Positions 1-50,781 of a DNA stretch of 50,781 nucleotides are shown here, piece after piece. Source of the DNA: Alicyclobacillus sendaiensis NBRC 100866. GTDB taxonomy: Bacteria; Bacillota; Bacilli; Alicyclobacillales; Alicyclobacillaceae. Position 1 is the stretch's first letter, and every line of letters begins with the position of its first letter. The notes beneath the pieces are model-generated. The model made no database searches and was not told where the DNA came from. It was given only the letters and a program-made list of their open reading frames with translations. The translations under genes and the position numbers were made by a program. Where the stretch lies: positions 1 through 50,781 of the forward strand of contig NZ_BCRQ01000011.1 of NCBI RefSeq assembly GCF_001552675.1. The letters run 5' to 3'.

Positions 1-12
1 GGAGGAGTCGAT

Positions 13-1341
13 ATGAGACGAAGGAGATGGATGTTGACGGCGAGCGCCGCGGCGGCGCTGGTCCTGGCGGGCTGCGGGACGGCGGCGGCGCAGGGGAGCG
101 CCTCCAACACGGCGCACGCCAATCAGGCAGCCGGGAGCGCCGACTCGAAGCCGGTGGTGACGCTCACCTTCGGCTTCTGGGGTGACGCCAAGGAAGAAGC
201 GGTCACCTTGGCAGCCGTGAAAGCGTTTGAGAAGCTCTATCCGAACATTCACATCCAGACGGAGTTCGGCGGACCGTTCAACCAGTACTTCACGAAGCTT
301 TCGACCGAGGTCGCGGGCGGCAACGCGCCGGACATCATGCAGATGGACTATGACTATATTGATGCCTACGCAAAGGAAGGCCAGTTACTCAACTTAAAGG
401 GGATAAAGGGGATCGACCTATCTACAATCAGCCCGAGTGTGCTGAAGAGTGGTTACTTGGATGGCGGGCTGTATGGAATTCCGAACGCAATTGACTGTTA
501 CAGCGTGATCTATGACCAGAACGCATTTGCGAAGGCAGGATATCATGGACAGCGCGTATCATGGGCGCAATGGGCTACGATACTCGAAAAGGTCCACAAG
601 GTTACAGGAAAGTGGGCTGAAGATGACGACGAGAATTGGCAAACATTCGGTTACTGGGCTCGTCAACATGGTCAGCATCTGTACAATGCTTCGGGAACAA
701 AGCTTGGGTTTACTGAAGGCACGCTTGTCTCATATCTCAACTACTGGGCTAACCTTCGCAAAGTGGGCGCTGTACCGCCGGGGACGGTGACATCGCTCAT
801 TAAACAGGCGGCGGATCCAACGGATCCAATGGTCCCAGGAAAATCTCTTGCTGAAATGACGTGGGATGCATATATTGTTAGCTTCCAAAGTGAGATGACA
901 AAGCCATTGGGCATGGCTTTGCCGCCGGATCAACCAGGGGGGCCGGAGGGGCTCTACCTAAAGCCAAGTCAGTTCTGGAGCATCTACTCCAAGACGAAGT
1001 ACCCGAAGCAGGCGGAACTCTTTGTAAACTTTCTGCTGAACAATATCGCAGCAGGAAAGGCCCTTGGTCTAGATCGAGGAATCCCGGTGTCCTCAACGGT
1101 TCGTGCTGCACTTGAAAAAGCGGGGCTAACACGCGGTGAACAGCAGGAATTTTCCTTGACGGACCAAGCTCTGAAGGTAGCTACTCCAATCGATCCGCCT
1201 CCACCGCAACCGAATAAGGAAATATCGCAGGATTTCGGGAACATGGTCCAAGCTGTGCAATACGGCAAGGAGACGCCGCAGCAAGGCGCCGAGCAGTTCA
1301 TGCAGGAGGCCAACGACCTGCTTCAGAACGGCGGCGAATGA
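13..1341 (+). CDS. ABC transporter sugar-binding lipoprotein
   Basis: Extracytoplasmic solute-binding protein (family 1, carbohydrate type) of an ABC importer, 442 aa. The N-terminus is a lipoprotein signal: Arg-rich start, hydrophobic stretch, then lipobox LAGC with the lipidated Cys at residue 21. The mature part has typical family features such as VTLTFGFWGD and GGNAPDIMQMDYDYI. GGAGGA at 1-6 lies just before the ATG at 13. Two permease genes and a GH28 enzyme follow, so a plant-polysaccharide oligomer is a reasonable substrate guess, but this is inferred from context. Oddity: bases from about 340 to 1260 are much poorer in GC than the ends of the gene and its neighbours (38% at 841-900, against 73% at 3481-3540), which suggests a recombined or imported middle segment. 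Confidence 0.92.
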   Translation: MRRRRWMLTASAAAALVLAGCGTAAAQGSASNTAHANQAAGSADSKPVVTLTFGFWGDAKEEAVTLAAVKAFEKLYPNIHIQTEFGGPFNQYFTKLSTEVAGGNAPDIMQMDYDYIDAYAKEGQLLNLKGIKGIDLSTISPSVLKSGYLDGGLYGIPNAIDCYSVIYDQNAFAKAGYHGQRVSWAQWATILEKVHKVTGKWAEDDDENWQTFGYWARQHGQHLYNASGTKLGFTEGTLVSYLNYWANLRKVGAVPPGTVTSLIKQAADPTDPMVPGKSLAEMTWDAYIVSFQSEMTKPLGMALPPDQPGGPEGLYLKPSQFWSIYSKTKYPKQAELFVNFLLNNIAAGKALGLDRGIPVSSTVRAALEKAGLTRGEQQEFSLTDQALKVATPIDPPPPQPNKEISQDFGNMVQAVQYGKETPQQGAEQFMQEANDLLQNGGE

Positions 1342-1356
1342 CGTCTCCGAGGACAG

Positions 1357-1377
1357 GGCCCGGCGCACCGCCGGGCC
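1357..1377 (+). promoter_or_regulatory. Intercistronic stem-loop between binding protein and permease
   Basis: A perfect GC-rich hairpin (GGCCCGGC paired with GCCGGGCC, plus one more inner G-C pair) lies just after the binding-protein stop. No T-run follows, so it is more likely an mRNA stabiliser or partial attenuator than a full terminator. In known sugar ABC operons such structures let the binding protein be made in excess of the permeases. It also argues that the permease starts at 1401 and not at the ATG that overlaps the stop. Confidence 0.6.
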
Positions 1378-1400
1378 ATTCCGGAAAGCGGGGTGATTCC

Positions 1401-2333
1401 GTGGCTGTGGCAACCACGACCAGCGCAAGCGCGAAGGCGAGGGCCAAGGCGGGGAAGGCCGTGCGCCCGCGCAACGAAAAGGTGGCGTATTTGTTCTTGA
1501 GCCCGTGGATGTTCGGCCTGCTGGTGTTCTCGCTCGGGCCCATCCTGGTCTCGCTGTATCTCTCGTTCACGAACTACAACCTGTTGCAGCCGCCGAAGTG
1601 GATTGGCCTGCAGAATTACGTGCACATGTTCACGCAGAGCCAGCTGTTTGCCACGTCGCTCGTGGACACGCTGGAGTACATCTTAATTTCCGTGCCCATC
1701 AAGATGATCGTCGCCCTCGCCATCGCGCTGCTCTTGAGCCTTGAGGTCAAGGGCATTGGCGTCTACAGGACCGTGTACTACGTCCCCTCGCTCATCGGCA
1801 CGAGCGTCGCCGTTGCGTATCTGTGGCAACAGATGTTCGGGTCCGACGGTCTCATCAACAAGGGCCTGGCGCTCGTCGGCATCCATGGGCCCAATTGGCT
1901 CGCCGAACCGCGCACGGCCCTGTTTACGCTGGCCATGCTGCAGGCCTGGCAGTTCGGTTCGGCGATGATGATCTTCGTAGCGGGTCTGAAGCAGATTCCC
2001 GAATCGCTGTATGAGGCCGCCATCGTGGACGGCGCCGGGCGTCTGTACCGCTTCTTCCGCATCACCCTTCCCATGCTGTCGCCCGTCATCTTTTTCAATC
2101 TCATCATGTCCATCATCAACGGCTTCACGCAGTTCACGCAGGGCTACATCGTCACCGACGGCGGGCCACTCAACGCGACGCTGTTCTTCGCGCTCTACCT
2201 GTACGAGGAGGCGTTCAACTTTCAAAACATGGGTTACGCCTCGGCGCTCGCTTGGTTCCTGCTCGTGTTGGTTGGGGTCCTCACGTTCCTCGTCTTCAAG
2301 TTTGGCAGCCGTTACGTGTATTACGAGTCCTGA
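1401..2333 (+). CDS. Sugar ABC transporter permease (MalF/UgpA type)
   Basis: Inner-membrane subunit of a carbohydrate ABC importer, 310 aa from the GTG at 1401. Several hydrophobic helices are visible, starting with YLFLSPWMFGLLVFSLGPI. The EAA loop that contacts the ATPase reads ESLYEAAIVDGAGRLYRFF followed by ITLP. An in-frame ATG at 1338 overlaps the previous stop and would add 21 residues. I prefer 1401 because those residues would be encoded by a strong hairpin and look non-coding. It pairs with the permease that follows. No ATPase gene is present, so a shared MsmX-like ATPase is likely. Confidence 0.9.
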   Translation: MAVATTTSASAKARAKAGKAVRPRNEKVAYLFLSPWMFGLLVFSLGPILVSLYLSFTNYNLLQPPKWIGLQNYVHMFTQSQLFATSLVDTLEYILISVPIKMIVALAIALLLSLEVKGIGVYRTVYYVPSLIGTSVAVAYLWQQMFGSDGLINKGLALVGIHGPNWLAEPRTALFTLAMLQAWQFGSAMMIFVAGLKQIPESLYEAAIVDGAGRLYRFFRITLPMLSPVIFFNLIMSIINGFTQFTQGYIVTDGGPLNATLFFALYLYEEAFNFQNMGYASALAWFLLVLVGVLTFLVFKFGSRYVYYES

Positions 2334-2350
2334 AGAAAGGAGGCGGCGGC

Positions 2351-3196
2351 ATGACGGGAACGCTGCGCACTCGGCGCGGGATCTTCCTCGCGCACGCCGT
2401 GCTCATCATCATCGGATTTCTCCTCATCTATCCCGTGCTGTGGATGGTGTTTGGCTCGTTCAAGCCGACGAATGAGATCTTTTCGAGCGCGTCGTTTTGG
2501 CCCAGGCACTGGACACTCGCGAACTATCCGCACGGGTGGAATGCCATCCCCGGGCTCCCGTTTGGGACCTTCATCCTCCATTCGCTGCTGGTGTCGTGCC
2601 TGGTGTCCGTGGGCACGGTTCTCTCGTCCGCCATCGTCGCGTTCGGATTCGCGCGCTTCACGTTTCGCGGCAAATCCATTCTGTTTGGCATCATGATGAT
2701 CACCATGATGCTGCCCACACAGGTCACGCTGATCCCGCAGTACGCCATGTTCCACTATCTAGGTTGGATCAACACGTACTACCCGCTCATTGTGCCTGCA
2801 TTCTTTGGTAGTCCGTTCTTCATCTTTCTCATCGTACAGTTCATTCGCGGGCTGCCGAAGGAGCTCGACGAGGCCGCGAAGATCGACGGCTGCAACGCCT
2901 TCACGCTGTTCGTGCGCGTCATCCTGCCACTCATCGTACCGGCGCTCATCACCACGGCCATCTTCAGCTTCATCTGGTGCTGGGATGACTTCTTCTCGCA
3001 GCTGATTTACCTGAACTCCGCGCAGAAGTTCACGGTGCCGCTCGGGCTTGAGTCCTTGGCGAACGCCGTCGCGCAGGAGGAGTGGGGGCCGCTGTTTGCC
3101 ATGTCCACCGTGTCGCTCATTCCGCTCTTCCTCATCTTCTTCTTCCTGCAAAAGTACGTCGTCCGCGGCATCGCCACCACGGGCCTGCGCGGATGA
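2351..3196 (+). CDS. Sugar ABC transporter permease (MalG/UgpE type)
   Basis: Second membrane subunit of the same importer, 281 aa. The start at 2351 is fixed by AAAGGAGG about 7 bases upstream; an open frame extends further up but lies inside the previous gene. The N-terminal helix LIIIGFLLIYPVLWMVFGSF is followed by the FKPTNEIFS segment usual in MalG-type permeases. The EAA motif is ELDEAAKIDGCNAFTLFVR followed by VILP. The C-terminus ends with a charged tail after the last helix. It lies 17 bases after the first permease and 21 bases before the GH28 gene, which fits one operon. Confidence 0.92.
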   Translation: MTGTLRTRRGIFLAHAVLIIIGFLLIYPVLWMVFGSFKPTNEIFSSASFWPRHWTLANYPHGWNAIPGLPFGTFILHSLLVSCLVSVGTVLSSAIVAFGFARFTFRGKSILFGIMMITMMLPTQVTLIPQYAMFHYLGWINTYYPLIVPAFFGSPFFIFLIVQFIRGLPKELDEAAKIDGCNAFTLFVRVILPLIVPALITTAIFSFIWCWDDFFSQLIYLNSAQKFTVPLGLESLANAVAQEEWGPLFAMSTVSLIPLFLIFFFLQKYVVRGIATTGLRG

Positions 3197-3217
3197 CCGC
3201 GAAAGGAGGTGAAATGC

Positions 3218-4744
3218 GTGCACAGGTGGAAACGAGGCGTCTCCGTCGGCGCGAGCCTGGCGCTCGCGGCTGCGGCTGTCACGGGGTGGACCGTCCACGC
3301 GCATGCCGCGCGGGCGGATGATGTGGCCCATCTCGTCGCACAGGCGGGCGATCTCGACGCGTCGCTCGGGCAGCTCTTGCACCAAGCGCCCTTCGCGATG
3401 CCGATGCCCCGCTTGCCGAACATCCTCCCGCGCGTCTACAGTATCACCGAGTTCGGCGCCAAACCGGGGCTGGGCCAGGTCAACACCCAGGCCATCCAGG
3501 CGGCCATCGACGCGGCGAGCCGTGACGGCGGCGGCATCGTCGACATCCCGCCCGGCTACTGGGTGACCGGTCCCATCGTGCTCAAGAGCCACGTCGATCT
3601 CAACGTCGAGTCCGGCGCGCAACTCCAGTTTTCGGGCGATCACGACCTGTATCCCCTCGTCCCGAGCGGGAGCTCGTATGTGGTGCAATCGCCCATCAGC
3701 GCGACGGGCGCGGTGGACGTCGCCATCACGGGTCACGGCGTGATCGACGGCGCCGGCAACACGTGGCGGCCGGTGGAAAAGTCGAAGCTGTCCGCGGGCC
3801 AGTGGAACGCGCTCGTCGCGTCGGGCGGCGTGGTGACGCCGGACGGGAGCACCTGGTGGCCGACGGCGCAGGGCGCCAACGCGCAGGCGTACATCAAGGC
3901 GCACCCCAACATGACCTACCAGGACTACCTGCAGGTGAAGGATTATCTGCGCCCGTACATGGTGTACTTCCAGGGTTGTCAGGGCGTGTGGCTAGAAGGA
4001 GTGACGTTTGAGAACTCGCCGTTTGCCACGGTCAAGGTGAACACCTCGAAGGACGTCGTCATCGACGAGGTGAACATCCGCAACCCGTGGTACGGCCAGA
4101 ACACGGACGGCATCGACGTGTCGGCGGATCAGGACGTCGTGTTGTACCGCGACGTGATCGACACGGGGGACGACGGGATTGCGCTGGAGTCGAGCGGGAA
4201 CGACGCCGCGGGTGTGTTCCATGAACAGGACGTCGTCGTGGCGGACTGCATCGTGCACAACGGCCACAGCGGCTTCGCGGTCGGCAGCTACACGGACGGC
4301 GGCATCCGAGACGTCTGGGTGACGGGCGACGTGTACGACGGCACGGAGTCGGGGCTTCGCTTCAAGAGCGGCGTCGGCAAGGGCGGGCTGGTGGAAGACA
4401 TCGAGATGGATCACATCGTGATGCGGGACATCAGCGGCGCCGCCATCACGTTTGACGACGGCTACGTGGACAACGGCGCGGACACGTCGTCGCTTCAGGC
4501 GCCCGGCCCGAACTCGTACGTGCCGCAGTTTGAGAACATGACCATCGCCGACGTGACCTGCGAATACGCGGGCCAGTCCCTCTACATGAACGGGCTGCCG
4601 AATGCGCCCATCTCGAACATCACGCTGCAAAACGTGAGCATCACCGCCAACCAACCGCCGCAGATTCAGAACACCTCGAACCTTGTGGAGAATCAGGTGC
4701 AGATCCAGTCGGGCGTGACCATGCTCGGCGAGATCCCGCACTAA
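3218..4744 (+). CDS. Secreted glycoside hydrolase family 28 (polygalacturonase-like)
   Basis: Predicted exported pectin-type glycosidase, 508 aa. The start is GTG 3218, six bases after AAAGGAGGTG; a GTG at 3209 is too close to the site. A signal peptide is present (HRWKRG, hydrophobic core, cleavage near AHAARA). After YSITEFGAKPG begins a right-handed beta-helix with the four GH28 motifs: NTDG with Asp297, DTGDDG with Asp318 and Asp319, GHSG with His350, and RFK at 381-383. The three Asp are the expected catalytic residues, and His350 and Lys383 the substrate contacts. The exact substrate (polygalacturonan, xylogalacturonan or rhamnogalacturonan) cannot be read from sequence. It is the last gene of the importer operon, so it may release the oligomer that is imported. 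Confidence 0.88.
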   Translation: MHRWKRGVSVGASLALAAAAVTGWTVHAHAARADDVAHLVAQAGDLDASLGQLLHQAPFAMPMPRLPNILPRVYSITEFGAKPGLGQVNTQAIQAAIDAASRDGGGIVDIPPGYWVTGPIVLKSHVDLNVESGAQLQFSGDHDLYPLVPSGSSYVVQSPISATGAVDVAITGHGVIDGAGNTWRPVEKSKLSAGQWNALVASGGVVTPDGSTWWPTAQGANAQAYIKAHPNMTYQDYLQVKDYLRPYMVYFQGCQGVWLEGVTFENSPFATVKVNTSKDVVIDEVNIRNPWYGQNTDGIDVSADQDVVLYRDVIDTGDDGIALESSGNDAAGVFHEQDVVVADCIVHNGHSGFAVGSYTDGGIRDVWVTGDVYDGTESGLRFKSGVGKGGLVEDIEMDHIVMRDISGAAITFDDGYVDNGADTSSLQAPGPNSYVPQFENMTIADVTCEYAGQSLYMNGLPNAPISNITLQNVSITANQPPQIQNTSNLVENQVQIQSGVTMLGEIPH

Positions 4745-4761
4745 GAGACAGAAGACCAGGC

Positions 4762-4797
4762 AAAAGGCCGAGTCGCACCGGCGCGCTCGGCCTTTTT
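4762..4797 (+). terminator. Rho-independent terminator after the GH28 gene
   Basis: AAAAGGCCGAG pairs with CTCGGCCTTTTT across a 13-base loop and ends in a T-run, 17 bases after the stop codon. The same stem AAGGCCGAG/CTCGGCCTT recurs at 24676-24724. Confidence 0.85.
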
Positions 4798-4861
4798 GGC
4801 GGCGCGCCCACCCCCAATTCGCATCCGAAGGGCGCGCAGCGCTCACAGCCCCAGGGAAAGC

Positions 4862-5589
4862 TCACTTCACGTGAATGAAGGTCACGAGCCCTCCCATCAT
4901 GTCCACCTCGTCGTCCGGATTCATCATGTGATCGAGAATATGGCAGTGAAACATCCAATCGCCGCGCACGTCGGCCACAAATTCGACATCGGCCGTCTCC
5001 CCCGGCGCGATGGCGAGCACGTTCATGGGGCGGGGCTTGGGCAGCGGCCGGCCGTCCTCGGCCAGCAGCCAAAACGTCGTCTCGTGCACGTGCATGGCGT
5101 GGTAGCACATGCCGCTCTCGTACAGATGGGTGCCCACCATGTCCGGCGTGACGGTGAAGCGGTACACACCTTCGCCGCCAGGCGGGATGGGGCGCTGGGT
5201 CACGCCGCCAATGCCAAGCTGAGAGGCCGGCAGAGGCAGTCCTGGGAAGTTGAGCGTGGTCGGCTCGTTCAGCTCGTTTTTCAGCACGATTTGATCCCGC
5301 CGGGCAGGATGCGCGGCTTAAGCGCCACCTCGTTCATGAGGTTGACAGCGTCACGGTCTTCTTGTAGGATTTGGGCATTCGTCAGAACGGGCGGGGGCGT
5401 GGACAGCGGTTCATCGTCGCCCGTAACATTTTGCGTGGCCGCGCTGTTCTCTACAGCCATGGAGGCTGTGCCGCTCGCCATCTGCGCGTCGGCGTGGTGT
5501 AGCGCCGCCTCGGCGATGCCCGCCAGAGAAGCGGTCACAAAGCTCCAGACGGCCGCCCAAACGGCGCGGCGCAGGCGTTGGTTTCGCAC
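4862..5589 (-). pseudogene. Decayed multicopper oxidase
   Basis: Remnant of an exported cupredoxin-type copper oxidase. Reading leftward from a GTG at 5589 (site GAGGGGG, 8 bases away), a signal-peptide-like N-terminus runs to a stop at about 5282, after LPGGIKSC. A second frame then continues the family sequence: VLKNELNEPTT, GGVTQRPIPPGG, and finally the C-terminal copper motif HCHILDHM. The first-domain ligand motif, normally HWHG, reads NFPG, and the usual YHSH position reads YESG, running directly into the C-terminal MHVH segment. So there is a frameshift with missing sequence near 5285 and a large internal deletion near 5110. Type 2/3 copper sites cannot form. A short functional derivative is unlikely but not excluded. 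Confidence 0.75.
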
Positions 5590-5692
5590 GTGACAGACCC
5601 CCTCGCAATTCTCTGAGGGTATGATGAAGTCTGCATATGAAGAAAGGGTCGCGTTTTTGTGAACGCCACGTAAAAATTGAGGAGGACAAAAC

Positions 5693-5923
5693 ATGTGGTG
5701 GCTCCGGGGATTTGGGGCGTCGCATGCGTTTTCGCGAGGATTCTTCTCTCACGGCTATGGGTACGGCTACGGCGGCTATGGGCTCGGGCACATGTTTGTG
5801 AACGGGCTCGTGCACGGGCTCGGCTTCGGCATTGGCTACGGCATCGCGCGCCACATTCCGTTCACACTCCTTCTCCTCATCGCCGTCGTTGCGCTCGTTT
5901 GGTGGCTTGCGCGCAGGCGGTGA
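5693..5923 (+). CDS. Small Gly/Tyr-rich membrane protein
   Basis: A 76-residue protein that I cannot assign to a named family. The start ATG is 7 bases after a GAGGAGG-like site. Residues about 19-50 are rich in Gly, Tyr, Phe and His (SHGYGYGYGGYGLGH, then HGLGFGIGYGIAR). One membrane helix follows (FTLLLLIAVVALVWWLA) and a basic end ARRR, which suggests the C-terminus is cytoplasmic. It is transcribed away from the copper-oxidase remnant. A Gly/Tyr tail of similar composition ends the small protein at 48947-49306. Confidence 0.75.
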   Translation: MWWLRGFGASHAFSRGFFSHGYGYGYGGYGLGHMFVNGLVHGLGFGIGYGIARHIPFTLLLLIAVVALVWWLARRR

Positions 5924-5926
5924 GAT

Positions 5927-5950
5927 GGCCCCAGCCGAGGAGCTGGGGCC
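5927..5950. terminator. Hairpin between convergent genes
   Basis: Perfect 9-bp inverted repeat GGCCCCAGC/GCTGGGGCC with a 6-base loop, just after the stop of the small membrane protein and facing the end of the oligopeptidase gene. There is no clear T-run on either side, so its use as a two-way terminator is an inference. Confidence 0.5.
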
Positions 5951-6004
5951 CATCGAGGTGAGCCGTGCGGTGCTTGCGTCGCGAGGAGCAGCCTTCGTGG
6001 GACA

Positions 6005-7708
6005 TCACGATGGAAGGCGAGCTTCGAGCTGCGCGAGCGCGTCCTGAATGCGCGGCACCTCGTCCGCCAGCGTGGATTCGTCGAACGGCGAGCGGAGCCC
6101 CGCTTCGCCGACCAATTCCAGGAACGAGCGGCTGCCGCCCAGGCTGCAGAGCCGGAGGTACGACGCCCACGCCTTGGTCGGATCGTCCTGCATCCACAGG
6201 AAGTACTGCAGCGCGCACACCTGCGCCAGCGCGTAGTCGATGTAGTAGAACGGGTAGTTGTAGATGTGGAGCTGCCGTTGCCACAGGCCGCCTTCCTGAA
6301 GGTACGGCAGTCCTTCGTAAAACTCGTCGCTCCGGTTCAGGTAGATGCGCTCGAGTTCCCGCCACTTGGCCTTGCGCTCGGCAGGCGTCATCCCTGGATG
6401 CTCGTACACGGCGTGCTGGAATTCGTCGACCGCCGCCATATAGGCAATCGATACCACCGAATCCGCGAGGTGCGTGTAGAAGAACTTATCCGCGTTTTCC
6501 TGGAAGAAAAGCGGCATCCATTTCCACGTGAAGAACTCCATGCTCATCGAGTCGATCTCGGCCGCTTCCGCCGTCGGGAAGAAGTACTCGGGCAGCTTCA
6601 TGTCGCGCGACTGGTAGGCCTGAAAGGCGTGCCCAGCCTCGTGCGTGAGGACCGTGACGTCGCCCAAGGTTCCGTTGAAGTTGGCGAAGATGAAAGGCGC
6701 TTTGTGGTTCGGGATGAACGTGCAATAACCGCCCACGCGCTTGCCCTCGCGGCTCAGCAGATCCATCAGTTCGTGGTCGAGCATGTATTGGAAGAACGCG
6801 TCCGTCTCCGGGGACAGCTCTTGGTACATGCGCCTGCCGTTGGCCAGGATGAAGGCCGGATCGCCCTTTGGCTTGGCGTTGCCGTCTCGGTACCATAGGT
6901 TGACGTCGTAGATGCGCAGGGAGGGGAGGCCGAGGCGCTCCCGCTGTTTCTCGCGGATCTCGGCGGCCAGCGGCACGATGTGCTTGCGAATCGCCTCGCG
7001 GAATGCCTGCGTTTCCTTCGGGCCGTAGTCCGTCCGGCTCATGCGGTCGTAGCCCATCTGGACAAAGTTCTCGTAGCCGAGTTTCTGCGCCATCGCCGTG
7101 CGCATCCGGACGAGATCGTCGTAGATCTCGTCGAAAGCGTCGCTGTGCTCGGCGAAAAAGCCGTACATGGCGCGCACGGCGTTCTCGCGCGTCTCGCGAT
7201 CGGTCGACTCCGTGAACTTGGCCATCTGGCTCAGGTTGTACGTGTCGCCGCCGAACGGAATGCGTGCGCTCGCCACGAGATGGTTGTAGTCCGTCACGCG
7301 GGCATTGACCTTCTGCATGTCCTCCACAATCTCGTCGCCAAACGATCTCGTCTGCACCTCCGCCAGCCGGAACCACTGGCGCCCAAGGCGCTCCTCGAGC
7401 GACCTGCGGTGGGGTGAGGCGATGAGCGCCTTGCGCAGACGCGTCTCCAGCGCCTCGATTTCAGGCGAGGCCTCATCGAAAAACGCTTTCTCTGTCTTGT
7501 AAAACTCGTCCCGCGTGTCGATGGAGTTGCGGATGTACGCGAGCTCGAACATGGTTTGAAAGTCCATGCGCAGTCGGTTCAGGCTCTGCACGGCGTCAAG
7601 CGCCGCCTCGGGCGTCGTGGCGGCCTCGAATTCATCGATGAGCCGCAGCATGTCTCGCTTCACGGTTTCCAAGTCGGGGCGTTGGTACTTCATCTCGGAG
7701 AACTTCAT
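6005..7708 (-). CDS. M3 family oligoendopeptidase (PepF-like)
   Basis: Cytoplasmic zinc metallopeptidase that trims short peptides, 567 aa from the ATG at 7708. GGGAGAGG lies 6 bases upstream; a GTG at 7723 has no good site. The zinc motif HEAGH is at residues 356-360, with Glu357 as the catalytic base. The third ligand is expected in the downstream Glu-rich helix (TAEAAEIDSMSMEFF). Length and the segment GGYCTFIP before the active site fit the M3 oligoendopeptidase F group. It stands alone between a hairpin and a divergent acyl-ACP synthetase gene. No signal peptide is present. Confidence 0.92.
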   Translation of the reverse strand: MKFSEMKYQRPDLETVKRDMLRLIDEFEAATTPEAALDAVQSLNRLRMDFQTMFELAYIRNSIDTRDEFYKTEKAFFDEASPEIEALETRLRKALIASPHRRSLEERLGRQWFRLAEVQTRSFGDEIVEDMQKVNARVTDYNHLVASARIPFGGDTYNLSQMAKFTESTDRETRENAVRAMYGFFAEHSDAFDEIYDDLVRMRTAMAQKLGYENFVQMGYDRMSRTDYGPKETQAFREAIRKHIVPLAAEIREKQRERLGLPSLRIYDVNLWYRDGNAKPKGDPAFILANGRRMYQELSPETDAFFQYMLDHELMDLLSREGKRVGGYCTFIPNHKAPFIFANFNGTLGDVTVLTHEAGHAFQAYQSRDMKLPEYFFPTAEAAEIDSMSMEFFTWKWMPLFFQENADKFFYTHLADSVVSIAYMAAVDEFQHAVYEHPGMTPAERKAKWRELERIYLNRSDEFYEGLPYLQEGGLWQRQLHIYNYPFYYIDYALAQVCALQYFLWMQDDPTKAWASYLRLCSLGGSRSFLELVGEAGLRSPFDESTLADEVPRIQDALAQLEARLPS

Positions 7709-7837
7709 GGCGTCCTCTCCCACTCGTCAGAAATGTTCGTCCGCTCAAGCATATCATAAATGGGCGTATCCGAATGGCGCGAGCCGTGCTACACTGGTGC
7801 CACAAGTGCCCGATTCGAGATGTGATGGGAGATGAAT

Positions 7838-9778
7838 ATGAAAGCGCCGTCTTCTGATCGCCGGTGGAATACGCCCGCTATCTATCTGCTGAACGTCACG
7901 CTGTACACGCGATTCCAGGAGGCGCTGGCGCTCTTTCCCGCCGAGGTGCCCGTGTTTGTGAATGCGAAGGTGCAGACGCGTTACGGAGAAGCGCTCCGGG
8001 CGCGGCGCGTGGGCGTGATCGACGCAGAGCGGCCCGTCACGCTCAAACCGCTCATGGAGGCGCTGGGCCAAGGTCCCGCGCTGGTGGCGCTCGACACGGA
8101 TCAGCGCGGGTTTCAAGCCGTCGCGCGCTACGCCACGGAGCGGCGGATCCCGGTGGTCCCGGTGTACGGTCACTCGCTCGTCATCGACGACGAACATCCT
8201 CTGCCCTTCGACAATCCGCGTTCGGCGCTTGACACCCTGCAGCATTTCCTGCTGGAGAGCTACATCGGGCCGCGCACGCTCGCGTCCGTCAACCTGTTCG
8301 ACGAACTCGTGCAGTCCGCGCGCTACTACGGGGAAGACCGCGTCATCGTGAAGGACCTGATGGGCCAGGCGCGGTACCGGGACGTGTTGCTCCAGAGCTA
8401 CGTGCTCGGCACGGCGCTTCGCCGGCGGCTGAATCGCCATCGCGTCGGAGTGATGCTGCCTAACTCCGTCGGTCACGTCGTGGTCTTGTTCGCGATGTTT
8501 TACGCCGGATTGACGCCCGTCATGCTCAACTACTCGAGCGGGGTCCAAACCGTCGTCGACGCCTGTGAGACGGCGAGCGTCGACGTCATTCTGACGTCGC
8601 GCGAGTTCATCGAAAAGGGGCAACTTCAGGAGCTGGAGCAGGGTCTCACGGCGCGATACACGCTGCATTACATGGAGGATGTGCGCAAGGAGATTGGGCT
8701 TGGCGCCAAGCTCGCTGGGTTATGGGCGTTCCGGCGCAGGCGCCCGGCGCATCCCGGGTCCAACGAGATCATCCTTTTCACGTCGGGCAGCGAGTACCGC
8801 CCGCGTGGGGTCGTGCTCTCGCACGGGAACATCTACGCCAACGTCCAGCAGACGCGATCCGTCATCGACTTCGGCACCGAGGATCGGATGTTGAACGCCA
8901 TGCCCATGTTCCACTCGTTTGGGCTCACGGCGGGGGCGCTGCTCCCGCTCATCGCGGGCATCCAGGTCTATCTGTATCCATCGCCGCTTCACTATAAGCG
9001 GATTCCGGAGATCTGCGGCCAGGAACAGTCTACCATTCTGTTTGGCACCTCGTCGTTCCTCGAAAAGTACGGGCAGAACGCGACGCCCGAGCAGTTTGCG
9101 CATCTGCGCTACGCCGTCGCCGGCGCGGAGCGGCTGAAACCTGATGTGGAGCAGGCGTGGCTCAAGAAGTTCGGGCTGCAGATCATGCAGGGATACGGAG
9201 CCACCGAGACGTCGCCCATCATGTCGCTCGACACGCCCATCAACCACAAGCAGGGATCGGTCGGGCGGTTCTTGCCCGGCATTCGCTATCGGCTGGAGCC
9301 CGTCGACGGCATTGAGCAAGGGGGGCTGCTGCACGTGCAGGGGCCCAACGTGATGAAGGGCTATCTGGTCCACGGCGAGGGCTTTGTCGAGCAGTCAGGC
9401 TGGTACAACACGGGCGACGTCGTCGACGTGGACGAGGATGGCTTCGTCACCATTGTCGGCCGGCTCAAGCGGTTCGCCAAGATTGCGGGCGAGATGATCT
9501 CGCTGAACCTCGTGGAGCAACTGGCGGCCCGCGCGTATGGCGATCCGGCCTTTGCAGCGGTCTCCATCCCAGACCCAGCACGCGGCGAGCGGATTGTGCT
9601 CGTCACCACGCATCAGGGCCTGACGCTCGCGCCCATGCGCGATCTCGTCGATCGAATGGGATATTCGCGCATGCATGTGCCCGCAGAGATCCGCGTGATC
9701 GACGAATTTCCTCTTCTGGGGAGCGGGAAGACCGACTACGTGACCCTGAAGGCCATGGTGGAAAATGGGCGCGCCTGA
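7838..9778 (+). CDS. Acyl-ACP/acyl-CoA synthetase with degenerate PlsC domain (Aas-like)
   Basis: AMP-forming fatty-acyl ligase, 646 aa. Start 7838 sits 6 bases after GGGAG; the ATG at 7832 is too close. The adenylation domain (about 160-646) has LFTSGSEYRPRG at 313-324, GYGATE near 452-457, YNTGD ending at Asp527, and a C-terminal lysine in LLGSGKTD. The GSE form of the phosphate loop is typical of Aas-type acyl-ACP synthetases, but here YRPRG replaces the usual GxPKG. Residues about 10-130 align by eye with the PlsC acyltransferase domain of Aas (PVFVNAKVQTRYG, LKPLMEALGQG). The catalytic NHxSxxD region reads LNVTLYT and FPEG is absent, so acyl transfer is probably lost. Likely role: activation of fatty acids for membrane lipid recycling. 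Confidence 0.85.
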   Translation: MKAPSSDRRWNTPAIYLLNVTLYTRFQEALALFPAEVPVFVNAKVQTRYGEALRARRVGVIDAERPVTLKPLMEALGQGPALVALDTDQRGFQAVARYATERRIPVVPVYGHSLVIDDEHPLPFDNPRSALDTLQHFLLESYIGPRTLASVNLFDELVQSARYYGEDRVIVKDLMGQARYRDVLLQSYVLGTALRRRLNRHRVGVMLPNSVGHVVVLFAMFYAGLTPVMLNYSSGVQTVVDACETASVDVILTSREFIEKGQLQELEQGLTARYTLHYMEDVRKEIGLGAKLAGLWAFRRRRPAHPGSNEIILFTSGSEYRPRGVVLSHGNIYANVQQTRSVIDFGTEDRMLNAMPMFHSFGLTAGALLPLIAGIQVYLYPSPLHYKRIPEICGQEQSTILFGTSSFLEKYGQNATPEQFAHLRYAVAGAERLKPDVEQAWLKKFGLQIMQGYGATETSPIMSLDTPINHKQGSVGRFLPGIRYRLEPVDGIEQGGLLHVQGPNVMKGYLVHGEGFVEQSGWYNTGDVVDVDEDGFVTIVGRLKRFAKIAGEMISLNLVEQLAARAYGDPAFAAVSIPDPARGERIVLVTTHQGLTLAPMRDLVDRMGYSRMHVPAEIRVIDEFPLLGSGKTDYVTLKAMVENGRA

Positions 9779-9790
9779 CGCGGTTGCCGC

Positions 9791-10984
9791 TCACGCGGCT
9801 CGGCGGACGGGTTCGCCCCTCCCGTGGCGGAGCTTGGCCTTTCGACCCACCACATACGACACCACAGGGATCTTCATCAGGATGTACGCGGCGAGCATCG
9901 AGGAGAAGTAGCTGAACAAGACCGCGGCGGGCAAGAGCGCGTAGTGCAGCCACACGGGAATCCCGCGGCCGTCGAGATTGTCGATCACGACCTCCATGGC
10001 GTACAGCGGAAAGGGTTGGATGAGATAGATGCCGAATGAGGTCTGGGAAGCCACGCGGACAAAGCGCGAAAACGCCCGCCATCCAGGCCTCTCCTTGCGC
10101 TTGGACCACGCCAGGCCCGCGTACCAAAATGCGCACGTGACGACGAGACTGTAGGGCACCATGATGGGCTGGAGGACGAGCTCCGCGTCGTCCTCGCTGA
10201 CGTGCATGACGAGTCGCTCGAGCATATAGTGCCCGAAGACGACGGCCAGCGAGGCCACGAGCACCGCGAAGAGCGCCTTCCGATGCCGCTCCATCCATGC
10301 GGACACCTGATCGTAGTGGCAGGCCAGGATGCCGCCCGCGATGAACCAGAATTGGTACATGACCAGGTTTCGGTCCCTGTAGGTGTAGAGATCGTACAGC
10401 CATTTCGGCCAACCGACGGGCGTGAGGCTGTCCAGGATGTTCTGGTTGAGCCACATGAGGCAGATCTCCAGCGCAAAGCTCGCCACGAGGATGTGAACGT
10501 GGTACTTTTCGGCCTTGCGGATGCCATAGAGCAGGAGAGGAAAGATCAGATACAGCTGCATGGAGACCACGAGAAAATAGAGAAAGAACATGTTGCCGGT
10601 CAGCAGATTGTGGATGACGGCGGGGGCCAGAGTGGACCACGACCACGAGAACCCCGGCGTCAACAGGGCCACAAACGCGATATACGCCAGTGTCCAGACC
10701 ACGTACGGAATCACGATGAGCTGGAACCGTTTCCGCCAAAACGGGAGCGGCTGAAACGGATCCTGATGAAGGTAGGTGGTGAAGAGCACGAGTCCGGTGA
10801 CGAACATGAACGTCTCGCGCGTGAAGTGCGTCGCCGTGATGAGCGCGCCGAGCGCGTAAAACCCGGGCGTCCCGTCGCGGTTGAGCACGTTGAAGAAGGA
10901 CAGCGTGTGCACGGTGAGCACGCCGAGAATGACAAACGCTCGCATCAAGTCAATCTCGTCTAGGTACCGCTTCCCCACGAGCAC
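9791..10984 (-). CDS. Membrane acyltransferase, acyltransferase-3 family
   Basis: Polytopic membrane protein of 397 aa from a GTG at 10984, with GGGGG a few bases upstream; a GTG at 10978 is an alternative start. The N-terminus YLDEIDLMRAFVILGVLTVH is the typical acyltransferase-3 opening, with the conserved Arg and His in the first helix. About ten hydrophobic helices follow. Proteins of this family move acetyl, succinyl or other acyl groups onto sugars of cell-surface polymers, or onto antibiotics or lipids. No neighbouring polysaccharide gene points to the acceptor. It converges on the acyl-ACP synthetase gene with 12 bases between stops. Confidence 0.85.
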   Translation of the reverse strand: MLVGKRYLDEIDLMRAFVILGVLTVHTLSFFNVLNRDGTPGFYALGALITATHFTRETFMFVTGLVLFTTYLHQDPFQPLPFWRKRFQLIVIPYVVWTLAYIAFVALLTPGFSWSWSTLAPAVIHNLLTGNMFFLYFLVVSMQLYLIFPLLLYGIRKAEKYHVHILVASFALEICLMWLNQNILDSLTPVGWPKWLYDLYTYRDRNLVMYQFWFIAGGILACHYDQVSAWMERHRKALFAVLVASLAVVFGHYMLERLVMHVSEDDAELVLQPIMVPYSLVVTCAFWYAGLAWSKRKERPGWRAFSRFVRVASQTSFGIYLIQPFPLYAMEVVIDNLDGRGIPVWLHYALLPAAVLFSYFSSMLAAYILMKIPVVSYVVGRKAKLRHGRGEPVRRAA

Positions 10985-11505
10985 CTTGCCCCCTGTCTCT
11001 CTCGAAATTCACCTTAGGATACCAGAACAATCTCGAACTCGTTTCGAAAGGCAGAGGCGCACTGCGGCGCATTCCGGCGCGCCGTGCACAGAGGCGCGTG
11101 TCCGGGGCGCTGTTTCGCCTTGGGAGCGAAGCGCTTTCTTCGCCATCCACACGTGGTCATCACCTGGCGTCTCGTGGGGTGCAGGCTCCAACAAGAGGGC
11201 TCCTGCACACATCCTGCGCCTTCAACATACGGGTCGCATGCTCAAAATTTCATCAAATTTGAGCGTGCTGCGCGACGGCAATGCGCGAAGTGGCCGCATT
11301 CAGGGGCATGGATTCAGGGCGTGCGCCGTACACTTGCAATGGAACAAGCCCGGATCCCATCGAAGCTGCTTGCGGTACAATGCTCGCCAAAGACATCTTC
11401 GTCTCCCCATGTGACGCTCATCTCATGTCGTTTGCGTCTTTCCCAAACCGCAACGAATCCCAATCGGTCGCTCTTCGCCTCATCAGGCCAGGAGGTGTGG
11501 TCAAC
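10985..11505. other. Intergenic region with one imperfect palindrome
   Basis: About 520 bases without a convincing gene. Open frames here are short and lack ribosome sites. The clearest structure is at 11237-11270: GCATGCTCAAA pairs with TTTGAGCGTGC (one T-G pair) around an AT-rich centre. It could be an operator or an RNA hairpin. A second small repeat, GTGCAGG/CCTGCAC, lies at about 11180-11210. Confidence 0.5.
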
Positions 11506-12045
11506 TTGACGCGTTTGTGGACCTCCATGGTGGCTCGGCTCCCGTTCTGGCGGCTGATGTTGTACGGCGCGGCGGCATCGCTCCTCTTTTTCGCGGGGAG
11601 CCTCGCGCTCGGCTTGAGCCAAGGCCGCGTGTGGCCGACATTGTCGCTGATCGGCACGTCCATTGTGCTGGAGGCTCAGCCTGCCGCCGCCGCGAGCATT
11701 CCGCTCGGGTTCGATCCGTCGACCGGAGCCGGCATCGCCATCCTCGCCAACATGATTGCGGTGCCCATCCTCATGGTGGGATTTCGGGAGGCCATGCATC
11801 GATTTCGCTTCGTGCGAAAGCGGATGGAGAAAGCGGAGGCGCTGTCGCGCAGGTACGCGAAGTACGGCGTCTGGATCCTCGCGCCGCTGTGCCCGCTCCT
11901 TGGGGCGTATGCCTGTCTTGCCATCGGCAGCGTGCTGCGCTGGAACCCGCTGCGGGTGCTGGGGGCCGTCGTGGTGGGCATGGTGGCTTCCGCGTTTGTC
12001 ATCGCGTACGGCGGATCGGCGCTCCTGAGGTGGGTTCACCTCTAA
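11506..12045 (+). CDS. Small multidrug-export-like membrane protein
   Basis: Membrane protein of 179 aa from a TTG start at 11506, chosen because AGGAGGTG ends 8 bases before it. The frame extends 75 codons further up, but that part looks non-coding. Helices are visible at LMLYGAAASLLFFAGSLALG, AGIAILANMIAVPILMVGF, a central basic loop (RFRFVRKRMEKAEALSRRYAKYG), and two C-terminal helices with PLCPLLGAYAC. The arrangement resembles the putative small multidrug export family (Sm_multidrug_ex, COG2426-like). Function in that family is poorly established, and transport is an inference. Confidence 0.7.
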   Translation: MTRLWTSMVARLPFWRLMLYGAAASLLFFAGSLALGLSQGRVWPTLSLIGTSIVLEAQPAAAASIPLGFDPSTGAGIAILANMIAVPILMVGFREAMHRFRFVRKRMEKAEALSRRYAKYGVWILAPLCPLLGAYACLAIGSVLRWNPLRVLGAVVVGMVASAFVIAYGGSALLRWVHL

Positions 12046-12445
12046 TTGGTGGGACGGCGAGTGAATGGACGCTCATCGCGGGAGCGCCATCCCTCGCGCG
12101 GGCGCGCAGGGATGACGCCTGCTCGTCAAAAGGCAGCCGTCGGGCGCATACGCTCGTCCTCGTTGGCATATACAACAGCGAGGGCTGCTGCACCGGGTGT
12201 GCGCCCCGCCTCGCACAGGCAGAGCGGAGGAGACCGACCGTTCCAAATTATTTGTTTTGTACAACGAAAAGTTACGCAGCGCAATTGCAGTTCGTCACCT
12301 GACTTTGGTACGCTTTCAGTTAAGACCAGGCTTTATCGATTCATGATGCGGAACACCTGTCGAGCGAGGGGGTGTGAGCGCGCGGATTTGCCTGTGCGGA
12401 ACGTCGTGAGGCGGAGCGTCAGTTTCACACTCTGGTGTAATCGAG
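12046..12445. other. Intergenic leader region upstream of dxs
   Basis: About 400 bases with no supported gene. It holds an inverted repeat CATCCCT/AGGGATG near 12088-12115, a candidate promoter at 12285-12314, and an AT-rich stretch around 12245-12275. I looked for T-box and TPP-riboswitch consensus segments and saw none. Confidence 0.5.
12285..12314 (+). promoter_or_regulatory. Candidate sigma-A promoter for dxs
   Basis: TTGCAG, 18 bases, TACGCT. Both boxes are partial matches to TTGACA/TATAAT. The site lies 130 bases before the dxs start, which would leave a fairly long leader. Moderate to weak evidence. Confidence 0.35.
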
Positions 12446-14347
12446 GTGTTGACTACGTTACTCGATTCCATTCATGACCCAAAAGACCTGAAAAAACTCA
12501 GCGAGTCGCAGTTGGTGACGTTGGCTCAGGAAATTCGCGATTTTCTCGTCACGTCCATTTCCAGGACCGGCGGGCATTTCGGCGCCAACATGGGCGTCGT
12601 GGAACTGACCATCGCGCTGCACCGCGTGTTTGACAGCCCTCGAGACAAGATCATCTGGGACGTCGGCCACCAGGGGTACGTGCACAAGATCCTCACGGGC
12701 CGCAAGGACATGTTCCCGACGCTCCGCAAACTGGGCGGACTGGCCGGATTTCTGAAGCGGTCCGAGAGCGAGCACGACCCGTTCGGCGCGGGCCATTCGT
12801 CCACGAGCATCTCCGCCGCGCTCGGCATGGCGGTCGCGCGCGATTTGCGCAACGAGGATTATCACGTCATCGCCGTGATCGGTGACGGGGCCCTCACGGG
12901 GGGCATGGCCATGGAGGCCATGAACCACGCGGGCGATCTCGGCACCGATCTCATCGTCATTTTGAACGACAACGAGATGTCGATCTCGAACAACGTCGGC
13001 GCGGTGTCGAAGTACCTCACGAGGCTTCGGTCCGATCCAAACTACGCGCGCGCCAAGCAGGACATCGACCACCTCCTGCGCCACCTGAGCAACGTGGGCC
13101 AGAAGGTGACCAAGGTGCTGGACCGCGCGATGGAAGCGGCGCGCCACATGATCCTGCCCATCACGCCGTTTGAGGGCTTCGGTTTCAAGTACATCGGGCC
13201 CATCGACGGCCACGATCTTCGCCAGCTCATCCCGGTCTTGGAGCGCGTGAAGGAACTCAAGGGTCCCATCCTGCTCCACGTCCTGACGCAGAAGGGCAAG
13301 GGATATCCGCAGGCGGAGAATTCGGAGGACAAGTGGCACGCGTGGCCGAGCGCGGCCAAGCCTAACCAAGCGCCTTCGTACACGAGCGTGTTTGCGCAGA
13401 CCGTCGCGGAGATGGCGAGAAAGGACGAGCGAATCGTCGTGGTCACGCCCGCCATGCTGTCGGGCAGCGGGCTGGTGAAGTTTCAGAAGGAGTTTCCGAC
13501 GCGCACGTTCGACGTGGGCATCGCGGAGCAGCACGCGGCGACGTTCTGCGCCGGGCTCGCCGCCGCTGGGAAGCGGCCGATCTTCGCGGTCTACTCGACG
13601 TTCTTGCAGCGCGCATACGATCAGACGATCCACGACATCTGCATCCAGAACCTCCCGGTGGTGCTGGCGGTGGATCGCGCCGGGATCGTCGGGCCGGACG
13701 GGGAGACACACCAGGGCGTCTTCGACATCGCCTACCTGCGGACGGTGCCGAACATGTCCATCATGATGCCGAAGGACGAGAACGAGCTCCGGCACATGCT
13801 GTTCACGGCGATGCAGCACGATGGGCCGGTGGCCGTGCGGTACCCGCGGGCGGACGGCGTCGGCGTGCCGATGGACGAACCGCTGCACGCGCTGCCCTGG
13901 GGGAAAGCCGAGGTGCTGCGTGAGGGCCGGCACATCACCATTGTGGCGCTCGGGCCCATGGTGCCCGAGGCGATGAAGGCCGCGGAGCGACTCGCCGCCA
14001 AGCATCAGATTGAGGCGACGGTCGTGAACCTGCGCTTCGTGAAACCGCTCGACGAAGAGCTGCTCTTGAGCCTGGCGAAGACGGGCCGCCCGATGCTCAC
14101 CGTGGAGGAGGCGTCGCTCGCGGGCGGCATGGGATCGGCCATCGCCGAGTTACTCGCCGATCGCGGCGTCATGGTGCCGTTGCGCCGGAAGGGCGTGCCG
14201 GATCACTTTGTGGAACACGGAGGCCGCGACGAGGTCCTCCAGCGGCTGGGACTTTGCGCCGACGGCATTGTGGAAGACGCGCTGGAACTCATGCGCCAAG
14301 CCCAGGCCGGTCAAGTGCCACACGCGCTGAATCGGGTTGGCACGTGA
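12446..14347 (+). CDS. dxs: 1-deoxy-D-xylulose-5-phosphate synthase
   Basis: Thiamine-diphosphate enzyme joining pyruvate and glyceraldehyde 3-phosphate to DXP, the first step of the MEP isoprenoid pathway; 633 aa, normal family length. The ThDP motif is GDGALTGG starting at residue 146 and ending in NDNEMS at 174-179. The DVGHQGYVHKILTGR segment, the transketolase-like Pyr domain (FDVGIAEQHAATF) and the C-terminal domain are intact. The start is uncertain: GTG 12446 or TTG 12449, both with a weak ribosome site. Its place at the head of a hopanoid cluster suggests it supplies C5 units for squalene. Confidence 0.95.
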   Translation: MLTTLLDSIHDPKDLKKLSESQLVTLAQEIRDFLVTSISRTGGHFGANMGVVELTIALHRVFDSPRDKIIWDVGHQGYVHKILTGRKDMFPTLRKLGGLAGFLKRSESEHDPFGAGHSSTSISAALGMAVARDLRNEDYHVIAVIGDGALTGGMAMEAMNHAGDLGTDLIVILNDNEMSISNNVGAVSKYLTRLRSDPNYARAKQDIDHLLRHLSNVGQKVTKVLDRAMEAARHMILPITPFEGFGFKYIGPIDGHDLRQLIPVLERVKELKGPILLHVLTQKGKGYPQAENSEDKWHAWPSAAKPNQAPSYTSVFAQTVAEMARKDERIVVVTPAMLSGSGLVKFQKEFPTRTFDVGIAEQHAATFCAGLAAAGKRPIFAVYSTFLQRAYDQTIHDICIQNLPVVLAVDRAGIVGPDGETHQGVFDIAYLRTVPNMSIMMPKDENELRHMLFTAMQHDGPVAVRYPRADGVGVPMDEPLHALPWGKAEVLREGRHITIVALGPMVPEAMKAAERLAAKHQIEATVVNLRFVKPLDEELLLSLAKTGRPMLTVEEASLAGGMGSAIAELLADRGVMVPLRRKGVPDHFVEHGGRDEVLQRLGLCADGIVEDALELMRQAQAGQVPHALNRVGT

Positions 14348-14384
14348 TGGCACGCGCTCGGGCGGAGAGAAAGAGGGAGGCCGT

Positions 14385-15479
14385 ATGACGTTGACGCGAG
14401 ACGTCCGGCAGCGGCGCAAGGTCGAGCACGTTCACGCCGTTCAAGCGCTCGGCGATCCGACGGGCGTCTCGAATGGGTTCGAGTGCGTCTCGCTCGTGCC
14501 TTGCTCGGCGCCGGAGGTGGCCTGGGACGACGTGTCCCTGGCCACCGAGCTCTGCGGCATCCGCCTGGAATCGCCGATCCTCATCAACGCGATGACGGGC
14601 GGCGCCGACGAAGTGTACGACATCAACCGCAAGCTGGCGCAGGCCGCGCGCCGGTTTGGCTTGGCCATGGCCCTCGGCTCCGCGTCGGCGGGGCTCGCCT
14701 CGCCGGAGGTGGCGTACACGTATCGCGTGGTGCGGGAGATCCACCCGGACGGCGTGGTCATCGCCAACGTAGGCATGGGCACGGGGCTGGAGCGCGCGCG
14801 GAAGGCCGTCGAGTTGGTGCGCGCGGATCTGCTTCAGGTCCACTTCAACGCTGCCCAGGAGCTGTTTATGGCGGAGGGCGATCGCGACTTTCGCGGCGCG
14901 CTCGAGGCGCTGGCGGAAGTCGCGCGCGGCGCGGGCGTGCCGGTGATTGCCAAAGAGGTGGGGCAGGGGATTTCGGCGGAAGACGCCGCCCGGTTCGCGG
15001 ACGCCGGCGTGCGCGCCATCGACGTGGGCGGCCTCGGCGGGACGAACTTCATCGCGGTGGAAGCCTGGCGGCGGGGCGCCGAGATCGACGAATTTTGGAG
15101 CCGGTGGGGCCTGCCGACGGCCGCATCGCTCTGCGAAGTCGCGGCGGCGGTCGGCGGGCGCGTCGATGTCATTGCGTCGGGCGGCATCCGCACGGCGCTC
15201 GACGTCGCCAAAGCTATGGCGCTCGGCGCGAAGGCGGTGGGCATCGCGGGGCCGCTCGTCCGACTGGTGACGCAGCCGAACGGGGAAGAACAACTACATC
15301 GTTTTATTGAGGATCTTCATGTCGGGCTGCGGGCCCTGCTCGTGCTCACCGGCTGTCGCAATTTCTCCGACTTGCGCGGTAAGCCCGTCGTCATCCTGGG
15401 ATGGCTCCGGGAATGGCTCGAGGCGCGGGGCCTGAAGGCGTGGATGGACGCACGGGCACGGGCTTCGCTCGGCGCGTGA
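14385..15479 (+). CDS. fni: Type 2 isopentenyl-diphosphate isomerase
   Basis: FMN-dependent interconversion of IPP and DMAPP, 364 aa. The ATG at 14385 follows GGGAGG by 4 bases; an upstream in-frame ATG at 14337 lacks a site. Family motifs: RRKVEH at residues 10-15, INAMTGGA at 67-74, HFNAAQELFM with the active-site Gln-Glu pair, IDVGGLGGTNF, and the phosphate-binding IASGGIRTALDVAKAMALGA. It follows dxs by 37 bases in the same direction, so both supply steps of the C5 pool are joined to the hopanoid genes. Cytoplasmic. Confidence 0.95.
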   Translation: MTLTRDVRQRRKVEHVHAVQALGDPTGVSNGFECVSLVPCSAPEVAWDDVSLATELCGIRLESPILINAMTGGADEVYDINRKLAQAARRFGLAMALGSASAGLASPEVAYTYRVVREIHPDGVVIANVGMGTGLERARKAVELVRADLLQVHFNAAQELFMAEGDRDFRGALEALAEVARGAGVPVIAKEVGQGISAEDAARFADAGVRAIDVGGLGGTNFIAVEAWRRGAEIDEFWSRWGLPTAASLCEVAAAVGGRVDVIASGGIRTALDVAKAMALGAKAVGIAGPLVRLVTQPNGEEQLHRFIEDLHVGLRALLVLTGCRNFSDLRGKPVVILGWLREWLEARGLKAWMDARARASLGA

Positions 15480-15495
15480 GGTAAGAATGGGTCAT

Positions 15496-15524
15496 TTGCG
15501 ATCGCCCCAAACCAGGGATATCCT
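15496..15524 (+). promoter_or_regulatory. Candidate promoter for the hpnH-hpnE operon
   Basis: TTGCGA, 17 bases, TATCCT, in the 110-base gap between fni and hpnH. Each box matches four of six consensus bases at ideal spacing. A T-rich stretch (CCTTTTTTCT) just downstream could also weakly terminate transcription coming from dxs-fni, although I see no stem. Confidence 0.45.
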
Positions 15525-15589
15525 TTCCTTTAGATGGCCTTTTTTCTACGTATTCATGTGTCGAATCGGATTGAGGAGGAGGGATTGGC

Positions 15590-16600
15590 ATGGCGCGACA
15601 GTCGTTCTCCGCGACGGTCGACATGGTGAAGTACCTGGCGAAAAACCGAATCAAGGGCATCAAGCGGTATCCCATGGTCCTCATGCTCGAGCCGACGGAG
15701 CTGTGCAACCTGACGTGCACAGGCTGCGGGAAGATCCGTCAGAGCCCGGACGTTCTCAAGATGCGGATGACCGCAGAGGACTGCTTCAAGGCCATCGACG
15801 AGTGCGGTGCGCCCGCCGTGTCCATCGCGGGCGGAGAGCCGCTCGTCCACCCGGAGATTGTCGAGATCGTCAACGGCATGCTGGAGCGGCGCAAGCTCGT
15901 GATGCTTTGCACCAACGGCATCCTGTTGCACCGCGTCCTCGACAAGCTGAAGCCTCACCCGAACTTCACCTTTGTGTTCCACCTGGACGGCAAGCGCGAG
16001 CACCACGACAAGATGGTGGAGCGCAAGGGCGTGTTCGACATCGTGATGAAGGGTATCAAGGCGGCGAAGGAGCGCGGATTCCGCGTCGCCACCAACACCA
16101 CGCTGTACAAGGGCGCGAGCGCGGAGGATACGGCCGAGCTGTTGATGGAGCTCATGGAGATGGGCGTGGACAACTGCATCGTGTCGCCCGCGTTCACGTA
16201 TGAGGAGGTGGATCCGTCCCACAGCGACATCTTCCTGCACCGCAAGGAAGTGCACCAGTTGGTGCGGGACATCATGGCGCGCTGCGGGGATCGCATCCGC
16301 TTCTACGATACGCCCATCTACTTCGACTTCCTGCAGGGCAAGCGCGAATTGCGCTGCACGCCGTGGGCCATGCCGAACCGCAACCCGAAGGGATGGAAAG
16401 GCCCCTGCTATCTCCTGACGGACGAACATTATGAGACGTTCCAGGAGATGATGGAGAAGACGAACTGGGACGAGTTCGGCTACGGCGAGAACCCGCGCTG
16501 CGCGAGCTGCATGATGCACTCCGGCTACGAGATGGCGGCCCTCAAGGCCCTGACGCCGCGCGACACCTGGCGCTTGGTTCGGTGGTTCTTCGCCTCGTGA
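15590..16600 (+). CDS. hpnH: Radical SAM adenosyl-hopene synthase HpnH
   Basis: Adds a 5'-deoxyadenosyl group to hopene (diploptene), the first step of the C35 hopanoid side chain; 336 aa. The [4Fe-4S] radical SAM motif is Cys39-Cys43-Cys46 (CNLTCTGC), followed by the GGEPL SAM-binding segment. C-terminal cysteines (near NPRCASCMM) are also present. GAGGAGGAGG precedes the ATG at 15590. It overlaps hpnG by 4 bases, which pairs adenosylation with removal of adenine by the next enzyme. Function rests on the family assignment and the hpn neighbours. Confidence 0.93.
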   Translation: MARQSFSATVDMVKYLAKNRIKGIKRYPMVLMLEPTELCNLTCTGCGKIRQSPDVLKMRMTAEDCFKAIDECGAPAVSIAGGEPLVHPEIVEIVNGMLERRKLVMLCTNGILLHRVLDKLKPHPNFTFVFHLDGKREHHDKMVERKGVFDIVMKGIKAAKERGFRVATNTTLYKGASAEDTAELLMELMEMGVDNCIVSPAFTYEEVDPSHSDIFLHRKEVHQLVRDIMARCGDRIRFYDTPIYFDFLQGKRELRCTPWAMPNRNPKGWKGPCYLLTDEHYETFQEMMEKTNWDEFGYGENPRCASCMMHSGYEMAALKALTPRDTWRLVRWFFAS

Positions 16601-17223
16601 CGACGCTCGTCGTCACCGCGCTCGGGTTTGAGCGCGCGGCGTTCCGCCATCTCGCGCGCCTTCCGGGCTGGCGCGTCGCCTCGACGGGCGTGGGACCCGC
16701 GCGCGCTTCGGAAGGGCTCGCGCAACTCCTTCGCGGCGAGCGGCCCGCGCTCGTCGTCGGCGCCGGCGTGTGCGGCGCGCTGGACCCCGGCCTGCGCCTG
16801 GGCGATCTCGTCCTGCCGCGAGAGGCGGTGACCGCGGACGGCGGGTGCGAGCCCATCGCCCTCGACGGCGCGCTCTGCCACCTCGCTCGCCGCTTCGCCG
16901 AGGTGCGCGGATCCACGGCGCACATCGGCGGTCGCATCGTGTCCGTGGAGCGCATCGCTTCGACGCCGGCGGACAAGCGCGAGCTGGCGCGCCGGATCGG
17001 GGCGGCTGCGGTCGATCAGGAGACGTTCGCGTGGGCGCGCGTGGCCCGCGAGGCGGGCGTTCCGTTTGTCGCCGTCCGCGTGGTGCTGGACGAGGCCGGC
17101 GAGCCTCTCGCCTCCTGGCGGCCGTCCGCGTGGCGGAGCGCCCTGCGCCTGCCGTCGCGCGCGCTGCGGGCGCGCGACACGCTTCGCGCTTTCGGGAGGG
17201 AATGGCCATGCTGGCGTTCGTGA
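16597..17223 (+). CDS. hpnG: Adenosyl-hopene nucleosidase/phosphorylase HpnG
   Basis: Removes adenine from adenosylhopane, giving the ribosyl side chain of hopanoids; 208 aa. The GTG start at 16597 shares GTGA with the hpnH stop. The fold is of the 5'-methylthioadenosine nucleosidase/purine phosphorylase type: VVGAGVCGALDPGLRLGDLV and VDQETFAWARVAREAGV with the base-contacting Glu region. The protein is short compared with classical phosphorylases but usual for HpnG. Its end overlaps hpnA by 16 bases. Confidence 0.88.
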   Translation: MTTLVVTALGFERAAFRHLARLPGWRVASTGVGPARASEGLAQLLRGERPALVVGAGVCGALDPGLRLGDLVLPREAVTADGGCEPIALDGALCHLARRFAEVRGSTAHIGGRIVSVERIASTPADKRELARRIGAAAVDQETFAWARVAREAGVPFVAVRVVLDEAGEPLASWRPSAWRSALRLPSRALRARDTLRAFGREWPCWRS

Positions 17224-18197
17224 CCGGGGGATCCGGCTTTGTGGGCTATCACGTCGCCCGGGTGCTGGTCGAGCACGGCCACCGCGTGCGCGCGTTGGTG
17301 CGCCATCCCGGCCGTGCTCCGCATCTCCAGGCGCTCGGCGTCGACCTGATTCAGGGCGATCTCGCCACTGGCGAAGGCCTGCGTGCCGGGATCGACGGCT
17401 GCGACGCCGTGTTTCACGTGGCGGCGCACTACTCGCTCGATCCGCGCGACGACGCGCTGATGTACGCCGCGAATGTGGAGGGGACGCGCCGCGTGCTGGA
17501 AGCCGTGCGCGAGGCCGGGGGACCGCGGCTCGTCTACACGAGTTCGACCGCAGCGGTCAAGCTCCGGCACGACGGGAAGCCTTCGACCGAGGCCGACGGC
17601 TTCAACGATCCGGACCGGGTCGTGAGCACGTACAAGCGGACCAAGGTGCTCGCGGAGCGCCTGGCGATGCAGGCGGCCGCCGAGGGCATGGACGTGGTCA
17701 TCGTCAATCCGTCTACGCCCGTCGGCCCGTACGACGTGAAGCCGACGCCGACGGGGCGCATTGTGCTGGACACGATGCACGGCAGGATGCCCGGCTACGT
17801 CGAGACGGGGCTCAACCTCGTGGCGGTAGAGGACGTCGCCCTCGGTCACCTGCTCGCGTACGAGCGCGGGCGAGCGGGCGAGCGGTACATCCTCGGCAAC
17901 CGGAACATGCACTTTGGCGAGCTCGTCCGGCTCATCGCGGAGCTCGCCGGACAGAGGCCGCCGCGGCTGCGGATCCCCTTCTTTGCGGCCATGGCCTATG
18001 CCGTGATCGACGAGCGGGTGCTGGCGCCGCTTCTGAAGCGGCCGGTGCGGGCGCCGGTGGCCGGCGTCAAGCTCGCCAGGGAGCCGATGTATTTCGACGC
18101 GTCCAAGGCGGTGCGGGAGCTCGGCCTTCCGCAGTCGCCGGTGGAGGACGCACTGGTTCGCGCCATCGAATGGTTTCGGAGCGCCAAGATGGCGTAA
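17208..18197 (+). CDS. hpnA: Hopanoid-associated sugar epimerase HpnA
   Basis: Extended short-chain dehydrogenase (NAD-dependent epimerase/dehydratase type), 329 aa. The nucleotide-binding motif GGSGFVG is at residues 7-13. The catalytic pair is in STYKRTK (YxxxK), with TSSTAAV upstream. I chose ATG 17208 because GGGAGGG lies 7 bases before it; ATG 17202 is too close to the site. The family is linked with hopanoid clusters, but its reaction is not well defined; it may act on the sugar-derived side chain. It begins inside the end of hpnG, which suggests coupled translation. Confidence 0.88.
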   Translation: MLAFVTGGSGFVGYHVARVLVEHGHRVRALVRHPGRAPHLQALGVDLIQGDLATGEGLRAGIDGCDAVFHVAAHYSLDPRDDALMYAANVEGTRRVLEAVREAGGPRLVYTSSTAAVKLRHDGKPSTEADGFNDPDRVVSTYKRTKVLAERLAMQAAAEGMDVVIVNPSTPVGPYDVKPTPTGRIVLDTMHGRMPGYVETGLNLVAVEDVALGHLLAYERGRAGERYILGNRNMHFGELVRLIAELAGQRPPRLRIPFFAAMAYAVIDERVLAPLLKRPVRAPVAGVKLAREPMYFDASKAVRELGLPQSPVEDALVRAIEWFRSAKMA

Positions 18198-18229
18198 CGC
18201 GATATGCTGTCGTGAAAGGGGGAGGTCGG

Positions 18230-20125
18230 ATGGCGGAGCAGTTGGTGGAAGCGCCGGCCTACGCGCGGACGCTGGACCGCGCGGTGGCGTATTTGCTCTC
18301 CTGCCAAAAGGACGAAGGCTACTGGTGGGGGCCGCTTCTCAGCAACGTCACGATGGAAGCGGAATACGTCCTGTTGTGCCATATTCTCGATCGCGTCGAT
18401 CGCGATCGCATGGAGAAGATCCGCCGTTATCTGTTGCACGAGCAGCGCGAAGATGGCACGTGGGCGCTGTATCCCGGCGGGCCGCCGGACCTCGACACGA
18501 CCATCGAGGCGTACGTCGCGCTCAAGTACATCGGCATGACGCGCGACGAAGAGCCGATGCAGAAGGCGCTGCGGTTCATCCAGAGCCAGGGCGGGGTGGA
18601 GTCGTCGCGCGTGTTCACGCGGATGTGGCTCGCGCTCGTGGGCGAGTATCCGTGGGAAAAGGTGCCGATGGTGCCGCCGGAGATCATGCTCCTCGGCAAG
18701 CGCATGCCGCTCAACATCTACGAGTTTGGCTCGTGGGCCCGCGCGACGGTCGTGGCGCTCAGCATCGTCATGAGCCGCCAGCCGGTGTTTCCGCTGCCCG
18801 AGCACGCGCGCGTGCCGGAGCTGTACGAGACCGACGTTCCACCGCGCCGGCGCGGCGCCAAGGGAGGCGGCGGGCGGATGTTCGAGGCCTTGGACCGCTT
18901 CCTCCACGCCTACCAGAAACTTTCCGTTCACCCGTTCCGCCGCGCGGCCGAGATCCGCGCCTTGGACTGGCTGCTCGAGCGCCAGGCCGGAGACGGCAGC
19001 TGGGGCGGGATTCAGCCGCCGTGGTTCTACGCGCTCATCGCCCTCAAGATCCTCAACATGACGGATCACCCCGCGTTCATCAAGGGGTGGGAGGGCCTCG
19101 AGCTCTATGGCGTGGACCTGGATTACGGCGGCTGGATGTTTCAGGCTTCCATCTCGCCGGTCTGGGACACGGGGCTCGCCGTCCTCGCGCTTCGCGCCGC
19201 AGGACTTCCGGCCGATCACGACCGGCTGGTCAAGGCGGGCGAGTGGCTGTTGGACCGGCAGATCACCGTGCCGGGCGACTGGGCAGTGAAGCGCCCGCAT
19301 CTGAAGCCAGGCGGCTTCGCGTTCCAGTTCGACAACGTCTACTACCCGGACGTGGACGACACCGCCGTCGTCGTGTGGGCGCTCAACACCCTGCGCTTGC
19401 CGGACGAGCGCCGCAGGCGGGACGCCATGACCAAGGGATTCCGCTGGATTGTCGGCATGCAGAGCTCAAACGGCGGCTGGGGCGCCTACGACGTCGACAA
19501 CACGAGCGATCTCCCCAATCACATCCCGTTCTGCGACTTCGGCGAAGTGACGGATCCGCCCTCCGAGGACGTCACCGCCCACGTGCTCGAGTGCTTCGGC
19601 AGCTTTGGATACGATGACGCCTGGAAGGTCATTCGCCGCGCGGTGGAGTACCTCAAGCGGGAGCAGAAGCCGGACGGCAGCTGGTTCGGGCGATGGGGTG
19701 TCAATTACCTCTACGGCACGGGCGCCGTGGTGTCGGCGCTGAAAGCGGTCGGGATCGACATGCGCGAGCCGTACATCCAAAAGGCGCTCGACTGGGTTGA
19801 GCAGCACCAGAACGCTGACGGCGGTTGGGGCGAGGATTGCCGCTCGTACGAAGATCCGGCGTACGCGGGCAAGGGCGCGAGCACGCCGTCGCAGACGGCT
19901 TGGGCGCTCATGGCGCTCATCGCGGGCGGCAGGGCGGAATCGGAGGCCGCGCGCCGCGGCGTGCAATACCTCGTGGAGACGCAGCGCCCGGACGGCGGCT
20001 GGGATGAGCCGTACTACACCGGCACGGGCTTCCCGGGGGATTTCTACCTCGGCTACACGATGTACCGTCACGTGTTTCCGACGCTCGCGCTCGGCCGCTA
20101 CAAGCAAGCCATCGAGCGCAGGTGA
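18230..20125 (+). CDS. shc: Squalene-hopene cyclase
   Basis: Cyclises squalene to hopene (and diplopterol) in one step on the membrane face; 631 aa. The acid motif DVDD is at residues 374-377, with Asp376 the expected proton donor. Several QW repeats that brace the alpha-barrels are visible: QREDGTW, QAGDGSWGG, QSSNGGWG, QKPDGSW, QNADGGWG, QRPDGGW. GGGGGAGG lies just before the ATG at 18230. Length and motif numbering equal what I recall of the crystallised A. acidocaldarius enzyme, with a few substitutions, so this is the same species or a close relative. Gene order places it between hpnA and the squalene synthase genes. Confidence 0.98.
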   Translation: MAEQLVEAPAYARTLDRAVAYLLSCQKDEGYWWGPLLSNVTMEAEYVLLCHILDRVDRDRMEKIRRYLLHEQREDGTWALYPGGPPDLDTTIEAYVALKYIGMTRDEEPMQKALRFIQSQGGVESSRVFTRMWLALVGEYPWEKVPMVPPEIMLLGKRMPLNIYEFGSWARATVVALSIVMSRQPVFPLPEHARVPELYETDVPPRRRGAKGGGGRMFEALDRFLHAYQKLSVHPFRRAAEIRALDWLLERQAGDGSWGGIQPPWFYALIALKILNMTDHPAFIKGWEGLELYGVDLDYGGWMFQASISPVWDTGLAVLALRAAGLPADHDRLVKAGEWLLDRQITVPGDWAVKRPHLKPGGFAFQFDNVYYPDVDDTAVVVWALNTLRLPDERRRRDAMTKGFRWIVGMQSSNGGWGAYDVDNTSDLPNHIPFCDFGEVTDPPSEDVTAHVLECFGSFGYDDAWKVIRRAVEYLKREQKPDGSWFGRWGVNYLYGTGAVVSALKAVGIDMREPYIQKALDWVEQHQNADGGWGEDCRSYEDPAYAGKGASTPSQTAWALMALIAGGRAESEAARRGVQYLVETQRPDGGWDEPYYTGTGFPGDFYLGYTMYRHVFPTLALGRYKQAIERR

Positions 20126-20133
20126 GGGTTGCG

Positions 20134-21009
20134 ATGGGATCTGTGCCAGTCGAACTCCGGGGCGATTTCGAGGTCTGCCGCCGGCTCACGCGAAGCCACT
20201 ACGAAAATTTCTCGGTGGTGTCGCTGTTCGTGCCGCGCCATCTTCGTCCGCACTTTTATTCGATTTATGCCTTTTGTCGCGGCGTGGACGATCTCGGCGA
20301 CGAATACGCGGGAGATCGCATGGCGGCCCTCGACGCCTACGAGGAGGAGCTGCGGCGCGCGTTCGCGGGCGAGGCCACCACGCCCGCGTTCCGCGCCCTT
20401 CAGTTCACCATCGCCACCTGCCGCCTGCCCATGGAGCCGTTCCTGCGGCTCATCGAGGCCAACCGGCGGGATCAGCGCCAGCACACGTACGACACCTGGG
20501 AAGATCTCCGCGATTACTGCCGCTACTCGGCCGATCCCGTCGGCCGGCTCGTCCTCGGCGTCTTCGGCTGCCTGGACGACGAGCGCGCGCGCCTTTCCGA
20601 CGCCACGTGCACCGCGCTGCAGGTGGCCAACCACATGCAGGACATCGAGCGCGATCTCGCCCTCGGCCGCATCTATGTTCCGCGCGCGGATCTCGAGCAG
20701 TTCGGCGCGTCCCTCGACGACATTCGCGCTCGGCGAGCGACGGACGGCGTGCGCCAGGCCGTTCGGCTCGAGGTGGACCGCGCGCAGGCGCTCTTCGACG
20801 AGGGCAAACGGCTCGAGTCGCTCGTTCCGCGAAGCCTCGCGCGGCAGCTGAAGCTCTACCGGCTCGGAGGCGAGGCGATTCTCACCGCCATTCGCCGCCA
20901 GGGCTACAACCCGTTTGCCGGCAGACCCGTGGTCTCGGGCCAGCAAAAGCTCCGCATCGCGCTCTCGGTGCTCGCCGGCGGCGCGAGTGGCGAAGGAGGG
21001 TCGGCATGA
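20134..21009 (+). CDS. hpnC: Squalene synthesis protein HpnC
   Basis: Squalene/phytoene synthase family member, 291 aa. In the three-enzyme HpnCDE route it turns presqualene diphosphate into hydroxysqualene. Aspartate-rich motifs: RGVDDLGDE (about residues 48-56) and the second, QDIERDLALGRIYVP. I prefer ATG 20134, which follows GAGGG, over a GTG at 20122 that would overlap the shc stop. It is followed by hpnD with an ATGA overlap. Cytoplasmic and membrane-associated by family. Confidence 0.92.
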   Translation: MGSVPVELRGDFEVCRRLTRSHYENFSVVSLFVPRHLRPHFYSIYAFCRGVDDLGDEYAGDRMAALDAYEEELRRAFAGEATTPAFRALQFTIATCRLPMEPFLRLIEANRRDQRQHTYDTWEDLRDYCRYSADPVGRLVLGVFGCLDDERARLSDATCTALQVANHMQDIERDLALGRIYVPRADLEQFGASLDDIRARRATDGVRQAVRLEVDRAQALFDEGKRLESLVPRSLARQLKLYRLGGEAILTAIRRQGYNPFAGRPVVSGQQKLRIALSVLAGGASGEGGSA

Positions 21010-21896
21010 ATTTGGCCACGGCCTACGAGTACTGCGCGCAAAAGACGCGGGAGGCCGGCAGCTCGTTCTACTACGGCATGCGCATGCTGCCGCCCGCCAA
21101 GCGCCGCGCGATGTACGCCATTTACGCGTGGAGCCGCCTCTGCGACGACGCGGTGGACGATCACACGGGCGCCGAGGCCGCCTCTCACCTCCTGACCGCC
21201 GAGCGCATCTACCAGGCCGCCTACGCCGACGACTACCATGCGTCGTCCGATCCCGTCGTTCTGGCGCTCGGCGACGCGGTGAGGCGCTACGGCATTCCCG
21301 AGGAGCCGTTTCAACATCTCATCCGCGGCATGCGGGTCGACATGGCGCCCGTGCGCCTCAAGTCCCAGGCGGATCTCGACGCCTACTGCGACGACGTCGC
21401 CGGCACCGTCGGCCTCATGTGCGTGCATATCTTCGGCTACCGCGACCCGCGCGCCCTGGATCTCGCGCGGGACATGGGCCGCGCGCTGCAAATCACCAAC
21501 ATCCTGCGTGATCTCGCCGAAGACCTCGCGCGGGACCGGGTGTATTTACCGGAGGAGGAGATGGAGCGGTTCGGCTACTCCCTGGCCGATCTGGCCGCGC
21601 GGCGCATGACGCCTGCCTTTTTCGCCCTCATGCGCGCGCAGGCCGAGCGCGCGAAGGCGTACTACGCGCGCGCCGCGGAGCTCTGTTCGCTCGTCGAGCC
21701 CGACAGCCTGCGCTGCCTCAGCATGCTGTACGTTATGTACCGGCGCCTCTTGGACAAGATTGAGGCCCGCGGCTTTCGGGTGTTCGACGAGCGCATCTCG
21801 CTCAGCGGATCGCAGAAACTGAGGCTTCTGTGGGGGGTCCTATGGAACAAGCGCGCAATCGGATCATCGTCGTCGGCGCGGGCTTCGCGGGGCTGA
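21006..21896 (+). CDS. hpnD: Presqualene diphosphate synthase HpnD
   Basis: Condenses two farnesyl diphosphates to presqualene diphosphate, 296 aa. Motifs: RLCDDAVDD for the first Mg-binding site, and ITNILRDLAEDLARDRVYLP for the second. GAAGGAGGG ends 5 bases before the ATG at 21006, which overlaps the hpnC stop. The last 17 or so residues (ending SSSSARASRG) are encoded within the start of hpnE and look unrelated to the family core; the overlap is 55 bases. No prenyltransferase making FPP is in the window. Confidence 0.93.
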   Translation: MNLATAYEYCAQKTREAGSSFYYGMRMLPPAKRRAMYAIYAWSRLCDDAVDDHTGAEAASHLLTAERIYQAAYADDYHASSDPVVLALGDAVRRYGIPEEPFQHLIRGMRVDMAPVRLKSQADLDAYCDDVAGTVGLMCVHIFGYRDPRALDLARDMGRALQITNILRDLAEDLARDRVYLPEEEMERFGYSLADLAARRMTPAFFALMRAQAERAKAYYARAAELCSLVEPDSLRCLSMLYVMYRRLLDKIEARGFRVFDERISLSGSQKLRLLWGVLWNKRAIGSSSSARASRG

Positions 21897-23185
21897 GCGC
21901 CGTCCATCACCTGCTTCGCGCCGGTGTGCCGGGGGAACGCGTCGTGCTCTTGGAGCGCGCGCCGCACGTGGGCGGCCGCGCCTTTTCCTTTGTCGACCGG
22001 GAGTCGGGCCACGTCTTGGACAACGGCCAGCACGTGCTCCTCGGCTGCTGCACGTCTTTCACGCGCCTCCTGGACGAATGGGCCCGCCACCCCGGCGTCC
22101 GCTTTCAACCGCTTTTGTCCATCCCCGTGTACGCCGATGGGGGCTTTCGCACCATCGAGAGCCGCAGGTTGCCCGGGCCGCTTCATCTCGTCCCCTCGCT
22201 TTTGCGCTACGCGCACGTCTCGCTCGACGGGCGCCTGCGCATTGCCCAGGCTGCGTTCGCCATGCTCGGCGCTCCATCTCGCGATCTCGACGCGCAGTCG
22301 TTCCGCACCTTTCTCGAGCGCCACGGGCAGACGGACGAGGTCATCCGCCGCGTCTGGGATCTCGTCGGCACCGCGATCCTCAACGGCCACGCGGACAATA
22401 TCTCCGCCGGGCTTGCCGTCGAATCGTTTCAGATAGGCTTTTTGCGCGGACCGGAGCCCAGCCGACTCGGCCTGTTCACGCGACCGCTCGGTGACCTCGC
22501 CGAGGAGGCCGCGGTGTCTCTCAGGGCGCAGGGCGTCGAGGTGCGGCGCGGCCGCGCGGTCGGGATCGCCGCGGACGATGTCGGTGTGACGAGCGTGCGG
22601 CTCGCGGACGGCTCGTCGCTTGAAGCGCGCTGCGTCATCCTCGCCGTTCCGCACGATCAGGCGCGGGCCCTTCTTCCCGACGGCGCCATCGACCGCGCGG
22701 CGTGGCTTCACCGCGCGCGCTACAGCCCCATTTTGAATGTGTACCTCGAATATCCGCAGCGCGTCATGGACCTGGACGTCGCGGCCTCGTTCGCGATGGG
22801 CGGCATGTTTGTGTTCAACCGCGGCCGTCTGCTGGAGGATGCCGAGCTCGACGGGCGACTGTTGTCCATCTCCATCTCGGCGGCCGACGCATATCGGTCG
22901 TGGGACGCGGACGAGATCATCCGAAGCGTGGAAGCCGCGGTGGCGGAGATGTTTCTGGCGGCGAGGGAAGTAGGCACATCGTGGCGCAAGGTGGTGTGGC
23001 AGCCGAAGGCGACGTTTCTCGCGGAACCGGGGTTGGGCCTGAAGCGTCCGGGCGTTCGAACCCGCCTGCGCGGCCTGTACCTCGCCGGCGATTGGGTGGA
23101 CACGGGCTGGCCGGCCTGCCTGGAGGGGGCCGTTCGGAGCGGCGAGATGGCGGCCGCGGCCGCGAGCGAGGACGGGTTGTCGTGA
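21842..23185 (+). CDS. hpnE: Hydroxysqualene dehydroxylase HpnE
   Basis: FAD-dependent amine-oxidase/desaturase-like enzyme that reduces hydroxysqualene to squalene, 447 aa. The dinucleotide motif GAGFAG is at 12-17, followed by an acidic residue in LLERAPHVGGRAF. The C-terminal FAD signature is LYLAGDWVDTGWPACLEGAV followed by RSG. The start at 21842 has GGGGGG upstream and lies inside hpnD. An in-frame ATG at 21830 is less well placed. It is the last gene of the hopanoid cluster, and a 123-base gap follows. I see no strong terminator, only a weak GGCGC/GCGCC hairpin near 23194-23215. Confidence 0.92.
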   Translation: MEQARNRIIVVGAGFAGLSAVHHLLRAGVPGERVVLLERAPHVGGRAFSFVDRESGHVLDNGQHVLLGCCTSFTRLLDEWARHPGVRFQPLLSIPVYADGGFRTIESRRLPGPLHLVPSLLRYAHVSLDGRLRIAQAAFAMLGAPSRDLDAQSFRTFLERHGQTDEVIRRVWDLVGTAILNGHADNISAGLAVESFQIGFLRGPEPSRLGLFTRPLGDLAEEAAVSLRAQGVEVRRGRAVGIAADDVGVTSVRLADGSSLEARCVILAVPHDQARALLPDGAIDRAAWLHRARYSPILNVYLEYPQRVMDLDVAASFAMGGMFVFNRGRLLEDAELDGRLLSISISAADAYRSWDADEIIRSVEAAVAEMFLAAREVGTSWRKVVWQPKATFLAEPGLGLKRPGVRTRLRGLYLAGDWVDTGWPACLEGAVRSGEMAAAAASEDGLS

Positions 23186-23308
23186 GGGCAGGGCGCGCCG
23201 CGAGGGGGGGCGCCTTCACGCGGTCACTGACCTTTCGATGCGGTTTCAAGGTTGGAGAAGCATACTAAGCGCAGAAAAGGTCAAGACCTGGATAAAGGGT
23301 GATCGTGC

Positions 23309-24616
23309 ATGCGGTTCTATCGTCCGCGCTCAGACAGCGGCTTCTTTTACGAACCGGGTGGAACGCTGCGCTGGGTGGTGACCGTCGTGGTGTCGGCGCT
23401 CGTCGGGGCAGGCGCGACGCTCGGCGTGATTGCCGCGACGCGCAACGGGAGCCTGTCGCTCAACACCACCAGCAACGCCACGTCGCCGGCTTCGGCCACC
23501 AAACCCATGTCGGTGAACGTGAACATCAACGATGACATCACGCAGGTGGTGAAGAAGGTCGAACCTGACGTGGTGGCCGTGGTCAACTACACGACCACCA
23601 GCAACTTCTTCACGCAGCAGTCGCAGACCCAGGAGTCGGACATCGGCTCGGGCGTGTACTTCTACAAGAATGGTGACAACGCGTACATTGTCACGAACAA
23701 CCACGTGGTCCAGGGCGGATCGAAGGTGCAAATCGTCCTCATGACCAACAAGCGCGTGAACGCGACGGTGGTGGGGACGGATCCGTACACGGATCTCGCG
23801 GTCCTGCGCGTGCCCGCCTCCACGTTCCCGGGCATTCAGCCGGTCCAATTCGCGAACTCGGACGACATTCAGGTGGGAGAGCCGGCCATCGCCATCGGCA
23901 CGCCGATGGGCCTGGACTTCGCCGATACGGTGACGGCCGGGATCATCAGCGGCGATCAGCGGATGATGCCGGTGGAGGATCCGACGTCGGACGCCGTGCT
24001 CGACTATCAGCCCGTCATCCAGACGGACGCCGCCATCAACCCCGGCAACAGCGGCGGACCTCTGTTGAACGCGGCCGGCCAGGTGGTGGGCATCAACTGT
24101 AGCAAGATCGTGGCGCCGAACTTCGAGGGCATGGGCTTTGCGATTCCGTCGAACGAGGTGCTGAACATCGCCTTCCAGATCATCAAGACGGGGCACGCGG
24201 TGCACCCGGCGCTCGGCATCGAGGGCATTGACCTGTCGAGCATCCCGAGCGGGTATTTGCCAAACAACATCCCCGTGGACTACGGCGTGTACGTGGAGTC
24301 GGTGGCTTCGGCCAACGCCAAGCGCGCCGGGCTGCAGCAGGGCGACGTCATCATCGCGCTCGCCGGCAAGACGGTGCAGTCCATCGCGGATCTGCGCACG
24401 GAGCTGTTCACGCTGAAGCCGGGGCAGACGGTGCCCATCGTGGTGTACCGGGGCGCCAGGAAGTTGACGCTCCAGATCAAGATTGGCGAGGAACAGTCGC
24501 CCAACACGACCGAGAGCGGGAATTCGGCCAACCAGTCGTCGCAGAACCCGTTCTCGTCGGGAGGCGGGAGCATCTTCCCGAGCCCGTTCAATTCGACCAA
24601 TCCGTTTGGCTACTGA
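23309..24616 (+). CDS. HtrA/DegP-type serine protease with PDZ domain
   Basis: Membrane-anchored quality-control protease facing outside the cell, 435 aa. A short cytoplasmic start is followed by a helix (WVVTVVVSALVGAGATLGVI, about 22-41), a Thr/Ser/Asn-rich linker, and the trypsin-like domain. Catalytic triad: His132 (NNHVV), Asp162 (TDLAVL), Ser248 (GNSGG). One PDZ domain spans about 310-395 (GVYVESVASANAKRAGLQQG). The last 40 residues are rich in Ser, Asn, Gly and Phe. It resembles HtrA/YyxA of Bacillus. It stands alone with its own terminator. Confidence 0.95.
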   Translation: MRFYRPRSDSGFFYEPGGTLRWVVTVVVSALVGAGATLGVIAATRNGSLSLNTTSNATSPASATKPMSVNVNINDDITQVVKKVEPDVVAVVNYTTTSNFFTQQSQTQESDIGSGVYFYKNGDNAYIVTNNHVVQGGSKVQIVLMTNKRVNATVVGTDPYTDLAVLRVPASTFPGIQPVQFANSDDIQVGEPAIAIGTPMGLDFADTVTAGIISGDQRMMPVEDPTSDAVLDYQPVIQTDAAINPGNSGGPLLNAAGQVVGINCSKIVAPNFEGMGFAIPSNEVLNIAFQIIKTGHAVHPALGIEGIDLSSIPSGYLPNNIPVDYGVYVESVASANAKRAGLQQGDVIIALAGKTVQSIADLRTELFTLKPGQTVPIVVYRGARKLTLQIKIGEEQSPNTTESGNSANQSSQNPFSSGGGSIFPSPFNSTNPFGY

Positions 24617-24626
24617 GTCGCGTCAG

Positions 24627-24653
24627 GCCGGGGCATGCCCCCGGCTTTTGTTT
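24627..24653 (+). terminator. Terminator after htrA-like gene
   Basis: GCCGGGG/CCCCGGC stem with a 5-base loop, then TTTTGTTT, starting 11 bases after the stop. Confidence 0.85.
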
Positions 24654-24675
24654 GTCGGAAGCAAGCTTTCGCAGG

Positions 24676-24724
24676 AAGGCCGAGGGTGTTGCCCGCCCAG
24701 GAGGCGGCGACATCGCTCGGCCTT
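24676..24724. other. Second stem-loop sharing the terminator stem of 4762-4797
   Basis: AAGGCCGAG and CTCGGCCTT form a 9-bp stem around about 31 bases that can fold further (CGCC/GGCG). Only a short T pair follows, so it may be a leader hairpin or a leftover terminator between the protease and the ger operon. Confidence 0.4.
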
Positions 24725-24733
24725 TCGGATCGC

Positions 24734-24760
24734 ATGATATGGATTGATATTCCATATCAT
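24734..24760. promoter_or_regulatory. Perfect 10-bp palindrome before the ger operon
   Basis: ATGATATGGA and TCCATATCAT flank a 7-base centre. The right arm ends 5 bases before the gerA ribosome site AGGAGGTG. It is AT-rich in a GC-rich region and looks like a dimeric operator. CATGATA at 24733-24739 fits the sigma-G minus-10 form CATnnTA, but no convincing minus-35 lies upstream. Confidence 0.5.
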
Positions 24761-24779
24761 ACCCTAGGAGGTGATGGAG

Positions 24780-26423
24780 GTGAAAAGTGGTGTGCGGATT
24801 CGCCCTCGGCGCCGGGCGCAGGTCCATACGCCGAATCCGGGCGGGATGGCCGAGCGTGAAGGTGGGACGGGCGGGGATGCGGCGAGCGGCGAATTGGCCC
24901 CGTCGGAGCCGGGAGGGCGCTCCCCGACAAAGCGGCTTCACCGCGCTCTGGAGGACAATCTCGCCGTCTTGCACCAGCTCTTCGCGGATTGCTCGGACGT
25001 GCAGTTTCGGCATCTCGAGCTCGAAGCCGGACGCGCCGCGGCGCTTGTCTACTTCACCGGCATGGTGGAGCTCGAGGAGCTCGGCGTGGAGGCGCTTCAG
25101 CCGCTCCTGACCGCGTTCCATCCGCACACCGTGGGGGATTACGACCCGCGGCAATTGGCCGGGCGATCGCTGCCGGTCGCGCAGGCGGACGTCGTGCAGA
25201 CCGTGGACGACGTCGTCGACGCGATTGTGCTGGGGCGCGCGGTCCTGTTTGTGGACGGCTTCGACGCCGCCGTGTCGCTCACCACCACTTCGCCGCCGCG
25301 ACGCGCCATCTCGGAACCGGAAACGGAGTCCGTGGTCCGCGGGCCGCGCGAGGGGTTCACCGAGGACATCATCGTCAATATGTCGCTCTTGCGCCAGAAA
25401 CTGCGCACGCCCAAGCTGAAGTCCATCCCCTACTACGTCGGCACATACACGAAGACGGAGGTTCGGCTGGTCTACGTCGAGGGACTGGCGGACGAGAAGG
25501 TGATTGCGGAGGCGAAGCGCCGGATCGAGGGCATCGAAATCGACGGCGTGCTCGAGAGCGGATACCTGGAGGAACTCATCGAAGACCAGCCGCTGTCGCC
25601 CTTTCCGCAGTTTCAGTACTCGGAGCGCCCCGACACGGTTGCGGCGCAGCTTTTGGAGGGCCGGTTCGCCATCCTCACCAACGGGACGCCGTTCGCCCTC
25701 GTGGCGCCGGTGACGTGGTGGCAGTTTCTTCAAGCGAGCGAGGATTATTACGAGCGCTTCTTTTTGGTCTATCTCGTCAGGGTGTTGCGGTACGTCTCGC
25801 TGTTCATCGCGCTCTTTCTCCCGGCGATGTACATCGCGGTGACCACCTACCACCAGGACATGCTGCCCACGAACCTCGTCATCAGCATCGCGGCAGCTCG
25901 CGAAAGCATTCCGTTTCCGGCCATCCTCGAGGCGCTCATTATGGAGCTCACCTTCGAGGCGCTCCGAGAGGCGGGTATCCGCCTGCCGCGGGCCGTGGGG
26001 AACGCCGTCAGCATCCTGGGCGCGCTGGTGATTGGCGAGGCGGCCGTCGAAGCGGGGATTGTCTCGGCGCCCATGGTCATCATTGTGGCGCTGACCGGGA
26101 TCGCGTCTTTCACAGTGCCGCGGTACAACGCGGCCATCGCCATCCGCCTCCTGCGTTTCCCCATGATGCTTTTGGGGGCAGTGCTCGGCATGTTCGGCCT
26201 CGTGATGGGCGTCATGTGGGTCACGGTCCACCTGTGCAAGCTGCGGTCGTTCGGCGTTCCCTATTTGTCCGGTTTCGCGCCCTACAAGCGCCAGGAAGTC
26301 AAAGACCTGTTTGTGCGGCCGCCCTGGTGGCAAATGGTCTATCGGCCGTCCTCGTACGCGAAGCAAAACCGCAAGCGCATGAACAAGCAGATGATGCCGC
26401 GCCCGGAAAGCAACCCGCAGTGA
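24780..26423 (+). CDS. Spore germination receptor A subunit (GerA family)
   Basis: Subunit A of a nutrient germinant receptor in the spore inner membrane, 547 aa. GTG 24780 is chosen because AGGAGGTG ends 6 bases before it; ATG 24774 and GTG 24771 are too close. A long hydrophilic N-terminal domain (to about 290) includes SIPYYVGTYTKTEVRLVYV, common to GerA proteins. It is followed by about five membrane helices (VLRYVSLFIALFLPAMYIAV; ILGALVIGEAAVEAGIVSAP; MLLGAVLGMFGLVMGVMWV). A basic C-terminal tail follows. The first 40 residues are low-complexity. It heads an operon A-C-D-B. The germinant is unknown. Confidence 0.93.
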   Translation: MKSGVRIRPRRRAQVHTPNPGGMAEREGGTGGDAASGELAPSEPGGRSPTKRLHRALEDNLAVLHQLFADCSDVQFRHLELEAGRAAALVYFTGMVELEELGVEALQPLLTAFHPHTVGDYDPRQLAGRSLPVAQADVVQTVDDVVDAIVLGRAVLFVDGFDAAVSLTTTSPPRRAISEPETESVVRGPREGFTEDIIVNMSLLRQKLRTPKLKSIPYYVGTYTKTEVRLVYVEGLADEKVIAEAKRRIEGIEIDGVLESGYLEELIEDQPLSPFPQFQYSERPDTVAAQLLEGRFAILTNGTPFALVAPVTWWQFLQASEDYYERFFLVYLVRVLRYVSLFIALFLPAMYIAVTTYHQDMLPTNLVISIAAARESIPFPAILEALIMELTFEALREAGIRLPRAVGNAVSILGALVIGEAAVEAGIVSAPMVIIVALTGIASFTVPRYNAAIAIRLLRFPMMLLGAVLGMFGLVMGVMWVTVHLCKLRSFGVPYLSGFAPYKRQEVKDLFVRPPWWQMVYRPSSYAKQNRKRMNKQMMPRPESNPQ

Positions 26424-26436
26424 TGGGGGGAGGCGC

Positions 26437-27639
26437 GTGAGACGCTGGGCTGCAAAGTGCGCCGTCGGGATCGCCGCCTTAGCGATGGTCCCCGCGCTAT
26501 CGGGTTGCTGGGACCGACGCGAGATCAACGACATGGCGTTTGTCACGGCGGTTGCGGCGGATCGGACCGAAGATGGAAAGTACCGCGTGACGGTTGAGGT
26601 GCCGCTGCCAGGCAAAATCTCCTCGGTGGGCAATCTCGGCGGCGGTGGAGGGGCGAGCGGAAAGAAGGCGTATTTCATCGACTCCACCGTCGGCGACACG
26701 TTTCGCCAGGCCAACGCGGACGAACAGCGGGCCATGTCGAGGCAGCTGTACTTCGCGCACATGCGCGTGTTTGTCTTCGGGGAAGAGCTGGCGCGCGACG
26801 ACATCGCGCAGGTCATCGACGTGATGGCGCGGGTCCCGCAGAACCGGATGACCACCTATCTGCTGGTGAGCGACGGCTCCGGAGCGGACGTGCTGAACGC
26901 CGAGTCGACAATGGAGAAGACGCCGGCGGAGTTCCTGCGCGAGCTGGCGAGTCAGTCCGAACGCCATCCGCGCACGGTCAAGCGCGTGACCGAAGCGCTC
27001 CTCGCGGAGGGAGAGGATCCCTACATGCCGGTGGTGTCCGTCATCGAGACCGCGCCCGGCAACGACACGAGCAAACAGTCGTACGTCAAGCTCACGGGCA
27101 TCGCGGTGTTTCGTGGGCCCAAAATGGTCGGCATGTTGAAGGGCCGAGAAGCAGACGGCGTCCTGTGGGCGCTCGGCGAGATCAAGCAGCCGACGGTGAC
27201 GGTGGCTGCGCCAGGCGGTTCCGGCTACGTCTCCGTCATCGTGACCCGCTACCGCACTCGCGTCGCGGTGCAGCGCGAGGGCGATCGCGTCTCCTGCCGC
27301 ATCACGGTCAAGGCGATGGGCACCCTCGCCGAAAACACGTCTCCGTACAAATACGAGGAGACAGAGAACCTGCCGAAGCTCGAGCGCGAGGCGTCGCGGG
27401 AAATTGCGGACGAGATCGCGTCGGGCATGACGGCGCTGCGCGAGCTGCGCGCAGACCCCGTCGGCCTCTGCAACCGCGTCTACCGATTGTATCCATCGCT
27501 CTGGCACGCGCGCAAATCGGACTGGCGCGAGTCGCTCTACGCCCACATCCCGGTGCAGGTGCACGTGGAGCTGGATCTGCGCAACACCGGCAATGCGACG
27601 TCTCCAGTCGCGGTGCCCGAGGAGGATTTGAGGTCGTGA
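26437..27639 (+). CDS. Spore germination lipoprotein, Ger(x)C family
   Basis: C subunit of the germinant receptor, a lipoprotein on the outer face of the spore inner membrane; 400 aa. The signal ends in lipobox LSGC (Cys at residue 24), followed directly by the family hallmark WDRREINDMAFVTAVAADR. The three-domain body is of normal length. GTG 26437 follows GGGGGGAGG. The gene comes second in the operon, before the B subunit. It overlaps the small D-type gene by GTGA. Confidence 0.93.
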   Translation: MRRWAAKCAVGIAALAMVPALSGCWDRREINDMAFVTAVAADRTEDGKYRVTVEVPLPGKISSVGNLGGGGGASGKKAYFIDSTVGDTFRQANADEQRAMSRQLYFAHMRVFVFGEELARDDIAQVIDVMARVPQNRMTTYLLVSDGSGADVLNAESTMEKTPAEFLRELASQSERHPRTVKRVTEALLAEGEDPYMPVVSVIETAPGNDTSKQSYVKLTGIAVFRGPKMVGMLKGREADGVLWALGEIKQPTVTVAAPGGSGYVSVIVTRYRTRVAVQREGDRVSCRITVKAMGTLAENTSPYKYEETENLPKLEREASREIADEIASGMTALRELRADPVGLCNRVYRLYPSLWHARKSDWRESLYAHIPVQVHVELDLRNTGNATSPVAVPEEDLRS

Positions 27640-27842
27640 TCGTCAACTTCATTGAGGCGGCGGCGTTCATCGCGGCCCTGTGCGCGCTGCAGTGGAAAGA
27701 GTGGAAACAGGCCAATCGGCCCACGAAGATCGCCATGGTGGCCATGATGACCATGACGGCTGGGGTGTGGATCGTGTCGAACATCTTTCCGAACGCGCAC
27801 ACGTCCTTCTCCTGGCTGCCCAAGCCCTTTCACGTGAGGTGA
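27636..27842 (+). CDS. Small two-helix protein, germinant receptor D-type subunit
   Basis: A 68-residue protein with two hydrophobic helices: residues about 4-20 (NFIEAAAFIAALCALQW) and 32-50 (KIAMVAMMTMTAGVWIVSN), joined by a basic loop KEWKQANRPTK. The GTG start overlaps the gerC stop, with GAGG upstream. Size, two helices and position in a ger operon match the D subunits described for Bacillus germinant receptors, which tune receptor activity. The family is too short and divergent to be sure by eye. Confidence 0.75.
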   Translation: MIVNFIEAAAFIAALCALQWKEWKQANRPTKIAMVAMMTMTAGVWIVSNIFPNAHTSFSWLPKPFHVR

Positions 27843-27849
27843 ATCGCGG

Positions 27850-28946
27850 ATGAATCAGGTCTCCTCCCGGCAAGTGGTGCTGATGGGCTTTTGCTACGTC
27901 TTCTCCGCGACGCTCGTGACCTGGCCTGGACAGATCCTGCGATCCGCCAAACAGGACGCGTGGGTGGGCGTGCCCCTGTGCACCCTTGCCGTCCTGCTGG
28001 TGCTCTGGCTCACGGATCGTGCGCTGGCGCGAAACCCGGGGAAAGAGCTTCTGACGCTCTTTGTGGAGAAGTTCGGGTGGCTCGGCAAGGCGGTGCTCCT
28101 GGTGTACGTCCTGTTTTCGCTCGTGATCATGGCGAAGGACGTGCGGCTTGGGGTCGACTTCGTCAGCGTGGTCTTTCTGCCGATGACGCCGGCGCTCGTG
28201 GTGGGTGCGGTCATCATGGGCACGTGCGTCTTCATGGTGCGGGGCGGAATCGAGGTCATCGCGCGCATGACGGAGCTGTACCTGCCGGTATTCCTGCTTT
28301 TTCCGTGTTTTGCGGCGCGCTGCTCATTCCGGACCTGAGCTGGAAGTATCTTCAGCCCTTCTTCGAATACGGCCTGGAGCGACCGGCGGTTGGGGTGTGG
28401 TATGCGCTCAACGCCATCGGCAGCGTCACGATTCTGCCGCTGCTCTTTTCGCACGAGCGATTTTCGTTCCGCCAGGCCTGCGTCTCGCTCTTCTTTTCGT
28501 CGCTATTCCTCGAAGTTGTGCTCCTCATCTGCCAGCTTAACCTCGGCAGCCCACTCGCGGGGCACCTCATGTATCCGGCGTATGAGGCCGTGCGCGAGGT
28601 GCGCGTGACGGACTTTCTGGACCGATTCGACATTCTCATCGTGGGCATCTGGCTGCCGACCATCGTGATCAAGATGGCCCTGAACCTGTATTTCACCATT
28701 GCCTGCATACGCCAGATCGTCCCGCAGCTGCAGGCCGCACAGGTGGCGCCTTCGCTTGGCTCGCTCGCGCTCGTCGTGAGCCTGGGGCTGTTTCACTCGT
28801 CGACGGAGGTGGTGCCCGTCGACGACGTGTGGCCGGCCGTGGTCATGGCGCTCTGGCTCGTGGTGCCCGCGCTTGGGGCTTTCGTGGCGTCGCTCATGAG
28901 CCCAAAGCCAGGCGCGCGCCAGCCGAAGCCCCAGCGCGGGCCTTAG
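27850..28946 (+). pseudogene. Spore germination receptor B subunit (GerB/spore permease), frameshifted
   Basis: APC-like ten-helix permease that binds germinant in the receptor. The ATG frame runs from 27850 to a stop at 28338 and is clearly GerB-like up to ELYLPVFLLF. From about 28303 the family sequence goes on in another frame (VFCGALLIPDLSWKYLQPFF) to a stop at 28946. Adding one T to the run of five at 28298-28302 restores one frame of 366 codons, the usual GerB length. So this is a one-base deletion in a homopolymer, either a true inactivating mutation or a sequence error. The rest shows no decay. The gene ends directly against the convergent VOC gene, with no space for a terminator. Confidence 0.88.
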
Positions 28947-29345
28947 TCAGTACATCATCCGATCGTCGAAGTAGTACTTGAATTCCAGCAGGTTGTTGGA
29001 CGGATCGATCAAGAAAAAGGTCTCGTGCTCCTCGATCAGGCCCTCGAAGCGGCGGGACAGATCGTGGTAAAACGGGATGCCGCGCTGTTTGGCGAGCTTG
29101 TACAGGTTGTCAAACTGCCGCTTGTCCCGAAACGTGACGCCGAAGTGCCGGGGGTACATGCTCACCTCGCGGTCCCAGCGATCCGACAGATGGCAGACGA
29201 GCTGGTCGCCGAAGAAATCGAGCGTGATCCGATCCGGGTACCGGCGCGCCAGCTTGCAGCCGAGCTTCGTGACGTAGAAGTCGTAGGCCTCGTCGAGATC
29301 GCGTGCAGGAATGGCCAGGTGAAAGACGTCGTTCGGATTTCGCAT
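28947..29345 (-). CDS. VOC (glyoxalase/dioxygenase fold) family protein
   Basis: A 132-residue protein with the paired beta-alpha-beta modules of the vicinal oxygen chelate fold. It opens with NDVFHLAIPARDLDEAYDFY, with a His in the first strand, and closes with ETFFLIDPSNNLLEFKYY, holding the metal-ligand Glu. The middle DQLVCHLSD adds a further His. The substrate is unknown. It follows phosphosulfolactate synthase by 15 bases on the same strand, so the two are probably one operon; GGAGG stands just before its ATG. Its stop abuts the gerB stop. Confidence 0.85.
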   Translation of the reverse strand: MRNPNDVFHLAIPARDLDEAYDFYVTKLGCKLARRYPDRITLDFFGDQLVCHLSDRWDREVSMYPRHFGVTFRDKRQFDNLYKLAKQRGIPFYHDLSRRFEGLIEEHETFFLIDPSNNLLEFKYYFDDRMMY

Positions 29346-29360
29346 GCCAACTTAGCCTCC

Positions 29361-30182
29361 TCACGAATGCCAGAGCGCGGGCTCGGTGTCCGAGAGCGGG
29401 AGATCGCCGGTCTCGAACTGGAGCAACGTGTCGGACCGGAGCCCTCTGCGCAGGGTCTCCAAGGGGATGGCGTCGCCGATGGCCACGTTGCCGAGGTTCA
29501 CATTAGGCCCGAGCTTGTCGATGAAGTACTTTTGCAGCGTCTTGTTGGGCGCCTCGAAGACGAGGCGATTCGTGTCGAGGGACGCCTCCAGGATCTCTTC
29601 GATGAGCCCGAAGCGCAGCTCCCCGTTTTCGCGGCAGATGCCGCTAGTGCCCGATTCGCGCGCCTCCGTGATCACATACGAGGCGCCCGCAGCCAGGTCC
29701 TCCCGGATGAACTGAATCCACCGGTGCGGCGGGAGGAGGAGCGACTGCTTCACGTCCTTGTAACCCACCTCACTCCACACCCGGAACCGGCGGGCAAATC
29801 GTTCGATGCACCGGGCCTTCTCCGAATTGGAGAGCGGCACCGTTCCGTTGGAGATCTCGACGTCTCGGCAGCCGTAGTGCAGACACATGGCCTCGTAGTC
29901 GTCGATCCGGCCCTGGATAAGAAACTTCTCAAACAGCGTGCCGCCGAAGAAGTAGGGGATGCCGAGCCGGTTCAGGACCTCGACTTTCTCCTCCAGCCTC
30001 GGCGTGACGAGGGCGGTGCCCCAGCCGAACTTCACGCCATCGATCCACGCCCCATTGGACTCCATGGCGTCTCGAAACCATGACACAGGGACCCCGTTGT
30101 CAATCACGACAGTGATGCCCTCTTCTCTCGGCTTCTCGGGCCGTTGCGGCAGGCTCAGCACATCGTTCCACCGCGTATCCAT
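29361..30182 (-). CDS. comA: Phosphosulfolactate synthase
   Basis: Adds sulfite to phosphoenolpyruvate to give (R)-phosphosulfolactate; 273 aa from the ATG at 30182, with GGAGGGG 7 bases upstream. TIM-barrel family ComA (YitD in Bacillus). Visible segments: TVVIDNGVPVSWFRD, IDGVKFGWGTALVTP, YFFGGTLFEKF, DVEISNGTVPLS, and VITEARESGTSGI. In archaea this starts coenzyme M synthesis. In spore-forming bacilli it leads to 3-sulfolactate, a known spore solute. Its place next to a ger operon suits the spore role. The later enzymes (phosphatase and others) are not in the window. Confidence 0.9.
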   Translation of the reverse strand: MDTRWNDVLSLPQRPEKPREEGITVVIDNGVPVSWFRDAMESNGAWIDGVKFGWGTALVTPRLEEKVEVLNRLGIPYFFGGTLFEKFLIQGRIDDYEAMCLHYGCRDVEISNGTVPLSNSEKARCIERFARRFRVWSEVGYKDVKQSLLLPPHRWIQFIREDLAAGASYVITEARESGTSGICRENGELRFGLIEEILEASLDTNRLVFEAPNKTLQKYFIDKLGPNVNLGNVAIGDAIPLETLRRGLRSDTLLQFETGDLPLSDTEPALWHS

Positions 30183-30500
30183 TGCCCATCCCCTCCACCG
30201 TGCGCGTCTCGCAGGTTTGGCTCGAGCATACGGGCCCAAGCTTGAATTCCGGTTGAAATGCGGCGGCTGGGGCCAGTTTATCAAAAAAAGTTCAAAAGGC
30301 GTTAGTCCCTATCGGGCCGGGTTGGGTTCGCCCGCAACGTCTCCTCGCCATTCACACGCGAGGTGCTTCGCAGAAAAACGGGATCGACCAAGCAGGAATT
30401 CTTCGTTTGCTGTCGAATATCTGTGCTTCGTAGCAAGAAAGCGCATCGCGGCGTTGGTTTTGTCGCGAATGCGCGAAACTTGGGGTTGTGGGGAGCGATT
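30183..30500. other. Intergenic region with a stem-loop before the NlpC/P60 gene
   Basis: About 320 bases between divergent genes, with no supported gene. At 30441-30474, GCGCATCGCG pairs with CGCGAATGCGC (one bulged A), ending 15 bases before the ribosome site of the cell-wall hydrolase gene. Leaders of such hydrolases can carry a c-di-AMP riboswitch, but I do not see its conserved core here. Confidence 0.45.
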
Positions 30501-31676
30501 ATGCGGATTTCATCCAAGTGGTTGACTGGAGCATCGGTGGTCGTTGCCCTGTCGTTCGCTGTGAGTCCCAAACCCGCCCATGCGGAAACGCTTTCGCAGG
30601 CGCAGCAGCAGCTCGCCCAGTTGCAGAGCCAGAAACGCGCCATCGAAAGCCGCCTGTCCGCGGACGCCGTGAAGGAGGAGACGCTGAAGAACGCCATTCG
30701 CGCGTACCAGGTCTCCATCGAGAACGTCCAGGCGCAGATCCAGGCCAACCAGGCGCGCATGGCGGCGCTCCGCCAGCAGGAGCACGAGCTCGGCATCCAG
30801 CTGCAGCAGAACGAGGCGCAGCTCAACCGGGCCGAGGAGGAGCTCGCGCAAATTGTGCGCGGTGAGTACGAGGATGGCAACGTATCGTACCTCGAGGTGC
30901 TCTTCAACGCCACCAGCTTTACGGATTTCCTCTCGCGGTTGTACGATCTCGCCATTGTCTCGAAGACGCAGAATCAGGTCGTGCAGTCGATCAAAGCGCT
31001 GCAGGCGTCCATCGTGCAGAAACAGCATCAGGTTCAGGCGGCCGAAGAGCAGGCGGCGCAAGTGGGGCAACAGCTGAGCCAGCTCGAAGCCATGGACGAA
31101 TCCCTCAAGCGGGCGAAGCAAGTCAAGTTGAACGCGGTCCTGCAAGACATCGAGCAGGGCAAGCAGCAGCAGGGCATGCTCGAGAGCCAGATTCAACTCA
31201 CGCAGTCGGACATCCAGGCCATCGAAGCGGCGACGGCGGCAGCCGAACAGAAGGAATCGAACGCGCAGTACGTGGCACAACAGCAGGCCGCGCTCGTTCC
31301 GGCTGATCCCAACAGCCTCATCGGCTACGCGGAACAGTTCTTGGGAACGCCCTATGTGTGGGGCGGCGAATCGCCGAGCGGCTTCGATTGCTCGGGCTTC
31401 ACGCAGTACGTGTTTTCTCACTTTGGCATCCAAATCCCGCGGACGTCCGAAGAGCAGTTTGCCGTCGGCGTTCCGGTCAGCCAAAACGACCTCCAGCCGG
31501 GCGATCTCGTCTTTTTCAGCACTTACGCCCCTGGCGCGACGCACGTCGGCATCTACATCGGCAACGGCCTGATGATCGACGCGCAGGACATGGGCGTCTC
31601 CATCGACAGCGTCTTCAACTCGTACTGGGGTCCCAAGTACCTGGGCGCGCGCCGGTTCATCACGACGAGCGGTTGA
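30501..31676 (+). CDS. Secreted coiled-coil NlpC/P60 peptidoglycan endopeptidase
   Basis: Exported cell-wall hydrolase, 391 aa. The signal peptide ends near PAHAE (about residue 32). A long Gln/Glu/Ala-rich coiled coil follows (about 33-260, PcsB-like, with a YLEVLFNATSFTDFLSRLYDL segment at its middle). The C-terminal NlpC/P60 domain (about 275-391) has Cys297 in FDCSGF and His348 in THVGIY. Such enzymes cut D-Glu to diamino acid bonds in peptide stems. The coiled coil is like that of FtsEX-controlled hydrolases, which suggests regulated activity at growth or division sites. The ATG at 30501 is chosen for GGGGAG upstream and the signal peptide. Confidence 0.92.
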   Translation: MRISSKWLTGASVVVALSFAVSPKPAHAETLSQAQQQLAQLQSQKRAIESRLSADAVKEETLKNAIRAYQVSIENVQAQIQANQARMAALRQQEHELGIQLQQNEAQLNRAEEELAQIVRGEYEDGNVSYLEVLFNATSFTDFLSRLYDLAIVSKTQNQVVQSIKALQASIVQKQHQVQAAEEQAAQVGQQLSQLEAMDESLKRAKQVKLNAVLQDIEQGKQQQGMLESQIQLTQSDIQAIEAATAAAEQKESNAQYVAQQQAALVPADPNSLIGYAEQFLGTPYVWGGESPSGFDCSGFTQYVFSHFGIQIPRTSEEQFAVGVPVSQNDLQPGDLVFFSTYAPGATHVGIYIGNGLMIDAQDMGVSIDSVFNSYWGPKYLGARRFITTSG

Positions 31677-31715
31677 GCGTGAAGCGCCGGCACAGCTCGC
31701 CGGTGCCTTCCGCGC

Positions 31716-31762
31716 GAAGGGCGTCCGCCGTCCCGCGCTGGGAAAGCGGACGCCCTTCTTTT
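31716..31762 (+). terminator. Terminator after NlpC/P60 gene
   Basis: Perfect 13-bp stem GAAGGGCGTCCGC/GCGGACGCCCTTC with a 17-base loop, followed by TTTT. Confidence 0.88.
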
Positions 31763-31835
31763 GCCGCGTCGCGCGTGCGGGCGCCGTCGCGTTGCGCCCG
31801 GATGCTCGAGCCGCGCCGCTTGGCTTCCGGCAACA

Positions 31836-33029
31836 TCACAGGCCTCGCCGCAGCTCGCGCAGCGTGTAAAACGTGTCCCGCCAGACGAGCCCGCCGCGGC
31901 GAACGGCCAGCACTGCCGATCGAATGAAGGCATAACTGTACAGCAGCATGCCGAGCGGCAAGATGAGAAATTGGTGCTTGGGCAGCCTCAAAAAGACCGC
32001 ATGAAGCTCATATAAGATTCCCATGAGTACGAGACAGTACAGATACACCAGCCGATACCAACCCGGTCCGAAGACGGCCCCGGCGAAGGGCGTCGTGTAG
32101 AGTGCCATCATCAACACCATCGCGGCGGTCAACAGCGCCGCGGAGTAGTGAAAGGCCGGCAGCGGCGCCTTCTCCATGCCGACGAGCATCGCACGGAAGC
32201 TGGGATACCACTCGATTTCAATCATGTCCTGCGCCACCACGAATCGCTGCCGAAACCCGTGCAGCTTGATGAGTTTGCCGAGGTGGAGATCGTCGTCAGG
32301 GCGCAGGCTGATGGCCCGGTGCGTGCCGATGCGCTCGTACGCCTCTCGGCTGACGAGGTTGAACGCGCCAATCCCGGCGTGTGCGCGGGTGCGCCTGCGG
32401 TATGCGCTCTGCGGCCGTTTGAACAGCACGTAGTTGAAGATGTACATGGCCGTCAGCAGCTTCAGCGCGTAGCCGGACGCGATGAGCCTCGGCGCCACCG
32501 TCAGGTGATGCAGCCGGTGCGCGTGGACGTAGGCCATCGCCCGTTCCACCGCGTCGGGGTAAAACCGCACGTCCGCGTCCGCAAACAGCAGCCAGTCGCC
32601 GGTCGCGCGCATCGCGCCCGAATACAGGGCGTGGTTCTTGCCCAGCCATCCTCGCGGCAGCTCCCGGATGTGGACCGCCACCACCCGCGGATCCCGGGCT
32701 GCCATCCGGTCCATTACCTCGCCTGTGCCATCCGTCGACCGGTCATCGACCGCGACAATCTCGAGGTCTGGATATGTCTGGCGCAGAAGCGATTCAAGGG
32801 TGGTCTCGATGTGCGCCCGCTCGTCGCGCGCGGCCACCACGACGCTTACGCGGCCGTACGACGGGGGGCTCGCTCGCGCCGCATCGCGTGGCACAAGGCG
32901 CGGTGTCCGCACCAGGTCCGGGATAGTGCGGAGAAAGATGGCTGTCCACACCACGGCGCACAGGACAGGCAGCCACGCCGCCCGCGGAAGCGCGTGCGCC
33001 AGCCAAGACCACGCGAAGTTCGAGAACAT
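31836..33029 (-). CDS. Membrane glycosyltransferase family 2
   Basis: A 397-residue GT2 enzyme. An N-terminal helix (LPVLCAVVWTAIFLRTIP) is followed by the GT-A domain with VSVVVAARDERAHI, DDRSTDGT, and the metal motif DADV. GIGAFNLVSREAYERIG and RPDDDLHLG supply the acceptor and base regions. Three or four C-terminal helices follow. ATG 33029 has GGGGGAG upstream. It is alone on its strand. GTs of this shape act on lipid-linked acceptors, and some hopanoid or carotenoid glycosyltransferases are similar, but nothing here fixes the acceptor. The C-terminal part LGKNHALYSGAM differs from what I recall of HpnB. Confidence 0.85.
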   Translation of the reverse strand: MFSNFAWSWLAHALPRAAWLPVLCAVVWTAIFLRTIPDLVRTPRLVPRDAARASPPSYGRVSVVVAARDERAHIETTLESLLRQTYPDLEIVAVDDRSTDGTGEVMDRMAARDPRVVAVHIRELPRGWLGKNHALYSGAMRATGDWLLFADADVRFYPDAVERAMAYVHAHRLHHLTVAPRLIASGYALKLLTAMYIFNYVLFKRPQSAYRRRTRAHAGIGAFNLVSREAYERIGTHRAISLRPDDDLHLGKLIKLHGFRQRFVVAQDMIEIEWYPSFRAMLVGMEKAPLPAFHYSAALLTAAMVLMMALYTTPFAGAVFGPGWYRLVYLYCLVLMGILYELHAVFLRLPKHQFLILPLGMLLYSYAFIRSAVLAVRRGGLVWRDTFYTLRELRRGL

Positions 33030-33190
33030 CGGAACACTCCCCCTTTCGCCCCGCGGGGGTCCACAACTTTATGGTAATCTAGACGAGGGGCACAGTCCAA
33101 CAAATCCTGCCTGCCCTCTTCATTGTACGCTCATCCCATCGCGCCCGCACGGCGCGGGTGGCTCTGCATCGCAAAGGACGAGGTTATCGT

Positions 33191-35278
33191 ATGCGATTTT
33201 GGAAACGCGAAGAACTGACGGAAGAGGAGCGCCGCTGGCGCCGGCGCCAGTTTCGCACGCACGTGATCTACACCATGATCTTTTTGTCGTTCACAAGCCT
33301 CCTGCTGCGCGCCGCGTACGTGCAGATCTCGAACGGCAAGGCGTATCGCCAGGCCGAAGTGAGTATTCCCAAGGCGCGCATTCCGGTCCTGCCGCAGCGA
33401 GGCTGGATCTACGATGCCAACGGCCAAATCCTAGCCTGGGACAAGCCGTCGTTGTCCATCGTGATGAACCGGTATTCCACCACGTCGGATGCGACGTATC
33501 GGCGCCTCGCGAGCGCGCTGGCCCCCGTTCTCCACCAGACGCCGGACGCGCTCTATCGCCTCATGAAGGCGGACTCCGGAACCATCCAGGTGACGCTCGC
33601 CAAAAACGTATCGCTCGCTCAGGTCGCCTACGTGGTGGAGCACCAGTCCGAGCTCCCGGGCGTGCAGGTCATCCAGGACTACATCCGCGAGTACCCGTAT
33701 GGCGATCTCGCCGGGCAGGTGTTGGGCTACGTCGGCCCCATCACGGCGGAGAACGTGAGCCGGTACCAGGGGTATCTGTACAGCCAGAAGGTCGGCGAGA
33801 CCGGGATCGAGGAGCAGTACGAGCCGCTCTTGCAGGGCAAGCCTGGGTATGAGCTCGTGACCATCAACAGCGCCGGCAACGCCATCGCGGAGGCGGGGGA
33901 GATCTCCCCGCAGAACGGCGACAACCTGCAGCTCACGCTCGACGGCCACGAGCAGGCGTGCGCGCAGATGATCATGCAGAACATGGTCCAGAAGGCGAGC
34001 GATAAAAACGCCATCGAGAACGCCGCGGCCGTCATGCTCGACGTGAAGACGGGCGGCGTGATCGCCATGGTGAGCTACCCGTACTTGGACCCGAACTGGT
34101 TCACGCTGGGGACGCTCGCCCAGCACGCGCACTACGCGTCGACCTCGGGCGCCCAGGTGAACAACGCCATCGCGATGGTCAACTATCCGGGATCGACGGT
34201 GAAGCCGGCCAATCTGATCACCGCCATGAAGGCGGGGCTCGTGAACCCGCAGACGACCATCCAAGACGACGGGTACATCTACATCGGCAAGTCGCGCAAG
34301 AACGAGGACGAGGGATTTGCGTTCGGCGCGGTCGATCCGGTGGAGGCGCTCACGGTGTCGAGCGACGTGTTTTTCTATCAAGTGGGGCTGTGGCTCGGCA
34401 AATGGTTTGGATCGAGCGCGACACAGGGCGGATCGTGGCCGGCGGAAGACGGATCGTACCAGCATTACCTGAACACAGATCTGGCCAAGGGGATGAACGC
34501 GCTGTTTCAGGGCGAGGTGGACTTTGGGCTGGGTTACAAGACGGGGATTGACCTGCCGTACGAGAGCGACGGCGCGTTCTACATCCTCGACTCGCGCCAG
34601 GGCAATCGGCAGGTGACGTACGATCTAAAGGCGAGCGAGCGGTCCATCGCGAAGACGGGGGAGTACGTGAACTACGGATCGCCGGCGAGCCTGGCGGACG
34701 CGGCTATCGGCCAGTCGCAGATGTTCACGCCGCTTCAGCTCGCGGAATACGCGCTCACGCTCGCAAATCGAGGGGTCCGGTTGAAGCCGCATCTGCTGCA
34801 AGCCGTGTATGGCCCCAACGGGACGCCGACCAACGGCGCCAAACCGGTGTCCACCGTGAAGCCCAAGGTGGAGGGACGCGTGAGCGCGGCGGATTGGCAG
34901 TGGGATCTCGTCGAGCGCGGGATGCTCGGCGTGACGACGAGTCAAAACGGCACGGCGTACGGCGCGTTTGCGGGCGCCCCGTATCAGGTCGCGGGCAAGA
35001 CGGGGACGGCGCAGATCATGCTCGGCGGCAAGCCGACCGACAACTCGGTGTTCATCTGCTATGCGCCGGCTGATCATCCGCAGGTGGCGGTGGCCGTGAT
35101 GGCGCCCGGAGGCGGGTATGGCGCGCAGTTTTCGGCTGTGATCGCCCGGCAGATGCTGGATGCCTACTTCAACGAGCATCACGCGCCGTTCATGCCCAAA
35201 CGCGGGTGGACGGATACCTCCATCCCGGCGAACTGGAAGACGTCTCCCGCGTATCAGATCCCCGAACAGAGCCCGTAG
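33191..35278 (+). CDS. Class B penicillin-binding protein 2 (transpeptidase)
   Basis: Membrane-anchored peptidoglycan transpeptidase of the PBP2 group, 695 aa. A short basic cytoplasmic tail is followed by helix HVIYTMIFLSFTSLLLRAAYV, the dimerisation/pedestal domain (VLPQRGWIYDANGQILA), and the transpeptidase domain. Active-site motifs: STVK with Ser335 and Lys338; SSD at 390-392, the SxD form usual in PBP2; KTG at 603-605. ATG 33191 follows AAAGGA-CGAGG. No rodA or mre genes are adjacent. Role in cell elongation or sporulation is open. It lies head-to-head with the GT2 gene. Confidence 0.93.
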   Translation: MRFWKREELTEEERRWRRRQFRTHVIYTMIFLSFTSLLLRAAYVQISNGKAYRQAEVSIPKARIPVLPQRGWIYDANGQILAWDKPSLSIVMNRYSTTSDATYRRLASALAPVLHQTPDALYRLMKADSGTIQVTLAKNVSLAQVAYVVEHQSELPGVQVIQDYIREYPYGDLAGQVLGYVGPITAENVSRYQGYLYSQKVGETGIEEQYEPLLQGKPGYELVTINSAGNAIAEAGEISPQNGDNLQLTLDGHEQACAQMIMQNMVQKASDKNAIENAAAVMLDVKTGGVIAMVSYPYLDPNWFTLGTLAQHAHYASTSGAQVNNAIAMVNYPGSTVKPANLITAMKAGLVNPQTTIQDDGYIYIGKSRKNEDEGFAFGAVDPVEALTVSSDVFFYQVGLWLGKWFGSSATQGGSWPAEDGSYQHYLNTDLAKGMNALFQGEVDFGLGYKTGIDLPYESDGAFYILDSRQGNRQVTYDLKASERSIAKTGEYVNYGSPASLADAAIGQSQMFTPLQLAEYALTLANRGVRLKPHLLQAVYGPNGTPTNGAKPVSTVKPKVEGRVSAADWQWDLVERGMLGVTTSQNGTAYGAFAGAPYQVAGKTGTAQIMLGGKPTDNSVFICYAPADHPQVAVAVMAPGGGYGAQFSAVIARQMLDAYFNEHHAPFMPKRGWTDTSIPANWKTSPAYQIPEQSP

Positions 35279-35327
35279 GTTTGGATAGAGTTGGCATGGA
35301 GCGGTGAGCATGAGGCAGCGCGTCCGT

Positions 35328-35366
35328 GGGACACTTCACCTGACGAAGTTTTGGCGGAGGTGTCCC
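35328..35366 (+). promoter_or_regulatory. Inverted repeat overlapping the ribosome site of the EmrA-like gene
   Basis: GGGACAC (35328-35334) and GTGTCCC (35360-35366) are perfect arms. The right arm takes in the end of the GGAGGTG site and ends one base before the ATG at 35368. It could hide the ribosome site in mRNA or be a repressor operator. Confidence 0.4.
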
Positions 35367-35367
35367 G

Positions 35368-36012
35368 ATGAACGCAAGGCGGCTTCTCCTCATCCAGGTG
35401 ATCATCCTCGTGGTCATCCTCGCGGCCGGATTTGTGGCGTACTATGTGTACCACCAGTCGACCCTCTATTTGAAGACGGACGACGCCCAGGTGTCAGGGC
35501 GGCAGATTGTCATCACGGCGCCGGCCTCCGGCGAACTCACGTCCTGGAACGGAACGGAAGGCGCGCGGTTTTCGGCCGGGGACGTGATTGGCACCATCAG
35601 CGTGCCTGGCGCGAAGGGCGCGGCGGTGAGCGTGACGGCTCCAGAGACGTCCACCATTGTGCAGAATCATGCGGTGAATCACGAGTTCGTCGTGGCGGGG
35701 ACGCCGCTTGCGTACGCGTACAACCTGAACGATCTGTGGGTCACGGCGAACATCAAGGAGACGGACATCAGTGACGTGCACGTCGGGCAGAACGTGGATG
35801 TGTACGTGGATGCGTTCCCCGGCACGTCGTTTCAGGGCGTCGTGCAGCAAATAGGCCTTGCGACCGCAGCCACGTTCTCGCTGCTCCCGCAGACGAACAA
35901 CAATGCGAACTTCACCAAGGTGACCCAAGTCATTCCGGTGCGCATCAGGCTTCAGACCTACACGGGGCAACTGGTGCCCGGGATGAGCGCGACGGTGCGC
36001 ATTCACAAATGA
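35368..36012 (+). CDS. HlyD/EmrA-type efflux adaptor, short form
   Basis: Single-helix membrane fusion protein, 214 aa. N-terminal anchor LLLIQVIILVVILAAGFVAYYVY, then the lipoyl-like barrel halves (TDDAQVSGRQIVITAPASGEL), and the beta-barrel domain (LNDLWVTANIKETDISDVHVG). The long coiled-coil hairpin of Gram-negative EmrA is missing, as in other Firmicute members such as YhbJ of Bacillus. Thirteen bases separate it from the transporter gene, so the two form a pump pair. Likely role: drug or toxin export. Confidence 0.88.
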   Translation: MNARRLLLIQVIILVVILAAGFVAYYVYHQSTLYLKTDDAQVSGRQIVITAPASGELTSWNGTEGARFSAGDVIGTISVPGAKGAAVSVTAPETSTIVQNHAVNHEFVVAGTPLAYAYNLNDLWVTANIKETDISDVHVGQNVDVYVDAFPGTSFQGVVQQIGLATAATFSLLPQTNNNANFTKVTQVIPVRIRLQTYTGQLVPGMSATVRIHK

Positions 36013-36024
36013 GGGGGTGGGTGC

Positions 36025-37710
36025 ATGAACGGCGGAGAGATGACGGCCGGCCGCCCGCCTGAGCCCGGGCCCGGCGGGCCGACGGGTGAGCCGGTGCTGC
36101 ACAAGGGGCCCATCCTGTTTTCGCTCATTCTGGGCGCATTTGCGGCCATCCTCAATCAGACGCTCTTGAACGTGGCCGTGCCGAAGCTCATGGCCGACTT
36201 CAATGTATCGGCGAGCACGGTGCAGTGGCTGTCGACCGCCTACCTCTTGACCAACGGCATTGTCATCCCGCTCACGGCCTACCTCATCGGCACGTTCACC
36301 ACGCGCCAGCTGTTCCTCGGGGCCATGTTCCTGTTCGGCATCGGGACGCTTTTGTGTGCGCTGGCGCCGGATTTCCCTGTCATGCTCATCGGGCGGATCG
36401 TCCAGGCGGCCGGCGCGGGGATCATGATGCCGCTCATGATGACGGTGATTCTGAACCTGTATCCGCCCGAGACGCGCGGGCGCGCCATGGGCACCATCGG
36501 CATCGCGATGTTCTTTGCACCCGCGGTCGGGCCGACGCTTTCCGGCTGGATTGTGCAGAACGCCTCGTGGCGCGTGCTGTTTTACATCGTGCTACCTGTG
36601 GCCGTGATCGATCTCGTCGTGGCCTCTGTGTTCCTCAAAAACGTCACCGAGCGGACGTTTCCGAAGTTCGAGGTGTGGAGCTTTATCGCGTCCACCATCG
36701 GGCTCGGCTCGCTGTTGTATGGCTTCAGCGAGGCGGGCAACAAGGGCTGGGGCGCTGCGGAAGTGCTCGTGAGTATCGCGGTGGGGGTCGTCTTCCTCAT
36801 TTTGTTTGTGGTGCGGGAGCTGACCTCGGCGCATCCGCTCTTGAACCTGCGAGTCTTTCGGTACGGCGGGTTCACCATCGCGGCCGCCGTGAGCTGCGTG
36901 GCGAACATGGCGATGTTCGGCGGATCGCTCCTCACGCCCATCTACGTGCAGGACGTGCGCGGCTATTCGGCGCTCGACTCGGGGCTCATCCTGTTGCCCG
37001 GCGCCATTCTCATGGGCATCATGTCGCCCATTTCTGGCGCATTGCTCGATAAGATCGGGATTCGGCCGCTCGCCATCGTGGGACTGGTCATCACGGTCAT
37101 CACCACGTGGCAGTTGGGCCACGTCAACCTGCAGACGCCGCTTGCGGATATCATGTGGATTTACACCCTTCGCATGTTTGGGCTGAGTTTCATCATGATG
37201 ACCATTATGACGGCGGGGCTCAACCACCTGCCGCGGCAGTACAACAGCCACGGCACGGCGGCGGCCAACACGGTGCGGACCATCGCGGCGTCGCTCGGGA
37301 CATCGCTGCTTATCACCATCATGACGGATCGGTCCAACATGCACTATCAGCAGCTCGTCAACTCGGCGAACATGGGGAATCCGTTTCTCAACCTCACGCT
37401 GTCCCAGTTCGCGGAGGCGCTTCGCGCGATGGCGCCGATGACGGCCGAGCAGGCGAAGGCGATAGTCGCGTACCTGTTGTACGGCCAGGCGCAACTGGTC
37501 GCGACGGTGGAAGGCATCGACGACAGCTTTCTGGTCGCGGCGGGCATCGCGCTCGTGGCCCTCATCCTGTCCCTTTTCCTGCGCAACGTCAAACGGCAGG
37601 ATGCCGTTGCCCCGAGGGCTGCAGCGCCCTCGCCGCCCGCGGTGCCGGACGCGCCGCGCCGGAGGGCGGTCGTCGTCCGAAGGACGCTTCGCCCGCGGCC
37701 GGAATCCTGA
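36025..37710 (+). CDS. DHA2-family drug:H+ antiporter (EmrB/QacA type), 14 helices
   Basis: Major facilitator superfamily exporter of 561 aa with about 14 membrane helices. LNQTLLNVAVPKLMADF in helix 1, WLSTAYLLTNGIVIPLTAYL and the motif-C-like GIAMFFAPAVGPTLSGWIV are typical of the EmrB/QacA group. The last 40 residues are a basic, Pro/Ala-rich cytoplasmic tail. The ATG at 36025 follows GAGGGGGTGGG. It is co-transcribed with the adaptor just upstream. Substrates cannot be told from sequence. Confidence 0.92.
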   Translation: MNGGEMTAGRPPEPGPGGPTGEPVLHKGPILFSLILGAFAAILNQTLLNVAVPKLMADFNVSASTVQWLSTAYLLTNGIVIPLTAYLIGTFTTRQLFLGAMFLFGIGTLLCALAPDFPVMLIGRIVQAAGAGIMMPLMMTVILNLYPPETRGRAMGTIGIAMFFAPAVGPTLSGWIVQNASWRVLFYIVLPVAVIDLVVASVFLKNVTERTFPKFEVWSFIASTIGLGSLLYGFSEAGNKGWGAAEVLVSIAVGVVFLILFVVRELTSAHPLLNLRVFRYGGFTIAAAVSCVANMAMFGGSLLTPIYVQDVRGYSALDSGLILLPGAILMGIMSPISGALLDKIGIRPLAIVGLVITVITTWQLGHVNLQTPLADIMWIYTLRMFGLSFIMMTIMTAGLNHLPRQYNSHGTAAANTVRTIAASLGTSLLITIMTDRSNMHYQQLVNSANMGNPFLNLTLSQFAEALRAMAPMTAEQAKAIVAYLLYGQAQLVATVEGIDDSFLVAAGIALVALILSLFLRNVKRQDAVAPRAAAPSPPAVPDAPRRRAVVVRRTLRPRPES

Positions 37711-37738
37711 GGCCGCGCGTGAACCGCGGATCCTCAGG
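37706..37738. terminator. Hairpin spanning the stop codons of convergent genes
   Basis: CCTGAGG-CCGCG pairs with CGCGG-AT-CCTCAGG: 12 bp with a two-base bulge. It covers the antiporter stop (37708-37710) and the end of the GalU-like gene. No T-run, so a two-way terminator role is only suggested. Confidence 0.4.
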
Positions 37739-38522
37739 CGCGCGTGAAGTCCGCGGGCGCTTCAAGCCGGCGGATGCGCGCGAGCGCCTGCGCAGCCCGC
37801 GCCCATCCGGCGGCATTGCCGATGTCAAACCGCTCTCCGGCCACATGCCGCGCGTAGACGCCGTCGGGAAGGAGGAGGCGGAGGGCGTCGGTGAGTTGAA
37901 TCTCGCCCTTCGCACCGGGCTTCACGTCCGCCAAGGCGTCAAAGATGCGCGAGGTCAAGGCATACCGGCCCATCATGGCGACGTTGGACGGCGCCTCAGA
38001 AGCGGCCGGCTTTTCCACCATCTCGGTCACGCGCCCCCCTTGACCGATGCCCACCATCCCGTACTGATGCACCTCGGCGAGCGGCACCTTCTGCGTCCCG
38101 ACGATGGCCGCCCACGTCGCGGGCGCGCCGCGCGTGAGCTGAAGGAGCGGAGGCGTTTCGGCCAAGAAGAGCTCGTCCGGCAAAAGCACGTAAAACGCCT
38201 CTCCGAGGACGGCTTCCTTCGCGCGGCGCACCGCGTCACCCAGGCCGAGGGGCTCCTCTTGCACCACCCACTGCACCCGGACGCGCCGCTCGCCTGGACC
38301 GCGCTCCCTCGCCCACGCCTCGAGAAAATCCCTGAGCAGCGCCTTGCGCGGGTGAATGACCACCACCAGGCGCTCGACGCCCGCGGCCAGCGCCTCTTCC
38401 AGGGCATAGGCGATGGCCGGCGTATTGAGCACGGGGAACATCTCTTTGGGGATCCACAGGGTGGCCGGCCGGAGCCTCGTGCCGAGCCCCGCTGCCGGAA
38501 TCACGGCGCAACCGATGTCCAT
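37734..38522 (-). CDS. UTP-glucose-1-phosphate uridylyltransferase-like (GalU family)
   Basis: Nucleotidyltransferase making UDP-glucose from UTP and glucose 1-phosphate, 262 aa from the ATG at 38522. An ATG at 38531 directly abuts the GAGGAGAGG site and is less likely. The signature AAGLGTRLRPAT with KEMFPVLNTP is the nucleotide-binding and catalytic part; VVQEEPLGLGDAV and the metal-binding GEIQLTDALR also fit GalU. It is somewhat shorter than typical GalU (about 290). It converges on the antiporter gene and diverges from the glycosyltransferase operon, which may use its product. Confidence 0.87.
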   Translation of the reverse strand: MDIGCAVIPAAGLGTRLRPATLWIPKEMFPVLNTPAIAYALEEALAAGVERLVVVIHPRKALLRDFLEAWARERGPGERRVRVQWVVQEEPLGLGDAVRRAKEAVLGEAFYVLLPDELFLAETPPLLQLTRGAPATWAAIVGTQKVPLAEVHQYGMVGIGQGGRVTEMVEKPAASEAPSNVAMMGRYALTSRIFDALADVKPGAKGEIQLTDALRLLLPDGVYARHVAGERFDIGNAAGWARAAQALARIRRLEAPADFTRA

Positions 38523-38654
38523 CGGACTCATCCTCTCCTCGCATTTCTCTCACTCGCAATGTCCTCATCATGATGCTTCGCGAGCCTGAAGAGCACCTGA
38601 ACCCACGCTGAAACTCCGCCCAACCCGCGCGACCCACCCCATCCTCAGGAACCT

Positions 38655-38686
38655 TTCAGCTTGTGCTCAAACGCACTTCAGCTTGT
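38655..38686. promoter_or_regulatory. Direct repeat TTCAGCTTGT, 22-bp period
   Basis: TTCAGCTTGT occurs at 38655-38664 and again at 38677-38686, two helical turns apart. It lies 50-80 bases before the GT39 start and 130-160 bases before the GalU-like start on the other strand. The layout fits tandem binding of an OmpR/PhoB-type response regulator. Confidence 0.45.
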
Positions 38687-38734
38687 TCCCGCATGATGGG
38701 CCCGCAACCACACGTGGGACAGATGGGGAGTGGA

Positions 38735-40957
38735 GTGACATTGGAGACCAGGCGCCGATGGACTTGGGACAAGGGCGTGCTCGCGGCGATCGCGGCCGCA
38801 GCGTTGTTCCTCAATCTGTACGCGCTCAACAAGGAGGGTTACGCCAACGAGTACTACGCGGCCGCCGTGCGCAGCATGCTTGAGAGCTGGCACAACTTCT
38901 TCTTTGCCTCGTTCGATCCCGGCGGCTTCATCACGATTGACAAACCGCCGTTCGATTTCTGGATCCAGGCCGCGTTCGCGTACGTCCTTGGCTTTCACGG
39001 TTATGCGCTGATCTTGCCTCAGGCGCTCGCGGACGTCGGTTCGGTCCTCTTGATGTTTGCGCTCGTCAAGCGCCACTTCGGCAAGGTCGCGGGGCTCATC
39101 GCGGCGGCGGTGATGGCCCTGACGCCCATCGCCGTGGCCGTGAGCCGCACCAACCAGGTGGACGGGCTGCTTGTCTTTCTGATGCTCGTCGCCACCTGGT
39201 TCTTGTTCCGCGCCATCGAGACCCACAAGCTTCGCCACTTGATGGGCGTCGCCATCTTCGAGGGGCTCGCGTTCAACACGAAGATGATGGAGGCCTATCT
39301 CATCCTGCCCGCCATCTACGTGGGCTACTTTGTCGCGTCCAAACTTCCGTGGCGCAAGAAGCTCGCCTATCTCGGTGCCATGACCGTCGTGTTAGGCGCC
39401 ATCTCGTTCAGCTGGGCCACCGCGGTGCAGCTCATGCCGGCGAGCGAGCGGCCGTACGTGGGCAGCACCTCGGACAACAACGAGTTCACGCTCATCTTCG
39501 GCTACAACGGCGTCAACCGGTTGACGGGCAACATGAGCGTGGGCGGGCGGAACTTTCGGATGGAGTTCGGCCGCTTCCCCGGCGCAGGCGAATTCGCCCG
39601 CCACTTCGGCGGCGGATCCGCCGGATTTCCCGGCGCCGCAGGATCCGGCGGCTCGGGCGGCTTCGGTCCCGGTGCGGGGACGGGCGGCTCGGGCGGCTTC
39701 GGTCCCGGCGCAAGTTCAGGAGGCGCGGGCTCCGGTTCCACCCGCGGCTTCCCCGGCGCAGGTCCAGGCGGCTCACCGTCGTTCCCGTTTGGCAGCGGCG
39801 AGTTCCGGCGCGCCTTTGGCACGGGTGGCTTTGGCGGTCGCTTCGGCGGCGGATTCAACCGCGGCGGCTTTGGCGGCGGTGGCATGTTTGACACCGGCAC
39901 GCGCGGGGTCCTGCGCCTCTTCCAGGCGCAGCTTGGGCCGCAGATCGGCTGGCTGTTGCCCATCGCCTGCCTGTCGCTCGTGCCGCTTTTCCGCAACGTG
40001 CGCTGGAAGCGGCGGCGGGAGCTCACCGAGCGCGAGCGAGCGGCCGTCTTCTGGACCGCGTGGCTCATCCCCGTCGGCGCGTTCTTCAGCATCGCGGGCT
40101 TTTTCCACCAGTACTACCTCATCACCCTGGCGCCCGCCATCGCGGCGCTCGTGGGCGCTGGCCTCACCACCATGTGGCGCGATTTTCGCGAGGGCGGCCG
40201 CTTCAAGTGGTATCTCGTCGGCGTGGTCCTGCTCGATCTCGTCTACGAGTGCCTGATGGTCCGGAGCTACCCGACCGTGCGCGACGCCCTCATCGCGGTG
40301 ACGGCTGGGCTCGCCGTGATCGCCGCGGCGCTCGTCCTTCTGCCGCGCGTGTCCGGGCGCTTGCGTCGCGCAGGCGCGGTGGTAGGCCTGTTGGCGCTCC
40401 TCGCCGTGCCAGGATACTGGTCGCTCACGCCCGCGCTCTACGGCGTCAACGGCACGATGCCTGCGGCGGGCCCTGCCGGATCGTCCATGGGCGGCATGGG
40501 TGCACGAGGCCGCACGAACGAAAACGACAACGTCGCGCAGTATGAGAAGCTCATCCGGTACCTCGTGGCGCATTACGAGCCGTCGAAGGGCTCGTTCCTG
40601 GTGGCCACGCTGAATGCACAGCCGGCCGAGCCCATCATCATCGCGACGGGGCTGCCAGTCATGGCCATGGGCGGTTTCTCGGGATCGGACGCGGCCATGA
40701 CGGTGTCGAAGCTCGCCAAGCTGTGCGAGGAGGGTAAGGTCAAGTACTTCCTCATCGACGGCGGGGGATTCGGCGGCCGCGGCAACAGCCAGCTCGTGGC
40801 GTGGATCGAAAAGCACTGCAAGCTCGTTCCGGCGAGCGTGTGGGGCGGCGTGTCGCAAAGCACGTCGAACCAGCGGGAGGGGTTCGGTGGCTTTGGCGGA
40901 TTTGGCGGTACGGGAGGGCTTGAACTGTATGTCTACACAGGCCAGACCCAGTCGTGA
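38735..40957 (+). CDS. GT39-family membrane glycosyltransferase with Gly-rich loop (YkcB-like)
   Basis: Polytopic glycosyltransferase of the ArnT/PMT type, 740 aa from the GTG at 38735 (GGGGA 5 bases upstream; ATG 38723 and TTG 38741 are alternatives). The first loop holds NEYYAAAVRSMLESWHNFFF and IDKPPFDFWIQAAFAY, where this family keeps its catalytic acidic residue, and about ten helices follow. Residues about 290-385 are an extended Gly-rich segment (SGGFGPGAG, GGSGGFGPGASS, FGGGFNRGGFGGGG) with repeats visible in the DNA. A second Gly/Phe-rich patch (GGFGGFGGFGG) is near the end. A YkcC-like GT2 follows with overlap, as in Bacillus ykcBC, so a polyprenyl-phosphate sugar donor is expected. 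Confidence 0.85.
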   Translation: MTLETRRRWTWDKGVLAAIAAAALFLNLYALNKEGYANEYYAAAVRSMLESWHNFFFASFDPGGFITIDKPPFDFWIQAAFAYVLGFHGYALILPQALADVGSVLLMFALVKRHFGKVAGLIAAAVMALTPIAVAVSRTNQVDGLLVFLMLVATWFLFRAIETHKLRHLMGVAIFEGLAFNTKMMEAYLILPAIYVGYFVASKLPWRKKLAYLGAMTVVLGAISFSWATAVQLMPASERPYVGSTSDNNEFTLIFGYNGVNRLTGNMSVGGRNFRMEFGRFPGAGEFARHFGGGSAGFPGAAGSGGSGGFGPGAGTGGSGGFGPGASSGGAGSGSTRGFPGAGPGGSPSFPFGSGEFRRAFGTGGFGGRFGGGFNRGGFGGGGMFDTGTRGVLRLFQAQLGPQIGWLLPIACLSLVPLFRNVRWKRRRELTERERAAVFWTAWLIPVGAFFSIAGFFHQYYLITLAPAIAALVGAGLTTMWRDFREGGRFKWYLVGVVLLDLVYECLMVRSYPTVRDALIAVTAGLAVIAAALVLLPRVSGRLRRAGAVVGLLALLAVPGYWSLTPALYGVNGTMPAAGPAGSSMGGMGARGRTNENDNVAQYEKLIRYLVAHYEPSKGSFLVATLNAQPAEPIIIATGLPVMAMGGFSGSDAAMTVSKLAKLCEEGKVKYFLIDGGGFGGRGNSQLVAWIEKHCKLVPASVWGGVSQSTSNQREGFGGFGGFGGTGGLELYVYTGQTQS
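39647..39708 (+). repeat. Tandem 36-bp coding repeat in the Gly-rich loop
   Basis: A 26-base identical segment beginning GGCGGCTCGGGCGGCTTCGG is at 39647-39672 and again at 39683-39708, a period of 36 bases (12 codons). It encodes GGSGGFGPG twice and keeps the frame, so loop length could change by slippage. Confidence 0.8.
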
Positions 40958-41981
40958 GTGGCTCGTCCGGGCTGAGCGGAGCGCCCTCGCGCACCCGCGC
41001 GAGTGGGACCGCAAGGGGCCGAGGCCGCGAGGCGGCCTCCTCTCCGTGGTGGTCCCGGTGTTCAACGAGGAGGACGTGATCCTCGCGACGCACGAGCGGC
41101 TGACCGGCGTCCTCGACGCGATTCCGCTCTCGTGGGAGATCCTGTACGTCGACGACGGCAGCCAGGATGGGTCGCCTCAACTTCTGGATCGGCTGGCGGA
41201 CGCCGATCCGCGCGTGCGCGTGCTGCACTTCTCGCGCAATTTCGGCCATCAGCTGGCCATCACGGCGGGGATCGACGCCGCGCATGGCGACGCCGTCGTC
41301 GTGATCGACGCGGATCTGCAGGATCCGCCGGAGGTCATCCCAGAGCTCGTCGCGAAGTGGCGCGAGGGGTACGACGTCGTCTTCGCGCGGCGCGCGATGC
41401 GCGTTGGGGAGACGTGGTTCAAGCGCGCCACCGCGGCCGCCTTTTATCGCGTGCTCAATCGCTTGACCGAGGTCGAAATCCCTGTGGACGTGGGCGACTT
41501 TCGCCTCATGGACCGGAGGGTGTGCGACGTGCTCAGGGCACTGCCCGAACACCACCGGTTTGTGCGGGGGCTCGTGGCCTGGATGGGCTTCCGGCAGGCC
41601 GAGGTGCAGTACATCCGCCAGCCGCGCCTTGCCGGAGAGTCGAAGTACCCCCTCCGCCGCATGATGCGCCTCGCCATGGATGCCGTGACGTCTTTCTCCA
41701 CGCTCCCACTCCGTTGGCCGCTCTACGCCGGCGCGGTGGGCGTGGTGCTCGGCTTCGCGGCAATGGCGGCGTTTGCGGCGCTCACGGCCGTCCACGGCGA
41801 CGTCCTCGATCTCCTGGGGCTCGCGCTCTCGGCCCTTTTGGCCTGTACCGGCGCCGTCCTCGCGGCGGTTGGGCTCTTGGGGCTCTACCTTGGCACCGTC
41901 CTCGACGAGGTGCGGGGCCGGCCGCTTTACCTGGTCGATCGCGCCGTCGGCCCCCGTGGGGAGGCGTCGCCTCGTGAGTGA
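40929..41981 (+). CDS. Polyprenyl-phosphate glycosyltransferase, GT2 (YkcC-like)
   Basis: DPM1/GtrB-type enzyme that transfers a sugar from a nucleotide donor to a polyprenyl phosphate; 350 aa. The GT-A domain has SVVVPVFNEEDVI, LYVDDGSQDGS, the DAD/DLQDPPEVIP motif and ESKYPLRRM. Two C-terminal helices follow (YAGAVGVVLGFAAMAAFAAL, and ALSALLACTGAVLAAVGLLG). ATG 40929 lies within the end of the GT39 gene (29-base overlap), with GGGAGGG about 11 bases upstream. It probably makes the lipid-linked sugar used by the neighbouring polytopic transferases. Confidence 0.9.
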   Translation: MSTQARPSREWLVRAERSALAHPREWDRKGPRPRGGLLSVVVPVFNEEDVILATHERLTGVLDAIPLSWEILYVDDGSQDGSPQLLDRLADADPRVRVLHFSRNFGHQLAITAGIDAAHGDAVVVIDADLQDPPEVIPELVAKWREGYDVVFARRAMRVGETWFKRATAAAFYRVLNRLTEVEIPVDVGDFRLMDRRVCDVLRALPEHHRFVRGLVAWMGFRQAEVQYIRQPRLAGESKYPLRRMMRLAMDAVTSFSTLPLRWPLYAGAVGVVLGFAAMAAFAALTAVHGDVLDLLGLALSALLACTGAVLAAVGLLGLYLGTVLDEVRGRPLYLVDRAVGPRGEASPRE

Positions 41982-43206
41982 GTCGCCTTTGCGCAGGCTC
42001 GGCAGATGGCCAGGGTGGGCGTGGTTTCTCGCGTGCGCCTTGGCGTCGCTCGCCATTCAGTTGCTGCTTGCCGCCACCACGCGCGGCTACGTGGCGGATC
42101 AGGCCATCTTTCTCCGCTGGGCCGAGGAGGTGCGCGCGTGGGGCTTGTCGCGCGCGTACGAGGAGGGCGGGATCGACTACCCGCCCTTGTACTTGTACGT
42201 GCTCGACGTCTACGCGCGGCTTGCGTCGGCCGGGCACCTGAACGTGCGCCCGGGGACGTTGTGGGCCAAGCTGCCTGGGGTCATCCTGTACGCGGCGTTC
42301 ATGCCCCTCATCTGGCGCCTGTCGAGGGGGCTTAGCGAGGACAAGCGGCGGTGGGCCATCGCCACGTACTGCCTGAACCCGGTCCTCATCTTCGACACCG
42401 CAGTCTGGGGGCAGGTGGACGTCCTCGACGCGACGCTCGCGCTGGTCGCCGTGTGGCTGGTCGCGAGGCGGCCGCTTCTCGCGGGCGTCGCCTTCGGCCT
42501 CGGGCTCGCGGCGAAGTTCGAGACCATCGTCGTGCTGCCGGTCCTCGTGGGCGCCGCGCTTTTCGTGCCAAACCGCGTGCGGCGTGTGGCCGCGATGGCG
42601 CTCGGCGCTCTGATGCCGCTCGCGCTCTCTGTCCTTCCGCTTGCGGGCGGCGGGCTGTGGCCCATGATTCGCTCCGCGTACATCGGCACCACCAGCGAGT
42701 ATCCGTACCTCAGCATGAACGCCATGAACATCTGGTTTGACTTGTTGGACGCGTCGCCGTACATCTCGGACCGCTCCACGGCGCTCTTGGGCCTCAGCTA
42801 CAAGGACGTGGGGCTTTTGCTCCTCACCGCGGCCTGCCTCGCGGCCCTCGCCTATCTGGCGCGATCCCGCCGGGCGCTTCCCGTGAGGCTGTTGATTGCC
42901 GCCGGCTTCGTCAGCTTCTCGTTTTTCATGCTGGCGACCGAGATGCACGAGCGGTACGTGGTGCTCGCGGTGGCGCTCATGGCCTGGCTCGGCGCCCTCG
43001 ACAAGCGGTGGCGCGCCGTGGCCGCGGCCGTCGCGTTCAGCGCGTTCTGGAACCTGTGGGTGGTGTGCTTTGGCGCGGTGAACGCACAGCAGGACGCGTG
43101 GATGGTCTACCTGAACCTCGCCGCGTACGGGGCCATGGAGGTCATCATGGTGCGGGAGGTTCGACGTCGGCGGACGGTGCGGCCTGCTCCCGAAGCAATC
43201 GAATGA
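41974..43206 (+). CDS. Polytopic GT-C glycosyltransferase (GT87/PIG-M-like)
   Basis: A 410-residue membrane protein with about 9-10 helices. The first extracytoplasmic loop (YVADQAIFLRWAEEVRAWG) and DYPPLYLYVLD are GT-C-like, as are AVWGQVDVLDA and ATEMHERYVV, seen in GT87 and mannosyltransferase-like proteins. The GTG start at 41974 overlaps the GT2 stop by 8 bases, with GGGGAGG upstream. The third gene of the operon would use the polyprenyl-sugar made by the GT2. The acceptor (teichoic-acid-like polymer, glycoprotein or glycolipid) is unknown. Its end overlaps the convergent sirC gene by 62 bases. Confidence 0.82.
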   Translation: MSESPLRRLGRWPGWAWFLACALASLAIQLLLAATTRGYVADQAIFLRWAEEVRAWGLSRAYEEGGIDYPPLYLYVLDVYARLASAGHLNVRPGTLWAKLPGVILYAAFMPLIWRLSRGLSEDKRRWAIATYCLNPVLIFDTAVWGQVDVLDATLALVAVWLVARRPLLAGVAFGLGLAAKFETIVVLPVLVGAALFVPNRVRRVAAMALGALMPLALSVLPLAGGGLWPMIRSAYIGTTSEYPYLSMNAMNIWFDLLDASPYISDRSTALLGLSYKDVGLLLLTAACLAALAYLARSRRALPVRLLIAAGFVSFSFFMLATEMHERYVVLAVALMAWLGALDKRWRAVAAAVAFSAFWNLWVVCFGAVNAQQDAWMVYLNLAAYGAMEVIMVREVRRRRTVRPAPEAIE

Positions 43207-43708
43207 ACGAATTCCCGCCTGTCGCGAGGTCGTGTTCCAGCGCTTCGCGCAGGCGCTTGGCGAGGCCCGGATGGGCCCCGCCGGTTGCGATGGACAGCGA
43301 AATCGCGCCGAGCTGGACGACGCTGGCAAAGTCGAGATCGCTATCCGCGGCGTCATCCGCCCGATTGCACCAGATGCCGCGAGCTTGCGCCTCCTCGCGC
43401 ACCTTCGCGTTGACCGCCGCATCGTTGGTCGCCGCGATGACGAGAGTGAAACCGGCGAGATCGCCCGGTTGGTAGGTGCGGGGGATCCAGGTTGCGAGGC
43501 CCATCTGCACGAGGCGCTCGGCCTCGGGGCAAAGCGCGGGGCTGATGATGGTGACCCGTGCGCTGGCTGCGGCCAGGCGACCAGCGCGCCTCGCGCCCAC
43601 GCCCCCTCCGCCCACGACGGCGCACGGCATGCCGCGAGGCTTTAGCCAGATGGGGATGCGGTCTGCGGCAGAAGGTCGCGGTTGTCCAGGACGGGGGACG
43701 AGGTCCAA
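43145..43708 (-). CDS. sirC: Precorrin-2 dehydrogenase (siroheme synthase N-domain type)
   Basis: NAD-dependent oxidation of precorrin-2 to sirohydrochlorin, a siroheme step; 187 aa. IPIWLKPRGMPCAVVGGGGVGARR is the family opening with the Rossmann GGGGVGARR; NRADDAADSDLDFASVV and LSIATGGAHPGLAKRLREAL also match SirC/YlnF. I chose TTG 43708: GGATGGTGAG lies 6 bases upstream and overlaps the end of the small frameshifted gene before it. An ATG at 43780 in the same frame has no site and would overlap that gene. Its last 62 bases lie under the end of the convergent GT gene. Confidence 0.87.
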   Translation of the reverse strand: MDLVPRPGQPRPSAADRIPIWLKPRGMPCAVVGGGGVGARRAGRLAAASARVTIISPALCPEAERLVQMGLATWIPRTYQPGDLAGFTLVIAATNDAAVNAKVREEAQARGIWCNRADDAADSDLDFASVVQLGAISLSIATGGAHPGLAKRLREALEHDLATGGNSFIRLLREQAAPSADVEPPAP

Positions 43709-43715
43709 CCGATGC

Positions 43716-43912
43716 TCACCATCCTTCAGCCACGCCGCCGTAGCGGCTGATGGCCATCTCGTGGATGATCCGACGCTCATCTGGCTGGAGATAGGCCATC
43801 GTCAATTCTTCGACAATCTCCTCATGGCATCGTCATACTGCAGAAACGCGCGGGTCGCGATTTCGCGAATGAGATCGTGGTGGTTCCCCTTGGCCGTGAC
43901 GGTCCTTTTCAT
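43716..43912 (-). pseudogene. Small frameshifted gene upstream of sirC, unknown function
   Basis: Reading leftward, ATG 43912 (site GAGGCGGGTG, 5 bases away) gives KRTVTAKGNHHDLIREIATR and on to LQYDDAM, then runs to a stop in that frame. Directly at that point a second frame gives EEIVEELTMAYLQPDERRI and then IHEMAISRYGGVAEGW with a stop at 43716. Adding one G after ATG (near 43829) joins them into a coherent 65-residue acidic helical protein. Both halves read like real protein. The second ends 7 bases before the sirC start. I do not recognise the family. Explanations: one-base deletion, sequence error, or programmed frameshift. Confidence 0.6.
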
Positions 43913-44122
43913 CGGTTCACCCGCCTCGCGGGTTGGGCGTGTGCTTCGCCATCTGCCTCATCCCTCATTCGCGTTCTCATCGATGCGCGCCACGAGTCGT
44001 GTATCCATCAGGTGCGAAGATCCGTTCACTGCCATCGTACCAAACGGGCATCCGGGCGTCTATGCAGGTTCTCCACGCTCGATGTCGCCGGATCGACAGA
44101 CCCGTTCAACCCGCCGCCCAAT

Positions 44123-44211
44123 CACCCCAAAATCCGATTGACATTCTGGTTCAACGCGATTAACGTGGAGGTACGGTGGAATGTCGTAAAAACCAATTGG
44201 ATTTTGGGGTG
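44123..44211. repeat. 18-bp near-perfect inverted repeat bracketing the cysH promoter
   Basis: CACCCCAAAATCCGATTG at 44123-44140 is matched in reverse complement by 44194-44211 with one mismatch. The arms are 53 bases apart. The left arm ends inside the minus-35 box; the right arm includes the cysH ribosome site GGGGTG and an inner palindrome CCAATTGG. The promoter would start transcription between the arms, so paired operator sites (looping or cooperative binding) are likelier than an RNA hairpin. Confidence 0.7.
44138..44166 (+). promoter_or_regulatory. Promoter of the cysH-cysI operon
   Basis: Perfect minus-35 TTGACA at 44138-44143, 17-base spacer, minus-10 TAACGT at 44161-44166 (three of six matches). 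It lies 53 bases before the cysH ATG and is framed by the inverted repeat. A weak minus-10 suits a promoter that needs an activator or is tightly controlled. Confidence 0.55.
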
Positions 44212-44218
44212 AATATCC

Positions 44219-44923
44219 ATGGCTGTGACCCTGGAACAGGCGGCGTGGATCGACGAACTGGCCGCGGCCTATGAAGAGGCGCGACCGGAGGACATCTTGC
44301 GCGAGGCGCTGAGCAGGGTGCCCAACATCACGTTTGCGTGCTCGTTCGGCGCCGAGGACATGGTCATCCTCGACATGCTCATGTCCATCGATCGCGAGGC
44401 CGACGTGTTCTATCTGGATACGAACGTGCTCTTTCCCGAGACCTACGAACTGATTCAGCGGGCCGTCGAGAAGTACGGGATTCCGAATCTGCACCAAGTG
44501 CTCCCGAAGCTGACGCTCGAGGAACAGGCCGCGCAGTACGGCGACGCACTCTGGAGCCGCGATCCGAACCTGTGCTGCAAGATTCGCAAGGTCGAACCCC
44601 TCGCCGATTTTCTCGCGGGTTACGACGGCTGGATCACCGGCATCCGGCGCGAGCAGGCGCCGACGCGGCGCAACGCCAAGGTCTTCGAATGGGACGCCAA
44701 GTTCCACATCGTCAAGGTCAACCCGCTCGTGCGCTGGACGCAGAAAGACGTGTGGAACTACATCGTCGAGCGGGGCGTCCCCTACAATCCCTTGCACGAT
44801 CGCAACTATCCGTCGATTGGTTGCCTGCACTGCACGCGTCCCGTGAAACCGGGCGAAGACCCGCGGAGCGGCCGCTGGGCCGGCTTCGACAAGACCGAGT
44901 GCGGTCTGCACGCCGATTCGTGA
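44219..44923 (+). CDS. cysH: Adenylyl/phosphoadenylyl-sulfate reductase
   Basis: Reduces APS (or PAPS) to sulfite in assimilatory sulfate reduction, 234 aa. Iron-sulfur cysteines typical of the APS-reductase type are present: Cys119-Cys120 (CCKIRK) and Cys202-Cys205 (CLHC). The catalytic Cys228 is in ECGLH near the C-terminus. SFGAEDMVILDM is the substrate P-loop-like part. ATG 44219 follows GGGGTG by 7 bases. It is the first gene of the sulfite-siroheme operon. The iron-sulfur cysteines suggest APS as substrate, as in Bacillus CysH. Confidence 0.94.
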   Translation: MAVTLEQAAWIDELAAAYEEARPEDILREALSRVPNITFACSFGAEDMVILDMLMSIDREADVFYLDTNVLFPETYELIQRAVEKYGIPNLHQVLPKLTLEEQAAQYGDALWSRDPNLCCKIRKVEPLADFLAGYDGWITGIRREQAPTRRNAKVFEWDAKFHIVKVNPLVRWTQKDVWNYIVERGVPYNPLHDRNYPSIGCLHCTRPVKPGEDPRSGRWAGFDKTECGLHADS

Positions 44924-44935
44924 GGGGGTGCGAGC

Positions 44936-46621
44936 GTGTCGGAGGAGAAGCTGTCCAAGGTCGAGATCATCAAGAAGAACAGCCGCTTCCTGCGCGGGCC
45001 GCTTCAGGAGGAGCTGCAGAACGACGCCTCCCACTTCACCGAAGAGGCCGTACAGGTGCTCAAGTTCCACGGCACCTATCAGCAGGACGATCGCGACCTG
45101 CGCCGGGAACTCGTCAAGCAGGGCAAGGAACGTCATTACATCATGATGATCCGCGCGCGCATCCCGGGCGGCGTCCTGAACGCGGATCAATACCTCGTGT
45201 TCGACCGCTTGGCCGACGAGTACGGCAACGGCACCATGCGCATCACCACGCGGCAGACGTTCCAGCTGCACGGCGTGCTGAAGCGGGATCTCAAGTCCAC
45301 CATTCGCCGGATCAACGAGGCGCTCATCACGACGCTCGGCGGCTGTGGGGACCAGGTGCGGAACACCGTCGGCTGCGCGCATCCGCACCAGGGCCCGTTT
45401 GAGGAGGCGGTTCGCCGGGATCTGCTCCGGCTCGTGGACGAGACGAGCGCCAAGACGAACGCGTACCACGAGATCTGGCTCGACGGCGAGCGGGTGGACC
45501 CGGAGCTGGACCGCGAGCGCGAGACCCTGTACGGCGAGATGTATCTGCCGCGCAAGTTCAAGATTGGCTTCGCGTACGAGGGCGACAACTGCTCGGACGT
45601 GTATTCGAACGACATCGGCATCGTGGCGCACCGAGACGGCGACGCCGTGGCCGGGTACACGCTTGTCATCGGCGGCGGCATGGGCCGCACCGCGAGCGAC
45701 AAGGAGACCCATCCCGCCCTCGCCAAACCGTTCGCCTTCGTCGCGCCGGGCGATCTCGTCGACGTGGTGAAGGCCATCATCACCATCCAGCGCGATCACG
45801 GCAACCGCGAGAACCGCAAGTTTGCGCGGATGAAGTACCTCGTCGAATCGCGCGGCGTCGACTGGTTCCGCGAGGAGGCGGAGCGGCGCCTGGGGAGAAA
45901 GCTCGCCCCGCCGCGCGAACTCGTCTGGCGCTCGTCGGACGATCACCTCGGCCGCATCGAGGACGGCGACAAGGTGCACCTCGGGCTGTACATCGAGAAC
46001 GGGCGCATCGCCGACAGGCCCGGGTTTCCGCTCAAATCGGCGCTTCGGGATGTCATCGCCAAGTACCGCCCGACCGTGCGCCTGACGACACAGCAAAACC
46101 TGATCCTGGCCGATCTCGCCCCGCAGGACGCCGACGCCCTCGAGGCGGAACTCGCCGCCCGAGGCATTCGCCTGCCGGACGCGTACTCGCCCGTGAAGCT
46201 TCGGTCGATGGCCTGCCCGGCCATGCCGACCTGCGGGCTCGCCATCGCGGAATCCGAGCGCGTGTTCCCGAAGGTCGTCGAGCGCCTCGAAGCCCTTCTC
46301 GCGGAGCTCGGCCTCGCGGATGAGCCCATCACCGTGCGCATGACCGGCTGCGCCAACGGCTGCGCGCGGCCGTACATCGCGGAGATTGGCTTCGTCGGCC
46401 GCGTCATCGGCAAGTACGACATCTTCCTCGGCGCCAACGTCGAAGGCACGCGCCTGAACACGCGCTTCCGCGAAATGGTGCCGTTTGACGATCTCGTCCC
46501 GACCCTCCGCCCGCTGCTCGAGCTGTACCGCGACGAGCGGCTGCCCGGCGAGCGGTTCGGCGACTTCTGCCAGCGCGTCGGGATCGAGCGGCTGAACCAG
46601 GCCGTCCCGGTCTCGTCCTAA
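44936..46621 (+). CDS. cysI: Sulfite reductase hemoprotein
   Basis: Six-electron reduction of sulfite to sulfide with siroheme and a [4Fe-4S] cluster, 561 aa. Two ferredoxin-like repeats are seen (GTMRITTRQTFQLHGV; PTVRLTTQQNLILADL). Cluster cysteines are in ACPAMPTCGLA and TGCANGCARPYIAEIG. GTG 44936 follows GAGGGGGTG. No cysJ flavoprotein gene is adjacent, so electrons may come from ferredoxin or a CysJ encoded elsewhere. The siroheme genes just downstream provide its cofactor. Confidence 0.94.
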   Translation: MSEEKLSKVEIIKKNSRFLRGPLQEELQNDASHFTEEAVQVLKFHGTYQQDDRDLRRELVKQGKERHYIMMIRARIPGGVLNADQYLVFDRLADEYGNGTMRITTRQTFQLHGVLKRDLKSTIRRINEALITTLGGCGDQVRNTVGCAHPHQGPFEEAVRRDLLRLVDETSAKTNAYHEIWLDGERVDPELDRERETLYGEMYLPRKFKIGFAYEGDNCSDVYSNDIGIVAHRDGDAVAGYTLVIGGGMGRTASDKETHPALAKPFAFVAPGDLVDVVKAIITIQRDHGNRENRKFARMKYLVESRGVDWFREEAERRLGRKLAPPRELVWRSSDDHLGRIEDGDKVHLGLYIENGRIADRPGFPLKSALRDVIAKYRPTVRLTTQQNLILADLAPQDADALEAELAARGIRLPDAYSPVKLRSMACPAMPTCGLAIAESERVFPKVVERLEALLAELGLADEPITVRMTGCANGCARPYIAEIGFVGRVIGKYDIFLGANVEGTRLNTRFREMVPFDDLVPTLRPLLELYRDERLPGERFGDFCQRVGIERLNQAVPVSS

Positions 46622-46660
46622 CACCGCCGCGCACCGAAGAGAAACAGGGAGGCGATGCAC

Positions 46661-48091
46661 ATGGCCTACGGCCGCGTGGCGCTTGTCGGCGCCGGCCCCG
46701 GCCATCCGGGGCTTTTAACCGAGCGCGCCCGAGCGCTCGTGGAACAGGCGGATGTGGTGGTCTACGACAGGCTCGTCTCGCCGCGCCTCGTCATGCACGC
46801 CAAACCGGACGCCGCCCTTTTGTACGCCGGCAAGGCGCCGGGCTGCCACGCGCTCAGGCAGCGAGACATCGAGGCGATGCTCGTGGATTTGGCGCGCGAT
46901 CACGCCCTCGTCGTCCGCCTGAAGGGCGGCGATCCGCTCGTGTTTGGCCGCGGCGCCGAGGAGGCGGCCGCCTTGCGCGCGGCGGGCGTGCCGTTCGAAC
47001 TGGTGCCGGGCGTCACGTCGGCCGTGGCCGTGCCTGCCTTCGCGGGCATTCCCGTGACGCTAAGGGGCGTGAGCCGCTCGTTCGCCGTCGCCACGGGGCA
47101 CGCGGGCGACGGGCTTCAAACCCATCTCGACGCCCTCGCGGGGGCGGAGACGCTCGTCCTGCTCATGGGCGTCGCCGAATGGCCGCGGATCGCAGAAGAG
47201 CTCGCGGCGCGGGGCGTCTCGCCCGACACGCCGGCCGCGATGGTCGAGTGGGGCTCTCGCGCCAAGCAGCGCTCGGTCCGCGCGACGCTCGCCACGCTGG
47301 CCGCCGAGGCCAAGCGGCGGGAGATTGGCTCGCCCGCCGTGATCATCATCGGCCACGTGGCGGCCGACGCCTCGCTCGGCGCGTGGTTCGAATCCCTGCC
47401 GCGCTTCGGGGAGCGCCACCTGATCTTTGCCTCCTCCATGCGCGAAGCGCTCGCCCACGCGACGCAGCTCGAGGCCGAAGGGGCCGAGGTGATGGCCTGC
47501 ACGTGGGATCGGGCGCGGGCGGTGCGCGTGGCCGAGATGGAGGCCGCGGTGTCCATGGCGGCGCAGGGCAGGTCCGTGGGCTTTGCGCTCCGCACGGCGC
47601 TCGGCGTCGAGGCGTGGTACTGCGCCGTGCAGCGCGCGGGGTTGGATCTGCGCCGGCTCGGACACGTCAAGCTCGCCGTTGTCGACGGCTACGTCGCGCA
47701 GGCTGTGCGAGAGCGCGGATTGGTGCCGGATGCCCGCTCGCTCGGCGAGATGGCGCGGCTGCCCGTGGAGGTGTGGTTCGTGGAAGCGCAGAGCGGAGGC
47801 CGCGATGCAGACGCGGAGGCGGCCTGCGCGGCGAGCGGCGCCGACGTGCGCTCGCTCCACCTCCTGGAGCCGCGGCTCGCACCGGCCGTGCCGGAGCGCT
47901 GGCGCCCGTGTTTGCGGGCGTGGCGCGATGTCGTCGCCGAGTGGCTCGCCGACGGCCCGGCCGAGCGATGGGCGCTTGGCGATCCCGCCCTGGTGCGCCC
48001 GCTCGCCGTCGAGGTGGGGCTCGGCGGTGATGCGCTGCGCCGGGCCGATGCGTTCGGCCTCGCGGCCGCCGAGGCGGCGTACGGCGCATGA
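46661..48091 (+). CDS. Uroporphyrinogen-III C-methyltransferase fused to HemD-like domain
   Basis: Two-domain protein, 476 aa. Residues 1 to about 245 are the SAM-dependent CobA/SUMT domain making precorrin-2: VALVGAGPGHPGLLT, DVVVYDRLVS, VVRLKGGDPLVFGRG, PGVTSAVAVPAFAGIPVTLRG (in parts). The rest (about 255-476) resembles a uroporphyrinogen-III synthase domain but is divergent and Ala/Arg-rich, so its activity is uncertain. ATG 46661 is chosen because AGGGAGG ends 8 bases before it; ATG 46655 is too close. It lies between sulfite reductase and chelatase, so it serves siroheme synthesis. Confidence 0.87.
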   Translation: MAYGRVALVGAGPGHPGLLTERARALVEQADVVVYDRLVSPRLVMHAKPDAALLYAGKAPGCHALRQRDIEAMLVDLARDHALVVRLKGGDPLVFGRGAEEAAALRAAGVPFELVPGVTSAVAVPAFAGIPVTLRGVSRSFAVATGHAGDGLQTHLDALAGAETLVLLMGVAEWPRIAEELAARGVSPDTPAAMVEWGSRAKQRSVRATLATLAAEAKRREIGSPAVIIIGHVAADASLGAWFESLPRFGERHLIFASSMREALAHATQLEAEGAEVMACTWDRARAVRVAEMEAAVSMAAQGRSVGFALRTALGVEAWYCAVQRAGLDLRRLGHVKLAVVDGYVAQAVRERGLVPDARSLGEMARLPVEVWFVEAQSGGRDADAEAACAASGADVRSLHLLEPRLAPAVPERWRPCLRAWRDVVAEWLADGPAERWALGDPALVRPLAVEVGLGGDALRRADAFGLAAAEAAYGA

Positions 48092-48108
48092 AGCGGGGAG
48101 GCGCAACG

Positions 48109-48867
48109 ATGCTCTTCGTCGGCCACGGGACGCGGCTTGAACGCGGCATGCATCTGTGGCACCAGTTCGTGGACGATGTCGTGAAGCGTGCGGGGCTTTC
48201 GGAGCATGGCGTCGCGCGCGCGTTCGTCGAGATCGACCGGCCGGATGTGACAGAGGCGCTCGTGGCCCTTTCTCGCGCGGGCGTGCGGCGGGTGCACGGG
48301 GTGCCGCTCTTTCTCTTTTCGGCGGGGCACATGCAGGTGGATCTGCCAGAGGCGGTGGCGCGCGCGGAGGAGCGGGTGGGGCGGCTTGACATCACCTGGA
48401 GCCCGCCGTTCGGGGACGAACCTGCGCTCATCGACGTCGCGGTCGATCGCGCCAAGGAGATTGCCGCGCGCATGCCGGAAGGGGCGGGAGTGGTGCTCGT
48501 GGGGCGCGGCAATCGGGACGAGGGCGCGCAGCGCGCGTTTGCGGAAGTGGCGGCGAAGATCGGGAGCCGCATGGGCGCACCGCTGGTCCACGGCTACCTG
48601 GCCGGCACGGGCCGCAAGCTGGAAGACGCGCTCGAGGAACTGTGGCGCAGGGGCTGCCGGCACATCGTCGTGGTGCCGTACCTGTGGTTTCCAGGGCTTC
48701 TCACGGAGGGGCTTCCGGAGCGCGTGAACCGGTGGCGTGGTGCGAGGGACATCTCGTTTCAGGTGGCCGAGCCGCTTGGGCGAGATCCGCGGCTCGTAGC
48801 GCTCGTGGCCGAGCGGGTGCGGCGCGCGGCGGATGGCCACGACGTCGGCGTCGGCACCTTGGCGTGA
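48109..48867 (+). CDS. sirB: Sirohydrochlorin chelatase (CbiX/SirB type)
   Basis: Inserts iron (or cobalt) into sirohydrochlorin, the last siroheme step; 252 aa. The first half begins LFVGHGTRLERG with the metal-binding His. RVHGVPLFLFSAGHMQVDLPEA holds the second His. The second half repeats the fold (VVLVGRGNRDEGAQ and VVVPYLWFPGLLTEG), with the catalytic His positions changed in this copy. ATG 48109 follows GGGGAGG by about 8 bases; ATG 48088 overlaps the previous stop but has no site. With cobA-hemD here and sirC at 43145, siroheme synthesis from uroporphyrinogen is complete. Confidence 0.88.
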   Translation: MLFVGHGTRLERGMHLWHQFVDDVVKRAGLSEHGVARAFVEIDRPDVTEALVALSRAGVRRVHGVPLFLFSAGHMQVDLPEAVARAEERVGRLDITWSPPFGDEPALIDVAVDRAKEIAARMPEGAGVVLVGRGNRDEGAQRAFAEVAAKIGSRMGAPLVHGYLAGTGRKLEDALEELWRRGCRHIVVVPYLWFPGLLTEGLPERVNRWRGARDISFQVAEPLGRDPRLVALVAERVRRAADGHDVGVGTLA

Positions 48868-48894
48868 AGTGGCCTTGCCCATCCGCACGCGAAA

Positions 48895-48940
48895 GGGGCT
48901 GACCCATACCCTCTCAGACGGCGGGGATGGGGACAGCCCC
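48895..48940. terminator. Hairpin between convergent sirB and small-protein genes
   Basis: GGGGCTG/CAGCCCC with inner CCCAT/ATGGG, 12 bp in all with a small internal loop. It fills the 79-base gap between convergent genes. No T-run. Confidence 0.45.
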
Positions 48941-48946
48941 ATGGGT

Positions 48947-49306
48947 TCACCACCAGTATCCGGGATAGCCGTAACCGTAGCCATACCCGTAGCCGTAATA
49001 CGGATACGGTCGGGCTATGGTCGCGCCGAGCGCTGTCCCCAGCGTGAGGCCGGTCAGCGCGCCGAACGCGAAGTAGGCGACGGGGGCGTACACCGTCTCG
49101 ATGTCCCCGCTTTGCGCCTCGTTGAGCGTCGAAAACCGCTCTTCCGCTTGACCCGCCGAATGGGCAATCGGTCGCACGTTCAGAAGATAGATGCCGTGAT
49201 CGCGGACGCTGTGCAGGATACCGTGATACCGGCGGCCGTTCACGTGGTAGACGATGACAGGCCGTCCGACGTATTGCTTTGCAATGGGATACAACGGATG
49301 TGGCAT
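48947..49306 (-). CDS. Small protein with Gly/Tyr tail, unknown function
   Basis: A 119-residue protein from the ATG at 49306, with AAAGGAGG about 10 bases upstream. It opens PHPLYPIAKQYVGRPVIVYH, then VNGRRYHGILHSVRDHGIYL, which looks like an Sm-type or small beta-barrel fold. A hydrophobic stretch near 85-102 (APVAYFAFGALTGLTLGTAL) may cross the membrane. It ends in YPYYGYGYGYGYGYPGYWW. No signal peptide is clear. Spore-coat and small-surface proteins of bacilli can have similar beta modules and Gly/Tyr tails, but I cannot assign a family. Confidence 0.75.
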   Translation of the reverse strand: MPHPLYPIAKQYVGRPVIVYHVNGRRYHGILHSVRDHGIYLLNVRPIAHSAGQAEERFSTLNEAQSGDIETVYAPVAYFAFGALTGLTLGTALGATIARPYPYYGYGYGYGYGYPGYWW

Positions 49307-49401
49307 GGCCCTACTGCCTCCTTTCGCCTCAGCGTATGCCGAGACGGCGTACGCCGAAGCGACAGCCGCCCATGCCGCCCCGAGGCCACGTGGGCACGCG
49401 G

Positions 49402-50265
49402 TCACGCGAACACGATGGTCTTGTTGCCGTGCACGATGACTTTGTCCTCCAGGTGCCACTTCACGGCGCGGCTCAGTACGGCTCGCTCCACCTGGCGACC
49501 TGCGATGCGCAGGTCGAGCGCCGTGAACCGGTGATCCACCCGCATTACGTCCTGTTCAATAATCGGGCCCTCGTCGAGTTCCTCGGTCACGTAGTGGGCC
49601 GTCGCGCCGATGAGCTTCACCCCGCGCTGATACGCCCGCTGGTACGGATTCCGCCCGATGAAGGCCGGCAAGAACGAGTGATGGATGTTGATGATGCGCT
49701 GCGGGTAGTGCTCGAGAAACGACGGGCTCAAAATTTGCATGTACCGCGCGAGGACAATCACGTCGATCTGACCGGCCATGAGGGCGAGCGCTTTCGCCTC
49801 GGCCTCCGGCTTGTTCTCCGGCGACACGGGAATGTGATGGTACGGAATACCGAGGCTTTCCACGAGGGGCCTCGCGTCCTCGTGATTCGAGATGACCATC
49901 TTGAGCTCCGCGTCGAGCAGGCCGTCCTGCCATTCCCACAAGAGCTCCTGCAGGCAGTGCAGTTCCCGAGAGACGAAGATGGCCATGCGCTTTTTCTTGC
50001 GCGCGGGATGATACCGCCAGCGCATCTGGTATTCCTCGGCCAACTTCGCAAAGTCGCGGCAGAGCGCCTCCTCGCGGTTGGGCAGATCTTCGAGTTCGAA
50101 CTCCACGCGCATGAAGAAGTCGCCGCCCCAGGGCGCCGTGGAGTGTTGTGCAGATTCGGCGATGTTGGCCCCGCACGAGGCGAGAAACTGCCCGATGGCG
50201 CCGACAATGCCGATTCGGTCCGGGCACGAAATGAGCAGGCGACCGCGATTTTCCCGAGATGTCAT
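49402..50265 (-). CDS. purU: Formyltetrahydrofolate deformylase
   Basis: Hydrolyses 10-formyl-tetrahydrofolate to formate and tetrahydrofolate, balancing one-carbon pools; 287 aa. N-terminal ACT domain (RLLISCPDRIGIVGAIGQFL), then the formyltransferase-like domain with PVSPENKPEAEA, IVLARYMQILSP, the catalytic NIHHSFLPAF, and GATAHYVTEELDEGPII with His and Asp. ATG 50265 follows GGAGG by 7 bases and overlaps the thioesterase stop by 4 bases, so the two are translated together. Confidence 0.95.
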   Translation of the reverse strand: MTSRENRGRLLISCPDRIGIVGAIGQFLASCGANIAESAQHSTAPWGGDFFMRVEFELEDLPNREEALCRDFAKLAEEYQMRWRYHPARKKKRMAIFVSRELHCLQELLWEWQDGLLDAELKMVISNHEDARPLVESLGIPYHHIPVSPENKPEAEAKALALMAGQIDVIVLARYMQILSPSFLEHYPQRIINIHHSFLPAFIGRNPYQRAYQRGVKLIGATAHYVTEELDEGPIIEQDVMRVDHRFTALDLRIAGRQVERAVLSRAVKWHLEDKVIVHGNKTIVFA

Positions 50266-50693
50266 CCTCTTGCCTCCAGCCCCTCCAAGCCAAGCTGTTT
50301 TTGCTTCTCCGCGCTGAGCACCATCATCTTGGCCGTCGACGACGCCTTCAGCTCGCCGTCCTCGTTTTCCACCGCGGCTTCCACGACCAAGAGCCGCGAC
50401 GAGACCTTGGTCGGTTTCGCCCAGACGCGAAGGCGTTCGCCGACGTGGACGGGCTTCTTGAACGAGATGTTGAGCTCGGCCGTGACCGTCACGAGCCCCA
50501 TGAAAAACGGCACGTAGGCGGACGCTTCGTCGAGCAGCGTGCACGTGATGCCGCCGTGCTGGACATTCGGCCAGCCGATGTGATGCTCCTGTGTCTGGAA
50601 GTGGCAAACCACGCCGTCTCCATCTCGCTCAAAGTGCATGTGGAGGCCGTGCGGGTTGTCCTTTCCGCAGGCGAAACAGTAGTCGAACCCCAT
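50262..50693 (-). CDS. PaaI-type hotdog thioesterase
   Basis: Acyl-CoA thioesterase-like protein, 143 aa. It begins with CFACGKDNPHGLHMHFE, a Cys-pair opening seen in one hotdog subgroup. The active-site segment is VQHGGITCTLLDEASAYVPFF (HGG with the helical Asp/Glu). FKKPVHVGERLRVWAK forms the next strand. ATG 50693 follows GGGAGGTG. First gene of a two-gene unit with purU; the metabolic link is not clear. The substrate is unknown. Confidence 0.88.
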   Translation of the reverse strand: MGFDYCFACGKDNPHGLHMHFERDGDGVVCHFQTQEHHIGWPNVQHGGITCTLLDEASAYVPFFMGLVTVTAELNISFKKPVHVGERLRVWAKPTKVSSRLLVVEAAVENEDGELKASSTAKMMVLSAEKQKQLGLEGLEARG

Positions 50694-50734
50694 GGTGCAC
50701 CTCCCGCATCTGTCTCTGTCAGACCACTTGTTCT

Positions 50735-50764
50735 ATTATGACAGCCGTTCCCGCCGGTGGGCAA
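50735..50764 (-). promoter_or_regulatory. Promoter of the thioesterase-purU unit
   Basis: On the minus strand: TTGCCC, 18 bases, CATAAT (five of six minus-10 matches), about 40 bases before the thioesterase start. Confidence 0.55.
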
Positions 50765-50781
50765 CCGCAGGCAGGAGAAGG

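Follow-up and report, generated by a model that had tools for sequence, protein, structure and literature searches.

Two predicted CymR-type operators in the arms of an inverted repeat around the cysH promoter of Alicyclobacillus sendaiensis

Introduction

Which factor acts on the long inverted repeat that frames the cysH promoter of Alicyclobacillus sendaiensis? The repeat lies in the window considered here, that is, the whole analyzed stretch of 50,781 bases. A sequence-only reading of the window tentatively attributed it to a different sulfur regulator, possibly one that loops the promoter DNA, and named tetrameric proteins of LysR or Rrf2 type as suitable. The genes downstream of the repeat are as follows.

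44219..44923, plus strand: cysH, phosphoadenylyl-/adenylyl-sulfate reductase, with the ATG at 44219
44936..46621, plus strand: assimilatory sulfite reductase hemoprotein gene
46655..48091, plus strand: uroporphyrinogen-III C-methyltransferase gene (siroheme)
48088..48867, plus strand: sirohydrochlorin chelatase-like gene (NCBIfam matches under their cut-offs)

Among named records, the closest relatives of this cysH are found in A. fructus (95%) and A. mali (92%). The divergent gene upstream of cysH encodes a siroheme-synthase-type NAD-binding domain (PF13241). Between these two genes, at 43715–43915 on the minus strand, there are two overlapping short frames that resemble a single small protein, putatively broken by a frameshift. 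Elsewhere in the window, a membrane-protein-like frame (38663–40957, plus strand) contains a long Gly/Ser/Phe-rich stretch of GGxG repeats.

In Bacillus subtilis the leader of cysH is an S-box (SAM riboswitch). It controls the same gene, whereas here no Rfam family, S-box included, matched either strand of the window at the gathering threshold. The sequence-only reading was thus right in setting the present leader apart from the S-box type.

Data sets and operator matrix

The comparison covered the regions upstream of cysH at 30 loci of Alicyclobacillaceae, together with additional regions from other lineages. Loci L057–L059 are outside these 30. Two contigs are present under two identifiers each (L026 and L052; L024 and L053). 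Seventeen distinct sites from cysH leaders served to train a matrix of 25 columns, with the sites of the six species of the query clade (L022–L027) and of L038 excluded; in the table of sites L040 was omitted and L049 was placed by hand. The 20 Paenibacillaceae cysH loci (L060–L077, L081 and L085) were drawn from 80 relatives. For cysK of other Bacillales the best locus per genome was taken, which left 15 out of 30 loci. The Alicyclobacillus cysK count was made without the second copies L207–L211 and without L198, which was dropped because the contig ends there.

The inverted repeat and the promoter

The repeat and the elements that it touches are listed below.

44122..44140, plus strand: arm 1 of the inverted repeat, TCACCCCAAAATCCGATTG
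44138..44143, plus strand: −35 box TTGACA, with a position conserved in relatives
44161..44166, plus strand: weak −10 box TAACGT, inferred by alignment with relatives, after a 17-nt spacer
44194..44212, plus strand: arm 2 of the inverted repeat, CAATTGGATTTTGGGGTGA
44206..44212, plus strand: ribosome site GGGGTGA, doubling as the outer end of arm 2

The original description, a match of 17 out of 18 bases between 44123–44140 and 44194–44211, is borne out. The repeat is one base longer outward on each side, so that 18 of 19 positions are paired around a gap of 53 nt. A search of the window for arms of 18 nt, allowing one mismatch and a gap of up to 100, returned this repeat and no other (in two overlapping registers), and 30 dinucleotide-preserving shuffles contained no equivalent repeats. 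A degenerate 19-mer search allowing up to three mismatches retrieved the two arms only, the chance mean being 0.01. The cysH inverted repeat is a real feature.

Its placement was also described correctly. Arm 1 overlaps the −35 box, arm 2 ends on the ribosome site six bases before the cysH ATG, and the predicted transcription start, placed near 44173 by alignment with relatives, falls between the arms. A consensus promoter scan did not report the cysH promoter, hence both the promoter and the start near 44173 rest on relatives having a better −10 box. On the minus strand at arm 1, inspection by eye revealed no leader peptide or divergent promoter shared by the clade.

A conserved dyad in cysH leaders

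The core of arm 2, ATCGGAAT or a variant of it such as ATTGGATT, recurs in relatives at a constant place, downstream of the −10 box and ahead of the ribosome site. By column counts, a looser partner AATTC begins 16 bases before this core. The resulting dyad before cysH consists of two halves of about 9 bp around 7 bp, roughly 25 bp in all, and is conserved in Alicyclobacillaceae and Paenibacillaceae. Arm 2 bears its strong half; the left half is loosely conserved among the training sites as well. The distance between the core and the ribosome site is variable among relatives, which makes it unlikely that the protein's target includes the ribosome site. The operator matches only the inner part of each arm. 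Brevibacillus and most Bacillus cysH loci yielded no convincing operator site. The more distant Alicyclobacillus cysH copies L057, L058 and L059 (65–67% identity) are also without a convincing operator, so other control may apply to them.

The matrix points to two candidate operators in the query, one in each arm.

44130..44154, minus strand: O1, predicted operator of CymR type spanning the −35 box; score 15.1, with the good half at 44130–44138
44180..44204, plus strand: O2, predicted operator of CymR type within the leader of cysH; score 9.4, with the good half at 44196–44204

In the ranking of the whole window by the matrix, O1 is first and O2 is second, followed by a third site scoring 7.3. 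When the region 44101–44220 was shuffled 2000 times, the top score was reached in one shuffle and the second score in none. Both query operators have a single good half, the opposite half scoring −1.4 in O1 and O2 alike. Scored on the 9-bp core only, O1 is equaled by another site of the window and O2 (7.6) falls outside the best twelve.

Of the 30 Alicyclobacillaceae cysH loci, training sites included, 28 have an O2 with a score of 9.4 or more, the exceptions being L038 and L040. A minus-strand O1 is situated 49–51 bp from O2 in all six clade species (scores from 5.7 to 16.7), the lowest of these scores, that of A. fructus, being under the 99.99th background percentile and hence within background. 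O1 is present also in L037 and L038, at 47 and 50 bp from O2, with scores of 14.5 and 12.0, respectively. The spacing in the eight species counted with both operators is thus 47–51 bp, about 4.8 helical turns, and it follows from the promoter. O1-like matches at other distances are found in L032 (12.8) and L031 (7.7), both at 59 bp, and in L039 (8.1, at 65 bp). O1 is mostly absent where O2 is strongest, and L038 has O1 together with a ruined O2. Such a distribution may reflect operator turnover.

Matches of the matrix upstream of cysK and sat

The same matrix was applied to other loci. In other Bacillales, the locus-best match is upstream of cysK in 12 of the 15 genomes (mean for permuted matrices 3.4, maximum 9), and in Paenibacillaceae it is upstream of cysH at 16 of the 20 loci (permuted mean 3.5, maximum 10). 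Neither count was matched by any of 300 column-permuted matrices. Two of the 16 Paenibacillaceae matches (L074 and L077) are near −150 and not near −55, and the four remaining loci (L065, L068, L075, L081) have weaker upstream matches only. Within Alicyclobacillus, whose genomes here are closely related, the locus-best match is upstream of cysK in 12 of 14 genomes (equaled by 2 of 300 permuted matrices) and upstream of sat in 12 of 15 (equaled by 1 of 300); two of the 12 sat matches are weak, with scores of 7.2 (L233) and 6.9 (L235). In the query genome, the sat site scores 12.8 and overlaps TACAAT, and the cysK site scores 11.3 and overlaps TATACT.

These two sites emerge only with the operator matrix. 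The strict core pattern had 37 matches in 15 genomes of the genus, against 7 for the reversed control. Loci were available for 30 of the 37 matches; 13 of them lie in cysH leaders, each from a different genome, and the other 17 fall inside long frames or at their edges. No regulon can therefore be derived from the strict core pattern. A looser gapped pattern had 44 matches in the query genome, against 9 for the control. Its sole exact match is before sat, and one of its three matches with one mismatch is O2; the cysK site of the same genome is not listed by this pattern.

The sat gene is located apart from the cysH operon in the clade genomes. The matrix sites upstream of sat (L223, L224, L226, L227, L228 and L231; scores 12.8–18.5) end in TATCGGTTTA in all six of them.

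Identity of the regulator

Each arm probably contributes the strong, outward-facing half-site of one operator of CymR, the cysteine repressor from the Rrf2 family. Conservation of the dyad, the matrix ranking, the sites before sat and cysK and the presence of a CymR orthologue together make this the best reading. The orthologue encoded in the query genome scores 201.2 bits with NCBIfam NF047409 (cut-off 195), and its best PDB match is 2y75, CymR of B. subtilis. Its gene is between rarA-like and cysteine-desulfurase-like genes (names given by eye). The orthologue exceeds the cut-off in 14 of 15 genomes of the genus, the remaining one scoring 194.1 bits. The target genes agree with what is described for related bacteria. 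According to passages of PMC3519770, CymR represses cysK and cysH in B. subtilis, and in B. cereus both genes are preceded by predicted CymR motifs; a passage of PMC3828012 likewise places B. subtilis cysK under CymR control. A literature search listed nothing relevant on cysH regulation or CymR in Alicyclobacillus. The assignment to CymR rests on the target genes and on orthology.

An Rrf2-type protein, one of the regulators considered by the sequence-only reading, is therefore supported as the best candidate, namely CymR itself, given the matrix, the cysK and sat sites and the orthologue. The idea of a different or new sulfur regulator did not gain support, a known one being most likely. The architecture is that of the family: Rrf2 operators have two halves around approximately 7 bp, as here, and the NsrR site is given in a passage of PMC9338935 as 23 bp with a central 7-bp stretch; the letters of the half-sites differ. 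In contrast to the Rrf2 family generally, the CymR orthologue of the query genome belongs to the cluster-free branch, the same source stating that B. subtilis CymR binds no iron-sulfur cluster. Both sites could instead be bound by some other Rrf2 protein, such as the one encoded near suf. The genome does encode further members of this family, one of them beside suf genes (neighbors named by eye), and a passage of PMC3828012 describes the IscR and CymR motifs as similar. However, the matrix targets are genes of the cysteine pathway (cysH, sat, cysK), as expected for CymR, and we consider a regulator of this other kind quite improbable.

With CymR as the regulator, the switch would operate as follows. 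At plentiful cysteine CymR, which in B. subtilis acts together with CysK, would occupy O1, O2 or both, and RNA polymerase would be blocked at the cysH operon. With the start predicted near 44173, O1 would extend from about −43 to −19 and O2 from about +8 to +32, and a protein on either site would impede RNA polymerase in binding or in escape. At sulfur shortage CymR would leave the operators. We infer CymR binding, repression and the cysteine signal at cysH from sequence.

The whole arms as protein sites

The earlier proposal was that a tetrameric regulator, of LysR type or another looping one, binds the arms over their whole 18–19 bp and loops the promoter DNA. The promoter is indeed flanked by the arms, there is a conserved block ahead of the −35 box, and a weak −10 box would suit an activator. 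However, the spacing between the core and the ribosome site varies among relatives, and a whole 18-bp arm is unlike the site of one protein, given that only its inner part matches the operator; a LysR-type regulator finds no support. Nor does looping, as a spacing of 47–51 bp is short, is not a whole number of helical turns and is set by the promoter. Sites of the CACCCCAAAATCC type had been expected before other sulfur genes; in the query genome, none of the matches with zero or one mismatch is so located, and whole-arm sites at this stringency are absent before other genes altogether. Looping is neither needed nor supported, and we regard a looping regulator as very improbable.

The whole-arm pattern TCACCCCAAAATCC, tried as a search pattern in the query genome with up to two mismatches, was rejected. 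It yielded 19 matches against 3 for the reversed control: two are the arms themselves, two have one mismatch and 15 have two. Both matches with one mismatch are inside a response-regulator-like frame (assigned by eye).

The outer part of the repeat

Two CymR operators give no explanation for the outer 7–9 bp of the arms, TCACCCC(AA) against (TT)GGGGTGA, where arm 1 is the complement of the ribosome site. That these positions match by chance is unlikely. They fall in a conserved block.

44118..44129, plus strand: clade-specific conserved block, CCCAATCACCCC plus one more base, which includes the ribosome-site complement

Identity over 44118–44128 equals 0.89 in five clade species, compared with 0.36 over 44030–44112; in A. 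fructus this block is lost.

An explanation at the RNA level would be that in read-through transcripts the arms pair and the resulting long hairpin makes the ribosome site inaccessible; translation would then be confined to transcripts from the proper promoter, which start without arm 1. Pairing of this kind could act in addition to CymR. For the RNA of 44110–44240 the predicted folding energy is −48.7 kcal/mol (z −3.2), with 1 of 200 shuffles doing equally well, and the folding of RNA from the start point is unremarkable (z 0.38). The pairing part of arm 1 is within the conserved block. Predicted masking of the ribosome site by upstream sequence is 0.98–0.99 in four of the six clade species (0.98 in the query), but is low in the other two, A. 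fructus (0.29) and L027 (0.07). High values are predicted also for species without the repeat (L030, 0.96; L047, 0.77; L028, 0.75; L037, 0.72), which means that the masking prediction is not very specific. Moreover, the conserved CCCAA pairs with nothing in arm 2, and three clade species have an A-A mismatch between the arms. As for a source of read-through, a gene of the window ending at 43206 reads toward cysH, and the terminator scan gave a single weak candidate, no more than in shuffles. A glycosyltransferase-like gene is directed toward cysH in the window and at four clade loci (L024–L027); the available upstream DNA of L023 contains no such gene in this orientation. Weighing these observations, we consider it unlikely that hairpin formation in read-through RNA accounts for the repeat; masking of stray transcripts is a possible second role.

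Masking of this type is known from the IS10 transposase and T4 lysozyme genes. As in those cases, a complement of the ribosome site is present here just upstream of the proper start and only long RNAs would fold; unlike them, the conservation is partial and the read-through transcript is only hypothetical. The two levels might be combined. In the A. acidocaldarius clade, the repeat would then add a second CymR operator across the promoter and also put a ribosome-site complement upstream of the start, the latter silencing the translation of read-through RNA, and operator turnover would be caught midway. We give this composite scenario a small chance; if it is true, the cysteine switch would be guarded at the DNA and RNA level at once.

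Relation to known systems

In the cysH repeat the kind of switch is known, with CymR as the most likely regulator, and the layout is unusual. The CymR box of Bacillales shares with the present sites the kind of target genes, a dyad of Rrf2 type and a CymR orthologue in the genome. In contrast to it, two operators on opposite strands, with one good half each, are arranged here around one promoter, and the ribosome-site complement is attached to the upstream one.

The comparison makes a sequence-level case for CymR control of cysH, sat and cysK in Alicyclobacillus and of cysH in Paenibacillaceae, and the matrix may be used for mapping the CymR regulon. The locus also illustrates possible turnover of operators across a promoter. 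The attached ribosome-site complement is a small puzzle which can be tested directly.

An Alicyclobacillus locus outside the query clade, L037 (on the same contig as L093), has its own repeat without the ribosome-site complement, in the twin arrangement ACAATTCCGAT / ATCGGAATTGT.
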